Shown here one piece after another: positions 1 to 53,279 of a DNA stretch of 53,279 nt; within the stretch, counting starts at the first letter, position 1, and each line of letters opens with the position of its first letter. The position numbers were made by a program, and so were the translations under genes. This stretch comes from Clostridiales bacterium (GTDB lineage Bacteria > Bacillota > Limnochordia > Darwinibacteriales > B1SED10-159). Location of the stretch: NCBI GenBank assembly GCA_003551965.1, contig PUOC01000035.1:1-53279 (forward strand), given 5' to 3'. The notes beneath the pieces were generated by a model. It did no database searches, was not told the DNA's origin, and worked only from the letters and a program-made list of their open reading frames with translations.

Positions 1-1
1 T

Positions 2-607
2 GTATTTGCAGTGGCCAACCTGCGCGGTGGCGGCGAATATGGCGAAGCTTGGCATCAGGCGGGAATGCGGGAACGAAAGCAGAACGTCTTTGATGATTTC
101 CAGTGCGCAGCCCAGTGGCTGGTGGCAAACCAGTTTACCTGCCCCGATCGGCTGGCCATTGAAGGACGCAGCAATGGCGGGCTTTTAACGGCGGTTTGTG
201 CGCTGCAGAGACCGGATCTGTACGGCGCGGTGGTCTGCGGTGTGCCCGTCACGGATATGCTGCGCTTCCACAAATTTACCGTGGGCAGTTACTGGGTGCC
301 CGAGTTTGGCGACCCGGACAACAGCGCTGACTTTCCCGCTCTCTATGCCTACTCGCCGCTGCACAACTCACAGAAGGCAGTATATCCGCCGATGCTCATC
401 ACCACCGGCGATCACGATGACCGGGTGGTCCCGGCCCACGCCTACAAATTCGCAGCCGTGATGCAGGAAAAAAACGAAGGGCCCCACCCAGTACTGCTGC
501 GGATAGATACCGATGCCGGACACGGCCACGGCAAGCCGACATCGAAGATTATCCAGGAACACACCGATGTGTATGCCTTCCTATTCCGAACCATAGGCGA
601 CAGCTAG
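2..607 (+). CDS. Prolyl oligopeptidase family serine peptidase (S9), C-terminal part only
   Basis: The frame is open from the left edge, so the beginning of the gene lies outside the window. What remains is the alpha/beta-hydrolase catalytic half of an S9A prolyl oligopeptidase, which cleaves short peptides after proline. Visible hallmarks are the FAVANLRGGGEYG strand-loop close to the left edge, the nucleophile elbow GRSNGGLL, the acid in GDHDDRVVP and the catalytic histidine in DAGHGHG, all in the family order and spacing. The gene stops at TAG 605-607. The region of about 200 aa matches the end of this family, where roughly 480 more N-terminal residues (propeller) are expected. An imperfect stem-loop follows at 655-712. 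Confidence 0.9.
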   Translation, partial: VFAVANLRGGGEYGEAWHQAGMRERKQNVFDDFQCAAQWLVANQFTCPDRLAIEGRSNGGLLTAVCALQRPDLYGAVVCGVPVTDMLRFHKFTVGSYWVPEFGDPDNSADFPALYAYSPLHNSQKAVYPPMLITTGDHDDRVVPAHAYKFAAVMQEKNEGPHPVLLRIDTDAGHGHGKPTSKIIQEHTDVYAFLFRTIGDS

Positions 608-1532
608 CAGCTCTGCCGCAACCCGGGTCGTCTAGAGAATAAAACCGGTGGTTGGAGGCGGCGATACGCTGTGCAAGAGCCCTTGGCGTTTCATGGACAG
701 CGTATCCGCCTCAGTCTCGGCAACACGACTTCTGCAGTCTGTGTACAGTGAGGCAACAGCCAACGGACCAAGAAATTAGATTCGGCCCATGTTTGTCGCG
801 GGTAAGCTGGCTCTAAGAGGTACGGCCATCATGGCGCTGCAATTTAAGCTTGCCCCAGCAGCTAAGGCGGAAGGATTTGCGGGGCTCGGTGGAGTATCCA
901 TAGGATAGGAGAAATCTTACGGACACCGGCGGCCTGCAGACACGTCCCGCGGGTAGGGCTTCGCGGAGAATTTTCCGCGGCCACCGAACCCATTGTGCTT
1001 ACTTTCACCTTCGGGGGTTCCGTACGTACGTCAAGGATAGGGCACGCAGCTTCCTCGGTTGTATGGTGAACAACAACGGGAGCAGTACTGCCGGAATTCT
1101 GGTCACAGCCACGGGCAAGGGGGCGATAGGCGTCTAAGGGATATTGCAGCATCGTGGCCTTACAAAAGGGCAAGGAAGCTGTAGTTTTTGTGTGTTTGAT
1201 TCGGTCTCGTACCCACGGAAAGCCATCCGCAGGCTGCGGGCAGCAGGAAAACCGCTGTTTGTCCCGGAGGATTGTGGAGGCGGCCGAGGGAAGTGCAGCG
1301 GACAATCTCTGCAGAGGCGATCTTGACAAACCCTCAGCCCGGGAAATTGCAGCTGTGAACCATCCTGACACGATTTCATCGGAGCTTTTTTCCATGACAT
1401 TGACGGGCAGAGCATGGAGAGCAGGGGGCCGCGGGCCTGGGTGAACGATGCTTCGGCCGTTCTTGCGGAGAGCTTTCATGCTCCAAGGATTCGGCCTGCC
1501 GACATTGTCAATATGGGAGGGAGGAGTCGACG
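608..1532. other. 925-bp gene-poor gap
   Basis: No reading frame here carries a recognisable domain. The overlapping frames on both strands at about 862-1479 have low-complexity, unprotein-like translations and no convincing ribosome binding site. The gap holds the imperfect inverted repeat at 655-712, a short 6-bp hairpin at 962-979, and the leader of the following dehydrogenase gene. It may contain decayed coding sequence, but I cannot name it. Confidence 0.5.
655..712. repeat. Imperfect inverted repeat (16-bp arms)
   Basis: The left arm 655-672 and right arm 697-712 pair over 16 bp, with a 2-nt bulge (CG) in the left arm and a 24-nt loop. It lies 48 bp after the stop codon of the oligopeptidase. 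There is no T-run after it, so it is either an atypical terminator or another RNA structure. Confidence 0.55.
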
Positions 1533-2423
1533 TTGAAGATAGGGATTATCGGTTTGGACACGTCGCATGCGGTGGCCTTTGCGGACATCCTCAATGACAA
1601 GAATCATGCCCATCATATCCCGGGTTATTCGGTCACAGACGCCTTTCCCGGCGGATCCCCGGACATGAAGCCCAGCATGGAGCGGGTGGAACACTATACC
1701 AAAAAACTGCAGCAGGAACACGGCGTGAATATTTTGGAGTCGCCAGAAGCCGTAGCTGATCGTGTTGACGCTATTTTGCTGGAATCCGTGGACGGGCGCG
1801 TCCATTTGGATCAGTTCAGGAGGGTAGCCCCGTTCGGGAAGCCTGTATTCATTGATAAGCCTCTAGCTGTGGGCACGGAGCAGGCGCGCCAAATTTTTCA
1901 ACTGGCAGAGCGGTACGGGGTTCCTGTCATGAGCAGTTCTGCGCTGCGTTTTGACGAGGCCTTTCGACAGGGCCTGCGCCGAGTGAATGGGCGGCTCCAC
2001 GGTATCGACTGTTTCGGCCCCCTGCCGTTGGAGGAGACGCAGCCAGGTCTGTTTTGGTATGGCATTCATACGGTGGAGATGATCCACACGGCGATGGGGC
2101 CCGGGTGTTGTGCCGTGGCGGCGCTGGTGGAGGATGACGAAGAGGTGATTGTCGGGCGTTGGATGGATGGCCGCTTGGCATCTCTGCGAGGGAACCGCCG
2201 CGGCCGCAGCCAATTTTCTGCTGTCCTCCATGATTCCAGGTGCAGTGTATTGGTCGAGGCCGGAACGGCGAAACCCTTCTATGCAAGCCTGCTCGAGCAG
2301 ATCGTGCGTATGTTTGAAACGGGCAGGACCATCGTTCCCTGTGAAGAAACCCTGGCGGTAATAGAGTTCATAGAGGCAGCCAACGAAAGCCGCCGCACGG
2401 GCCAGGCAGTGCCATTGGTATGA
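1533..2423 (+). CDS. Gfo/Idh/MocA-family oxidoreductase (short form)
   Basis: Predicted NAD(P)-dependent dehydrogenase of the Gfo/Idh/MocA superfamily, whose members oxidise or reduce hydroxyls of sugars, inositols and related polyols. The N-terminus (KIGIIGLDTSHA) is a Rossmann beta-alpha unit with a modified glycine motif. VFIDKPLA near residue 110 is the family's (E/D)KP signature supplying the active-site lysine. At 296 aa it is shorter than the usual 330-380, and the C-terminal sheet domain is compact. The TTG start is chosen because GGGAGGGAGGAG lies 6 nt upstream and the protein then begins exactly at the Rossmann strand. It is monocistronic and followed by a terminator at 2451-2489. 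Substrate unknown. Confidence 0.8.
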   Translation: MKIGIIGLDTSHAVAFADILNDKNHAHHIPGYSVTDAFPGGSPDMKPSMERVEHYTKKLQQEHGVNILESPEAVADRVDAILLESVDGRVHLDQFRRVAPFGKPVFIDKPLAVGTEQARQIFQLAERYGVPVMSSSALRFDEAFRQGLRRVNGRLHGIDCFGPLPLEETQPGLFWYGIHTVEMIHTAMGPGCCAVAALVEDDEEVIVGRWMDGRLASLRGNRRGRSQFSAVLHDSRCSVLVEAGTAKPFYASLLEQIVRMFETGRTIVPCEETLAVIEFIEAANESRRTGQAVPLV

Positions 2424-2450
2424 CGGCAGTGCAGATAAACGGATTGCAGC

Positions 2451-2489
2451 CGCCGAGGTGCAGTGGAAACAACGCTCCTCGGCGTTTTC
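2451..2489 (+). terminator. Rho-independent terminator after the Gfo/Idh gene
   Basis: The 8-bp stem CGCCGAGG / CCTCGGCG (2451-2458 with 2477-2484) is followed by TTTTCT. It lies 27 bp after the stop codon, between convergent genes. Confidence 0.7.
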
Positions 2490-2543
2490 TGTACCCGCAC
2501 GGCTGGCAGAGAACGTCTGGCCGGGCAGCGGTTGCTGGCGCTT

Positions 2544-3353
2544 TCACCCGTCTACTTGGGCGATGAACTCCCGTAAAACACGGATGAAGTGTTCCGGGTT
2601 GTCCTGATGGGCAGCGCTGCGGGCCTGGGGGACGGTAACGAGTGTGCTGTGCTCGGTCAGGTTATGCCACTGCAGGTTCCAACGCCGGATAATGGCTGCA
2701 TCGCGGTCTCCGCAGACAAGCAGCAGGGGCTGCGGAGGGGAATGGGGCAGGCCGGCAGCCAGATCGTGCAGCATTTCCCGATATAGATGGATGAGATGCC
2801 GCTTAGGCAGAGCTTTTGCGCACTCCTCGAAGTAACGGCGGGCGGAAGCCGTTCCGGCCCGGCCGGTGGCCAGCTTGTTGTTTGTCCACTCCTCCGGCAG
2901 CAGGTCGAGGATGTGTGCGAAAGGATGAAGAAGACGGATAGGGGCCGGGGCTTTGGGGTGCAGGGGAATGCCTCCCACATGGATCGTGGCCGTGGCCCGT
3001 TCAGGAAAATCTACGGCTGCCTTCTGGATGACAAAGCTGCCTAGGGAATGGCCGACCAAGAGAGCGGAATCCATGCCGAGATGGTCCAAAAGTGCCATTA
3101 ACAGATCGGCTGCCGGTGTTGTGTACGCCATCTGCAGATCAAAGGGATCGGACCGGCCATGGAACGGCAGGTCCCAGACCAAAACGCGATAGCGGTCTTG
3201 GAGCGCTTCAGCCTGTCCTTGGAAACTGCGGTGATCCGCTGCTGGGCCGTGGCAGAATACCACAGCGGGACCGTCCTCCGGACCACGCAGTTCGTAATAT
3301 ACGGTTGCCAGTTCATGTTCAAAAAACACGGCGCGGCCTCCTTGATTTTCCAT
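2544..3353 (-). CDS. Alpha/beta hydrolase
   Basis: A 269-aa single-domain alpha/beta hydrolase, predicted cytosolic (no signal peptide). The oxyanion segment is CHGPAAD (about residues 34-40), the nucleophile is Ser103 in VGHSLGSF, the acid lies in CGDRD (about 215-218), and the histidine is H249 in AAHQDNP. This is the complete Ser-Asp-His order of esterases, C-C hydrolases and haloperoxidase-like enzymes. Substrate cannot be assigned, and the cap region (about 130-200) is unremarkable. It is convergent with the upstream Gfo/Idh gene and divergent from serA, so probably transcribed alone. Confidence 0.85.
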   Translation of the reverse strand: MENQGGRAVFFEHELATVYYELRGPEDGPAVVFCHGPAADHRSFQGQAEALQDRYRVLVWDLPFHGRSDPFDLQMAYTTPAADLLMALLDHLGMDSALLVGHSLGSFVIQKAAVDFPERATATIHVGGIPLHPKAPAPIRLLHPFAHILDLLPEEWTNNKLATGRAGTASARRYFEECAKALPKRHLIHLYREMLHDLAAGLPHSPPQPLLLVCGDRDAAIIRRWNLQWHNLTEHSTLVTVPQARSAAHQDNPEHFIRVLREFIAQVDG

Positions 3354-3524
3354 TGGCGTGTATGGGCAGAATGATCAGCAGAAGATGTACAGGTGCAGTG
3401 CTCGGTTCACAGTCCGCTGCCGGGGGCTGTTTGCTTAATTCGAAGGAAACGGGCCACAGCGGAGCAGAATCCGCTCTCTATCTGAATGTATTCGACGGAA
3501 TGCGTCAAAATTTCGGTTTTGTCC

Positions 3525-3553
3525 TTGCAATCTTCAGTGAAACAACATACAAT
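3525..3553 (+). promoter_or_regulatory. Predicted sigma-70-type promoter of serA
   Basis: TTGCAA (3525-3530), a 17-bp spacer and TACAAT (3548-3553). The -10 matches 5 of 6 consensus bases. It predicts a start near 3560 and a leader of about 140 nt before serA. This falls in the 346-bp gap between the hydrolase and serA. Confidence 0.55.
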
Positions 3554-3566
3554 CATGTCAAGGTCA

Positions 3567-3594
3567 ACGGCGGAATTGGTTTCGTTTCCGCCGT
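3567..3594 (+). other. Perfect hairpin in the serA leader
   Basis: ACGGCGGAA (3567-3575) and TTCCGCCGT (3586-3594) form a perfect 9-bp stem with a 10-nt loop, a few bases after the predicted transcription start. No T-tract follows. It could stabilise the 5' end or take part in attenuation. No T-box or other known riboswitch motif was recognised. Confidence 0.45.
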
Positions 3595-3699
3595 GTTCCG
3601 GGAAGGTGCTGCAAAGGTGGCCTCTGAAGCGGGCTGGAGGCAGAATTAGGGAAAGCAACACCGATTTTGGACAGGGGAGATTCTATGGAGGTGGTTCCT

Positions 3700-5304
3700 T
3701 TGAACGTGCTGGTGACAGAAAACATCGCCCAAGAAGGCGTGGTACTTCTGCAGGAACAGGGATACCGTGTGGACGTGCGCCTGGGTATGAGCCGCGAAGA
3801 GCTGTTGGACTGCATTGAGGGCTATGAAGGCTTGATCGTACGCAGTGTAACCCAGGTCAATAAAGAGCTGCTAGACCGCGCTTCGCGCTTAAAGGTCGTG
3901 GGCCGTGCCGGAAACGGCATTGATAATATCGATGTTCCTTCCTGTACACAGCAGGGCATTATTGTGGCCAATACCCCCGACAGCAACACCATGGCTGCTG
4001 CAGAACTGGCTATCGGCCTGGCCTTTGCCATTGTCCGCCATATACCGCAGGCGAACAGCGCGGCTAGGATTAAGGATTTCCGCCGCAAACAATTTACCGG
4101 CTGGGAGTTGGATGGAAAGACCGTGGGCATTATCGGCCTGGGACGTATCGGATCCATTGTGGCTACAAAGCTCAAGGGCTGCAAGATGAATGCCATAGCC
4201 TATGATCCGTATATCACCGACGAACGCTTTAAGACCTATGGTGTTGAGAAGTGCAATACCCTAGAAGAGCTCTTGGAACAATCGGACCTGATTACAATTC
4301 ATACACCGAAAACGGAAGAAACCTACGGCATGGTGGGCAGCGAGGAGATCGCGCGCTGTAAAGACGGAGTCGCCATTGTGAATGCTGCCCGGGGCGGCCT
4401 GATCTGCGAAGATGCCCTCTATGACGGACTCAAATCGGGCAAGGTCTATGGTGCCGCCGTCGATGTCCTGGATCCGGAACCCGGCTACGACAAACCGCCG
4501 CAGGACCAAGCGTACGAAAATAAACTGCTGGAGTTGGACAACGTCATTCTCACGCCCCACATCGGCGCCTCCACGGCTGAAGCCCAGTACAGCGTCGGTA
4601 CCACGGTGGCCCGCTTGGTAGGGCGGGCTTTGCAGGATCAGCTGGTGGAAGCGGTAAATATTCCTGCCATCGATGCCAGAGCCATGGAAGAGCTGCGTCC
4701 CTATACAGAGCTGGCCGAGATCCTCGGCAAGATATACTATCAGGCGGAGCGGGATACCGTGGAAAAAATTGAAGTGATCTACCACGGCGAGCTGACCAAG
4801 AAAGAAACGGGGCTCATATCCCGCAGTGCCTATAAAGGTTTTCTAGAACCGATAGTCAAAGAAAAGGTCAATTATATCAATGCTCCGGTGCTCTTAGACG
4901 GCATGGGCGTGGAGTTCATTGACAGCAAGAGCAGCCAGGACAGCAAGTATACCAACCTGCTTACGGTGCGGTTTTCCACGAAATACAAAACGCTCAGTGT
5001 GTCGGGGACCGTGTTTGCCCCTCATGCAATCCGGATCGTGGACTTTTTCGGCTACAAACTGGATTTTGAACCGACACCCTATATTATTGCCATTCAAAAT
5101 GTAGACCAGCCGGGTATCATCGGCAGCATCGGCACCGTGTTCGGCGACGCGGGGATCAATATCGCAGCGATGCAGTGGAGCCGCAATCGGCGAGGCCAAA
5201 AGGCCGTAGCCTTTATCAGTGTGGATCAGGAAGCCGATCCGGCGACCTTAGAACAGATCCGAGCCATCGACGGCGTATTGCAGGCGTCCATGATGAAATT
5301 CTAG
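3700..5304 (+). CDS. serA: D-3-phosphoglycerate dehydrogenase (long, ACT-containing form)
   Basis: Catalyses NAD-dependent oxidation of 3-phosphoglycerate to 3-phosphohydroxypyruvate, the first step of serine synthesis. The 534-aa protein has the D-2-hydroxyacid dehydrogenase fold: NAD loop GLGRIG at 146-151, catalytic Arg231 (NAARGG), Glu260 (DVLDPEP) and His287 (TPHIGAS). An intervening (ASB) domain and a C-terminal ACT domain of about 75 aa (DQPGIIGSIGTVF) follow, as in Bacillus-type SerA. The TTG at 3700 is preferred because a near-perfect GGAGGTG sits 5 nt upstream and the product then starts MNVLVTEN. An in-frame ATG at 3685 with a weaker site is the alternative. The ACT domain implies effector binding, classically serine. 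It is transcribed alone and ends at a strong hairpin. Confidence 0.95.
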   Translation: MNVLVTENIAQEGVVLLQEQGYRVDVRLGMSREELLDCIEGYEGLIVRSVTQVNKELLDRASRLKVVGRAGNGIDNIDVPSCTQQGIIVANTPDSNTMAAAELAIGLAFAIVRHIPQANSAARIKDFRRKQFTGWELDGKTVGIIGLGRIGSIVATKLKGCKMNAIAYDPYITDERFKTYGVEKCNTLEELLEQSDLITIHTPKTEETYGMVGSEEIARCKDGVAIVNAARGGLICEDALYDGLKSGKVYGAAVDVLDPEPGYDKPPQDQAYENKLLELDNVILTPHIGASTAEAQYSVGTTVARLVGRALQDQLVEAVNIPAIDARAMEELRPYTELAEILGKIYYQAERDTVEKIEVIYHGELTKKETGLISRSAYKGFLEPIVKEKVNYINAPVLLDGMGVEFIDSKSSQDSKYTNLLTVRFSTKYKTLSVSGTVFAPHAIRIVDFFGYKLDFEPTPYIIAIQNVDQPGIIGSIGTVFGDAGINIAAMQWSRNRRGQKAVAFISVDQEADPATLEQIRAIDGVLQASMMKF

Positions 5305-5391
5305 AGCAGCTCAAGAGAACCCGGCCACAGACCGGCCGGCGGCAATGCGCGGCGGCAGTGCCGTTGTTCCAGCGGCAGGCAGGTGTTTTAA

Positions 5392-5427
5392 CGACCCTTC
5401 CCATGGATTAAGCCATGGGAAGGGTCG
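5392..5427. terminator. Perfect 15-bp hairpin between convergent genes
   Basis: CGACCCTTCCCATGG (5392-5406) and its exact reverse complement (5413-5427) are separated by a 6-nt loop. It lies between the 3' ends of serA and the PIG-L gene and probably serves both directions, although neither side has a clear U-tract. Confidence 0.6.
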
Positions 5428-5451
5428 CACTCGTTGCGGGGCGGCGTGGTC

Positions 5452-6342
5452 TCACCCAAACAGGGCCAGTTTTTTCTCGGCCAAGGAATAGTTGAGAGCA
5501 TCGCCGGGGAAGAATGTCTTGATTTCGTCTAGTGTAGGTGCAGTGCCCCAGTTGGTTATGGTATAGGCTTCGTAATAGCCGTCTTTCAGTCCGTGTTTTT
5601 CGGCAATGGCGCGGCTGCGCCGAACCAGGCGTTCCTTCAGTTCCCGCACGTCTTTGGGCTTTTCGTAGCGGCCTACCCAAGGAAGCCATTCCTGCACCTG
5701 TGACTCGTGCTGGTTGAATGCCTCCGCTTTCACGTCCGCTTCCTCGGTGATATCAATGATCAGATCGGGATCGATTTGGCCGGAGTAGCCGTCGTGGGTG
5801 GTGACAATGATCGGCGGCTTCACATAGGGCAGCGGCTGGTCATCGGCAAACTGATCAAGATATTCCTGGGTGTACCATTCCGGGAAGGCAAAGGGTGCTG
5901 CAATCAAATAGGCAATTCGTTTTACGATTTCGCCGACATGGGTGTGGTCATTGTGCATGCCGAAGCAGTCACTGACATCATTCACCGGCAGCGTCAGCAG
6001 CAGATCCGGCTGGAACTGGCGAATGGCGTTCCACACAGCTCCTTTGCTGTCCCGGGTGATCTGCAGATCGCTGTCGGGAAACTGGCGGCCGCGCAGATCG
6101 GTAAGCAGTTTATAGTCGAAACCGACCAGTTTTGCCCCCGCCCGGGCTTCGGCCAGGCGACGTTTGACCAGCGCCTGGGGATCCCGCAGGTACCGGGCTT
6201 CGCAGTGCCCGCCGGCACCGTTTGTCAATGTAGCTTCTAATCCCTCCATGGTGAGGTGTTTCTGCATTTTGGCCAGCAGTCCTGCAGCAGCCCCCTGCAT
6301 GTCGTCTTGGTGAGCGCCTACGAACATTACTTTTTTCGTCAT
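5452..6342 (-). CDS. PIG-L/LmbE-family deacetylase
   Basis: Zinc-dependent N-deacetylase of the PIG-L/LmbE family, whose members remove acetyl groups from N-acetylglucosaminyl conjugates. The 296-aa protein opens with KKVMFVGAHQDDMQ. H11 and D14 match the family's zinc ligands and D13 the catalytic base of AHPDDE, with Q and M replacing P and E. The distal ligand lies in MHNDHTH (130-135). The ATG at 6342 is used because AGGAGG lies 6 nt upstream. An upstream in-frame extension is not supported. It is followed convergently by serA and preceded by a Gfo/Idh gene 210 bp away on the same strand, so a loose operon is possible. The sugar substrate is unknown. Confidence 0.85.
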   Translation of the reverse strand: MTKKVMFVGAHQDDMQGAAAGLLAKMQKHLTMEGLEATLTNGAGGHCEARYLRDPQALVKRRLAEARAGAKLVGFDYKLLTDLRGRQFPDSDLQITRDSKGAVWNAIRQFQPDLLLTLPVNDVSDCFGMHNDHTHVGEIVKRIAYLIAAPFAFPEWYTQEYLDQFADDQPLPYVKPPIIVTTHDGYSGQIDPDLIIDITEEADVKAEAFNQHESQVQEWLPWVGRYEKPKDVRELKERLVRRSRAIAEKHGLKDGYYEAYTITNWGTAPTLDEIKTFFPGDALNYSLAEKKLALFG

Positions 6343-6552
6343 CGTAATCCTCCTATTGTGGATCTGTCTGAAAGCAGCCGTCATATTTGGTCTGCAGCCG
6401 CACCCGACGCAGACACTCTCCCTACGATATTCGTCCTCGTGGGATGCGATCCCTTTCCGTGGACTTTCTGACCCTGTGGGAATATAGAACAAGCCTGCCG
6501 CCCAGATTTTTCACCAAACGCCGCGAGATGCCCCTGCCTTCCGGCATGGGGT

Positions 6553-7578
6553 CTATGACTGCGGTATTGAAACGGTCTTGCCTGTTTTGGCAGAATCGTA
6601 CACGGCCAGGCAGGCAGCGAAGTTCTGCACTTGATCCCATGCTGAACCCGCGGGAGCACGGCCCTCCTGTATGCTTGCGGCCACGTGTTCGACAATGTTT
6701 AAGGATTTCTCTGCCTGAGGCAGGTCTTCAAACGACCAGTCTCCCTGTCCATGGCGGCTGACAGCCAGTTTCCCCAGCAGGTTGTCCACAGCCACCGCGC
6801 CGCGGCTTCCCAGAATGTGGATGGTACTCCGGGCCGGTGATTCCGGGGCGCGGTGCCAGGTGACCTCTAGGTTGGCTACGGCGCCCGAAGCCAGCTGCAG
6901 AATTCCCACCCCATAGTCTTCCAAAGGCAGCTCCTTGTACGTAACATTGGCTGTGAAGCCCGTGGCGCGCACGAACGCAGAACCAGTCAGCCAGCGTGTC
7001 AGATCCACAGTGTAGATGGAGTGGTCGATCCAACCGCCGCCGGGTGCCTGGGCCGGATCCACCCACCAGCTGTCTTGATGCCCGCCTGGCCAGTGCTGGG
7101 GGGGGCGGCCATGAACGACTTGACTGATACTGAGCAGATCGCCTAATGCACCCTGATCCACAAGGGATTTGGCGTATTGGTCAACAGCCGATATTCGGCC
7201 TAAGCATTCTGCGGGAAACAAAACGACACCGTTTCGCTGAGCACACGCCTGTAGTGCCTGTACTCCTTCCAGGTCAAAGGCACCTGGTTTAACGGATATG
7301 ACATGTTTGCCGTGTTCCATGGCTTCGGTCAGGATCTTCTGGTTCAGCCGCGGCGGACTCATGGACACGACCAGATCGATCTCTGGATCGGTACATAGAT
7401 CGCTCCACTCCGGGGCCGTACGCACAGAGATGCCTTCGACAGCCTCCTGGAGCTGATCGGGGCAGTGGTGCCAGACCGCTGCCAGTTCGGCGCAGGAATT
7501 TTGGCCGGCTGTGCGCAAGAGATTCAGCGCTGTGTAATGGTGATCAAGGCCTGCAAGGGCCCAGCGCAGGGGTTTCAT
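6553..7578 (-). CDS. Gfo/Idh/MocA-family oxidoreductase
   Basis: A 341-aa predicted NAD(P)-dependent sugar or polyol dehydrogenase. The N-terminal Rossmann domain starts LRWALAGLDHHYTAL, again without the textbook GxGxxG. The lysine signature reads VISVKPGAF (K97), with V in place of the usual E of EKP. The central part (about 195-300) has the sheet-domain features of the family, including WVDPAQAPGGGWIDHSIY and a histidine/tyrosine-rich substrate face. The ATG at 7578 is chosen for AAGGAGA at 7-nt spacing. The earlier ATG at 7584 would be too close to it. It is divergent from the GH127/kinase pair across a 413-bp region holding a 20-bp palindrome. Confidence 0.8.
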   Translation of the reverse strand: MKPLRWALAGLDHHYTALNLLRTAGQNSCAELAAVWHHCPDQLQEAVEGISVRTAPEWSDLCTDPEIDLVVSMSPPRLNQKILTEAMEHGKHVISVKPGAFDLEGVQALQACAQRNGVVLFPAECLGRISAVDQYAKSLVDQGALGDLLSISQVVHGRPPQHWPGGHQDSWWVDPAQAPGGGWIDHSIYTVDLTRWLTGSAFVRATGFTANVTYKELPLEDYGVGILQLASGAVANLEVTWHRAPESPARSTIHILGSRGAVAVDNLLGKLAVSRHGQGDWSFEDLPQAEKSLNIVEHVAASIQEGRAPAGSAWDQVQNFAACLAVYDSAKTGKTVSIPQS

Positions 7579-7991
7579 GGACATTCTCCTTTCATGGACA
7601 ACTCGGTTTTTCAGGCAGGGCCGCCGGGAACCCATGGAATGGCGATAGGGGCCCCAAAGGACCTGCGATTGCAAGGCTTGACGCCGCGTTGCAGTCGGCG
7701 GACAAAAGTCGCCTTCTTTGCGGCCGGTCTCTATAGAGGGATTGGCCAGAGAGTTCTTCAATTCCTGCCGGCATAGTGGCGCAGGCCCTGGCCGCCCGGC
7801 CATATTCCATGGAGGAATCGGCCGCAGGGGAATGGAACCCATAAAAGAATGTCAAGGGCTGACCCGAAATATTTGACGGCCGCCGAGCCGGAGGTCCGAG
7901 GTGCCGGCGGGATTCACCGGCGGACTGCGACCGCGGAACAGAAATCAGATAGCCAATACCGGCCGGTATTGGGACACGAGGAGTTGTGCTT
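7579..7991. promoter_or_regulatory. Divergent intergenic region
   Basis: This 413-bp space separates the minus-strand Gfo/Idh gene from the plus-strand GH127 gene and must hold the promoters of both. No gene is supported inside it. The clearest element is the palindrome at 7953-7972. No clean -35/-10 pair could be assigned. Confidence 0.5.
7953..7972. promoter_or_regulatory. Perfect 20-bp palindrome, candidate operator
   Basis: CCAATACCGGCCGGTATTGG is its own reverse complement over all 20 bases. It ends 19 bp before the GH127 start codon, just upstream of the ribosome binding site, a position suited to repression. A site with 18 of 20 identical bases lies at 36308-36327. Symmetry around a central CG is typical of LacI-type operators, but the binding protein is unknown. 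Confidence 0.55.
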
Positions 7992-9935
7992 ATGGCGAAG
8001 AGACGTCTGCAGGCAAGGCAGCTGAAACCATTGCCCTTGGGCCAGATACTGCCGCGAGGATGGCTGCAGCAGCAGCTGCAGATCCAGGCGGCGGGATTGG
8101 GCGGCCACCTGGATGAGGTGTGGCCGGATCTCGGCCCGGACAACCGTTGGCTCGGCGGAGATCGGGAAGGATGGGAGCGCGGCCCGTATTTTGCCGACGG
8201 CCTCATACCGTTGGCCGCTCTGCTGCAGGACTCTGCATTACAGGCCAAGGCCGAGGTGTGGGTGGAAGCGTTCTTGGCATACCAGAATCCGGACGGATGG
8301 ATTGGGCCAGCTAATGAACAGGATGGGGGCGGGCGCGATCCCTGGCCGGTCTTCGTTGTGCTGAAGGCACTGCGCCAGTGGTATCAGTGGCAGGAGGACG
8401 ATCGGGTACTGTCCTGTATGCTGTCCTTCTGTGAATACCTGCGGGCGCATCTGGGAAGGCATCCCCTCCAGTCTTGGGCCAAGTACCGCTGGGCCGATCT
8501 GGTGGTGACGCTGCACTGGCTGTATGAGGAGACGGAAGCGGACTTAATCTTAGAACTGTGTGACGAACTGCAAGCGCAGGGTTACAATTGGACCGAGCAT
8601 TTCATGGACTTCAGACTGCGCAAGGAACAGTCGGTGCAGATGGACAGCCATGTTGTAAACAATGCCATGGGCATCAAGAGCGGTGGTGTCTGGTACCGCC
8701 AAAGCGGGAACACCCGGGATTGGGAATCCATGAAGGCGTCATTGAATAGCTTGGATCGCTTTCACGGACAGGCCAATGGTATGTTCTCCGGTGACGAACA
8801 CCTAGCGGGGAAGAACCCTTCCCGGGGAACAGAACTATGTGCCGTGGTGGAGATGATGTATTCCTTGGAAGAACTGCTCAGTGTCAGCGGAGAGCCGCTG
8901 TTTGCGGAAAGGCTGGAACAGATTGCCTATAACGCCCTTCCGGCTGCCTTTTCGCCGGATATGTGGTCGCACCAATATGATCAGCAGGCCAATCAGGTCA
9001 TCTGCAACGTCGCAGAGCGCCCTTGGAGCAACGGGCCCGACGCCAACATCTTTGGACTCGAGCCCCATTTCGGCTGTTGTACGGCTAATTTCCACCAAGG
9101 GTGGCCGAAGTTTGCCGCCCATCTCTGGATGGAACGTCCCGGACAGGGTTTTGCACTGACGTCCTATGCGCCCAGTCGGCTGCAGACAACGTGGCAGGGG
9201 AAGAAAGTTGCCATTGAAACCCGCACGGACTATCCGTTTCGGGACACGGTGTCTTTTCAGGTGTCTATGGACGAACCGATGGAACTGACTCTGCAGTTTC
9301 CCATTCCCCGTTGGGCATCACAGGCGGCGCTCATCCATGGCGACGGCAGCTTCTATAAGGGTGAACCCGGCGAATACTTGACTGTGCGCCGACAATGGAA
9401 TCCGGGAGATGAATGGACGCTGACACTGCCCCAAGACATACGGCTGGAGCGGCGTTACCGCGGCGGCATAGCAGTAAAGCGCGGGCCCTTGGTTTATGCC
9501 TTGAAGCTCGAAGAGCAATGGCAGTATCTTGGCGGCCAGATGCCTGCCGCAGATTGGGAGGTATACCCCCTTGCGCCGTGGAACTATGGGTTGTCCTTGG
9601 ACGGTGCGGGGCAGCTCACCCACGCATCCGTGGCAGAAAAACCCGTGGGCGCCCTGCCCTTTTCGCCGCAGAATGCACCCTTGGAGATCCGTGTGCAGGG
9701 GTGCTTGGTTCCCCCATGGCATCTGTGGGACAACTCTGCGGCACCTGTCCCCGCCAGTCCGCTGGCCGGGCAACAACCGCGGCAGGAACTGGTTCTGATC
9801 CCCTATGGCTGTACAAACCTCCGTGTCACCGAATTCCCCGGCGTCCAGCAAAAAACAGACGGCGGTGTTTCGTCTTCTGCGCAGTTTGGGGAGGAAAAAG
9901 CGTCTCCGGAGATAAATCATAGCAGTGTGCAATGA
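7992..9935 (+). CDS. GH127-like glycoside hydrolase (beta-L-arabinofuranosidase type, DUF1680)
   Basis: A 647-aa predicted cytoplasmic glycosidase with an (alpha/alpha)6 barrel followed by beta-sandwich domains. Family GH127 enzymes hydrolyse beta-L-arabinofuranosides using a zinc-bound cysteine nucleophile. The key residues are visible: E281-L-C283 in GTELCAVVEM and C362-C363 in FGCCTANFHQGWPKF correspond to the Glu/Cys/Cys/Cys zinc site, with a candidate acid/base in SGDEHLAG just upstream. The RRYRGGIAVKRGPLVYAL segment near residue 490 is also typical. The ATG at 7992 has GAGGAG at 8-nt spacing. There is no signal peptide, so it acts on imported oligosaccharides. It forms a pair with the kinase immediately downstream. 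Confidence 0.85.
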   Translation: MAKRRLQARQLKPLPLGQILPRGWLQQQLQIQAAGLGGHLDEVWPDLGPDNRWLGGDREGWERGPYFADGLIPLAALLQDSALQAKAEVWVEAFLAYQNPDGWIGPANEQDGGGRDPWPVFVVLKALRQWYQWQEDDRVLSCMLSFCEYLRAHLGRHPLQSWAKYRWADLVVTLHWLYEETEADLILELCDELQAQGYNWTEHFMDFRLRKEQSVQMDSHVVNNAMGIKSGGVWYRQSGNTRDWESMKASLNSLDRFHGQANGMFSGDEHLAGKNPSRGTELCAVVEMMYSLEELLSVSGEPLFAERLEQIAYNALPAAFSPDMWSHQYDQQANQVICNVAERPWSNGPDANIFGLEPHFGCCTANFHQGWPKFAAHLWMERPGQGFALTSYAPSRLQTTWQGKKVAIETRTDYPFRDTVSFQVSMDEPMELTLQFPIPRWASQAALIHGDGSFYKGEPGEYLTVRRQWNPGDEWTLTLPQDIRLERRYRGGIAVKRGPLVYALKLEEQWQYLGGQMPAADWEVYPLAPWNYGLSLDGAGQLTHASVAEKPVGALPFSPQNAPLEIRVQGCLVPPWHLWDNSAAPVPASPLAGQQPRQELVLIPYGCTNLRVTEFPGVQQKTDGGVSSSAQFGEEKASPEINHSSVQ

Positions 9936-9967
9936 ATGCAAGCAGAATATATTCTGGGAGGTTGACT

Positions 9968-11047
9968 ATGACCATGGAATTGCGCAAGAATTTCAAGTAT
10001 GCCCTCGTTGTACCCACCAGCATGGGAATCCGTCTAACACCCGCCAACGGGCAGCCTGTCTACAGCAGTGATACCTTTATGATGCAGGCCACCAGCGCTG
10101 AGACCAACGTAGCCAGTATTTCTTCCTATCTGGGCCTGCCCGTCAAAGTGCTGACTAACTTCGTGGCGGAAAGTCCCATTGCCCAGTTCATCAAGAACAA
10201 CCTGGCATCCCGCCACATGGACTATGAAGGGCCCGACAAACCCCAGGGCGATCCGTGGGGCTATCGGCACCAGTTTAATATCGCCGACAGCGGTTATGGC
10301 ACCCGCGGGCCGAGGGTGCACAATGATCGGGCCGGTGAAGTAGGGCGTGCGCTTGATGCCAGCGATTTTGATCTCCAGCGGATTTTCGGCCAAGAAGGAG
10401 CGCAGATTGTTCACATATCCGGGTTAGTGGCGGCTCTGTCCGAGCAGAGCAGCCAGTTTTGCCTGGAAGTGGCTCGAGCGGCCAAACAACACGATACCCG
10501 CATCTCCTTTGACCTCAATCATCGGGCCTCTTTTTGGGAAGGCCGGGAGCAGGAGCTGCGGGGCATCTTCACTGAAATTGCCAAGATCTCCGATATCTTG
10601 ATCGGCAATGAAGAGGATTTCCAATTGTGTCTGGGCGTGGAAGGTCCAGAAGCCGGCGGCCAGGACATCGCTGAAACCATAGACAACTTCCAAGAGATGA
10701 TCCGCCGTGTGAAGCAAGCGTTTCCCGATACCACGGTCTTTGCCAATACGCTGCGGGAGGTCGTCAATGTCCACGAACACATGTGGGGCGCCATCCTGCT
10801 GGCCGGCGACCAGTGGCATGTGGTGGAACCGCGTTCCATTGCCATTCTTGACAGAATTGGCGGAGGCGACGGCTTTGTGGGCGGACTGCTGTATGGAATC
10901 CTGAAAGGCTGGGAGTCGGAGCAGTGGGTGCAATTTGGCTGGGCAACGGGTGCCATGGCCACAACCTTCCTCACAGACTATGCCCAGCCCATCGATGAAG
11001 ACCAGGTGTGGGCTATCTGGAAGGGCCAGGCGCGGGTTAAGCGTTGA
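9968..11047 (+). CDS. PfkB-family sugar kinase, 2-keto-3-deoxygluconate kinase-like
   Basis: A 359-aa ribokinase/PfkB-fold kinase. The C-terminal signature is DRIGGGDGFVGGLLYGIL (from residue 295), giving catalytic Asp301. This DRxGGGDxFxGGL variant is characteristic of Bacillota-type ketodeoxygluconate kinases, which phosphorylate KDG at O6 for Entner-Doudoroff cleavage in uronate and pectin use. The IGNEEDF motif at about 215-221 also fits. The ATG at 9968 follows GGGAGGT by 5 nt. An ATG at 9932 overlapping the GH127 stop has no site. It is 32 bp after GH127, clearly the same transcript, ending at the terminator 11104-11134. Exact substrate is inferred; other 2-keto-sugars are possible. Confidence 0.8.
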   Translation: MTMELRKNFKYALVVPTSMGIRLTPANGQPVYSSDTFMMQATSAETNVASISSYLGLPVKVLTNFVAESPIAQFIKNNLASRHMDYEGPDKPQGDPWGYRHQFNIADSGYGTRGPRVHNDRAGEVGRALDASDFDLQRIFGQEGAQIVHISGLVAALSEQSSQFCLEVARAAKQHDTRISFDLNHRASFWEGREQELRGIFTEIAKISDILIGNEEDFQLCLGVEGPEAGGQDIAETIDNFQEMIRRVKQAFPDTTVFANTLREVVNVHEHMWGAILLAGDQWHVVEPRSIAILDRIGGGDGFVGGLLYGILKGWESEQWVQFGWATGAMATTFLTDYAQPIDEDQVWAIWKGQARVKR

Positions 11048-11103
11048 TTTGCACAGCATGGGCCTATGCCTTGATTTGATGCTCTCGACGTGTGGACAAG
11101 AAG

Positions 11104-11134
11104 AGCGGCCTTCTCTGCGGAGGGGGCCGCTTTT
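11104..11134 (+). terminator. Rho-independent terminator of the GH127-kinase pair
   Basis: AGCGGCC / GGCCGCT stem with a 14-nt loop, merging into TTTT at 11131-11134. It lies 56 bp after the kinase stop codon and 17 bp before the end of the convergent GNAT gene. Confidence 0.7.
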
Positions 11135-11150
11135 GCCTATTGGGTATGCT

Positions 11151-12071
11151 TCACAGCGGCCAAGTTTTCTGCCAAATTTCGTTCTGCCACTGCACCGCGA
11201 AACCGAGGGCGAGATAGAAGGGCTGGTCGGATCCCACGTACATGATGCGGCCGCCCTGGGCCCGAATGCGGTTGCAGGCTTCTGCAATAACGGCGCGCCC
11301 CAGGCCCATTCTGCGATATTTGGGAATGGTTCCCACCGGTTCCAGAATTCCGATCCTGTTGGCAGAATCGTACCAGGCAGTGGCAAAGGAGGCGATGTCG
11401 CCGTGTGCATCCACGATGGCCAGATCCATCTCTTCCCTGTAGTCCGGTGCCTGCCGCAGCAGGGCAAAAGCTCGCTCGGAATCGCCGTCATCGGGGCGTT
11501 CCCCTTGATAATAGCCAAAGGCCCGTCCATGGGCAAAGGCCTTCTGATAATCTCCCAGGCGGCGGCCATCCTGCAGGCGCATTCCGCTAGGCACAGACAC
11601 AGTCTGCACTCTGTCGAGGGGCAGCGCCGCTGTGGGTTCACTGCGGCCCGTCTGCCCGTAACCCCTTTCTGCCAGCGGCTGCTGTAACCCGGCACAGGCC
11701 TTGGAAACCCGCACCTCCAAAGCCTTGCAGTGGTCTTTTTCGCAGCTAAGGTGCTCTTCTGCATAGTCGAGCATCTCCTCCAAGTCAGTGGGGCTCACGC
11801 CTGCTTCCCCCAATTGGAAGAACGCTTCACCGCCGTTCTCGCCTTCGGAAAGGACCACAGCCACAATCTGTTCGTTTTCGTCATGCCACAAACCAACCGT
11901 AGCGGGCCATTGATCAAAGGTCCCGTGCATTGCATGGGCAAAATAGCGGCAGAAATTCCAGCGATCGATCATCCAATTTCCGTTAGGCCCCACGGAACGG
12001 TAGGTGTCCACAAGGAAGTTCCGAATTCTTGCGAAATCCTGCTCTTGGTAGGGTACCCGCCGCAGCTGCAT
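11151..12071 (-). CDS. GNAT-family N-acetyltransferase
   Basis: A 306-aa protein with two tandem GNAT-like halves. The second (about residues 150-300) carries the acetyl-CoA signature YRRMGLGRAVIAEA preceded by the beta4 strand EPVGTIPK. It ends with GSDQPFYLALGFA, a typical GNAT beta6-beta7 region. The N-terminal half (residues 1-140) has the fold pattern but no clear pyrophosphate-binding loop, so it is probably degenerate. The ATG at 12071 follows GGAGGTG at 8 nt. The acceptor is unknown. It is divergent from the methyltransferase-like gene with 123 bp between them. Confidence 0.8.
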   Translation of the reverse strand: MQLRRVPYQEQDFARIRNFLVDTYRSVGPNGNWMIDRWNFCRYFAHAMHGTFDQWPATVGLWHDENEQIVAVVLSEGENGGEAFFQLGEAGVSPTDLEEMLDYAEEHLSCEKDHCKALEVRVSKACAGLQQPLAERGYGQTGRSEPTAALPLDRVQTVSVPSGMRLQDGRRLGDYQKAFAHGRAFGYYQGERPDDGDSERAFALLRQAPDYREEMDLAIVDAHGDIASFATAWYDSANRIGILEPVGTIPKYRRMGLGRAVIAEACNRIRAQGGRIMYVGSDQPFYLALGFAVQWQNEIWQKTWPL

Positions 12072-12194
12072 GGGCTTTCACCTCCGCGTCGTCTCCTGAA
12101 TTGGCTGCCTGCCGGCAGCTGTGACTCTTGCAGAGGACAATTCACCCTGCACGGCGAAATTCCTGCTCAAACAGTTATGTCTGGGGGTTAGCTA

Positions 12195-13031
12195 GTGAAA
12201 CCATTGGATGACTATGATCGTTGGGCCGATCGTCTCGAGGATGAAGCCCGAAAGGTCTTAAGTTCAGAAGAATATGAGCACTTTGCCGCCATACCGAGAC
12301 AAGGCCGGCACCAGCAGCTAAAGGAGCTCTTGCAAGCGCCGATCGTCCGCTTCAGCCTAGTAAACGAAGTGTTCTTCCGGGCCCGCTGGAGTGAAGCTCT
12401 GCAGGCCTGCCGCTGCCCGTCCCGGGCCTTTGTCTTGGAGGTCGCCTCCGGTGCAGAAGACTGCATTCCCCAAGCCATGGCCCGCACCCATCCGGAAAGC
12501 CGCTACGTCTCGGCCAATCTCAACCGCCAGCTGACACAAGGGCTGCGAAGCCGAACGGCCGACCTGCCCCTGCAGGTTGAGGTGATTGAAGACGATGCCA
12601 AGAACCTAGGCCGCCACTTGGGAAGCAACCAAGTCGATGCAGCTCTCTTCCATCACGGAGTGAATGACGTCATTCAGGGCATTCTCTGTGATCGGCACGG
12701 CATCGATACAGTGCACTGCAATTGGATGGCGGTTCTGCCCGAAATGGTTGCACTGCTGCGCACTGAGGCGGCGGCCGGCACGTATGAAGCGCATGTCAAG
12801 GGTCCTTTCTTGGGGTTGGTTCGTGTTCTGCAGGAAATCCTCAAACCGGGAGGCACCATAGCCATGTTCCATTTTCCTTATCAAATGGACTTGGATCTGG
12901 GCTATCCTCCCGAAATATACAAAAACATGATACCGATAACACGGTGTTGGACGGCGGAGCTCAGCGGCATCGGGGAAATTTCCATTTCCGGTTTTGATCC
13001 CCAGTGGTGGTTGTTCCTGCGAAAAGAATAG
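12195..13031 (+). CDS. Class I SAM-dependent methyltransferase-like protein
   Basis: A 278-aa protein. The Rossmann-like core begins with FVLEVASGAEDCIPQAMA (about residues 80-97), a modified motif I, and has the post-core motif ILKPGGTIAMFHFP near 220. The N-terminal 70 residues are helical and charged. Motif I lacks the canonical GxGxG (it reads VASGAED), so SAM binding is likely but not proven. The GTG start has a weak G-rich site (TGGGGGTTA). No partner gene suggests the substrate. It is convergent with the ankyrin gene. Confidence 0.6.
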   Translation: MKPLDDYDRWADRLEDEARKVLSSEEYEHFAAIPRQGRHQQLKELLQAPIVRFSLVNEVFFRARWSEALQACRCPSRAFVLEVASGAEDCIPQAMARTHPESRYVSANLNRQLTQGLRSRTADLPLQVEVIEDDAKNLGRHLGSNQVDAALFHHGVNDVIQGILCDRHGIDTVHCNWMAVLPEMVALLRTEAAAGTYEAHVKGPFLGLVRVLQEILKPGGTIAMFHFPYQMDLDLGYPPEIYKNMIPITRCWTAELSGIGEISISGFDPQWWLFLRKE

Positions 13032-13055
13032 TCAACCGCAAGCCGTTATACACCG

Positions 13056-13083
13056 AGCCCGATAGTCAACGCCGGGCTGTTTA
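13056..13083 (+). terminator. Possible terminator after the methyltransferase-like gene
   Basis: AGCCCG (13056-13061) pairs with CGGGCT (13073-13078), followed by GTTTA. It is short but correctly placed, 25 bp after the stop codon and before the convergent gene end. Confidence 0.45.
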
Positions 13084-13117
13084 TCACCGGTATGGCGTTT
13101 AGGTGTATCCCAAGATT

Positions 13118-16100
13118 TCAAAAAGCTGTCAGAATGCGTTCCATGTCACTGACCGCTTGCAGATCGTCCCGATACTTATCGGTATTGGTTTCGCCACGGC
13201 GTTCGGCGCCTTCCACACTGAGGCGGAAGGCGTCCAATCTCGCCTGCGCTTCTGCCCGAGGCGTGCGGCCGCTGTCGGAACCATGATCGGACCGGGCTCC
13301 AGCGGCGACCAAAGCATACACGGAGTCTACCATGTGGTTCTGGATGGCTCGCATCAAGGGTGGACCCTCTAGATTGGCCACCGCATTAGGATCGGCTCCG
13401 GCCTGGGTTAGAGTTGGCACCATGGCCGAGACAATGTAGTCGTGATAGCGGTGTCCATCGTCTCTGCTCGCCTGCATTTCTGATGCCAGACGATCAACTA
13501 CTTCCTGCTTCGACTGCACGGCAAGATGGAGGGCATTCTGGCCCCAATTGTTGACGTAAGCGGCGTCGGCGCCGGCTGCCAGAAGCTGATTGACGATGGC
13601 GGGATAGCAGTATTGTGCGGCTACCATCAAAGGCGTAAACGGTGCGTTGGTTTGATCTTCAACGCTGTCAATGTCGACGCCGGAACGGATCAGCAAGTCC
13701 ACCTCCTGTTCATCGCCGGCACGAATCGAGGCAAACAGATCGGCCTTGGTTACAGCCCGCGGTCCCGTGATGTCCGGTTCCGCCTGCAGAGGCTGGTCCC
13801 ATCCCGGCATGGCGGCGAGGACGTCGACTTCGGCGTAAGGAAACGCCTGTCTTCCGGCTGCGTCTTCCACGGTTACCGAAAGCCACGCATGATTGGGCCA
13901 ATCCGATGGTTCTCCTCTAACGAGTAAGAACTCATCGCCGGGACTCCAATCCACATCCAAGCCTGCACTCATTTCCAACGACAATCGCAGTGGACGCTGC
14001 CATTGGACAGGGATATCCAGCTCAAAAACATACCACTCGTCTGGCTCAATGTAGTCCGGACCGAGCAGCCGCGGCTCATTTTGTGGCTCTGAAGGCGGCA
14101 GGTGTACCGAAGGCGGCTGTTCTGTCTCGGGAGCGTCAAAAACAGCGTATCCTGTTATCCAAGAAGCGGCAACCACATCACTGTCCATACTCTGATGGGC
14201 GTCTTCTGCTGTCAAAGAGACGTGAAAGTCAACCGATTCGGCGTTCCAGTGACCGGCCAGGGCTGCAGTGGGCAAGGGGAAGAGATACGTGCCCGGCGCT
14301 TCCACGACGAACTCGGCGCTGTCTAAGAAATTCCAATGGGCATCCCAGATCTCGACATGGAATTTCGCAGGCCAACTTCCATCGGAACCGCCCAGGGTGG
14401 CCGTGACCTGGGGGCTATCTTCGGCGGTTACCGAAGCCATGGGCGTCCAAGGATCGGAGGCCGCGGAGACGAATGCTTGTCCGATGGATATTGGTTCATA
14501 GAGTTCATCTTCTTGGCGGGATATCTCTGCTTCCCCTTTGCTTTCTGCCTGCTCCTGCATTACAAACGTAAGGGGCATCTGGCGCAGATCCAGTCGCTGT
14601 CCCCGTTCGTCGAAAAGCTCCACGAACACCTGGTGGGGACGGATGTCCAAAAGCCCTGTGTCCAATGTCCACCGTGTCATGGACTCGTCCGTCGCCGAAC
14701 CCCGCTTCCAGACCTCTCCAGCCACAGACCATTCCACCGTATGCTGCGGCAGCCAGCGTCCTACCGGCGTCACCGAATAGGCCACTGTTATACCATGATC
14801 CACAGGACCGCCGGGATCGGGTCCGCCCACATAGCCTAGGTACGACGAAAGGGTTCCGAGGGCGGGCTTCTGATCCAGTGTCAACACAGCTTCCCGGTAG
14901 CCAATCTGTTTGCCTTCAAGCTCATCGAATATCCGCAGCCGGATGGTAAGAGGCCCTTGAGCCTCCTGTGGAATGCTCCAGGACACCCGTTGTGCAGTTT
15001 CGTGGGAGATGGTGTGAAGGATGGTTTCCGCCGGCCGTCCGGCCTCTTGCCACTCCCATTGGGCTGCAGACCAGATGTCCCAGCCAGCGATGGGATCGAT
15101 GGCAAGGGTCACTGGACTCCCCGGCGGGAAGCTGTCCACGAGGGTCGTGCGCCCATCGGGACGTTCTACGCGGATAGCTCCCAGTCCTAAGGCGCTGCTG
15201 CGCTCCCAGTACTCTTCCCTCTGCTCTTGCTGATCACGCCGTGTCTGTAGCTGCTGTTCATGGTCAAAGACATTGCGCAGGATATCTCGCCCTGTCCATG
15301 CACCTTCGAGTACGGCTTGGCCGCCCAAAATCAGAGGATCCACCGTCATGGAGCGAGCCGTATCATAGAAGACCCGTCCCATAACCCGCACGGAACTGGT
15401 CAGCGGATGGGTCATCCAAGTGCCGTCTTCGCCAAGACGGATGCGTTCTTCCAAAAACTGCTGTTCAGCCATATCCGCAGCCCAGCCGCGCTCGAGAGCG
15501 TCCATGATCGAAATAGGAGCCAACTTCATGGCGGCCAGAGCTTCCGGAATCAAGTCTAGTGCAGCCACGCCCGCTGTCTTCAAACTTCGCTCTAGCACCG
15601 TGTCATCGCGGTCGAAGTTCCAGAGAATGTGACTGCCCTCTTCGGCCCGCTTGAAGGCATGGTGAAGGCTTAAGGCGGTTGTGCCCCAGTTGGAAGCCGT
15701 ATTAGCTCGCTGCCAGGCCGACACCGGTCGCTGGGAAACGTCGGGGACTGTGGCCGTCGAGCGATGGGGCGCAAACTTCAGCGACTCCAGCTGTCCGGAA
15801 ACAGCGCGGTTGAGTTGGGCGAGATTGTCAATGCGGGCCCTGTCCATGGACGAGCGCACCCGTTCTAAATCCCCGGGCGAGGCTCCATCCAGCCGCTGGA
15901 TCTCAGCAAACACAGACTGCAGTGACTCGGGAATGCGCCCAACATCGTGGCCCATGCGCTGGTACGCCAGGCGCAGTTCGGCTAAGCTGGTGACGGCTTT
16001 TCTCGACTGCATTAGACTTTCCGTTTCGTACATTTGCAGCTGTGACTCCAGCTGACGGCGCCGGCTATCGCCGCTGGGCATCTGTTCTAGCGTTTGCCTC

Positions 16101-16867
16101 AGTAGGTCGGCCCGGCGGTATTGGTCCGCAGCCTTTTCCTGATACATAAGCGCCAAGCCTTCCGGGTCTAACAGCAGTCCCTCACCGCGCTTTACCCGGG
16201 CTATCTGGGAGACAGAGCGGATTTTTCCGGACTGGTCAACCTCCACGGTGGACTCTGCTCCCACCTGCCGAAGAACGTGTCCCTGCTCGTCGACGGAGTA
16301 TGTAACCGGGCGCCCCTGGTCGGTGTAGTCGAGGCTGGCTTCCCGGTGAAGTCGATCCGTGGGCAGCTGACGGTAACGGTCGGCGTGATGCTGCAGATCC
16401 TCCTGCGCGGCGGTGTCCGCATTGCCTGCAAACTGCGTATGACGGGCAAATTCGCGGTAATATACATCCTGCCACCGGTCCGCTGGTACTTCGATCCACC
16501 GGTCCGCCTCCACTTCTACGATTACCCGAACATCTCGATCGGTATTGACTGCATAGGGATCGGAACCGGGCGTACGGAAGTCGTGGGTCATGATCCGTTT
16601 GCCTTCGTACTCGGGAATGGCTTCTAAGTGGGAGATAACGGCGGCGTCCACAGGTTTGTAAACCGTGTTGTCAAGGATCTCAACAAACCGAATTTGGTCC
16701 AAGGGGGAACCTTGGGACTTAAGCTGGCGGGTCAGCCGCGAATCTTCAAACACGTCTAGGACTTGATCGAGATTGGAAAAGGCCGGTTCAGCAGCGGACA
16801 CACCAGCGAAAGTCGCTAGAATCAGCACAGCCGCCGCAGCGGCCGGTATCCAATGGGTCCATTTCAT
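13118..16867 (-). CDS. Large exported protein with C-terminal ankyrin repeats
   Basis: A 1249-aa protein with a Sec signal peptide (KWTHWIP, then an Ala/Leu/Val core, predicted cleavage after GVSAA near residue 26), so it is exported. Residues about 200-400 are helical and Gln/Arg-rich. About 560-1000 read as several beta-sandwich (Ig-like) modules with repeated 'VTLAIDP' and 'LSVTVEDAAGRQ' type strands. Roughly 1040-1190 contain ankyrin repeats (TPLMVAAQ, NALHLAVQ, GADPNA). No enzymatic motif was found. The ATG has GGAGGT at 8-nt spacing. It lies 45 bp after the TPR gene and is surely co-transcribed with it. Function unknown; a scaffold or surface-adhesion role is a guess. Confidence 0.75.
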   Translation of the reverse strand: MKWTHWIPAAAAAVLILATFAGVSAAEPAFSNLDQVLDVFEDSRLTRQLKSQGSPLDQIRFVEILDNTVYKPVDAAVISHLEAIPEYEGKRIMTHDFRTPGSDPYAVNTDRDVRVIVEVEADRWIEVPADRWQDVYYREFARHTQFAGNADTAAQEDLQHHADRYRQLPTDRLHREASLDYTDQGRPVTYSVDEQGHVLRQVGAESTVEVDQSGKIRSVSQIARVKRGEGLLLDPEGLALMYQEKAADQYRRADLLRQTLEQMPSGDSRRRQLESQLQMYETESLMQSRKAVTSLAELRLAYQRMGHDVGRIPESLQSVFAEIQRLDGASPGDLERVRSSMDRARIDNLAQLNRAVSGQLESLKFAPHRSTATVPDVSQRPVSAWQRANTASNWGTTALSLHHAFKRAEEGSHILWNFDRDDTVLERSLKTAGVAALDLIPEALAAMKLAPISIMDALERGWAADMAEQQFLEERIRLGEDGTWMTHPLTSSVRVMGRVFYDTARSMTVDPLILGGQAVLEGAWTGRDILRNVFDHEQQLQTRRDQQEQREEYWERSSALGLGAIRVERPDGRTTLVDSFPPGSPVTLAIDPIAGWDIWSAAQWEWQEAGRPAETILHTISHETAQRVSWSIPQEAQGPLTIRLRIFDELEGKQIGYREAVLTLDQKPALGTLSSYLGYVGGPDPGGPVDHGITVAYSVTPVGRWLPQHTVEWSVAGEVWKRGSATDESMTRWTLDTGLLDIRPHQVFVELFDERGQRLDLRQMPLTFVMQEQAESKGEAEISRQEDELYEPISIGQAFVSAASDPWTPMASVTAEDSPQVTATLGGSDGSWPAKFHVEIWDAHWNFLDSAEFVVEAPGTYLFPLPTAALAGHWNAESVDFHVSLTAEDAHQSMDSDVVAASWITGYAVFDAPETEQPPSVHLPPSEPQNEPRLLGPDYIEPDEWYVFELDIPVQWQRPLRLSLEMSAGLDVDWSPGDEFLLVRGEPSDWPNHAWLSVTVEDAAGRQAFPYAEVDVLAAMPGWDQPLQAEPDITGPRAVTKADLFASIRAGDEQEVDLLIRSGVDIDSVEDQTNAPFTPLMVAAQYCYPAIVNQLLAAGADAAYVNNWGQNALHLAVQSKQEVVDRLASEMQASRDDGHRYHDYIVSAMVPTLTQAGADPNAVANLEGPPLMRAIQNHMVDSVYALVAAGARSDHGSDSGRTPRAEAQARLDAFRLSVEGAERRGETNTDKYRDDLQAVSDMERILTAF

Positions 16868-16912
16868 CTTTCGATACCTCCACTATGGGTTTGTTGTTGG
16901 GTACAGGGAGTA

Positions 16913-18547
16913 TCACCGATTGCGCTCGGCTTCGTATTCCTTCTGCAGAAGTTCGGCATACTCCAGTTCAAGTTCCGTGGCCTTCGGGTGTTCTCGTATC
17001 TGTTCAATGTAAGCCAGTGCCGAATGGGTGTTAGCGCGCGTGCCTTCGAGTATGGCCAAGGAGAACAAGATGCAGGGTTGGTTGTACTGACGAAGCAGCG
17101 ACAGAAAGTAGCGGCGTCCCGCTTCGATGCGGCCGTCCGCAATATAGGCAAAGGTGAGCGGTGCGGTCACCAGCCCGGTCACGACGGGTTCTTGAAAACG
17201 TTCTATGATCAGTGTATACTGGTCGGCTGCCGAGTAGAACCTGCCTTGTTCCAGCAGAACCTGTGCCAGCAAAAGCTGTGCTTCCAGCAGATCGGGCTGC
17301 AGATCCAAACTTTTGATCAGAGCATCGGCGGCCCATTCCAAGGCATGATCGTCATCTTTCAACTCGGCCAAGAGCTGTCCGGTCAGAAACCAACCGGCCG
17401 AGGAGTCCGGACGCAGGTCGTTCAATGCCAACGAACGTTCGAGGGCCGACCCGAAAGCCGACGGATCGCGGGTCTGCAGGAACTCCTGGTAGAGCATGGA
17501 AGCTTCCTCCCACAGCCGTTCTGGTTCATGTATGGGTATCTCAAGGCTGGCACCGAGAAGGCGCCCATCGGTGTCGGGGTAGGGGAGCAGAGTTCCCGGG
17601 GGCCTTATCTGGGAGTCGACCAGCAGTGCAGGCAGATCCTGAACGGGCAGGTGCTGTGCCAAAGCTTCATTGCGCAGCAGTGGCTGCCAGTACTGCGGAT
17701 ATTGATAGACGTGGTATTGCAGATCCGGCCAAACTGCTTCGATATGATCTGCTTGTGCTGCCAAAAGTCCATTCGCCGCGTTATCCTGCTGGGATGCCCT
17801 TATGAGCGACCGCAGCAATTCGGTGCTGGCCTGCAGCAGGCTTAAATTGAGCCCGGGATCGCTTCCGTGGCTGTATAGGTATGCCTCGGCAGCTAAGGCA
17901 GCGTCAGAGGCGAGATCATAGTGTCCGGCGGCTGCGGCATAAACGCCGTATTCCCACCACGAAAGCATTAAGAGCGGGAGGATCAAAGAATTCCGGTAGC
18001 GGGCACCTAGTTGGAATTCTTCCGCGTAGATGCCGCCGTCGTCAGCGAGCAGTTCCACCACCACAGTCTGACCGGGTGCCATAGCTTCGACGAAGGCGGC
18101 CAGTTCCTGGCGTTCGTTAACGTTGCGGCCGTTGAGCGAAAAAATGTCTATGACCTCCCTGCTTTCGCCGTCGATGAAGAGGCGGACAGGCAGCCCCTGT
18201 TTCCACCGGTTCTCCCATCCCAGTGCGGCCCGCTGTGGTTCGTCTTCCAACAGCGCAATTTTGGTCAGCAGTATGTCCCCGGCCAGAGACAGGGGCAGTT
18301 CGCCTAGCGGGAAATCCAGCAGCTCTAGTGCTGCCGGGTCTGCGGCTATGGCCATGCGATATAAGCTGGCTGCGGTCCACATATCTCCTGTTTCCAACCG
18401 ATGGAGGGCATCATGGAGATACCACTGCTGCGGCGTGTTTGTCTCTGGGGACGCCGCACAGTTCACAGCGCCGGCCAAGAAAACGGCGGCTAGCACAAGT
18501 GCAAGCAAACGTACAAATCGGAATTTTTGGTAACAGTGATGGAACAT
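16913..18547 (-). CDS. Exported TPR-repeat protein
   Basis: A 544-aa protein whose N-terminus (FRFVRLLALVLAAVFLAGAV) is a signal peptide or anchor. A Cys follows in AVNC, but the -1 Asn does not fit a lipobox, so lipidation is doubtful. The rest is almost all alpha-helix in TPR-like pairs, e.g. AEAYLYSHGSDPGLNLSLL and LLEAQLLLAQVLLEQGRFY SAADQY towards the C-terminus. About 125-175 includes a small beta-rich insert (FIDGESREVIDIFSLNG). The ATG follows GGAGGAGAGG. It is the first gene of a two-gene operon with the ankyrin protein, so the two probably act in one extracytoplasmic complex. Confidence 0.75.
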   Translation of the reverse strand: MFHHCYQKFRFVRLLALVLAAVFLAGAVNCAASPETNTPQQWYLHDALHRLETGDMWTAASLYRMAIAADPAALELLDFPLGELPLSLAGDILLTKIALLEDEPQRAALGWENRWKQGLPVRLFIDGESREVIDIFSLNGRNVNERQELAAFVEAMAPGQTVVVELLADDGGIYAEEFQLGARYRNSLILPLLMLSWWEYGVYAAAAGHYDLASDAALAAEAYLYSHGSDPGLNLSLLQASTELLRSLIRASQQDNAANGLLAAQADHIEAVWPDLQYHVYQYPQYWQPLLRNEALAQHLPVQDLPALLVDSQIRPPGTLLPYPDTDGRLLGASLEIPIHEPERLWEEASMLYQEFLQTRDPSAFGSALERSLALNDLRPDSSAGWFLTGQLLAELKDDDHALEWAADALIKSLDLQPDLLEAQLLLAQVLLEQGRFYSAADQYTLIIERFQEPVVTGLVTAPLTFAYIADGRIEAGRRYFLSLLRQYNQPCILFSLAILEGTRANTHSALAYIEQIREHPKATELELEYAELLQKEYEAERNR

Positions 18548-19032
18548 CTCTTCCTCTCCTCCATTCCCAAACTGCAGCAGTTTTCGCTTGCTTATACCTT
18601 ATACCTTAGACCCGGCGGGCATATACTCCTTGTCAATTACACGTCGATTTTAGAAATTTTCTGGAAATAATTGACATTTCTTGCAGATTACGCCAGACGA
18701 GCGCCGTATGGGGAGAAGCTCCATCGGCCCATGGGTGTCAGCTAGTACTAGGGTGGGGCCCCTTGCCGCAGCAGGCCGAAGGAACTGCAAAGGCGGTATG
18801 TGTGCTTGGATAATGGCACTTAGGCTATCTATACCGGCCTGGCCCTTAGGCATAACCAAGGAATCTTCCGGGCCCGGAGCCAAAGTGGTGCGGGCAGGAT
18901 ATCAGGGCAACGCATTGTGGAGCGCGGATCTGCAGTGTCTGCAATCCCGAGACAGCCAGGCCACAGCCGCTGATGGCTTGAGAAGACGGCGGCGGTTCTC
19001 AAAGCAGGCTTGCGGAGATCAGAGGGCTAGAG

Positions 19033-19053
19033 AGCCCGCATTCACGGCGGGCT
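19033..19053. repeat. Short hairpin, possible IS200/IS605-type end
   Basis: AGCCCGC and GCGGGCT form a 7-bp stem with a 7-nt loop (ATTCACG). Stems like this lie at the right ends of IS200/IS605 elements, overlapping the tnpB stop. No tnpB domain is present, so this is only a possible relic. Confidence 0.2.
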
Positions 19054-19115
19054 GAACGTAGAGACTGCGTCAACTTACACAGAGAGGCGAAGGTGTCAAC
19101 ACAGCTTATTTGTGG

Positions 19116-19121
19116 CATAAT
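19116..19121 (+). promoter_or_regulatory. Possible extended -10 promoter of the zinc-ribbon gene
   Basis: TGGCATAAT at 19113-19121 is an extended -10 element (TG plus CATAAT), 37 bp before the start codon. The -35 region is poor. Confidence 0.35.
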
Positions 19122-19157
19122 GGAGACACCCAGATACGCCTCGGGGAGGGATGGAGG

Positions 19158-19388
19158 ATGCAGAAGTTTTGTTTCTCCTGCGGTATGCCCGTTGGGGGCA
19201 AGACCGCAGGGCCGGCGGAGAATTATTGCGTGTATTGTACGGATGACCAGGGCACGCTGAAGGCAAGAAACGAAATTCGCGATGGGATTGGGCAGTGGAT
19301 GCAGCAGTGGCAGGGCGTTGACAGGGAGACGGCCCTCAAGCGGGCAGAGCGCTACATGGCTGCCATGCCGGCATGGGCGGAGCAGTGA
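19158..19388 (+). CDS. Small zinc-ribbon protein
   Basis: A 76-aa protein starting MQKFCFSCGMPVGG. Cys pairs C5-x2-C8 and the YCVYC pair about 18 residues on form a compact zinc ribbon of the 'putative zinc ribbon domain' type (CxxCGMP...YCxYC). A charged helix fills the C-terminal half. Members are found alone or fused to regulators and their role is not established. The ATG at 19158 is used with GGGGAGGG at 7-nt spacing. A longer form from 19110 would precede the site. Monocistronic. Confidence 0.75.
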   Translation: MQKFCFSCGMPVGGKTAGPAENYCVYCTDDQGTLKARNEIRDGIGQWMQQWQGVDRETALKRAERYMAAMPAWAEQ

Positions 19389-19389
19389 A

Positions 19390-19427
19390 CAGTGGAGCAG
19401 GCGGGTGTTTTGCCGTCTGCTCCACTG
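19390..19427. terminator. Terminator between zinc-ribbon and DHH genes
   Basis: CAGTGGAGCAG (19390-19400) pairs perfectly with CTGCTCCACTG (19417-19427), loop 16 nt. It is followed by a weak T-rich run and serves convergent genes. Confidence 0.6.
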
Positions 19428-19469
19428 CTGTTCTTGACCCCATTCTCTCCCGCTGCGGCTGGCAGCCTG

Positions 19470-20699
19470 TCAGGGCTGGATACGTTTTTCCATTTCCGCG
19501 ACAAGAGCCTTTTCCTGTCCCTTGGCGACTGTTGTAGCCGCTGAGTAGCTGTGGCAGCCATCGACAAATCCGCCAAGGGCGGTGGTGGCCGGCGGGAGGA
19601 TCTCCAGAAGAGTCTGGGCCTGGCCGGCAAACATTTTCTTCTGCAGAGGCTCGGGCATGCGCATGGATATTTTTGTGGAGTCGATGGGTATTTCACCGAG
19701 ATCGGGGATGTGATCGGGAATGTACTGGAAGCCGGCGATGTACTTGTCCCCGTCGATCCATGCTTTATCCCGTATTGAACTGCAGAATACGCCGACCATC
19801 TTTACACCCAGGGGATAAAAGGAATCCTTAACGTCAAACCATTGGATGTGATTGGTTTTGTGCAGATGACCAGCGGCCAGGCGCTGCTCCATGGCGGCAA
19901 AGCGCTGGTTCTTGAGCTCTGTCAGTTGATGCAGGGCCTCTGCGATTTTCTCATTGTAGCCTGCCGTCAACAGCTGCATACCCAGGTGGATGCCGCCGCT
20001 TAGGTATCCGACGGCACCCAGGGTGGTGGCGTCGCGGCTGATCTCTGCCAGGGTAACAGGGGCATTATCCTGGTGCCCTTTGAATCCTGTCAGCACCGCA
20101 TTCCGGCAGGCGCTGCCTTGGGGCTGCAGTGTGCCCGCTGCCTCTGCCTGCTCAAACAACCGAAGATTGTATCCGTCCAACTGGCCGGTATGGTCCTGGC
20201 TGTCGCCGATGGCTCCGATCAGGGCTAAGTGAACCAATTCGCGGTTGCTGTCGTCTAAGGTCTGGCAGAATAGGTAGGCCACGCCGGCGGCACTGAGGTC
20301 GCGATCACCCCGCAGGCCGGCGAAAATGGGGTTAATGTTGCAGACTGTATCATCGGCAGTGGTCTCAGGGGCGTGGTGATCCAAGATGAGGACGGGGTGG
20401 CGCCGTTGGTTGATGCGGGCTATTTCTGCCGCGCTGCGTCCTCCGAAATCCACGTAGACAATCAAGCCGGGACTGCGGGCATGCACCGCTTCGATGGCCG
20501 CGGGATAGGGCTTTTCCAAACAGAAACGGCGAATTTCTCCTCCCAGCTTCCGGACCGCCTCTGCGAGCAAGACCGCACTGCTGAGGCCATCGGCATCGTT
20601 GTGGTGGACGATTGCCACCGGCTGCCGCGGCCTGAAGTGTTCTTGGAAGAATGATGCAGCTCGGGACAGATGGGTGTCAAAATCTGTGTGCAGAGGCAA
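19470..20699 (-). CDS. DHH-family phosphoesterase
   Basis: A 409-aa protein of the DHH superfamily, metal-dependent phosphodiesterases that include RecJ and nano-RNase/pAp phosphatases. Motif I is VHHNDADG (D35, D37), motif II VDFGG (about 83-87) and motif III DHH (107-109). The C-terminal part, with GGFVDGCHSYSAATTV, resembles the DHHA1 region but lacks a clear GGGH. It is cytosolic. The start is TTG, preceded by AAAGGTGG at 9 nt. It lies 16 bp behind the RpiR gene, so the two form an operon. Whether it acts on nanoRNA, cyclic dinucleotides or another phosphodiester is open. Confidence 0.85.
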   Translation of the reverse strand: MPLHTDFDTHLSRAASFFQEHFRPRQPVAIVHHNDADGLSSAVLLAEAVRKLGGEIRRFCLEKPYPAAIEAVHARSPGLIVYVDFGGRSAAEIARINQRRHPVLILDHHAPETTADDTVCNINPIFAGLRGDRDLSAAGVAYLFCQTLDDSNRELVHLALIGAIGDSQDHTGQLDGYNLRLFEQAEAAGTLQPQGSACRNAVLTGFKGHQDNAPVTLAEISRDATTLGAVGYLSGGIHLGMQLLTAGYNEKIAEALHQLTELKNQRFAAMEQRLAAGHLHKTNHIQWFDVKDSFYPLGVKMVGVFCSSIRDKAWIDGDKYIAGFQYIPDHIPDLGEIPIDSTKISMRMPEPLQKKMFAGQAQTLLEILPPATTALGGFVDGCHSYSAATTVAKGQEKALVAEMEKRIQP

Positions 20700-20715
20700 T
20701 TATATCAGCCACCTT

Positions 20716-21504
20716 TCATGGGTTGTCAGTTTTTGCAGCCATGATCATATTCGACAGCAGCTCGAGCAGCGCCAACTGGCCTATGCGGGGTGAACAGGAG
20801 TAGCTTCCCAGCATCGGTTCGCGTGTCGTCGTCAGGAGGGTAATATCCGCCAGAGAAGATACCCTGGACGGCGAGAAATTGGTGATGCCAACAGTGTAGG
20901 CTCCGCCGCTGCGCGCCCGTTCTATGGCAACACAAACTTCCTCTGTATCGCCGGAGTGACTGATGGCAAACAGAACATCGGAAGGGTGCACCAGCAGCGA
21001 TCGCCTTTCGATCTCAACGCGATCGGAGTAGACGCTGGCAGCAATACCCAGGCTCATCAGTGTTCCCGAAAATACCTTGGCCACGCCGGCCGAGCCCGCC
21101 AGTCCCACGATGATTACGCAGTGCGCCCTATGCATGGCCTCGACAACAGCCTGCAGGTCTTCCATCCGCAGGTTTTCCAGGGTGCCTTGGATGCCTTCCT
21201 GCAGGGAAGAACGCAGTTTTTTTACGGTCCGTTCGAAGTCGCCTTGGGGTTCGACAAGATCGCTCTGGGAAGCGGAGCGGAGCACTTCGGGGATCAAAGC
21301 CGACTTAAAGTCCTGATAGCCCGTGAAACCCAAGGCACGGCAGAAACGAATGACCGTTGCTTCACTGGTGTGACTGCGCTGGGCGATGGTCTGCAGAGGC
21401 ATCATCAATATCTGAGAGTAGTCCTGCAGCACATAGTCGGCCACTCGCTTTTCGGACGGACTCAGATTTCTGTAATGATTGGAAATGCGGGTCAATACCT
21501 TCAA
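20716..21504 (-). CDS. RpiR-family transcriptional regulator
   Basis: A 262-aa regulator with an N-terminal HTH_6 domain (residues 1-77; SPSEKRVADYVLQ, SEATVIRFCRALGFTGYQDFK) and a C-terminal SIS domain (about 105-250; IIVGLAGSAGVAK, ISHSGDTEEV). SIS domains of this family bind phosphosugars. The TTG start has GGGGGAG at 7 nt. It is divergent from the HAD phosphatase across 115 bp that contain several small palindromes, so it probably controls itself and that gene. The effector is unknown. It leads the DHH gene. Confidence 0.9.
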   Translation of the reverse strand: MKVLTRISNHYRNLSPSEKRVADYVLQDYSQILMMPLQTIAQRSHTSEATVIRFCRALGFTGYQDFKSALIPEVLRSASQSDLVEPQGDFERTVKKLRSSLQEGIQGTLENLRMEDLQAVVEAMHRAHCVIIVGLAGSAGVAKVFSGTLMSLGIAASVYSDRVEIERRSLLVHPSDVLFAISHSGDTEEVCVAIERARSGGAYTVGITNFSPSRVSSLADITLLTTTREPMLGSYSCSPRIGQLALLELLSNMIMAAKTDNP

Positions 21505-21521
21505 AAACTGCTCCCCCCTTT

Positions 21522-21581
21522 GTAGTATGCACTACTGATTGATCAATTTCATGGTGCAAAGGCTTCATTGGTATGATACCA
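21522..21581. promoter_or_regulatory. Cluster of inverted repeats, candidate RpiR operators
   Basis: Three dyads lie between the RpiR and HAD genes: GTAGT-4-ACTAC (21522-21535), ATTGATCAAT (21538-21547) and TGGTATGATACCA (21569-21581). The last contains a TATGAT hexamer that could be the plus-strand -10. The layout suits autoregulation. Confidence 0.45.
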
Positions 21582-21619
21582 TATACGCAACGGCGAAAAA
21601 AGCAAAAAGAGGTGAACAT

Positions 21620-22438
21620 ATGAGACCCGCTGGAGTTCTCCTGGATATGGACGGCGTCATCTATAGGGATGATGAACTGGTTCCGGGGGCAGATGCCTTG
21701 ATCCGCAGACTGCAGGAAGAACACATTCCCTTCCTCTTTTGCACCAATAACACAGAAAAGCATCCCACAGAGTATCGAAGCAAACTGGAAAAAATCGGCA
21801 TCCACGTGGATGCAAGCTCGATCTACAGTGCAGCCCATGCCACCGCTGAGGCGCTGGCCAGCCGCCATGCCCAAGGGAATTTTTTCACCTTAGGTACGGC
21901 CGGGTTCAAGCGTGTGCTCAGGGAGCATGGCCTTGACGTTGCCGCGGATGGGCACGGAAGCATCGATGGTGTGGTCATCGGTGAACTGCGGCAGCTGGAC
22001 TATGGTCTGCTCTGCCAGGCGGTCAATGCGGTGACGGCAGGTACGCCGCTCTACGGAAGCAATCCGGACATTCTAATTCCATCGCAGGAGGGATCTATCA
22101 TTGGCTGTGGGGCGATCGCCGGCATGGTGGCCAAGGCAGCGGGTGCTGCGGTGCACTTCTTCGGCAAGCCGGCCCTCGAGATGATCGAATCCGCAGCAGC
22201 ACGATTGGGAGTTCACTGCGAAGGTCTGCTTGTCATTGGGGACAATCTGCAGACCGATATTGCCATGGCGCGGGCGGCCGGAGTTCCATCCATCCTGACA
22301 CTGAGCGGTCTTACAGAACAAAGGGACATTGAGCGCTCTCCGTACAAACCCGATCGGGTCATTGACTCCGTGGCGAAGCTGAGAGAAGAACCTCTGGAAT
22401 ACTGGCCCACCGGCATTGGAAATGTCCGGCTCGGCTAG
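21620..22438 (+). CDS. NagD-like HAD-IIA sugar phosphatase
   Basis: A 272-aa phosphatase. The HAD nucleophile and acid are D9 and D11 (LLDMDGVIYRDD). Motif II is FCTNNTEKHP, motif III lysine is in FFGKPALE, and motif IV is VIGDNLQTDI. The IIA cap of NagD/AraL-type phosphatases is present between motifs II and III. Such enzymes dephosphorylate nucleotide or sugar phosphates, often for detoxification. The ATG at 21620 follows AGAGGTGA. The upstream in-frame extension is part of the regulatory region. It is divergent from an RpiR regulator, which suggests phosphosugar control. Confidence 0.85.
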   Translation: MRPAGVLLDMDGVIYRDDELVPGADALIRRLQEEHIPFLFCTNNTEKHPTEYRSKLEKIGIHVDASSIYSAAHATAEALASRHAQGNFFTLGTAGFKRVLREHGLDVAADGHGSIDGVVIGELRQLDYGLLCQAVNAVTAGTPLYGSNPDILIPSQEGSIIGCGAIAGMVAKAAGAAVHFFGKPALEMIESAAARLGVHCEGLLVIGDNLQTDIAMARAAGVPSILTLSGLTEQRDIERSPYKPDRVIDSVAKLREEPLEYWPTGIGNVRLG

Positions 22439-22631
22439 GGACAGGCCGCTAGACTTTCTCTGCAGCTGTGACGGGCGGCACAGGGGCGCATAAACCCACG
22501 GTGTCGGTGTTGACTATTTTTGCGCAGAATTCGATCTGGTTATAGGGCTCCAAAGCGGAGTTTGAATGAACGGTGGACCCGTTGCTGATGGACAGCAGTG
22601 CGGGCTATGAGTGCCGAGGAGGATGCCAAGA

Positions 22632-24080
22632 ATGCTGCAACGACGTGGAAAGCGGTACGCGAAGATAGGAGTGTTTGCCATTGGCCATGCTGTCTACTGG
22701 GATCAGTTCCCTGGACTGCTGCAGCGGCTGCTGGACTATCACCGGCAGCTAGCAGGACTCATCGAGGCCCAGGATGTAGAGCTTGTGGACTTCGGCATGG
22801 TGGACAGCAGCCAAAGGGCCTATGCGGCAGCGGCGCGCATGGAGGAGTCCCAGTTGGATTTGGTTTTCTGCAATATGGTTACATACGGGACGTCGGCAAC
22901 CTTCGCTCCCATTGTCCGCAACGTTCGGGCACCGTTGGTCCTGACAGCTCTCCAGCCTCGCCGGGCATTGGATTACGATAGGGCGAGCACTGTCATGCAG
23001 TTGGAAAATGACAACATTTGCTCTGTGCCGGAGTTCACCAACGTAGCCCAGCGCATGGGGCGTCCGGTGGAAGACGTTATCATTGGGACGCTGTTTGATG
23101 ACCATGCCGCAGAAGCTGCATTGGCAGACTGGTGTGACATAGCGAAGGTCCTCCATGATCTCCGGGGGGCCCGGCTGGGCCTCACGGGCCATGCCATTGA
23201 AGCCATGTATGACATGCATTCCGATCCAACGGCCATCTCCCGAGTATTCAACCTGCACGTGCCCCTATTGGAGATCGATGACTTGGCGGCAGTCTACGAA
23301 GATGTGACTAATGAAGAAATTACCCGCTATGAAGAGCTCATTCTCCAGGAGTTCGAGCTGCCCGATCCTAAGAGCGATCCCATTACCAGAAAACTGACCG
23401 ATGCGGATCTTCAGCAGGGGGCCCGCACGGCGGCTGCTCTGGAGCGCTTTGTAGACAAGTACGATCTAACGGGTTTGGCCTACTATTACGAAGGCCGCGA
23501 CGGTTCCATCCAGCGGGAGATCGTGAATTCACTGATCGTGGGCAACTCTATTCTAAACGCCCGGGGAATACCCATGTGCGGCGAATTTGATATCAAGACC
23601 TGTATTGCCATGCTGATCATGGACCGGCTGGATATGGGGGGCAGTTTTGCTGAACTCCATCCCTTGGATTTCGAAGAAGATTTCGTCCTTGTGGGCCATG
23701 ATGGGCCGCATCATATGGCCATTGCCGAAGAGCGGCCGATCCTGCGCAGCCTGGTCAAGTATCACGGTAAACCCGGCGGCGGTGCGTCGGTGGAATTCAA
23801 ACTACGGGAAGGGCCGATCACTATGTGCGGCATAGCCGAAACCGGTGATGGCTCGTTTAAGTTTATTGTGGGAGAAGGTTTTTCGCAGCGGGGGCCTATT
23901 CCGCCGACGGGGAATACAAACACCCGTGGAGTCTTTGCCCCCCATGCCAAGGATTTTGTCAAGGCCTGGGTGATGGCCGGGCCCACGCACCACTTTGCCT
24001 TAGGCATCGGGCATCGGGCCGCTGCTTTCCAAAAACTAGCAAAGATCTTGGGTTTGGAGTGTGTTGTTGTTCAGGGGTAG
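22632..24080 (+). CDS. L-fucose/L-arabinose isomerase-like protein
   Basis: A 482-aa protein of the FucI/AraA-fold superfamily of Mn-dependent aldose-ketose isomerases. The first ~200 residues form the N-terminal domains (CNMVTYGTS, LQPRRALD). The C-terminal catalytic part has CGEFDIKT, ELHPLDFEEDF, GHDGPHH and THHFALGIGH, together a plausible set of metal ligands (Glu, Asp, His). The ATG at 22632 is selected since GAGGAGG lies 9 nt upstream. ATG 22623 is immediately next to the site. It is transcribed in the same direction as the PHP gene 241 bp downstream. The exact pentose or deoxyhexose substrate is uncertain. Confidence 0.8.
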   Translation: MLQRRGKRYAKIGVFAIGHAVYWDQFPGLLQRLLDYHRQLAGLIEAQDVELVDFGMVDSSQRAYAAAARMEESQLDLVFCNMVTYGTSATFAPIVRNVRAPLVLTALQPRRALDYDRASTVMQLENDNICSVPEFTNVAQRMGRPVEDVIIGTLFDDHAAEAALADWCDIAKVLHDLRGARLGLTGHAIEAMYDMHSDPTAISRVFNLHVPLLEIDDLAAVYEDVTNEEITRYEELILQEFELPDPKSDPITRKLTDADLQQGARTAAALERFVDKYDLTGLAYYYEGRDGSIQREIVNSLIVGNSILNARGIPMCGEFDIKTCIAMLIMDRLDMGGSFAELHPLDFEEDFVLVGHDGPHHMAIAEERPILRSLVKYHGKPGGGASVEFKLREGPITMCGIAETGDGSFKFIVGEGFSQRGPIPPTGNTNTRGVFAPHAKDFVKAWVMAGPTHHFALGIGHRAAAFQKLAKILGLECVVVQG

Positions 24081-24321
24081 TGTGGTTTGTATTGGTCTTT
24101 GCGGCAACGGGCGTGATGCGTTTCGCCAGACTGCCAACACCTTGCGATGAACTGGGTTTCTGTCCGTCTGTGGAAAGTGTGGCGACTGGCCCGAGAAGGT
24201 TCCGGCACCATCCGCACGAACCTTGACGGGCAGCCCTGCTTCCCATGGGTAGGAGAACAGCCAGAAGCGCATCTAGCAAGCGGGTTGGATTTTGAAGGAG
24301 TCAAGAGAGAGGAGAATGTTG

Positions 24322-25155
24322 ATGCAAGATGCATTCAGGCACAACCAATGGTATAAGGGCAGTGTTCATATCCACAGCACTGTTTCCGATGGCGCGAAGT
24401 CCTACGACGAGGCTGTGGAATGGTACGCGGGAAATGGTTTTGATTTTGTGGCCATGACCGATCACAATGTGTTCGGGCAAGAACATAACCGCAATGGATT
24501 TCTTATCCTTTCGGGCATTGAAATGGCTGCCCACACCGTCGGATTAGGCATGTCCCAATGGCGGGAACCGGGAGTCGAACTGACGCAACAGCAGGAAATC
24601 GATCACATCAACCAATGCGGCGGCATCAGCATTGTCGCCCATCCCTATTGGCACGGCCTGACGCTGGAGCACCTAGGGGCCCTTCGGGATTACTCTGCCA
24701 TTGAAGTGTACAACACGCACTGCGATGCCACTATCGGACGCGGTTATGCCTCTGTGCATTGGGACTATTTGCTGGCGGCCGGCCGGCGCATCTATGGCTA
24801 CGCAGTGGATGACTCCCATTGGCGCGGCGAAAGCGAAGGCGGCGGCTACATTGTTGTCAATGCGGCATCCTTATCGGCGTCGTCGCTCCTGCAGGAGCTG
24901 CAGGCGGGCAGCTTCTATGCCACGCAGGGGCCGGGCTTTTACCAGATTCGACATGAGGCCAATACCATTACCGTGGAAACAACCCCGGTGCAGCGGGTGA
25001 ACTTCATGGCCAACCCGCCCAAGGGAAAGGTTGTCCAGACCCAGGGCTTGCTGGAAACGGCCCACTTTGAACTGCCGGACGGGATCGATTACGTTCGGGT
25101 AGAGCTCATGGATGAACGGGGCCGAATGGCATGGTCGAACCCGGTATGGCTGTAG
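24322..25155 (+). CDS. PHP-domain phosphoesterase (CehA/McbA type)
   Basis: A 277-aa protein with the PHP motifs in order: HIHSTVSDG (H16, H18), TDHN (D47, H48), AHPYWHG and a final VDDSHWRG, giving a multinuclear metal site. PHP proteins hydrolyse phosphoesters, and the CehA branch has a similar layout without known natural substrate. The ATG at 24322 is favoured (GAGAGGAG at 7 nt) over ATG 24316, which abuts the site. It follows the isomerase-like gene and may share its transcript. Confidence 0.8.
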   Translation: MQDAFRHNQWYKGSVHIHSTVSDGAKSYDEAVEWYAGNGFDFVAMTDHNVFGQEHNRNGFLILSGIEMAAHTVGLGMSQWREPGVELTQQQEIDHINQCGGISIVAHPYWHGLTLEHLGALRDYSAIEVYNTHCDATIGRGYASVHWDYLLAAGRRIYGYAVDDSHWRGESEGGGYIVVNAASLSASSLLQELQAGSFYATQGPGFYQIRHEANTITVETTPVQRVNFMANPPKGKVVQTQGLLETAHFELPDGIDYVRVELMDERGRMAWSNPVWL

Positions 25156-25305
25156 AGCCTGAACAGAGAGCTTCTAGCTCAGCAGCGTCTAGGCTGCCGC
25201 AGTGGCAGTGTGCGTGAAACCGCTTTCTCCTCAGGCAGGCTGCCTCGGTTACTGTGTTCTTGTTCATGATCTGCTGTAGCCGGCGCAGGATAGACCCTAT
25301 CGACA

Positions 25306-25347
25306 GGTGCACGCTCTCCGGCCATGCCGGTTCCTCGAGCGTGCACC
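25306..25347. repeat. 10-bp perfect inverted repeat
   Basis: GGTGCACGCT (25306-25315) pairs with AGCGTGCACC (25338-25347). The 22-nt loop has CCGG on both sides and can fold on itself. It lies at the 3' side of the minus-strand relic. It could be that relic's terminator or a small structured RNA. Confidence 0.45.
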
Positions 25348-25393
25348 GCCAAGCAGCTGTAGTTCGGCGACGGAAACAGCCGGCCGTTCTATT

Positions 25394-25573
25394 TCAACGC
25401 GGGCAAAACAGCTTGTCCATGGCAGCCAAGTCTTCGAGCGCAGCCACAGTGTGTTTTGGCAAACCCGCTGGATGACCGCATATAACAGTGTTGGGAGTCC
25501 CTATAGCCTGCGGCGGCAGTTCATCGGCCAAGGTGCATATGGTTATCGTGAAAAAAGCAGTTTGCCGGAGCAA
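25394..25573 (-). pseudogene. Possible coding relic (minus strand)
   Basis: A 60-codon open frame without a start codon ends at TGA (25394-25396). Its translation contains ICGHPAGLPKHTVAALEDL and ends AAMDKLFCPR, which reads like a real protein C-terminus. A different frame just upstream begins with an ATG (about 25590) and encodes MILQEFAPANCFFHDNHMHL before stopping. A frameshifted or otherwise broken gene would explain both. No family was recognised. Confidence 0.3.
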
Positions 25574-26273
25574 ACTCCTGCAAAATCATGACAGGCCTCG
25601 GTCTCGGCTTTAAATCGGCCACAATCGGTCCTCTGGAGTTAAAAATGCTACTCGGCAAAAAATACGGCGTCCAGACTTCACAAAATGTGATGATTATGTT
25701 ACGCTATGTTCACAGCCATATATTCCCACAAAGGATTTCATCGGCAGCACATACGCAGCGATAGAATGGGTAGAAGATTTGAAAATGGATGGGCAGAAGA
25801 TGTCAAACACGGCCGCGCCCATACCTTCACCCTGTCTGAAGTTGCGTTGTTGCGCGTAAGGGCCGAAGTATTGCCAGTGCGTTCCGCTGTATTTCGCGGC
25901 ACAGCATGCTTGCGGATGGTGGTTTGTCCATTGTCGGTGACTGACACAACCGGCGGTTCCCTGGGTTCCGATGGGCGATGGGCCGTGGGGCGCGGCGCAT
26001 GCCTTCCAACAGAGATCGCTCCAGCGGCAGCGGTAATGACATCAGTGTGGGTTTGAAAGATGTAAATGTCTGCAGTCAACGTTGTGTTCGAGCATTTTCT
26101 GAGCGTGATCAGCGTTAGCGATACAGCATCGAGAGGGGTTTGTTCTCCGCAAGGATGCAAAACGTGCATAGGCAGTATCATGGCCCATGGTGTACAGGGG
26201 TATCGGCTTTACTGTGTGGAGGTGGTAATTGCCGAGGGAGGAAGTGCTGCGCAACGCATGGAGAAGGATCACT

Positions 26274-28181
26274 ATGCTGAATGGGAGGTTGGTTTTGTTG
26301 ATGAAAATGTGTACAATCGGTTTCCTGTTTCTGCTCTTGGGTACGATGCCGGTGGCGGCGGAAGCGGATGCGTTTGGAGAAGCGCCCGAATTGGCTGAAT
26401 TAGCGGCAGAGGGGGAGATTCACCCTGTGGATGAACGGCTCCCTGAAGAGCCGCACGTGGTCGAACCGATTGAACAGGTCGGGCAGTACGGCGGCACGAT
26501 GCGGGTATTCAAGCGCCGGGGCGACCCGCCGGCCTACACTCGTACCATCGGCTATGAGCCCTTGGTACGGTTTCCCCCGCACGCTGATTTTGTCACTGTA
26601 AAACCCAATTTGGCCAAAGACTGGGAAGTATCCGAAGATGCAACCGAGTTCACTTTCCATCTGCGGGAAGGTCTGCGCTGGTCCGACGGGGAGCCCATGG
26701 ACGCTGAGGATATCATGTTCTGGTGGGAAGACGTCGTCAACAATGAGGAGATTACTCCGGCGATGCCTGCCACTTGGGTCCATGCTGGCGAACCGATGGA
26801 AGTGGAGATGTTGGATCAGCACACGGTGAAATTCACTTTTGCAGAAACCCATGGTACGTTTCTATCGGAGATGGGTATGGTGCAGGGTGCTGACATTTAT
26901 CTTCCCCGCCATTACTTGAAACAGTATCATGCCGACTACGTAGACGAGGACGAGTTAGAGAAAATTGTCGACGAAGAAGGATATGACTCCTGGGTTGATT
27001 TGATCGACGATTACCGCGATTGGCGTTACAATCCCGAGCGCCCGACCATGAATGCTTGGCAGGTGACAACTTGGTACGGCGTCGGCACAACCCGTACTGC
27101 AGAGCGCAATCCCTATTATTGGAAAGTCGATACCGAGGGCAACCAGCTCCCATATGTGGATTCTGTGCGCTATGCCGTTCTCGAAGACGTGGAGCCAGCT
27201 GTCATGCAGACCATGACCGGCGAATATGACTTCGTTTTCCGGGATATTACGTCTCTGGATAACTATCCGGTGTTTCAGGACGCCAAAGAAGAAGGCAATT
27301 ACAGGTTCAAACGCCTTCCCCTGACCGGTACGAACACCAATGTTATCCAGTTTAACCTGACGCACGAGGATCCCGAGACCCGTGAGGTCTTCCAAGACAG
27401 GGATTTCCGGGTCGGTGTGTCCCACGCCTTGGACCGCGAGAAACTGATTGAACTAGCCTTCTTGGGTATGGTAGACGCGCGCCAACCGGCGCCCCATGAA
27501 GAATCACCGTTCTACCATGAGGGCTATGCCAATGCCTATTTGGACTACGATCCAGAGAAAGCTGAACAACTGCTCGATGCCGCGGGTTTGGATCAAAAAG
27601 ACGGCGATGGCTGGCGCCTTCTGCCCAGTGGAGAGCGCCTGGATATCCTGATGCTCGGAACACCCGGAGACTCAGATATCACAGAACTGATAGCAGAAGA
27701 GCTGAAGGCTGTCGGGTTGAACGTAGAAGCCCGCATTGAACTTTGGGGCGGCATTGCGGAACTGGCCGGAGCCAATGAACATGATGCAGTGGTCTGGTGG
27801 GGTGCCGGCGGAATGGATGTGCTTACAGAGCCGCGGCACTTCGTGACCCAGGACGGTAACGCCTATTGGGGTGCTGCGTGGGGTACGTGGTATGCCACCG
27901 GAGGTGAGGCTGGCGAAGAGCCGCCGGAGGACATCAAGAAGATCAACGAGTGGTACGAACAGGCCGTCCAGACCCTAGACTTAGAAGAACAGCAGCGTTA
28001 TATGGAAAAGGTATTTGATATGCACGAAGAAAACCTCTATGTCATCGGTGTATCCGACAATGTCGAAGACTATACTCTAGTTTCCAATGATCTCCGCAAT
28101 GTCCCAGAATGGTGGTGGGGCGCATGGGCTGTTCCACACGCCTCTTCGGCCAAACTGTTCCAGTTTTACTTCACTGACTGA
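26274..28181 (+). CDS. ABC transporter substrate-binding protein (family 5)
   Basis: A 635-aa extracytoplasmic solute-binding protein of the peptide/nickel/oligosaccharide class (SBP_bac_5). The signal peptide runs to about residue 30 (GFLFLLLGTMPVAAEA). The mature N-terminus has the APELAEL...VDERLPEEPHVVEP segment also found in the two other SBPs here. Landmarks follow: GLRWSDGEPMDAEDIMFWW, NPYYWKVDTEGNQLPYVD and FRVGVSHALDREKL. The ATG at 26274 follows AGAAGGA at 5-6 nt. It is the first gene of a five-gene transporter operon, with a strong hairpin between it and the ATPase genes. The ligand may be an oligosaccharide rather than a peptide, given the neighbouring genes. Confidence 0.9.
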   Translation: MLNGRLVLLMKMCTIGFLFLLLGTMPVAAEADAFGEAPELAELAAEGEIHPVDERLPEEPHVVEPIEQVGQYGGTMRVFKRRGDPPAYTRTIGYEPLVRFPPHADFVTVKPNLAKDWEVSEDATEFTFHLREGLRWSDGEPMDAEDIMFWWEDVVNNEEITPAMPATWVHAGEPMEVEMLDQHTVKFTFAETHGTFLSEMGMVQGADIYLPRHYLKQYHADYVDEDELEKIVDEEGYDSWVDLIDDYRDWRYNPERPTMNAWQVTTWYGVGTTRTAERNPYYWKVDTEGNQLPYVDSVRYAVLEDVEPAVMQTMTGEYDFVFRDITSLDNYPVFQDAKEEGNYRFKRLPLTGTNTNVIQFNLTHEDPETREVFQDRDFRVGVSHALDREKLIELAFLGMVDARQPAPHEESPFYHEGYANAYLDYDPEKAEQLLDAAGLDQKDGDGWRLLPSGERLDILMLGTPGDSDITELIAEELKAVGLNVEARIELWGGIAELAGANEHDAVVWWGAGGMDVLTEPRHFVTQDGNAYWGAAWGTWYATGGEAGEEPPEDIKKINEWYEQAVQTLDLEEQQRYMEKVFDMHEENLYVIGVSDNVEDYTLVSNDLRNVPEWWWGAWAVPHASSAKLFQFYFTD

Positions 28182-28220
28182 GATCGCATGGGGATCGAAC
28201 GACAATGGTGAGATGGGTCG

Positions 28221-28259
28221 GCGCTTGCGGAGGGAGGCTGTGTCCTTCCTCCGCAGCGC
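28221..28259 (+). other. Strong stem-loop between SBP and ATPase genes
   Basis: Positions 28221-28237 and 28244-28259 pair almost fully (one bulge, one G-T wobble) with a 6-nt loop. No T-tract. Such stems after SBP genes usually protect the upstream mRNA, giving more binding protein than transporter. The minus-strand SBP gene has a similar one (43775-43810). Confidence 0.6.
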
Positions 28260-28284
28260 GGACGTCGGTTATCGGAGGTTTCTT

Positions 28285-29319
28285 ATGACAGATCGCATCT
28301 TGGATATACAGAACCTGAAGACCTACTTCCACACCCAGGAAGGCGTGATCCGTGCAGTTGACGGAGTTTACTTGTCGGTAAGGCGGCGCAAAGCACTGGG
28401 AATTGTCGGAGAGAGCGGCTGTGGCAAGTCGATTACGTCGTTGTCAGTTCTGCAGGTGATTCCTTCGCCGGGCCGGATCGTTGACGGACGCGTCCTGTTC
28501 TATCCGGAGGCGGAAAGTGACAGACCAGTGGATCTGGCACAGCTGAAACGTCATGGCCGCGAACTGCGGCGCATTCGCGGCAAAGACATCAGCCTGGTGT
28601 TTCAAGAGCCCATGGTTGCCCTTAGTCCGGTGTATACCGTGGGCAATCAGATTATAGAAGCATTGCGTTTGCATGAACCGCACTCCAAACGGCGAGCCCG
28701 CGAGCTGGCTGTTGAGATGCTGGACAAAGTTGGCATTCCCAATCCCGACGTTATGGTCGATCGCTATACGTTTGAGTTGAGCGGCGGCATGCGGCAGCGG
28801 GCGCTGATTGCCATGGCCCTGGTTTGCGGGCCGAAACTCCTAATAGCCGACGAGCCTACCACCGCCATTGATGTGACCATCCAAGCACAGATCCTGGATC
28901 TGATCCGTTCTCTGCAGACCGACATGGACATGTCAGTGATGCTGATTACCCATGACCTGGGAGTGATCGCCGAGATGGTCGATGATATTGTTGTCATGTA
29001 TCTCGGCAAAGTGGTCGAAAGCGGTTCCCTTCACGACATTTTCGATCGGGCAAGCCATCCTTACACGGTGGCTCTCCAGCGCTCGATTCCCCGTTTTCAG
29101 CGCCGCGGCCAACCGTTGGAGGTCATTCGGGGCAACGTGCCCGACCCCTACACGAGACCTCAAGGCTGCGAGTTTGCGGAGCGCTGTCCAAAGGCCATGA
29201 ATCGGTGTTTCCAAGACAAGCCGGCCATGGCAGAGGTGGGGGACAGGCATTCTGCCAAGTGCTTCCTGTTCACCGACGAAGTCGAGAGCGCCCCGGGGAG
29301 GGAAGCCAATGTCCGATAA
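28285..29319 (+). CDS. Peptide/oligosaccharide ABC transporter ATPase (DppD/OppD-like)
   Basis: A 344-aa nucleotide-binding subunit. Walker A is GESGCGKS (42-49), the Q-loop FQEPM, signature LSGGMRQR, Walker B LLIADEPT and the switch His in THDLG. The C-terminal oligopeptide/dipeptide extension has [13 protein letters not shown] and a four-Cys cluster ([15 protein letters not shown], then C near the end) known in this subfamily. The ATG at 28285 follows GGAGGT by 5 nt. It overlaps dppF by 11 bp, so the two ATPases are translationally coupled and form the heterodimer that powers the permeases. Confidence 0.95.
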
Positions 29320-30358
29320 CGTTAGACAGCCGATGTTAGAGCTCATAAACCTGCGGAAATACTTCCCGGTCAAGAAGGGTTTTTTCCGCCGTCATGTGGC
29401 GGACGTGAAAGCCGTGGACGGTGTCAGTTTTTCGCTCTATGAAGGTGAAACATTTGGCTTGGTTGGCGAAAGCGGATGCGGCAAGACGACCCTGATAAAG
29501 AACATTGTTGGTGCCCTGCGCCCAACATCGGGCCAGATTCTGTTCACCGACGCCGGCGGCCAGACACACGATATCGCGCGGGCGGACCGGGAACGCATAG
29601 AAGCAATCCGCAGAGACATTCAGATGATCTTCCAGGATCCCTTTTCGTCGCTCAATCCCAGAATGACAGTGCAGGATATCATTGGTGAACCACTATTGGT
29701 CAACGAAGGCAAGGGCAGGCGCGCCAGCCGGGCACGGGTTGCTGAGTTGATGGAGTTGGTGGGGTTGAACCCCGAATTGCTGCGTCGTTATCCCCATGCC
29801 TTTAGCGGAGGCCAAAGACAGCGGATCGGCATTGCCCGGGCACTGGCTCTGGACCCGAAGCTGCTGTTGGCTGACGAGCCAACGTCGGCCCTGGATGTCT
29901 CGGTTCAGGCCCAGATTTTGAATTTGTTCATGCGCTTGCAACGGGAACTGAACTTGTCGTATATTTTCATATCCCACGATCTGACGGTGGTACAGCACAT
30001 CAGCGATCGGGCGGCGGTGATGTATGTGGGGCACATTGTGGAGACGGCGGAGACAGAAAGATTGTATGTATCGCCGAAGCACCCTTATACGGAAGCCCTG
30101 CTTTCTGCTGTACCATATCCCCATCCGGACGTAAAGAAGAAGAAGGTTGTTCTGAAGGGTGGAGCTGCAGATCCGCAGCTGCTGCCCGCAGGCTGTCCGT
30201 TTCACCCTCGCTGCCCCTATGTTGAAGCGCTTTGTTCAACTCGGTTTCCGAGTCTGGAGGAAGTGACGGAATCGCAGCAGCACTGGTCCGCCTGTCACTA
30301 CGCAGATTCGCTGAGCCTGCGCGGACTGGACACCCTGGAGGAGTCAGCCGGCAGTTGA
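29309..30358 (+). CDS. Peptide/oligosaccharide ABC transporter ATPase (DppF/OppF-like)
   Basis: A 349-aa partner of the preceding ATPase. Walker A is GESGCGKT (K59), the Q-loop FQDPFSSLNPRMT, signature FSGGQRQR, Walker B LLLADEPTSALD and switch SHDLT. The end again carries HPYTEALLSAVP and Cys residues in GCPFHPRCPYVEALC. The insertion KYFPVKKGFFRRHVADVKAVD after residue 16 is typical of OppF. The ATG has GGGGAGGGAAG 4 nt upstream. After it, a GTTTTTAAAAAC palindrome (30368-30379) sits in the 37-bp gap to dppB. Confidence 0.95.
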   Translation: MSDNVRQPMLELINLRKYFPVKKGFFRRHVADVKAVDGVSFSLYEGETFGLVGESGCGKTTLIKNIVGALRPTSGQILFTDAGGQTHDIARADRERIEAIRRDIQMIFQDPFSSLNPRMTVQDIIGEPLLVNEGKGRRASRARVAELMELVGLNPELLRRYPHAFSGGQRQRIGIARALALDPKLLLADEPTSALDVSVQAQILNLFMRLQRELNLSYIFISHDLTVVQHISDRAAVMYVGHIVETAETERLYVSPKHPYTEALLSAVPYPHPDVKKKKVVLKGGAADPQLLPAGCPFHPRCPYVEALCSTRFPSLEEVTESQQHWSACHYADSLSLRGLDTLEESAGS

Positions 30359-30395
30359 CTGACAGGCGTTTTTAAAAACCCATGGTGGTGATTGC

Positions 30396-31382
30396 GTGGC
30401 ATCGTATATTGTTAGAAGAGTATTGATGATGATTCCTCTGCTGGTGTTGGTCTCAGGCGTCATCTTCATTGTTATTCAACTGCCTCCCGGCGATTATGTG
30501 TCGCGGCATGTGGCGCGACTGGAAATGGAAGGGGTTGTCACCCACGAGGCGGAAATCGAAGCGCTGAAACGGCGCTATGGCTTGGATCGTCCCGTTCATG
30601 AGCAGTATCTGCTGTGGGTCAGGGCCATGCTGCGAGGTGATTTCGGTTATTCCTTTGCTGTGAGACGCCCGGTCTTGAGCGTGGTAGCCGAAAGACTGCC
30701 GTACAGCATCATCATTTCCGTGGCCACGTTGCTCTTCAGCTGGGTTGTTGCGTTCCTGGTGGGGACGTATACGGCCACCCGCCAGTACTCGCCCGGCGAC
30801 TATATCGCGTCGTTTTTGGGCTTTTTGGGGTTGGCCACACCCAATTTCATGCTTGCACTGATATTGATGTGGATTATGTACTCGGTATTTGGCTTCACGG
30901 TCGGAGGCCTGTTTTCGCCGGAGTATCAAGATGCACCGTGGACCATGGGGCGCGTGTTGGATCTACTGAAGCATCTGATTATACCGGTGATCGTCGTGGG
31001 CACGGCAGGTACGGCCGGCAGTATTCGCATTTTGCGCGCCAATCTTCTGGATGAGCTGAACAAACCCTATGTCATCACAGCAGAGGCCAAGGGCGTACCG
31101 CCTTTCCGGCGTCTCTGCAAGTACCCCCTGCGGGTCGCTCTGATACCGTTCACGTCCACTGTCGGGTGGGAGCTGCCAAACATTGTTTCGGGAGAAACAA
31201 TTACCGCAGTTGTCTTGAGCCTGCCTACGGTGGGACCCATGTTACTGCGGGCGTTGGTCGATCAGGACATGTTTCTCGCCGGCAGTCTCATCTTGTTTCT
31301 GAGTCTCTTGACTTTGGTGGGCACGTTGGTATCCGATCTTCTGCTGGCCTGGCTCGATCCGAGGATTCGCTATGACAGATAG
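30396..31382 (+). CDS. ABC transporter permease (DppB/OppB-like)
   Basis: A 328-aa inner-membrane permease. It has six predicted transmembrane segments: the first (VLMMIPLLVLVSGVIFIVIQL) is at the N-terminus, followed by the large external loop with RYGLDRPVHEQYLLWVRAML. The cytoplasmic coupling loop reads TAEAKGVPPFRRL...PFTSTVGWELPNIVSGE, the EAA motif that contacts the ATPases. The GTG start has GGTGGTGATT upstream. It pairs with the DppC-like gene 62 bp downstream. Confidence 0.95.
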   Translation: MASYIVRRVLMMIPLLVLVSGVIFIVIQLPPGDYVSRHVARLEMEGVVTHEAEIEALKRRYGLDRPVHEQYLLWVRAMLRGDFGYSFAVRRPVLSVVAERLPYSIIISVATLLFSWVVAFLVGTYTATRQYSPGDYIASFLGFLGLATPNFMLALILMWIMYSVFGFTVGGLFSPEYQDAPWTMGRVLDLLKHLIIPVIVVGTAGTAGSIRILRANLLDELNKPYVITAEAKGVPPFRRLCKYPLRVALIPFTSTVGWELPNIVSGETITAVVLSLPTVGPMLLRALVDQDMFLAGSLILFLSLLTLVGTLVSDLLLAWLDPRIRYDR

Positions 31383-31444
31383 ACGTTTTGGCCCGGGCCG
31401 CGATTCGGATATTCGTGGAGACCGTTCTTGGGGAGGAAATGCGG

Positions 31445-32611
31445 ATGTCAACCGGTAGAGACAATACACAGCATCAGCGAGACGAAGGTGCGGAGGAGCA
31501 GCGCCATCCTCAGGGTGACCGCAGTATTCTTGTGGCTTCCCAGTGGCAGTTGATGTGGCGGCGCTTGAAACGGCATCGCTTAGCCATGGCAAGCCTGGTT
31601 GTGCTGTTCTTTATCTATGCCATGGCCATCTTTGCACCGTTTATTTCGCCCTATGACCCCTTTGAAACCTATCCGCAGCGAACCTTTGCCCCTCCGCAGA
31701 TTCCTCGCTTCTATGACCCCGAAGCAGGGTTCAGTATCCGGCCTTTCGTGTATGGACTCACCAGCGAAGTGGACATGGAAGCCCGCCGCAGAGTGCACAC
31801 TATCGACTACGACGAAATGCTGCCATTGCATTTCTTCGTCCGCGGGGAACCATACAATTTGTTTGGCATCATGGAAACTGACATTCGTCTCTTCGGAGTC
31901 GAAGAAGGTACTGCTTTTATCTTTGGCACCGACCGCTACGGCCGGGATATGTTTTCGCGCATAGCCCACGGGGCAAGAATATCCATTTCCATTGGCCTCA
32001 TCGGGGTTTTTATCAGTTTCGTCTTGGGAGTATCGATCGGGGGCTTTTCGGGTTACCTCGGCGGTGGATTTGACAACGCGATTCAGCGGATCATTGAATT
32101 TATCCGCAGCGTACCGACACTGCCGCTGTGGATGGGCCTCAGTGCAGCCCTGCCGTTGCATTGGCCTCCCACGACGCGCTATTTTGCCATTGTGGCTATA
32201 CTTTCCATTATTGGCTGGACTGGCTTGGCTCGGGTTGTGCGCAGCAAGTTTCTTTCCATGCGGGAGGAAGACTTCGTCGTGGCCGCCCGACTCATCAACG
32301 CCAGTGAAAGGCGGGTTATCTTTGTTCACATGGTGCCTACCTTTCTCAGCCACATCATCGCATCACTGACATTGTCCATTCCGGGTATGATTTTGGGGGA
32401 AACGGCCTTGAGTTTTCTCGGCATTGGCCTGCGTCCCCCGGTGGTCAGTTGGGGGGTTTTGCTGCAGCAGGCCCAGAATGTGGCTACCTTAGCCCGTTCT
32501 CCATGGCTGCTCATTCCAGGCATATTTGTGATTTTAACAGTGCTCGCGTTCAACTTCCTAGGCGATGGTATTCGAGATGCAGCCGATCCCTATTCCACCG
32601 AAGGCGTTTGA
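31445..32611 (+). CDS. ABC transporter permease (DppC/OppC-like)
   Basis: A 388-aa permease longer than classical DppC (about 300). A charged cytoplasmic N-terminus precedes the first membrane segment at about residue 40-60. Then a roughly 120-aa external insertion (PYDPFETYPQRTFAPP to GTDRYGRDMFSRI) occurs before the permease core, as in sugar-oligomer transporters of this class. The EAA loop (AARLINASERRVIFVHMVPTF) and the conserved GETALSFLGIGLRPP near the end are intact. ATG 31445 is chosen over ATG 31439 because of GGGAGG spacing. Last gene of the operon. Confidence 0.93.
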   Translation: MSTGRDNTQHQRDEGAEEQRHPQGDRSILVASQWQLMWRRLKRHRLAMASLVVLFFIYAMAIFAPFISPYDPFETYPQRTFAPPQIPRFYDPEAGFSIRPFVYGLTSEVDMEARRRVHTIDYDEMLPLHFFVRGEPYNLFGIMETDIRLFGVEEGTAFIFGTDRYGRDMFSRIAHGARISISIGLIGVFISFVLGVSIGGFSGYLGGGFDNAIQRIIEFIRSVPTLPLWMGLSAALPLHWPPTTRYFAIVAILSIIGWTGLARVVRSKFLSMREEDFVVAARLINASERRVIFVHMVPTFLSHIIASLTLSIPGMILGETALSFLGIGLRPPVVSWGVLLQQAQNVATLARSPWLLIPGIFVILTVLAFNFLGDGIRDAADPYSTEGV

Positions 32612-32820
32612 GAACCGCCAGTAGCCCCGCGCCTGCCTGAACGCAGGACATGTTTTCGCCCGCTGCGTATGCATGCAGCTTATCATCCGGCGCGAAGACA
32701 GATTGAGTTGTCGTGTATGGGAAGTGGTCAGGCCCTAGCGGGGCAGGGGCTGTCACAGAGGCGTTGAGCGCCTTGGACAAGGGTTGAGTCATCTGGTAAT
32801 GTTGTGGTAGCGTAATTGTT

Positions 32821-32856
32821 AACGACCTTCCGCTTCATGTGGCGTAAGGTCGTTTT
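32821..32856 (+). terminator. Terminator-like stem
   Basis: AACGACCTT (32821-32829) and AAGGTCGTT (32846-32854) form a perfect 9-bp stem with a 16-nt loop, then TT and a C. It probably ends the dpp transcript, though 210 bp after the dppC stop. Confidence 0.55.
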
Positions 32857-32860
32857 CCGT

Positions 32861-32884
32861 ATTGCACACAATCGCGTGTGCAAT
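32861..32884 (+). repeat. Second hairpin
   Basis: ATTGCACAC and GTGTGCAAT pair over 9 bp with a 6-nt loop, 4 bp after the terminator stem and 76 bp upstream of the predicted SBP2 promoter. It may be part of a double terminator or an operator. Confidence 0.45.
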
Positions 32885-32959
32885 GCCAACGCAACATCAT
32901 CGAATACGTCGTTGGAGGGATGGAGTTTCAAGGATGTGATGGCAATGTAAGGGCATGGC

Positions 32960-32989
32960 TTGAATTGCGACTGACGTGAATCCTATAAG
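32960..32989 (+). promoter_or_regulatory. Predicted promoter of the second SBP gene
   Basis: TTGAAT (32960-32965), 18-bp spacer, TATAAG (32984-32989). Four and five consensus matches respectively. Predicted transcription start near 32996. Confidence 0.5.
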
Positions 32990-33023
32990 GCTGGAACTGC
33001 AAGGCTAGAAAGGAGTTTGCTTT

Positions 33024-35003
33024 ATCTCGAAACATAGGCGCAATTACAGGATCCCTGTTTTATTTGGATTGCTTATGCTGCTGCTTGGCGCGGGCTCGGT
33101 TGGTGCGGAATATAATGAGGCCCCGGAGTTGGCTGCCCTGGTAGAGGAGGGAGAACTGCCTCCGGTGGAAGAGCGTCTGCCGGATGAGCCCATGGTTGTT
33201 GAACCTTGGCATGAAATCGGCCAATACGGAGGAACTTGGTACCGGCACGGTACAGCAACTGATTGGGGTCATGCGCGCAACAAGATGATCGGCTGGTCAC
33301 CAACACGCTGGGTGGACGATGGACTGCGTTTGGAGAGCAACTGGTTAATCGATTGGGAAGCCAACGAAGACCGGACCACGTGGACACTCCACATCCGAGA
33401 AGGCGTGCGTTGGTCTGACGGAGAACTCCTGACAGCTGATGACATTCTCTTCTGGTGGGAAGACATGGCCCTGAACGCGGAGGCTGCTGAGTCACCGCCT
33501 GATGCTTTTGTGGCCGGGGGCGAGCCTGCAGAAGTGACGGCTTTAGATGACTATACGGTGGAAGTCAGTTACGTAGATTCGGCACCGCTGTTGCCTGAAC
33601 TCATGGCCATGTGGGTTAGCGGAGGCATGGGCAATTGGTTTGTCATGCCCAAACACTACCTATCCCAGTTCCATCCAGACTATACCGATGAGTATACAGA
33701 CTATGAGACATTGGAAGAGAAGATGGACTGGTGGTTCAATGTGGACTGCCCGGTGTTGGGCGAATGGATGCCGGTGGAGCATGAGGTGGCCGAACGTCTG
33801 GTGCTGGAACGGAATCCATACTATTACGCAGTGGATACCGAGGGCAATCAGCTTCCCTACATCGACCGGATGGTTACGGAACTGGTAGAAGAACGGGAAG
33901 TTGTCCTTCTGCAGTGGATGACGGGGGAAGCGGACATGCAGCTGCGTCCCTATGCGGACATGACGGATCTTTCCATGCTCATTGATAATCAAGAAGAAGG
34001 GGATTATCGGGTGAAACTATGGGACAGCGGTTCGGGAACGGGCCCCATGTTCTATTGGAACTGGAATCATCCCGATGAGCAAAAACGCGAATTGTACCGG
34101 CAGCCGGAGTTCCGTCGAGCCATGTCCCATGCTTTGAACCGGGAACGACTGCAGGATATGCTGTGGTTCGGCTTGGGCCGTGTCACGACCGGGACGATTA
34201 GTCCTAAATCTCACGAGTTCCAAGAAGGAGAAGGCCAAGAAGTCTACGAGGAGTGGCGGGATTCTTTTGTGGAATACGACCCAGAAAAGGCCGCCGAACT
34301 GTTGGATGCCATCGGAGTGGTGGACCAAAACAACGATGGCTGGCGGCAGTATCCCAACGGGGATGAATTGGTGCTGCGAATTGATTATGATGCCGATGCG
34401 GGGTCGACAGACATTCAGACCAATGAAATGGCTGCATCCGATTGGGAAGATGTAGGCCTGCAGGTGATATTGAACCCCATGGATGGAGCTGCCTTAACAC
34501 TACTGGATGAAACCGCTGAATTCGACATCCGCAACAGCTGGGAAGTGGGCAGTGCTTCGCCTTCCTATGGGCCCGTTTGGCCTGTGCCGGTAGACTTAAG
34601 CCGCTGGGCGCCCTTGTATGGTTCATGGTACCAGCAGCTGCAGTTGAGCACAGCCCATGAACAGGCGGACAAGGATCCCCGAGACCGTACTCCGCCTCGC
34701 AAGGAACCAGAAGAAGACGGGCCTGTCTATCGTCTGCAGCGCATCTGGGATGACATGAATCTGGAAGTGGACTGGGATGAACGGGATGCCCATGCCTTAG
34801 ATATTTTCCGGATTCACATTGAGGAAGGGCCATTTTGGCTTGGCACAGTCAAGGATTATCCCCGGATTGTCGTCGTACGCAATAACTTCCACAACGTACC
34901 GTCCGAGGAAGACCTGGCTCTAGGCGGTTTTGTCAATCCTTGGGGTATGGCTCCCTATCCAGCGGTTACACTTCCGGGCCAGTATTATATGACCGATGAA
35001 TAG
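33024..35003 (+). CDS. ABC transporter substrate-binding protein (family 5), apparent ATC start
   Basis: A 659-aa SBP_bac_5 paralogue of the one at 26274, sharing the segment LPPVEERLPDEPMVVEP and the landmarks GVRWSDGELLTADDILFWW, NPYYYAVDTEGNQLPYID and FRRAMSHALNRERL. Start: the only codon placed correctly behind AAAGGAG (33010-33016, 7-8 nt away) is ATC at 33024. It gives a normal signal peptide (SKHRRNYRIPVLFGLLMLLL, cleaved near GAE). The next in-frame candidates, TTG 33069 and ATG 33075, would remove the positive n-region. A sequencing error or mutation of ATG is possible. It has its own promoter and a strong terminator, so it is regulated apart from the dpp operon, though it could use that transporter. 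Confidence 0.85.
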   Translation: MSKHRRNYRIPVLFGLLMLLLGAGSVGAEYNEAPELAALVEEGELPPVEERLPDEPMVVEPWHEIGQYGGTWYRHGTATDWGHARNKMIGWSPTRWVDDGLRLESNWLIDWEANEDRTTWTLHIREGVRWSDGELLTADDILFWWEDMALNAEAAESPPDAFVAGGEPAEVTALDDYTVEVSYVDSAPLLPELMAMWVSGGMGNWFVMPKHYLSQFHPDYTDEYTDYETLEEKMDWWFNVDCPVLGEWMPVEHEVAERLVLERNPYYYAVDTEGNQLPYIDRMVTELVEEREVVLLQWMTGEADMQLRPYADMTDLSMLIDNQEEGDYRVKLWDSGSGTGPMFYWNWNHPDEQKRELYRQPEFRRAMSHALNRERLQDMLWFGLGRVTTGTISPKSHEFQEGEGQEVYEEWRDSFVEYDPEKAAELLDAIGVVDQNNDGWRQYPNGDELVLRIDYDADAGSTDIQTNEMAASDWEDVGLQVILNPMDGAALTLLDETAEFDIRNSWEVGSASPSYGPVWPVPVDLSRWAPLYGSWYQQLQLSTAHEQADKDPRDRTPPRKEPEEDGPVYRLQRIWDDMNLEVDWDERDAHALDIFRIHIEEGPFWLGTVKDYPRIVVVRNNFHNVPSEEDLALGGFVNPWGMAPYPAVTLPGQYYMTDE

Positions 35004-35029
35004 TAAGTGAATGTATGCAGCAGCATGAT

Positions 35030-35059
35030 GCCGGCCTGCCCGTTCCCGGGCAGGCCGGC
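35030..35059 (+). terminator. Strong terminator stem after SBP2
   Basis: GCCGGCCTGCCCG (35030-35042) and CGGGCAGGCCGGC (35047-35059) form a 13-bp perfect stem with a 4-nt loop. It is followed by CTTGTC, weak in T. It is symmetric enough to serve the convergent radical SAM gene too. Confidence 0.65.
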
Positions 35060-35208
35060 CTTGTCGTTGACGCGCCTGCCCAGACAGACGACGGGATCGG
35101 CGTCATCATATCCAGGGGGCTGGCCGTTTGAACCCAAGCCCCGCTCCATCGCGATGCCAGCCGCCAGCGCATCCTCAGCGTTTTCTTGGAAGCGCAGCCC
35201 ACTACGGC

Positions 35209-36096
35209 TCAGAACAGCGTCAGCTGCTGGGGCCATTGGTTGGTGATCGCCGCCGAAATATCCTCCATGGTGCAGAGCAGCCCGTGCTCTTGGCATCGAG
35301 ACTGCAGTACCTCCCAGAGGTAATCTGACTGTGGGGAGCGGCATTCATATTGCCGTCCAAATGTATGGACATAGCGGCGCCGCAGGCCGGGGAACAACTT
35401 GTCAAGCTGCTGGTAATAATAGATTCGCTGATTTTGCCGCAGGGTGACGCAGAAATGCGGTGACGGGCAGACGAAGCGGGCTCCGCATGCAGCTGCCCTA
35501 TCAACAACTCGGCGAACGTTCTCTTCGGTGTCGGTGATGAAAGGCAGGACCGGCCAGAGGTTGATACCGGTATAAAGCCCGGCCGCGGAAGCTTCTTTGA
35601 GGGCGGCGAACCGGCGGTCGCTGCCGGGGGCATGGGGCTCGATCATAAAGCTGAGGTCATCATCCCAAGTGGTAATTGAAAATTTCACAACTGCCGGTGC
35701 CTGCTGCCGAATGCGTTGGAACAGATCCAGGTCGCGCACAACCAGGTCGGACTTGGTCAGTACGCTAGCCCCGAAACCATAGCGGCAAAGGAGCGCCAAA
35801 GAGCCGCGGGTCAAGCGATGGGTTTGTTCCAGGGGGTTGTACGGATCGCTCATGGCGCCGGCAGCCACCAAGCCGCGGCGGCGTTTGCGGGACAGTTCAT
35901 CCTCGAGAATTTGCAGGGCATCGGTTTTCGAGCGCACTTCATCGAAGTTCTCCACCCGATAGCAATCACTGCGGGAGTCGCAGTAGATACAGCCGTGGCT
36001 GCAGCCTTTGTAGAGGTTGATTGTATAGTTACTGCCGAACCACCCTCGGCCGTCGGACCAGGGGGATAGGATCTGTTTGGCGGGAATTAACCGCAT
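35209..36096 (-). CDS. Radical SAM protein, SPL-like family
   Basis: A 295-aa radical SAM enzyme. The iron-sulfur cluster motif is C32-x3-C36-x2-C39 in KGCSHGCIYC. The order GAMSDPYNPLEQTHRLTR, VLTKSDLVVRDLDLF, VKFSITTWDDDLS is that of the spore-photoproduct-lyase-like (SPL) family of radical SAM proteins. The substrate of these relatives is often unknown, since they lack the DNA-binding parts of true SplB. The ATG at 36096 sits 9 nt after GGGAG. The ATG at 36102 is too close. It is divergent from the racemase gene with a 334-bp spacer. Confidence 0.8.
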   Translation of the reverse strand: MRLIPAKQILSPWSDGRGWFGSNYTINLYKGCSHGCIYCDSRSDCYRVENFDEVRSKTDALQILEDELSRKRRRGLVAAGAMSDPYNPLEQTHRLTRGSLALLCRYGFGASVLTKSDLVVRDLDLFQRIRQQAPAVVKFSITTWDDDLSFMIEPHAPGSDRRFAALKEASAAGLYTGINLWPVLPFITDTEENVRRVVDRAAACGARFVCPSPHFCVTLRQNQRIYYYQQLDKLFPGLRRRYVHTFGRQYECRSPQSDYLWEVLQSRCQEHGLLCTMEDISAAITNQWPQQLTLF

Positions 36097-36430
36097 ACCC
36101 ATTCACTCCCGGCTGAATAATATGTCCTTCTAAACACAGGTTTGGTTCTTCCCTTCGTCCTTTTGCGGCCGAGTCCTTCCAGCCAGCCAATCCCGTGCCG
36201 CTGATTCGGTGGGCCATCCCCAAACGGCACGACATCGGCTCTTCCTTTTAGGTCCAAGGAATCTGTCATTATATGGCGAAATGCAGAAGCAGTAGGCTAT
36301 GCAGCGGCCAAAACCGGCCGGTCTTGGCCAAACTATGGTCTGTTTAACGGCAGCGGGAGGGACGTGCAGCAAAGCGGGGTTAGGCAATCCTTCACGGTGC
36401 AGGGCTGCTGCAGAATCGGAGGTGTAAGGC
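36097..36430. promoter_or_regulatory. 334-bp divergent spacer
   Basis: It holds the promoters of the radical SAM gene (minus) and the racemase operon (plus). The only clear element is the 24-bp palindrome at 36306-36329. No gene is supported in it. Confidence 0.5.
36306..36329. promoter_or_regulatory. 24-bp palindrome, candidate operator
   Basis: A 24-bp dyad with a single mismatched pair, centred on CCGGCCGG. The inner 20 bp (36308-36327) differ at only 2 positions from the perfect palindrome at 7953-7972. It is 101 bp upstream of the racemase start, in a promoter-proximal position. Confidence 0.55.
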
Positions 36431-37126
36431 ATGAAAACCATCGGCTTGATTGGGGGCATGAGCTGGGAATCATCGCTGGAGTACTACCGGATCGTGAATG
36501 AGGAGACGAAAGCGCGCTTAGGGCCTTCCCATTCTTGTCCATGTATCATGTATTCGGTGGACTTTGCGCGCATTGAGACCCTGCAGCACCGCGGGGATTG
36601 GGAGACCCTGGCCAAACAGATGATCGAACTGGCCGTCTGCCTGCAGAAAGCCGGCGCCGACTGCATTGTCCTCTGCACCAATACAATGCACATGATGGCC
36701 GATGCGGTGCAGAAGGCCGTTACGGTGCCGCTTCTGCATATTGCCGATGCGGCAGCTGCTGAGGCCCGGCGCCTGGGAATATCCAAGGTAGGGCTCATGG
36801 CCACGAAATTTACCATGGAAGAGCCATTCTACAAAGAGCGGCTCCACCAGCACGGTATCACGGCGGTCACCCCTTCCGAAGCGGAGCGCGATCTCATTCA
36901 CCACATCATCTACAGCGAGTTGATTGCCGGAAACTTCCAGGAAAGCTCTCGGCAGAAGATGGCCGGCATCATCTCCCATTTGGGAGAGGAGGGCTGTGAG
37001 GCCGTCGTATTAGGATGCACGGAGCTCCCTCTCTTGGTTACTCCCGAAAGGAGTCCGCTGCCCACCCTAGATACAACGGCACTGCACGCTAAAGCCGCGG
37101 TGAAGTGGGCCTTGGACAAGGCGTAG
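36431..37126 (+). CDS. Aspartate/glutamate racemase-family protein
   Basis: A 231-aa protein of the cofactor-independent Asp/Glu racemase superfamily. It begins MKTIGLIGGMSWESS, as in aspartate racemases (YgeA type). The two catalytic cysteines are C82 (LCTNTMH) and C197 (GCTELPLL). Such enzymes interconvert L- and D-amino acids by a two-base mechanism; some relatives act on other alpha-substituted acids. The ATG follows GGAGGTGTAAGGC. It is followed after 207 bp by the operon of unknown proteins on the same strand. Confidence 0.9.
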   Translation: MKTIGLIGGMSWESSLEYYRIVNEETKARLGPSHSCPCIMYSVDFARIETLQHRGDWETLAKQMIELAVCLQKAGADCIVLCTNTMHMMADAVQKAVTVPLLHIADAAAAEARRLGISKVGLMATKFTMEEPFYKERLHQHGITAVTPSEAERDLIHHIIYSELIAGNFQESSRQKMAGIISHLGEEGCEAVVLGCTELPLLVTPERSPLPTLDTTALHAKAAVKWALDKA

Positions 37127-37333
37127 TTTTCATGGGATGCAAACGGGTACTGTGGCCTCGGCCGGCATCAAAGCTGACGTTCGGGGTCGCTGCCGGACTG
37201 GTTTTCAGAGAAGCGCCAGATGACGCAGCAGGCCAGCCCAGAGCTGAATGCAACCAAGCCGGCGGCTGCATGGATTGGACCGAAGCGGTTGACCGCCATG
37301 GAGTCGAAATGCTGGTGCATGGGAGGTGAGACA

Positions 37334-38536
37334 GTGAAAATCTGCGGGACACGGGAGGAGTTCCTGGCCCATTTGATTGAATACTGCCGCAGTCGCCGTG
37401 AACATCGTGAGCATGAGGAGGAAGGCAGCAGAGCGCCGCTTTTGAAATCGTATCTATTGGAGGCGCCGGCCGCTGCGGATCCGATGGCCGTGTTTTCCCC
37501 GCCCGATACAGCTCAGCGACTGCAGCGGGTCGAGGAAGGCTTGTTCTGCATGGTCGAGGAGAATGAGGAGCGGGCCAAAGGATACATAGAGCATGTGTCG
37601 GGGCCGTATTGGCTTTTTTATTCCAACGAGCGCAGCAGTGACAGTGACCGCTTTGTGGAACGCTGGGTAAGGGGAGCACCCCAGGTGGAACAGCTGTGGA
37701 TATCCGGCTTGCTTTTTCAAGCCCTGTGGGACTGTTGGCTGGTCCAACAGCACCAAGAGCACCGCTACATCCGCATGAGTTTCGACTTTCGTGATCTCTT
37801 TTCCGATCCGGACCTGCATGATACGGGCGACGGTGATCCAGAAGACATGCTCCGGGAACGCCGAGTGTCTCGGATCAACATCATGGAACAGAAACAGACA
37901 CTGCAGAATACACTGCCCGCCCTGCAGAGAACGCTGTCATCCTTTTATGCCATCCATTCACTGCGTTTCCCGGCCCATCAAGGACGGGGCGGGCATGATG
38001 TCTATTTCAACGGCAAGGTGACCAATCGCAGCGATGATTTCATTGATCATCGCCGCCAGATCCGTGCCCTCTGTGGTATTTACGGAAATCTTACCAATAT
38101 GCTGGAGGACTTGGTTCCATTCGGCGCTGGGGCCGAAGGTGACGCAGGGCAGCTGGGTCTTGCTGATGTCCGGGGCTCAGCTGTGGTGATACGCTTCGCA
38201 AAAGCGTTGGATCCTAACCGGTATCATCATTTCGTTGAACATGCCCTACGTGAAGGCCGAACGGAGTTCGCTCTCTGGGGTAATCCTGTGGTTTTGGATG
38301 AGGAGCATGTTCATTTCTACGGACTCGATATGTACTACTGGCAGGAAGTGTATCTGCAACTGACAGCGGACCGAATCGTCTTGACCATGCCCGGCCGCAG
38401 GGCTGCCGTCATTCACCGCTTCCTCACACAGCTGCAGATGCTTTTGGAACCGAATATCCGGGTCGATGTGGCAGACACGGATTTCGGCTCCCTGGCGGCT
38501 GCAGCGGTGAAAAAGGGGGTGGACGGCGATGCCTGA
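37334..38536 (+). CDS. Unrecognised 400-aa protein, first gene of a two-gene operon
   Basis: I do not recognise this family. The N-terminal 40 residues are highly charged (CRSRREHREHEEEGS), then a mixed alpha/beta body follows. Notable segments are RFVERWVRGAPQVEQLWI, SFDFRDLFSDPDLHDTGDGD, INIMEQKQTLQNTLPALQR and GGHDVYFNGKVTNRSDDF. The composition is soluble, with no membrane segment or signal peptide, and no catalytic motif of a known class. The GTG at 37334 follows GGGAGGTGAG. Its stop overlaps the next gene's start by 8 bp, so the two are translationally coupled and probably form one complex. Confidence 0.8.
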   Translation: MKICGTREEFLAHLIEYCRSRREHREHEEEGSRAPLLKSYLLEAPAAADPMAVFSPPDTAQRLQRVEEGLFCMVEENEERAKGYIEHVSGPYWLFYSNERSSDSDRFVERWVRGAPQVEQLWISGLLFQALWDCWLVQQHQEHRYIRMSFDFRDLFSDPDLHDTGDGDPEDMLRERRVSRINIMEQKQTLQNTLPALQRTLSSFYAIHSLRFPAHQGRGGHDVYFNGKVTNRSDDFIDHRRQIRALCGIYGNLTNMLEDLVPFGAGAEGDAGQLGLADVRGSAVVIRFAKALDPNRYHHFVEHALREGRTEFALWGNPVVLDEEHVHFYGLDMYYWQEVYLQLTADRIVLTMPGRRAAVIHRFLTQLQMLLEPNIRVDVADTDFGSLAAAAVKKGVDGDA

Positions 38537-39542
38537 AGCAGGGCGTGAACTGTTGTGGGAGAAGAACTTGTGGCTGTGGATGGCCTCGCAAGGCAGCACC
38601 GCGCATCCGGTGCGGCCTATCCTATGGGAACGGGGCTACCGGATTGCGGCAGTTTCGCCTCGGCTGCCGGTGGCAGAAGCCGTGCTGGACACCATGGCAG
38701 CTTCCGGTTGGCCCGCGCTGGAATCTGTGCGGCCATTCCTGGTACTGCAGCGGCCCGATGACAGGCGGATGCTTCTGGTATATCTTCAGCCGCTGGCACA
38801 AGCGGTGGAGACAGTGGTTAAGGCGGAAATAGCGGCCTTGATCGGCCAAGAAGGTCTGCCCATGCTTCGCCCGGGCGCTTGGGCGGCCTCGGAAGCAGAA
38901 GGGGCTGATGTGCTCTATTGCTTCCCTGAGGAACAAAAGGATGCGGTGCTGCCGTGGATCGACGATGCGGCGGAACTGCTGCAGGGTGAAGCGCCTTCGA
39001 TGCAGGTCCATGCCGCCAGTATTATCCGCCGCAGCGATGGGATCTTTTTGCGAGGCTATGGCAAAAAGCCGCTGTTGGCTGAAACGGACATTCCAGTCAT
39101 CGGCCGGGATTGCCCACCGCTTTATTGGCTGCCCTGCGACGAGAAGGCGGCCAAGCCCGGCTCCTATGATGAGACCGTCTTCTGGGAACGGATTCGCATT
39201 CGGCTGGCCGCTTGGCTTGCCCAAGTGCCGCAGGCCGGTTCCATGCGCATCGCCGTGGACAACCTGCTGCAATCCATTCAGCCACTGTGGCCTGCTTGGA
39301 AGGAAACCGATCACAAGGCGCGGCTGCGGCTGCTGGCAGCCGGCTGGATGCGGCAGCTCCTTGATGAACTGCGGCGTTCCAGCGGTTTTACCATGCACGA
39401 GCAGGAGGGCGTGTTTGTCATGGATCCGCTGACGCAGACCCAGCGGGACCGAGTCCGTGCCGCCATCAGCTCCCGCGGCTTCCGGACGCGTACACCGAAG
39501 AAACCACAACAGCTGGAATTGGACTTTCGGAAGCGGTCCTAG
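38529..39542 (+). CDS. Unrecognised 337-aa protein ending in a candidate sliding-clamp-binding motif
   Basis: Also unrecognised. It is soluble, about 50% helical, with Trp-rich beginnings (WEKNLWLWMASQG). The last quarter includes RLRLLAAGWMRQLLDELRR and GVFVMDPLTQTQRDRVRAAI, then a basic tail RTRTPKKPQQ and the end QLELDFRKRS. Q328-L-E-L-D-F333 matches the hexapeptide QLxLxF by which DNA polymerases and repair proteins bind the beta clamp. With its basic linker this suggests a DNA-associated role, but that is inference from a short motif. The start ATG overlaps the previous gene. No terminator was identified between it and the small zinc-ribbon membrane protein. Confidence 0.8.
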   Translation: MPEAGRELLWEKNLWLWMASQGSTAHPVRPILWERGYRIAAVSPRLPVAEAVLDTMAASGWPALESVRPFLVLQRPDDRRMLLVYLQPLAQAVETVVKAEIAALIGQEGLPMLRPGAWAASEAEGADVLYCFPEEQKDAVLPWIDDAAELLQGEAPSMQVHAASIIRRSDGIFLRGYGKKPLLAETDIPVIGRDCPPLYWLPCDEKAAKPGSYDETVFWERIRIRLAAWLAQVPQAGSMRIAVDNLLQSIQPLWPAWKETDHKARLRLLAAGWMRQLLDELRRSSGFTMHEQEGVFVMDPLTQTQRDRVRAAISSRGFRTRTPKKPQQLELDFRKRS

Positions 39543-39598
39543 TGGAGCTTGCGAGTGATTGGCAGAAAGTGCTGTGAAGCAGAGGAGGGAACCGTGCA

Positions 39599-39847
39599 AT
39601 GCCGGAAGACCGGAACCGCTGCCCAAACTGTGACAGTGAACGCACTCGAGATTATGTGGTGGGCTTAGCCCTCGTTGCCGCAGGCTTTGTTTTCTGTGTC
39701 TTGACGGTTTTGTTGGTTACCATCGGGTCGAACCACACTGCAGCAGCAGTGACATTTGTGCTTTTCCTCGTCTGTGCGGTCACGGGGCGCCACGCCATGA
39801 CCTATTCCCAATGCGATTTCTGCGGGGCTGTATGGAGACGGGAATAG
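39599..39847 (+). CDS. Small membrane protein with split zinc ribbon
   Basis: An 82-aa protein. CPNC near residue 8-11 and CDFC near residue 72-75 could make a zinc ribbon around a central hydrophobic hairpin. The middle has two membrane-spanning stretches (ALVAAGFVFCVLTVLLV and AAVTFVLFLVCAVTG). Function unknown. The ATG follows AGAGGAGGGA at 9 nt. It lies 56 bp after the clamp-motif protein, same strand, and so may belong to that operon. Confidence 0.65.
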   Translation: MPEDRNRCPNCDSERTRDYVVGLALVAAGFVFCVLTVLLVTIGSNHTAAAVTFVLFLVCAVTGRHAMTYSQCDFCGAVWRRE

Positions 39848-40012
39848 CGGAGTGCTGCTCGATGGTCTATGCTCGGGCCCTTCCCGGAATCGTGGGATCG
39901 GTTTTGCCGTGAGGACAAGGCGGCGTCAAGGGTTTGTTGGGGTGGCAGCGATCTGAGGCCTTTGAGCTCGGTGTTGCCCAGTAGGCCCCATGGAACAAGA
40001 CAAGGAAGGGAT

Positions 40013-41266
40013 GTGTCCGATGTGACGCAGACGGAAAAGGACTATGTGGTGCTGCGGGAACTGGCAGTTAAGGTGCGGGAAGTCAGTGAAGATCCCCGTC
40101 AGCAGGAGCGGATCCAGTTGTGGAAGCAGGTGAATGGACTCAAACCAGTCCGCCCGATGGTTCTAATCGACCAGATTCCGTGGCACGAAATGAATGTGGA
40201 TGATGAATTAACCCTCTTAACCCACGATCCCTTCTGCCGCAAGCTGGAATGGGACCTGCGCACCACCCTGTACAAATGGAATCACTTCCCTGTGGACATG
40301 GTTGTGCCATCGTACGTGGATATCCCCATGGCCATTTCGGGACTGCATTACGGTCTCCAGCCGCTGGAGCAGACAGCGGCCTTGGACGCCGCCAATGATG
40401 TGGTGGGGCATTTCTATCACGATCAGCTGCGGACGGAAGCGGATTTGGAGAAGATCAAGATGCCCCAGGTGGTTCACGACCGTGATCTGACCGCCAGACG
40501 CATGGAAATGGCCAGGGACATCTTCCAAGATATCCTCGCTGTCAGACCCCAAGGGACGGTACCGAACTTTGCTCTTTGGGACCGCATTGTGGAGTACCGG
40601 GGTGCGGAGGCCGTTATGTATGATCTCGTCGATCGTCCGGACTTCATACACAAGTTGGTGTCCCGCATGCAGCGGGCGACCTTGGCCATGGTGGATCAGT
40701 TAGAGGAACAGGGTCTGCTGCCCAAGAGCCAGCTGACTGTTCACTGTTCCGGAGCCCATAGCCATGAGCTGCCGGCATCGGGGTATGATTGCACCCAGCC
40801 CCGGATGCAGGATATTTGGACCTTCGGCATGGCCCAGATTTTTGCCGCCGTGTCCAAAGTGATGCATGAAGAATTCGATCTGCAGTATGCGGAGCCGTTT
40901 TATGCCCGTTCCGGCCTGGTGTATTACGGCTGCTGCGAACCCCTGGATGGAAAGCTGGACCGGGTGCGCAAGATACCCAATCTCAGGAAGATCTCCATCA
41001 GCCCGTGGGCGGATCCAGGCAGAGCGGCGGAACAGATCGGTGATTGTTTTGTCCTGTCCCGCAAACCCAGTCCGGCCTACTTGACCGATGATGGCTGGGA
41101 TGAGGAAGAAATTCGACGGGATATCTCCTTTACCATGGAGGTCGCGACGGCCAACGGCTGCCCCTTGGAATTTATCCTTAAGGATATCAGTACTGTCAAC
41201 TACAAGCCGCAGCGCCTGTGGCGCTGGAGCGAATTGGTCATGGAGTTGGTGCAGAACGGCGCATAG
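40013..41266 (+). CDS. Uroporphyrinogen decarboxylase-fold protein (methyltransferase-like)
   Basis: A 417-aa URO-D-superfamily TIM barrel. This group includes MtaA/MtbA-type corrinoid:CoM methyltransferases and relatives of unknown substrate. Supporting segments are WDLRTTLYKWNHFPVDMV, YDLVDRPDFIHKLVSRM, TVHCSGAHSHELP, YYGCCEPLDGKLDRVRKI and SISPWADPGRAAEQIG. HC in VHCSG and the CC pair resemble the His/Cys zinc ligands of MtaA-type enzymes. True heme-pathway URO-D is unlikely because the N-terminal RPxWxMRQAGR motif is absent. The GTG at 40013 follows AAGGAAGGG. GTG 40022 is an alternative. No corrinoid protein gene is nearby. Confidence 0.7.
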   Translation: MSDVTQTEKDYVVLRELAVKVREVSEDPRQQERIQLWKQVNGLKPVRPMVLIDQIPWHEMNVDDELTLLTHDPFCRKLEWDLRTTLYKWNHFPVDMVVPSYVDIPMAISGLHYGLQPLEQTAALDAANDVVGHFYHDQLRTEADLEKIKMPQVVHDRDLTARRMEMARDIFQDILAVRPQGTVPNFALWDRIVEYRGAEAVMYDLVDRPDFIHKLVSRMQRATLAMVDQLEEQGLLPKSQLTVHCSGAHSHELPASGYDCTQPRMQDIWTFGMAQIFAAVSKVMHEEFDLQYAEPFYARSGLVYYGCCEPLDGKLDRVRKIPNLRKISISPWADPGRAAEQIGDCFVLSRKPSPAYLTDDGWDEEEIRRDISFTMEVATANGCPLEFILKDISTVNYKPQRLWRWSELVMELVQNGA

Positions 41267-41356
41267 CGAAGCGTGACGGGCAGCCAGGGGAACATCACAA
41301 AGCGATGCCCAGCCGGTCTTTGGTTTGAACCTGCAGCGGCTGCGCATCGTTCTGCG

Positions 41357-42565
41357 TTATACCGAGGGTATGCCTTGTGTCTCGGGCAGGTCGGATATGT
41401 CCAGGAGGAACAACTGGTTGGATTGGCTGTCATGGGGATCGCCGCCGGTGAATAAGATCCACTGCCGGTCCGGTGTCACCTGCGTATGAAAATGGGAACT
41501 TTGGCCTCCGCCATAGGTGGGCCAAGTGCCCGTGAGGCGAACCCAGATGTCGCCGCCTTCGGGGTCGTGCACCGCTAGAAAATACATGTCGTGTATATGG
41601 CCGACCTCCCGTGTTTGGGCGGATCGCTTAGAGCCCCGCTGTTGATTTTCAAAAAACCACAGCCGTCCTTGGGGATCCCAGCCTGTGTGGGTATAGCCGA
41701 AATACTCCGGGAGCTTAAACTCAAATCGTCTATGGGTGAACGGATTATAAAGGCCGGCATAGACCCCTGCGGCGGAACCGAGTACTTCGTAGGCAAGCCC
41801 GGCGTCGGTGGCCAGATAGTGACACACGCTGCCTCCGCCGGTATCTTGAGTCCGCAGATGGGTGTACCAGCCTCCCTCTAGGCTTGTCCACAGCATACCG
41901 TTTTCGGTGGCTGGATGGCAGAAGACGACGTGTTCATTATCAAAGGGAAGAACATGATGAATGGGGCTGTTGATGCGGACTAACTCTCTGTGTTCTTCCG
42001 TGTCCAAGTGAAAGGCTGCCAAAACCGTACCCCGGGACAGGCAGCGGCTGTGCCGCGGCGCATGCTGTCCTGCCATCATTTGGTTAATGAAAATATCCCG
42101 ATCGTGGTGAATGTAGATGAACCACTGGCCATCAGGGGTGACGCAGTTTTGGCCGATGGCCATGCGCGAATCGGGCAGCCGGAAGAGCAGACGCTCGCTT
42201 AGGGATTCCAATGCGACGCACCGTACGTCCGGACCGTCGAAATAGATCACTTCCTGCCGCTTTTGGTTGAGAACGCTGCGGTGGTCGAGGACCCCTGACC
42301 CTTTGTCAACGCACCATGGATACCAATGGGTATCAGGCGAGGTTGCATTGGTGATCTGCACGCTTTCACCGCTGGACAGTTCTAGACGATGCAGTTGCAC
42401 TTCGCCTTGGTCAGCGTGGTGAAATATGAGATAGCGCTGATCTCTTGTGATCGACGGAATGAAGTAATAGAGCGGATAATTGTAACCGGGCAGATTGGTT
42501 AACTGCACCGCTTTGCGCCCGGTTTCAGGCGCGGAGACGGTAGGAAACTTGTCGTGTAACTGCAA
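41357..42565 (-). CDS. Oligogalacturonate lyase-like beta-propeller (PL22 type)
   Basis: A 402-aa seven-bladed propeller resembling oligogalacturonate lyase (Ogl), which splits unsaturated digalacturonate in the cytoplasm during pectin breakdown. The start LTNLPGYNYPLYYFIPSITRD and repeated blades (QVTPDRQWILFT, CVTPDGQWFIYI) fit. The HFHTQ segment near the C-terminus supplies the His/Gln expected of the Mn site. The TTG at 42565 is preferred because GGGGGATGACGCA precedes it, and an upstream start would run into the previous gene. It is the last gene of the minus-strand SBP operon. The relation to Ogl is moderate, so a related uronide is possible. Confidence 0.7.
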   Translation of the reverse strand: MQLHDKFPTVSAPETGRKAVQLTNLPGYNYPLYYFIPSITRDQRYLIFHHADQGEVQLHRLELSSGESVQITNATSPDTHWYPWCVDKGSGVLDHRSVLNQKRQEVIYFDGPDVRCVALESLSERLLFRLPDSRMAIGQNCVTPDGQWFIYIHHDRDIFINQMMAGQHAPRHSRCLSRGTVLAAFHLDTEEHRELVRINSPIHHVLPFDNEHVVFCHPATENGMLWTSLEGGWYTHLRTQDTGGGSVCHYLATDAGLAYEVLGSAAGVYAGLYNPFTHRRFEFKLPEYFGYTHTGWDPQGRLWFFENQQRGSKRSAQTREVGHIHDMYFLAVHDPEGGDIWVRLTGTWPTYGGGQSSHFHTQVTPDRQWILFTGGDPHDSQSNQLFLLDISDLPETQGIPSV

Positions 42566-42617
42566 TGCGTCATCCCCCAGTTCATGGCCGTATTGTGTTG
42601 CAACGGCGGCTGCGTTC

Positions 42618-43739
42618 TTAAAACGCCATGCGCTCCCAACCCCTGCTGTCAGCCGACACAGGAGGGAGCCCCAGAATTTCTCGGGCTGTGTCCACATAGT
42701 AGCGGTAATTGTCTATGGGTGTGCCGTTGGGGATGCGGTGATCGAGGCCGAATACGGTTCCCGTTTGGGCTGTCAGGGGCTGCATCTTATACTCTAATTC
42801 CTGGCGGATTGCCTCCTTGTCCTGACGGAGAACATGTTTGTCGATACCGCCTTTGTAAGCCAGTTTCGTACCATACTTGCGGCGGCATTCTACGATGTCC
42901 ATGGCTGCTGCGGGTTCCATGGGATACATCACGTTGACGCCGCAGTCCAGGAAAGCATCCATGACCGCATTCATATTGCCGTCGCTGTCCTGGGAAAAGA
43001 GCTTTGTACCCCGCTGGGAAACGAGATCCCATGCTGAGCGGTAATAGGGTTTGAGAAATTCTGCAATGGTATTAGGCCCGATAAGACACCCGGATTTCCC
43101 GGCCATGTCCTCATGGATGTGCAGATTATCGATGACGAGGTGATCGGTGATCCGTTCCAATACCTTGACAGCTGTGTCGGACGCCGTGGCGAGCATATCC
43201 TGCATGAGGTCTGGTTGATCATAATAGCAGAGGCAGGTGTACTCCTCGCCCATCAGCTGGCGGGGAAAATCAAAGCCTCCGGGGATGCCGGCGGTAATGA
43301 GGTGCCCTTGCTTTTGCAGGGTTTGGGCAGTCTCCACCTGCTTCCAGTCGATGCGCTGCTCATTGAACGTAAACAACGGCTTGACCTTTTCCCAACTTTC
43401 CCAGTCTTTGACGGGGTGATCCTGGGGAAGCGGCAGCGTGGCAGACTTCTTATACAGCAGCATGGTGCGGCCCAATTCATCCTTGGTCAACACGTGATCT
43501 GCCGTTTCTTCCAGCACTTGCGGTTTTTGCCCGCCCTGGCGGCCGGTATGGCCGCCGCAACTGGCCCGGGGAACATAGTCCCAGCAGAACGCCGTCATGG
43601 CAATCTCATCTTCCGACGCTCCCTGGCTGCGCCACTCCTCTTCAAGTCCGATCAGGGGCCCGAAGAGCTCCACAAACATCGGCCGCTCACTTTCTCCGAA
43701 TGTCATCAATTCAATGTATTCTTCCCTTGTCCAACGCAC
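42618..43739 (-). CDS. Uroporphyrinogen decarboxylase-fold protein (URO-D superfamily)
   Basis: A 373-aa URO-D-like TIM barrel of the methyltransferase-type branch. It shows MFVELFGPL near the start, the segments LITAGIPGGFDFPRQLMG and VIDNLHIHEDMAG, then GTKLFSQDSDGNMN, GVNVMYPMEPAAAMDIVE, KLAYKGGIDKHVL and GTVFGLDHRIPNGTP. These are the family's substrate-pocket strands. The GTG at 43739 follows GAGGTG by 7 nt; ATG 43760 has no site. It sits 53 bp before the Ogl-like gene and 114 bp after SBP3, with a hairpin between. The role could be a demethylation or decarboxylation in uronate use. Confidence 0.75.
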   Translation of the reverse strand: MRWTREEYIELMTFGESERPMFVELFGPLIGLEEEWRSQGASEDEIAMTAFCWDYVPRASCGGHTGRQGGQKPQVLEETADHVLTKDELGRTMLLYKKSATLPLPQDHPVKDWESWEKVKPLFTFNEQRIDWKQVETAQTLQKQGHLITAGIPGGFDFPRQLMGEEYTCLCYYDQPDLMQDMLATASDTAVKVLERITDHLVIDNLHIHEDMAGKSGCLIGPNTIAEFLKPYYRSAWDLVSQRGTKLFSQDSDGNMNAVMDAFLDCGVNVMYPMEPAAAMDIVECRRKYGTKLAYKGGIDKHVLRQDKEAIRQELEYKMQPLTAQTGTVFGLDHRIPNGTPIDNYRYYVDTAREILGLPPVSADSRGWERMAF

Positions 43740-43774
43740 CGGCGCATCACCTCGCAACATAATGTGGAAATCGG

Positions 43775-43810
43775 CAGAGGCGGCAGGAGAAGAGCTACCT
43801 GCCGCCTCTG
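43775..43810 (-). other. Strong stem-loop between SBP3 and the URO-D-like gene
   Basis: CAGAGGCGGCAGG and its reverse complement form a perfect 13-bp stem, loop 10 nt, in the 114-bp gap after the SBP stop on the minus strand. Without a T-tract it is likely an RNA-stabilising or partial-attenuation stem. Confidence 0.6.
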
Positions 43811-43853
43811 TATGCCGTGTTCGGAATATCGCGGCCTTTAGAGCTGCAAGCCG

Positions 43854-45773
43854 CTATTCTGCAAAGAAGACCTGGGCGGGATTACGGTTCATAGTATAGG
43901 TGGAATCCCAGCCCCAGAAACCTGTTTCCGGCACATTGCGCAGGTTGTCTTTGGCGATGATCGGATGGGGGATCATACCCACTGTACCAATCATCCAGAG
44001 GTTTTCGGCCTGCGCCCGCAGGATGTTTTTGCCCAGTTCGAGGCGTTTATCCGGATCGGGCTCCCGCAAAGCCTGTGTCCACCAGCGGTTGAGCTGCTTG
44101 ATGTCTTCCGGAGGCTTTTCGCCTTCGCGGCCGTCGGTGTTAATCCAAGTTTCCCAAAGCGGCCAATGTGTCCGTTCCCAACCGGTATTGCTGGGTACCA
44201 AGTAATAGTTGGCCTGAATGGGATAGAGACCATCACTTTCGCGTCCGCCAATCCAATTGCTTGCATCCATGAGATTGGCAGCGGTCCGCTGGCCTTGCAG
44301 TTCTCCGGAGATGACCCGGGAGCGGACGTCTAGCCCCACTTCCTGCCAGTATTGGACGGCCAATTCTACCACAGGGGTCCTCGGTATTACGACATCGGGA
44401 TATTCCATGATGACCGTCAAGCGCTGGCCATCGGGACGCAGTCGGTAACCTTCGCCGTCTTTCTCGTCCAGGCCCATAGCATCCAACAGCTCGGAGGCCT
44501 GCTCTGGATCATAATCAGCGTAGGCAGTGGCAAATTCCGGCTCGTAATAGATACTGCTTTCCAACAGGGTGAACTGCCGGGGGGTGCCTTGGCCGAAATA
44601 GACCACGTCGTTGATCTCTTCCCGATCCAGTGCCAGTGACAGCGCTTGACGGAAACGGACGTCCTGGAAAATGTCCCGCATGACAGGATCGCTGTGGGTC
44701 ATATTGACCATGAAGAAGACGGCATTTCCAAAGGTGGTATCCCAGAGAATGGTTCTGTAGCTACCTTCCTCTTCGGCGCCCCGGTACAGGGGATAATTGG
44801 CCAGCTCCGTATTGCGCCCTTCGAAATCGATGGCGCCGCTCATGATCATACCCTGTACCACTTCGCTATCGGCAACGATTTCGGTGTTGATACCGTCCAG
44901 ATAAGGAAGCTGGTTGCCTTCGGTATCGACCTGCCAGAAGTAGGGATTGGGCTTCCATGTTCTCCGATCTGACGTCAGAGTGTCAATGACCCAAGGGGTC
45001 AGAGCTGGTCGATCTTCGCGAATGGGGTTGCCCCAGATCGCGTCGTTCTTGTACCCGAAATATTCATACCATTCCTCATAACCGGCGTCTTCCACCATGG
45101 CTTGAAGCTCATCGGCATCAGCAAAATCGGGGTGAAATTGGCTGAGGAAGTGTTTCGGCTGGAACAAATTGGTGCCTTGGCCGTGAATCACTTCATTCTG
45201 AAAGAACGGCATGGCTGTTGGGAAGCGGAACTCGACTGTGTAGTCATCGATGGCCACCACTTCCACGATCTCCCCTGTTTCAGCATTGCGCCATGGTGAT
45301 CCGATGGTGGGTGTCAGGTCCTCGTTCAAGAGCATGTGTTCATACCAAAACATGGTGTCTGCAGATGTCAGGGGCTCACCATCCGACCATCTGAGGCCTT
45401 CTCGGAAATGCAGCGTCCAGGTGGCCGTGTCTTCCGATGGAACTAGGTCCTTGGCCACGTGGGGGACAATGTCCGACAGGTCGGCGTTGGGTTTAATGGG
45501 CGACGGGAAAATGGAAAGCAGAGTATCGCCGCCGGCTGCAGTGGGAACGGTAGATGTTGTTCGCACGACACCGCCATAGCGGCCGATCTCTTCTGCCGGC
45601 TCGACCACATAGACATCTTTGGGCAGGCGTTCTTCGACAGGGGGCAGTTCGCCGGCGGCGACCATCTCGGCAAAGGTGGGCGATTCCTGAAATGTCTCGG
45701 GTATGGCCCAAACTCCACTGCTGAGAACAAGGATCATGCAGATGCTCAATAGGAGTACATTTGTCTTTGGCAT
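43854..45773 (-). CDS. ABC transporter substrate-binding protein (family 5)
   Basis: The third family-5 SBP of the window, 639 aa, with a signal peptide (KTNVLLLSICMILVLSSGVWA). It shares LPPVEERLPKDVYVVEP, GLRWSDGEPLTSADTMFWY, NPYFWQVDTEGNQLPYLD and FRQALSLALDREEI with the other two. It has no permease or ATPase genes of its own here, so it probably docks on the dpp-type transporter at 28-33 kb or on one elsewhere. The ATG at 45773 has GGAGG at 6 nt. Downstream genes (URO-D-like, Ogl-like) on the same transcript suggest a pectin or uronide ligand. Confidence 0.9.
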   Translation of the reverse strand: MPKTNVLLLSICMILVLSSGVWAIPETFQESPTFAEMVAAGELPPVEERLPKDVYVVEPAEEIGRYGGVVRTTSTVPTAAGGDTLLSIFPSPIKPNADLSDIVPHVAKDLVPSEDTATWTLHFREGLRWSDGEPLTSADTMFWYEHMLLNEDLTPTIGSPWRNAETGEIVEVVAIDDYTVEFRFPTAMPFFQNEVIHGQGTNLFQPKHFLSQFHPDFADADELQAMVEDAGYEEWYEYFGYKNDAIWGNPIREDRPALTPWVIDTLTSDRRTWKPNPYFWQVDTEGNQLPYLDGINTEIVADSEVVQGMIMSGAIDFEGRNTELANYPLYRGAEEEGSYRTILWDTTFGNAVFFMVNMTHSDPVMRDIFQDVRFRQALSLALDREEINDVVYFGQGTPRQFTLLESSIYYEPEFATAYADYDPEQASELLDAMGLDEKDGEGYRLRPDGQRLTVIMEYPDVVIPRTPVVELAVQYWQEVGLDVRSRVISGELQGQRTAANLMDASNWIGGRESDGLYPIQANYYLVPSNTGWERTHWPLWETWINTDGREGEKPPEDIKQLNRWWTQALREPDPDKRLELGKNILRAQAENLWMIGTVGMIPHPIIAKDNLRNVPETGFWGWDSTYTMNRNPAQVFFAE

Positions 45774-46436
45774 ACGCAACCTCCATTCAATTTTAAGATA
45801 TACAAGTTTCCGATGGCCTGGCTCAACAGCTTTTTGATATCATCCCCGTTCGTGGCTGGATGCACGGCCGATCTGCCTATCCTTCTTATCCGCTTTCCTT
45901 AAGCCGGCACTATTCTACGGAGCGGTTTTTCGAGGTGTCCGACAGAAGTCGAGCGTTTTTAGGCAGCTTTGGACAGCATCCGTGGCCATTGCCGTTTCGG
46001 CTGTTCATAACAAAAAAGCTAATAATATGTTACCACGGATTTTTGTAATGTAAATTAGCTAGAGAGTTTTTTCGGATCTTGCAGAGCTCCATGAACTAGC
46101 CAATAGCTTCCTTTCCCATGACGGTACAGAAGGGTCTCGCTTCGAGATGATGAGGCAGAATCGTGGAAGCTTGGTGTGTTAGGTGCCGGAATGCCCAGGA
46201 ACAGAAGCCCTGTCTTCACGCTACGTGCGGGACGCTTTGGGTCGAGACGGTCAGCAGGTGCGGAGAGGATCATGGTGGCTGCCGAACACAGGGCAGGGGT
46301 TCGCCTATGACCGGCCACCACAGCGCAGATTAAAGCAGTCGCGACTGTGAAGCAGGGAAGGGCACAAAGAATATCGAAAAACAAGGCATTAGTAATATAT
46401 TGGAAAATCTCTGTGGTGACACAACGGAAACCGTAG
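45774..46436. other. 663-bp gap, AT-rich in the middle
   Basis: It carries the leader of SBP3 (minus) and, at its right end, the broken end of an SBP relic. Around 46010-46070 the sequence is AT-rich and contains a 7-bp inverted repeat (AGCTAAT / ATTAGCT, 46018-46024 and 46054-46060). A 268-codon minus frame from 46055 to 46861 overlaps the SBP relic and is rejected as a shadow. Confidence 0.5.
45797..45826 (-). promoter_or_regulatory. Possible promoter of SBP3
   Basis: On minus, TTGAGC (45826-45821), 18-bp spacer and TATATC (45802-45797), placed 24 bp upstream of the start codon. Confidence 0.3.
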
Positions 46437-46943
46437 TTGATCATAGAGCGCTGGAGAGAAGTGGACGTCGATGTCCGGCTCGAGCTGATCTCCGGTGAGC
46501 TTCGGTCTGAACGGGCCCCGGCGAACATGATTGAAGTCAGCGGCTGGCACGGAGACTTTGTTACGGACATTGAATTTCCGTCCAATCCGCGGGACTTTGT
46601 ACCGCATCGAGACACCGGCGGCATGAATCTTTGGCCTCTGTGGGGGATGTGGTACCATGCCGACGGTGAGTCGGGAGAGGGACCGCCCGAGCTAGTCCAA
46701 GATATGCACGGCATTTGGCAGGAGCTAATGGTGGAGCCCGACGACGAGCGCCGCGTGGAGTTGGGCAAGGGAATTTTGGCGATCCAGGCCGAGCAACTGT
46801 GGTCCATCGGCACCGTCGGCAAAACCCCGTATCCCCTCATTGTCAATAAAGATCTCCGCAATTTCTTCGACGAAGGGTATTGGGTCTGGGGCCTATGGTG
46901 GAGCTCCGGCAGCGACCCGGAACAACTGTTCTTCGACCGCTAG
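46437..46943 (+). pseudogene. Truncated family-5 SBP (C-terminal 168 codons)
   Basis: The open frame aligns with the last ~165 residues of SBP3: both have DVRxxxISGELxxxRxxAN, HWPLW/LWPLW, GExPPE, RxELGKxILxxQAExLWxIGTVG and an FFxE/FFDR ending. About 470 N-terminal residues are missing. No ribosome binding site or signal peptide precedes it, and a stop codon (TAG) precedes the first possible start. It is therefore a remnant of a fourth SBP gene, facing away from SBP3. Confidence 0.8.
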
Positions 46944-46984
46944 TGTCAAACCGGATACCACTTGGAGCAACTGCAGTAGTCATC

Positions 46985-47012
46985 GTGAAGGCCCTGGCAA
47001 CAGGGCCTTCAC
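46985..47012 (+). terminator. Perfect 12-bp stem-loop after the SBP relic
   Basis: GTGAAGGCCCTG (46985-46996) and CAGGGCCTTCAC (47001-47012) pair perfectly over 12 bp with a GCAA tetraloop. It is 41 bp after the relic's stop and 26 bp before the next gene. It is either the old terminator or a leader structure of the catabolic operon. Confidence 0.6.
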
Positions 47013-47038
47013 TGCAAACAGAAGAGGAGGGACGAACC

Positions 47039-47779
47039 ATGAAGAATGTCGGTGTTATCTCGTATCTACTGCGTCACCATCCCACGGCCATGGCCATGGA
47101 GATTTTGCGGGACATGGGATTTTCCTGTGTGGAACTGGACTTTCGGCACAGCGATGGCCTCTGCGATTACACCCAGGCCGATGCGGCCGATGCCGAGAAG
47201 GTACGGTCCTTGGTAGAGAGCTATGGCATTACACCCTTGGCCTACTGCGTGGGCGGTTTCAATGCCGACCGGGCGGTGCATTTGCGCCGGGTCTTTGAGT
47301 TTGCCAAGGGCTTGGGTGTATCCACCATTACAGGGGTCTTATCCCCGGATGTCTTGGAACCGTTGGACGCTCTCTGCCAGGAATATCAGATTCGCTATGC
47401 CATTGAAAACCACAAAGGCGATGCCTTTGAAAACGCCGGGCATTACCTGGAGCGGTTGAAGGACTGTTCTCCCTATATCGGGGTGAATGTGGACAGCGGC
47501 CATTTTGCCACTGCCGGCCTGGATCCCGTGGATGAGATTCGCAAACTAGAAGCTTTGGGCGGACGGATCTACCATGTCCATTTCAAAGATTCCGACCAGC
47601 GGGTGGACTTCGGCCAGGGAGATGTGGATTTAAAAGCCGTCTACCAGGAGTTGCAGCGGCAAAACTACGACGGCATGATCTCCATTGAACACTACGAGTA
47701 CCCCGAGATCACCGACGATGAATTGCGCCGAGGTTTAGCTGTGGCCTTGGATCATGTGAAAACCATCGTGGGTTCGTAA
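47039..47779 (+). CDS. Sugar phosphate isomerase/epimerase-family TIM barrel
   Basis: A 246-aa xylose-isomerase-like (AP endonuclease 2 superfamily) TIM barrel. Members include IolE, IolI and 3-keto-sugar epimerases. The metal site is visible in the order IENHKGDA, NVDSGHFATAG, YHVHFKDSD and MISIEHYEYPE, i.e. Glu, Asp/His, His and Glu. The ATG at 47039 follows GAGGAGG by 8 nt; longer frames are not supported. It is followed 27 bp later by a Gfo/Idh gene in the same operon, so it probably acts on a keto or aldo intermediate of those dehydrogenases. Confidence 0.85.
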   Translation: MKNVGVISYLLRHHPTAMAMEILRDMGFSCVELDFRHSDGLCDYTQADAADAEKVRSLVESYGITPLAYCVGGFNADRAVHLRRVFEFAKGLGVSTITGVLSPDVLEPLDALCQEYQIRYAIENHKGDAFENAGHYLERLKDCSPYIGVNVDSGHFATAGLDPVDEIRKLEALGGRIYHVHFKDSDQRVDFGQGDVDLKAVYQELQRQNYDGMISIEHYEYPEITDDELRRGLAVALDHVKTIVGS

Positions 47780-47806
47780 GGATAACCAGAGAGAGGGAGG
47801 AAACGT

Positions 47807-48931
47807 ATGCAGCGCAACTACCGTGTGGGCATTATCGGATTTGCCCATATGCATATCAATCACGTGGCCGCCTTATTCGCCGAACATCCCCAGGTGACCA
47901 TGGCCGCCTGCGCCGACACGAGACCGGATATACCCGAACGGCGGGAGGCACCCTATACCCGCCAGTGGAACCAGAAACACGCCTTGGAGGACATTGGTGT
48001 CCAAAAGGCCTACGACACCTATGAAGAGATGCTGGATGTTGAGTCTTTGGATCTTATCATCTGCTGTTCGGAAAACGACAAACACCCGGCGGTTGTGGAG
48101 GCCTGCGCAGAGCGGGGCATCCATGTCTGTGTGGAAAAACCCATGGCCATGGATTTATCCGGGGCGCGGCAGATGGTGCGGGCCTGTCAGCGGGCGGGTA
48201 CGGCCTTGGCGGTCAACTGGCCCATGGCTTGGGAACCGGCGATCCGCCAGACGAAGAAGCTTTTGGATGAGGGGGTCATCGGCCGCATTCTGCAGATCAA
48301 GATGCGCCGGGGCCATACGGGACCGTTGGGAGCTGGGGCCGCCCATGCCGGCGTATCCGAGACCGCCGCGCCCATGACCGAAGACGAACTGTCGGCCACG
48401 TGGTGGCACCGGCGTTCCGCCGGCGGCGGCGCAATGCTGGATTTCTGCTGTTACGGAGCCATGGCTTCCCGTTGGTTCTTAGACGAACAGGCCCAGGGGG
48501 TCTTGGGCCTAGCCGGCAACCTCAACAGTCCCTGGGGTGATGCCGATGACAATGGTGTCATGGTGATCCAATACCCCGGAGCCATGGGCATTGTGGAAGG
48601 AACGTGGACCACAGTGGCACCAGGGATCCCGGGCGGTCCCGTGGTCTATGGCACCCAAGGCACTCTGGTGGTGGGGGGGCAAGACGGGGAAACCTGTATT
48701 CGGGTGGACACAGCCTCGGGCAGCACCACCCATGCCTGCCCGCCCCTTCCGGAGGGGCGGCAGCAGATATCGGAAGAACTGATCCACCATCTTGACACCG
48801 GTGAACCCCTGCATCCGATGGTGGATGCCGCCCTCAACGTTGAAGTCATGGCCATCATTGATGCGGCCCTGCGTTCGGTGGAAACTAGAAAGCAGGAACA
48901 GCCCCTGAACGAGCATTGGCAGCTGGGATAA
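47807..48931 (+). CDS. Gfo/Idh/MocA-family oxidoreductase
   Basis: A 374-aa predicted NAD(P)-dependent dehydrogenase. The Rossmann start is RVGIIGFAHMHI (unusual, no GxG), and the EKP motif is VCVEKPMAM with catalytic K111. The C-terminal sheet domain includes TWWHRRSAGGGAMLDFCC (about 202-219) where substrate-binding His residues lie. The ATG has GAGAGAGGGAGGAAACGT upstream. It is the second gene of the glycyl radical operon. With the next gene it makes a tandem pair of dehydrogenases, suggesting two successive or opposite oxidoreductions. Confidence 0.88.
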   Translation: MQRNYRVGIIGFAHMHINHVAALFAEHPQVTMAACADTRPDIPERREAPYTRQWNQKHALEDIGVQKAYDTYEEMLDVESLDLIICCSENDKHPAVVEACAERGIHVCVEKPMAMDLSGARQMVRACQRAGTALAVNWPMAWEPAIRQTKKLLDEGVIGRILQIKMRRGHTGPLGAGAAHAGVSETAAPMTEDELSATWWHRRSAGGGAMLDFCCYGAMASRWFLDEQAQGVLGLAGNLNSPWGDADDNGVMVIQYPGAMGIVEGTWTTVAPGIPGGPVVYGTQGTLVVGGQDGETCIRVDTASGSTTHACPPLPEGRQQISEELIHHLDTGEPLHPMVDAALNVEVMAIIDAALRSVETRKQEQPLNEHWQLG

Positions 48932-48969
48932 GAACGGGCAGCGGCAAGACAGAGAGGAGTGCGATAGAA

Positions 48970-50061
48970 TTGAAACCACTGAGGACAGCGATTATCGGGA
49001 CCGGGATGATTGCCCACTTTCACTCCGATTCCTATCATAAGATTGACGGCAAGACAGGGGACATCCAGATGGTGGGCCTCTGCGACATCGTTCCCGGAAA
49101 GGCCCAGGCCTTTGCCGAAGCCCAAGGCTGGGAGCGCGCCAAGTGCTACGAAGACTACCGGGAGATGATCGAGGATCTGGAGATTGATGCGGTGAGCATC
49201 TGTACGCCCAACCGGGTCCATGCCGATCCCGCTATCGTCTGTCTGCGGAATGGGATTGCTGTCATGCGCGAAAAGCCCATGTCCTATACCCTCCAGGAAG
49301 CGGTGGACATGGCCAGGACAGCCAAAGAAACCGGGAACATGCTCACCATCGGCTTCCAACCCCGCTATGATCCCAACAGCGCCGTGCTGGAGCGCATTGT
49401 CCAGTCGGGACGCTTGGGCCAGATCTATCACGTCGAAACCGGAGGCGGACGGCGCCGGGGCATTCCCGGCGGCTCCTTCATTAAAGCTGAAGAAGGGGGA
49501 TACGGAGCTACCAATGACATCGGCTGCTATGCCTTGGACATGGTCCTAGCACCCTTGGGGTATCCCAAGCCCTTATCGGCTACCGCCCAGACGAGCAACC
49601 ACTTCGGCAAAACGCCGGCAGTGGGCCAAGCCGGGGGCGATTGGGGGACGTGGACGCCCGATGAATTTCAAGTGGAAGACTTTGCCACGGGCTATGTCCG
49701 GTTGGAAGGGGACATCAGCCTCGTGTTCCGAACGGCGTGGGCCATGCACATGGATAGCCTGGGCCATACCCTGTTCCTAGGCACCAAGGGCGGTCTCAAA
49801 TGCCACGACGGAGGCCTGCGGGAGATGACCCTCTATCAAGACTTAGATACCGATCTGCAGACCCAGAGCCCGGTGTCGGCCAAGAATGGCGATGTGGATA
49901 TCTTCACGGCGAAGATCGACGACTTTGTCCGGGCGGTAGTGGAAGAGGACACAGCACCCATTCCGGGGGAGACCATCGTCTATAACCAAGCTATCATTGA
50001 CGGTTTGATGCGTTCGGCTGCCCAAGGAAAGGAAGTTGCCATTGATATTCCCGCCATCTAG
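48970..50061 (+). CDS. Gfo/Idh/MocA-family oxidoreductase
   Basis: A 363-aa dehydrogenase with a classical GTGMIA loop (10-15) and REKPMSY (K102). The sheet domain has GGGRRRGIPGG and NDIGCYALDMVLAPLGYPK. The substrate histidine of the family appears within the conserved GC-Y-A-L-D segment region. TTG at 48970 follows GAGAGGAG at 10 nt. It lies 38 bp after the previous gene and is separated from the glycyl radical gene by 294 bp containing structured RNA. Its sequence differs from the preceding dehydrogenase, so the two are not a recent duplication. Confidence 0.88.
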   Translation: MKPLRTAIIGTGMIAHFHSDSYHKIDGKTGDIQMVGLCDIVPGKAQAFAEAQGWERAKCYEDYREMIEDLEIDAVSICTPNRVHADPAIVCLRNGIAVMREKPMSYTLQEAVDMARTAKETGNMLTIGFQPRYDPNSAVLERIVQSGRLGQIYHVETGGGRRRGIPGGSFIKAEEGGYGATNDIGCYALDMVLAPLGYPKPLSATAQTSNHFGKTPAVGQAGGDWGTWTPDEFQVEDFATGYVRLEGDISLVFRTAWAMHMDSLGHTLFLGTKGGLKCHDGGLREMTLYQDLDTDLQTQSPVSAKNGDVDIFTAKIDDFVRAVVEEDTAPIPGETIVYNQAIIDGLMRSAAQGKEVAIDIPAI

Positions 50062-50355
50062 ACAAAACCCTTACGTGGTCCCTGAGACAAGCTTTCGTTG
50101 ACTTGGCCTCGAAGCTCCGGCGGTTGCTGCTGTGCGGTTCGGACCTTGCCGCGGCAAGGCGCGGAACGGTCCGTCCGCAATCATCGCGGGTGGATCATTT
50201 CGTGAAATCGCTATCGGCTTTTGCGCCCTTGACCTGGTGTAGGGGTAAACGGACGGATGGCCGCCGAAATCTAGGCGGCCATTGGGCAGGGCATTGGGGA
50301 TCCTAAAGCGAATGGATGCAACAAACCATGTCCCCATGTGGAAAGGATGAACGTT
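50062..50355 (+). other. Structured leader of the glycyl radical gene
   Basis: Two dyads stand out: the palindrome CCTTGCCGCGGCAAGG (50144-50159) and the 9-bp hairpin ATGGCCGCC / GGCGGCCAT (50257-50282, loop 8). Between and around them is GC-rich sequence with GGACC/GGTCC repeats. The region may terminate, attenuate or regulate read-through into the GRE gene. No known riboswitch was recognised. Confidence 0.5.
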
Positions 50356-52587
50356 ATGTCGATTATCAGGGCCCAAACGCCCTATGATTTCGAGCGCCGC
50401 CTTGAAGCGCTGCGTCGGACCAAGGAAGCCCAAACCCAGGAAAAGCACCGGGTCATTGGTTCCATGGATCACGACGATTGGGCATTGATCCTGCCGCCGG
50501 AAGAACGGCGGGAGATGGTGGAGACCATCAGCGGATCGGGCATGCCCATCAAGGATGTGCGCTTAACCGGGGTGACCATCGAAAGCAATCACCCATCGGG
50601 CGGTTTTTTTGGCCCGAGCATCACCGGCCGGAACTTCCGTTCCCTTCTCGAAGCCCATCCGACCTATGTGGATCCCATGAGTTCCCTGGCCGGCGGATAT
50701 ATGGTCAACTTTGGTTCCTATCGGGATGTGGGTTGGAATCCAGACTTCAACTATGATCATCTCCGTCCGGATCAGGAACGTTACCAGCTGTTGCCGGGTA
50801 TCGGCGCCACCCAGCACTTCTGTCAGGACCTTGGGATCGGTCTGCGCAAGGGTTGGCAGGGCATTTTGGACGAAATTCGCCAATACCGTGATTGGCGGGG
50901 TGACACCGCCCGGGATTTCTACGATGGTCTGGAACACGTCGTCGTAGGGATCCAAGACTGGATCCGCCGCACGGCGGAGGACGCGAAGCTGCAGGCGCAG
51001 ACTTGCAGCGGTGCCCAGCGGGAGAACCTAGAAGCCATGGCCAAGATCAATGCATCCTTGGTCACCGAAGCACCGCAAACGTTCCGGGAAGCCTGCCAAT
51101 GGATTCTCTGGTTTCAGATCATCAGCCGCATGTACAATGGCAGCGGTTCCCTGGGCCGCTTAGACGACCTCTTGCTTCCCTTCTATGAAAAAGACAAGGC
51201 CCAGGGTCTGCTCGACGATGAAGAAGCGTCCTTTCACATTGCTTGCCTCTTACTGCGGGATACGGCCTATCTGCAGGTGGGCGGTGTCGATCCCCAAGGA
51301 CGGGATACCACCAATCCGGTGTCCTATCTCATTCTGGAAGCGGTGCACCAATTGAAGATTCCATCCAACTTAGGGGTGTCGGTGGGCGAGGCCATTGATC
51401 CGGGCCTGCTGCGCCGAGGTGCGGAAATTATGGTGGAAGATAGAACCGGCATTCCCAAATTCCTCGGCCATGACCACTGTATTGAGGAATATACCAAAAA
51501 TGGTCACCCCATTGAGTTAACCCGCCAGCGGGCCTATTCGGGTTGTCATTGGTACGGCCTTCCCGGCCGGGAGTATACCATGATGGATACGGTGAAGATC
51601 AATCTGGCTGCGGTCTTGGATGTGGCCCTCCAGGATATGTTTGAAAACCCAGACCAACCGCCGGCTATGGATCGGTTGCTGCCGTTGTATGAAACCCATC
51701 TGCAGCGGGCAGTGGAGACCATTGCCAAGGGACTGGATTTCCATTGCCGGCACATGCAGGACGTGTTCCCGGAGTTGGTCATGGATTTGCTCTGCTACGG
51801 ACCCATTGAAAAGGGAATGGATGCTTCCTATTACGGTGTTGAGTTCTATAATCTTTGCTTGGACGGGGCGGGCCTGGCCACCACCGCCGACTCTCTGGCC
51901 GCCTTGGATCAGCTGGTGGAGACCGAAGGGCGGTATACCTGGGAGGAGATCCAAGAACAACTGGCCAACAATTGGGACGGCGAGGACGGCGAAGAAATCC
52001 GGCAGCGCATGGCGGGCATCGATCGCTTCGGTTCCGGCGGTTCCTTAGCCGATGGCTACGCCGAGGAAATTGTCCGGACCTTTACCCGCTTAGTCAAAGA
52101 AAGACCTACGCCGGACGGGCGCAGCATGGTGCCGGGCCTGTTTTCCTGGGCCAACACCATTCCCATGGGAAGGCAGCTGCGGGCCACGCCGAATGGCCGC
52201 CGGGATGGCGAGCCCATTTCCCACGGAGCCAATCCCGATCCGGGCTTTCGCCGGGACAACGCGGCCACCGCCCTGGCCGCCGCGGTGGCGGCTGTCCAGC
52301 CGGGCTTCGGCAACGCAGCGCCTCTGCAGATCGAGTTGGATCCGTCCCAAGTTTCCGATGATGACAGTGTCGACCGTATTGTGGACTTGATTAACGCGCA
52401 CTTTTCCTTAGGAGGGACCCAGATCAACATGAATGTTGTGGATAAGGAGAAGGTCTTGGAAGCCCATGCCGATCCTGCCAAGCATCTGGATCTGGTGGTG
52501 CGGGTCACCGGGTTCAGTGCCTATTTTGCCAGTCTGTCTCCGGAGTTTCGCCAGCTCGTGGTGGACCGGATCGTGGGGTTGAAGTAG
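50356..52587 (+). CDS. Glycyl radical enzyme, divergent (pyruvate formate-lyase-like fold)
   Basis: A 743-aa glycyl radical enzyme. G719 lies in the radical loop RVTGFSAYF, 24 residues from the C-terminus. C397 is in the Cys loop SGCHWYGLPGREY. The characterised dehydratases and lyases have GC-V-E, while PFL has CC. Here Cys is followed by His-Trp, so the general base and hence the reaction probably differ. The C-G spacing (322) is as in other GREs. The ATG at 50356 follows AAAGGA at 8 nt. The gene adjoins its activase without a gap and lies behind two sugar dehydrogenases and an isomerase, so a deoxy- or anhydro-sugar substrate is plausible. Oxygen sensitivity implies anaerobiosis. Confidence 0.9.
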   Translation: MSIIRAQTPYDFERRLEALRRTKEAQTQEKHRVIGSMDHDDWALILPPEERREMVETISGSGMPIKDVRLTGVTIESNHPSGGFFGPSITGRNFRSLLEAHPTYVDPMSSLAGGYMVNFGSYRDVGWNPDFNYDHLRPDQERYQLLPGIGATQHFCQDLGIGLRKGWQGILDEIRQYRDWRGDTARDFYDGLEHVVVGIQDWIRRTAEDAKLQAQTCSGAQRENLEAMAKINASLVTEAPQTFREACQWILWFQIISRMYNGSGSLGRLDDLLLPFYEKDKAQGLLDDEEASFHIACLLLRDTAYLQVGGVDPQGRDTTNPVSYLILEAVHQLKIPSNLGVSVGEAIDPGLLRRGAEIMVEDRTGIPKFLGHDHCIEEYTKNGHPIELTRQRAYSGCHWYGLPGREYTMMDTVKINLAAVLDVALQDMFENPDQPPAMDRLLPLYETHLQRAVETIAKGLDFHCRHMQDVFPELVMDLLCYGPIEKGMDASYYGVEFYNLCLDGAGLATTADSLAALDQLVETEGRYTWEEIQEQLANNWDGEDGEEIRQRMAGIDRFGSGGSLADGYAEEIVRTFTRLVKERPTPDGRSMVPGLFSWANTIPMGRQLRATPNGRRDGEPISHGANPDPGFRRDNAATALAAAVAAVQPGFGNAAPLQIELDPSQVSDDDSVDRIVDLINAHFSLGGTQINMNVVDKEKVLEAHADPAKHLDLVVRVTGFSAYFASLSPEFRQLVVDRIVGLK

Positions 52588-53279
52588 ATGCGGCGACCGC
52601 AGCGAACCAAGCCATCGGCGGCAGCATCCCTGCCCCGTCAGCTTCTCTCTCAAGAAGGATTGATTTTCGATCTGCAGCGGGCCTCGACCCATGACGGTCC
52701 GGGCCTGCGCACCACGGTGTTCTGCAAGGGCTGCCCGCTGCAGTGTCTATGGTGTCATAACCCGGAGTCCATTTCGCCGCGCCCAGAGGTGCTGTATACG
52801 GCGGCCCGCTGCCGCGGCTGTGGCCGCTGCCTGGCAGTTTGTCGCAGCGGAGCCATCGGAGAGGACGGTCCCGCCCACCGGCGCCAACACCTCTGCACAG
52901 CGTGCGGTGCCTGCACGGAGGCCTGCGCCGGCGGCGCCCTGTATTCGGCGGGGCGGACGGTGACGGTGGCCGAGATCTTGGATCAAGCACTCCTAGACGC
53001 TCGCTTCTATGCCCAATCCGGCGGTGGTGTGACCATCTCCGGAGGCGAGCCGATGCTGCAGCCTTCGTTTACGGCGGCGTTGGCGGAAAGCCTCCATCGT
53101 TTGGGGATATCTGCTGCGTTGGATACCTCCGGTTTGTTTTCTTATGCTGCCTTGGAACCGATACTGCCCTTTTTGGATTTGATACTGTTTGATCTTAAGC
53201 ACATGCATTGGGAAACGCACCAACGGTTGACCGGTGTGTCCAATGAAAGGATTTTGATGAATCTAGAAGAGCTGGCCAA
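52588..53279 (+). CDS. Glycyl radical enzyme activating enzyme (radical SAM), partial
   Basis: The frame opens at the ATG immediately after the GRE stop codon (no gap) and runs off the right edge after 230 codons. The radical SAM cluster Cys are C49-x3-C53-x2-C56 in CPLQCLWC (with C46 before). Two ferredoxin-like motifs follow, CRGCGRCLAVC and CTACGACTEAC, as in GRE activases that carry two additional 4Fe-4S clusters. Next come GGVTISGGEPMLQP and FDLKHM, the SAM- and cluster-binding regions. The enzyme would install the glycyl radical on the adjacent GRE using SAM. A poor ribosome binding site suggests translational coupling. Confidence 0.9.
   Translation, partial: MRRPQRTKPSAAASLPRQLLSQEGLIFDLQRASTHDGPGLRTTVFCKGCPLQCLWCHNPESISPRPEVLYTAARCRGCGRCLAVCRSGAIGEDGPAHRRQHLCTACGACTEACAGGALYSAGRTVTVAEILDQALLDARFYAQSGGGVTISGGEPMLQPSFTAALAESLHRLGISAALDTSGLFSYAALEPILPFLDLILFDLKHMHWETHQRLTGVSNERILMNLEELA

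Follow-up and report, generated by a model that had tools for sequence, protein, structure and literature searches.

A Cys-X-Glu (CXE) motif is described as conserved among glycyl radical enzyme (GRE) eliminases (PMC7077986, PMC8473560). Its glutamate forms a hydrogen bond to the hydroxyl of the substrate and, for most eliminases, is regarded as the base; the variants E436Q of HypD and E470Q of IslA are inactive (PMC7077986, PMC8473560). PflD and YbiW cleave 1,5-anhydrohexitol-6-phosphates (PMC12441222). In phenylacetate decarboxylase, which was compared by description only and which differs in substrate class, the CXE glutamate is also replaced, with glutamine at its position (PMC9248008). 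Together with the C-C-V-S of pyruvate formate-lyase (PFL), this example shows that a glutamate behind the thiyl cysteine is no general rule for GREs; an initial annotation of the DNA analyzed here had ascribed it to the characterized dehydratases and lyases. The window, by which we mean the whole analyzed stretch of 53,279 nucleotides, encodes a GRE, an enzyme of an oxygen-sensitive kind, in which this position is occupied by tryptophan.

The window GRE and its cysteine loop

The GRE open reading frame has a GTG start and encodes 749 amino acids; an alternative ATG at 50356 gives 743 amino acids. Residues were numbered from this ATG, as in the initial annotation, which makes the cysteine C397. 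Pfam searches detected the PFL-like domain (E = 5.7e-87) and the Gly_radical domain (E = 5e-14; PF01228 with 53.2 bits). The RVxG[FY] loop expected of the superfamily is present near the C terminus as RVTGFSAYF. An AF2 model (pLDDT 83) was compared using Foldseek and revealed the GRE barrel fold, with TM scores of 0.77-0.79 to solved GREs; the positions of active-site residues were taken from alignment alone. The activase reading frame begins at the base right after the GRE stop codon and passed the TIGR02494 cut-off (253.8 bits, cut-off 174.35) although it is truncated. The window protein has the glycyl loop, the catalytic cysteine, the barrel fold and an activase, and thus belongs to the GRE superfamily. 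All coordinates are given in Table 1.

Table 1. Features of the window, with strand and evidence
Feature	Position	Strand	Evidence or remark
Family-5 extracellular solute-binding protein	43854..45779	-	PF00496, 2.2e-57
Xylose-isomerase-like TIM barrel protein	47042..47779	+	PF01261, 6.3e-27; ORF open from 46880
Second Gfo/Idh/MocA-type dehydrogenase	47807..48931	+	PF01408
Gfo/Idh/MocA-type sugar dehydrogenase	48916..50061	+	PF01408, 1.4e-28; under all NCBIfam equivalog cut-offs
GRE gene	50338..52587	+	PF02901 and PF01228; AF2 model matching GRE structures
H154, retained active-site His	50815..50817	+	Aligns with glycerol dehydratase H164 and HypD H160
Loop-shortening site D302-Q307	51259..51276	+	About 20 residues fewer than eliminases, by alignment
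Cys loop GCHWYGLPGREY	51541..51576	+	C397, H398, W399, E406; in-frame translation
C397	51544-51546	+	Family-invariant Cys, 23/23
H398	51547-51549	+	His in 18, Asn in 5 of 23
W399	51550-51552	+	CXE Glu position; 23/23
E406	51571-51573	+	23/23
D411-K414 segment	51586..51597	+	Alignment
D411	51586-51588	+	Aligns with glycerol dehydratase D447; 23/23
K414	51595-51597	+	Column of the invariant Arg of PFL; 23/23
W598, family-invariant Trp	52147..52149	+	Two residues past the glycerol dehydratase Tyr640 position (here F596)
Glycyl radical loop RVTGFSAYF (R716-F724)	52501..52527	+	G719 at 52510-52512
GRE activase (radical SAM)	52588..53277	+	TIGR02494; ORF cut by contig end at 53279

Translation of window positions 51541-51581 on the forward strand gave GCHWYGLPGREYT, in frame within the GRE reading frame. 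The protein was aligned with 22 homologues of 40-64% identity. Homologues were obtained from about 85,000 species genomes (19), from the phylum of the window (2) and from plasmids of the marine Bacteroidota Persicobacter and Flammeovirga (2); the protein of locus L005 was read for the motif and omitted from the later alignment. As controls, 21 GREs outside the family were used, namely other Chloroflexota GREs, two of them from the genome of the window, and E. coli YbiW. All 23 aligned members read G-C-[H/N]-W, and C-x-W was found in none of the 21 controls, of which 14 had C-x-E and seven the PFL-type C-C-V-S. The two further GREs of the window's genome, one HypD-like (L001) and one YbiW-like (L002), both carry a normal C-V-E.

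Since C397 and W399 are found in every aligned member, the GCHW reading of the initial annotation can be regarded as neither chance nor sequencing error, and the absence of the CXE glutamate as real throughout the family. With all members reading C-[H/N]-W and all controls C-x-E or C-C-V-S, tryptophan at the glutamate position can be used as the marker of the clade. C397 aligns with the catalytic cysteine of glycerol dehydratase, PflD and HypD. It is the only cysteine invariant across all 23 members, so no other cysteine can serve as the thiyl residue of the family, and its earlier assignment to the active site holds.

The initial annotation had proposed H398 and E406 as replacement bases. H398 is a poor candidate: it occupies the X position of CXE and is replaced by asparagine in five members (L010, L018, L026 and both plasmid proteins), which comprise a whole subclade and, in addition, L010, and we rejected it as an essential base. 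E406 is invariant in the family and unconserved among the control GREs. The surrounding PGREY, which had been regarded as distinctive, is mostly ordinary scaffold (PGRTY in PflD, PGKTE in glycerol dehydratase), and only E406 in it is family-specific. By conservation E406 qualifies as a candidate, yet D411, K414 and H154 qualify equally, all of them being as unvarying as W399 (23/23 each). Thus the general base cannot be named from sequence.

Across the phyla, dozens of polar residues show no variation or almost none. Together with the equally retained glycyl loop and C397, and with an activase that adjoins the GRE at 11 of the 24 loci, this makes it very improbable that the family is a degenerate or non-catalytic GRE paralogue, a reading to which the loss of a residue essential in HypD and IslA (PMC7077986, PMC8473560) would otherwise lend itself.

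Relation to described GREs

Among the top sequence-profile and fold matches of the window GRE were glycerol dehydratase, Archaeoglobus PFL2 and the 1,5-anhydromannitol-6-phosphate lyase PflD, the last also in a structure with 1,5-anhydromannitol-6-phosphate, with an identity to the closest solved structures over the fold of only 20-22%. PflD was the best match by both profile and fold (PflD/YbiW: PDB 8yjo, 8id0, 8id7). It shares with the family the barrel, the P-G-R in the Cys loop and an Asp 14 residues past the cysteine, and the substrate of PflD and YbiW is related to sugars, like the substrate class we infer for the family. In contrast to the family, PflD has C-V-E instead of C-H/N-W and a loop of about 20 residues that family members lack. 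With the PflD model NF007437 the window GRE scored 232 bits, below the cut-off of 1109.

In B12-independent glycerol dehydratase (1r8w/1r9d; TM 0.77), the catalytic cysteine, His164 and Asp447 correspond to retained residues (C397, H154 and D411), whereas Glu435 is replaced by tryptophan, His281 faces a gap and Tyr640 is replaced by phenylalanine. The columns were taken from the alignment. The segment of about 20 residues that is absent from the family is the one bearing an active-site aromatic residue (Phe) in eliminases. This aromatic sits near the Cys and Gly loops (PMC7077986, PMC8473560).

Several features are shared with PFL. It also has no glutamate past the cysteine and has a basic residue in the column of K414, the invariant Arg435. 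N626 and N691 are common to the family and all seven PFLs, whereas the 14 eliminases have Ser and Gln. However, the adjacent Cys-Cys pair of PFL is missing (G396-C397 in the window GRE), and for this reason PFL function was rejected.

In a maximum-likelihood tree the family formed one clade with full support, on a branch of 3.61 compared with 3.64 for PFL, and a single clade of PFL plus the family was not rejected (p-AU 0.258). Thus the GREs described here form a distinct clade with a Glu-to-Trp exchange and a shortened loop. Members were found in Chloroflexota, Armatimonadota, Planctomycetota, Clostridiales and on the two marine Bacteroidota plasmids.

The window GRE remained far below the NCBIfam equivalog cut-offs for CutC, HypD, HpsG/HpfG, IAD and HPAD, and reached 71 bits with the PFL model (cut-off 994). 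All other NCBIfam equivalogs were likewise far from their cut-offs, and no named cluster was found to contain the GCHW motif. Twenty other members were scanned and match the same general NCBIfam models as the window GRE. A search of the open-access literature on GREs with Anaerolineae or glycoside hydrolases revealed no matching cluster, and subscription literature may describe one. Judged by these features, the family is placed outside the CXE eliminases, PFL and all named families.

The PFL-like features bear on the type of reaction. The enzyme could cleave a C-C bond, epimerise or rearrange its substrate rather than eliminate. With no base beside the cysteine, no ketyl would be formed by hydroxyl deprotonation, as in PFL, and K414 would bind a carboxylate as the PFL arginine does. 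The missing glutamate, K414, the two asparagines and the tree with PFL and the family as one clade are consistent with such chemistry. Against it, the second cysteine of PFL, which is needed for acyl-enzyme chemistry, is missing, the eliminase-site histidine is kept as H154, and the window GRE scored 265 bits with the PFL2/dehydratase model versus 71 bits with the PFL model. We consider this non-eliminase chemistry rather unlikely, and keep it alive because of the lost glutamate, K414 and the two PFL-like asparagines.

Gene neighborhoods of the family

In the window, the gene for the TIM barrel isomerase-like protein and the two Gfo/Idh dehydrogenase genes precede the GRE gene. A similar set was found at locus L006, where a gene similar to that of the second dehydrogenase lies immediately upstream of the GRE gene. 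The solute-binding protein is possibly part of a substrate importer. At 46353-46934 (forward strand) the window also encodes a family-5 solute-binding protein of which only the C-terminal third is present and the N-terminal part is missing. Its identity to residues 443-639 of the intact protein at 43854-45779 is 38.6%, and it is apparently the remnant of a duplicated importer gene. Further upstream, at 37220-42697, four consecutive reading frames of 337-465 amino acids had no Pfam match at 1e-3.

On the Persicobacter and Flammeovirga plasmids the order is activase, GRE and a small protein, with GH47 and SusC/D genes nearby and, in Flammeovirga, additionally GH130 and a sulfatase. In a Chloroflexota relative (L025/L050) a GH130 gene lies directly downstream of the GRE gene. 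The 100 family neighbors included the glycoside hydrolases GH20 (three), GH47, GH29, GH116 and GH130 (two each) and also GH36, as well as three sulfatases, six ABC permeases and five Gfo/Idh proteins, and SusC/D was also seen. Three of the 100, namely a GH130, a sulfatase and a symporter of L028, were farther away than the distance limit allowed and were included manually. Some loci, such as L007 and L015, are related, so that the counts are not fully independent. Among the 59 neighbors of other Chloroflexota GREs, no glycoside hydrolase family or sulfatase occurred at least twice among the best 25 of 82 families, a list that would hide single-member families.

At 11 of the 24 loci an activase lies no more than about 220 bases away from the GRE; the other 13 had no adjacent activase, and some of these lie at contig ends. 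Apart from the activase, no single neighbor is common to most loci, and several loci, such as L008 and L016, have unrelated neighbors.

The small protein of the two marine Bacteroidota loci, L027 (18187-18606) and L028 (18137-18547), has 136-139 amino acids and is encoded directly downstream of the GRE. The two proteins are 66% identical and cupin-like by eye; they had no Pfam match and no homologue in other family loci. This protein could act on the GRE product. Two other loci, L021 (4085-4909; no Pfam match) and L022 (11277-12200), encode homologous proteins in the vicinity of the GRE, in which GGYIYQ occurs close to the N terminus. Genes of the URO-D superfamily lie near the GRE at L010 (10350-11447) and L004 (1582-2520).

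The family often sits among sugar-degrading genes, and a sugar-derived substrate is therefore probable. Alternatively, the sugar genes might be incidental to polysaccharide-degrading hosts, and the enzyme might be an eliminase whose substrate is a small compound other than a sugar, such as a diol, an amine or a sulfonate. The great differences in neighborhood among loci and the sporadic distribution would fit this: only three of 399 Chloroflexota genomes, the window's own included, carry a member, and class-wide searches around the other two Chloroflexota carriers found no further ones. However, sugar genes recur across several phyla, and the equivalents of the glycerol dehydratase glutamate, His281 and Tyr640 are lost and the lid loop is shorter, which points to a differently bound substrate. 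We regard a small non-sugar substrate as unlikely.

Proposed reaction and significance

The reading we favor, with slightly less than even confidence, is that of a functional GRE of a distinct clade that acts on a carbohydrate-derived substrate and in which proton chemistry has moved off the CXE glutamate. Here, by homology and with all required residues present, the activase would put the radical on G719, from which it would be passed to C397 as a thiyl. The thiyl would abstract a C-H hydrogen from a sugar, an anhydro-sugar or a sugar acid. W399, perhaps with W598, is probably an aromatic wall for sugar stacking. Proton transfer would be carried out by other invariant polar residues, with H154, D411 and E406 as candidates, and K414 may anchor an anionic group. 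The likeliest outcome would be a radical elimination (loss of water, or ring or C-O cleavage) to a deoxy-keto product, which could be handled by the neighboring dehydrogenases or isomerases.

Substrate class, reaction type and the roles of single residues are inferred. Elimination is somewhat favored because the eliminase-like His and Asp are retained, while the PFL-like N626 and N691 and the variation of neighbors from locus to locus count against a sugar eliminase. The view of the initial annotation that loss of the glutamate implies a different chemistry or substrate is plausible. More tentatively still, the clade may be an undescribed isofunctional GRE family, with the base relocated or absent, that catalyzes a new radical reaction in at least five phyla, its substrate being an unphosphorylated sugar, a sugar acid or a glycoside.

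Labels such as 'formate C-acetyltransferase' or 'glycerol dehydratase' come from the general models that such genes match and should be read with caution. Known GRE eliminases rely on the CXE glutamate, and its uniform exchange for tryptophan in one clade, with a branch as long as that of PFL, shows a further catalytic layout on the GRE scaffold. For the discovery of a new radical reaction, anaerobic and probably directed at sugars, the clade offers a defined target. If it is indeed an undescribed isofunctional family, at least five phyla would share a solution to GRE catalysis that is independent of the glutamate.
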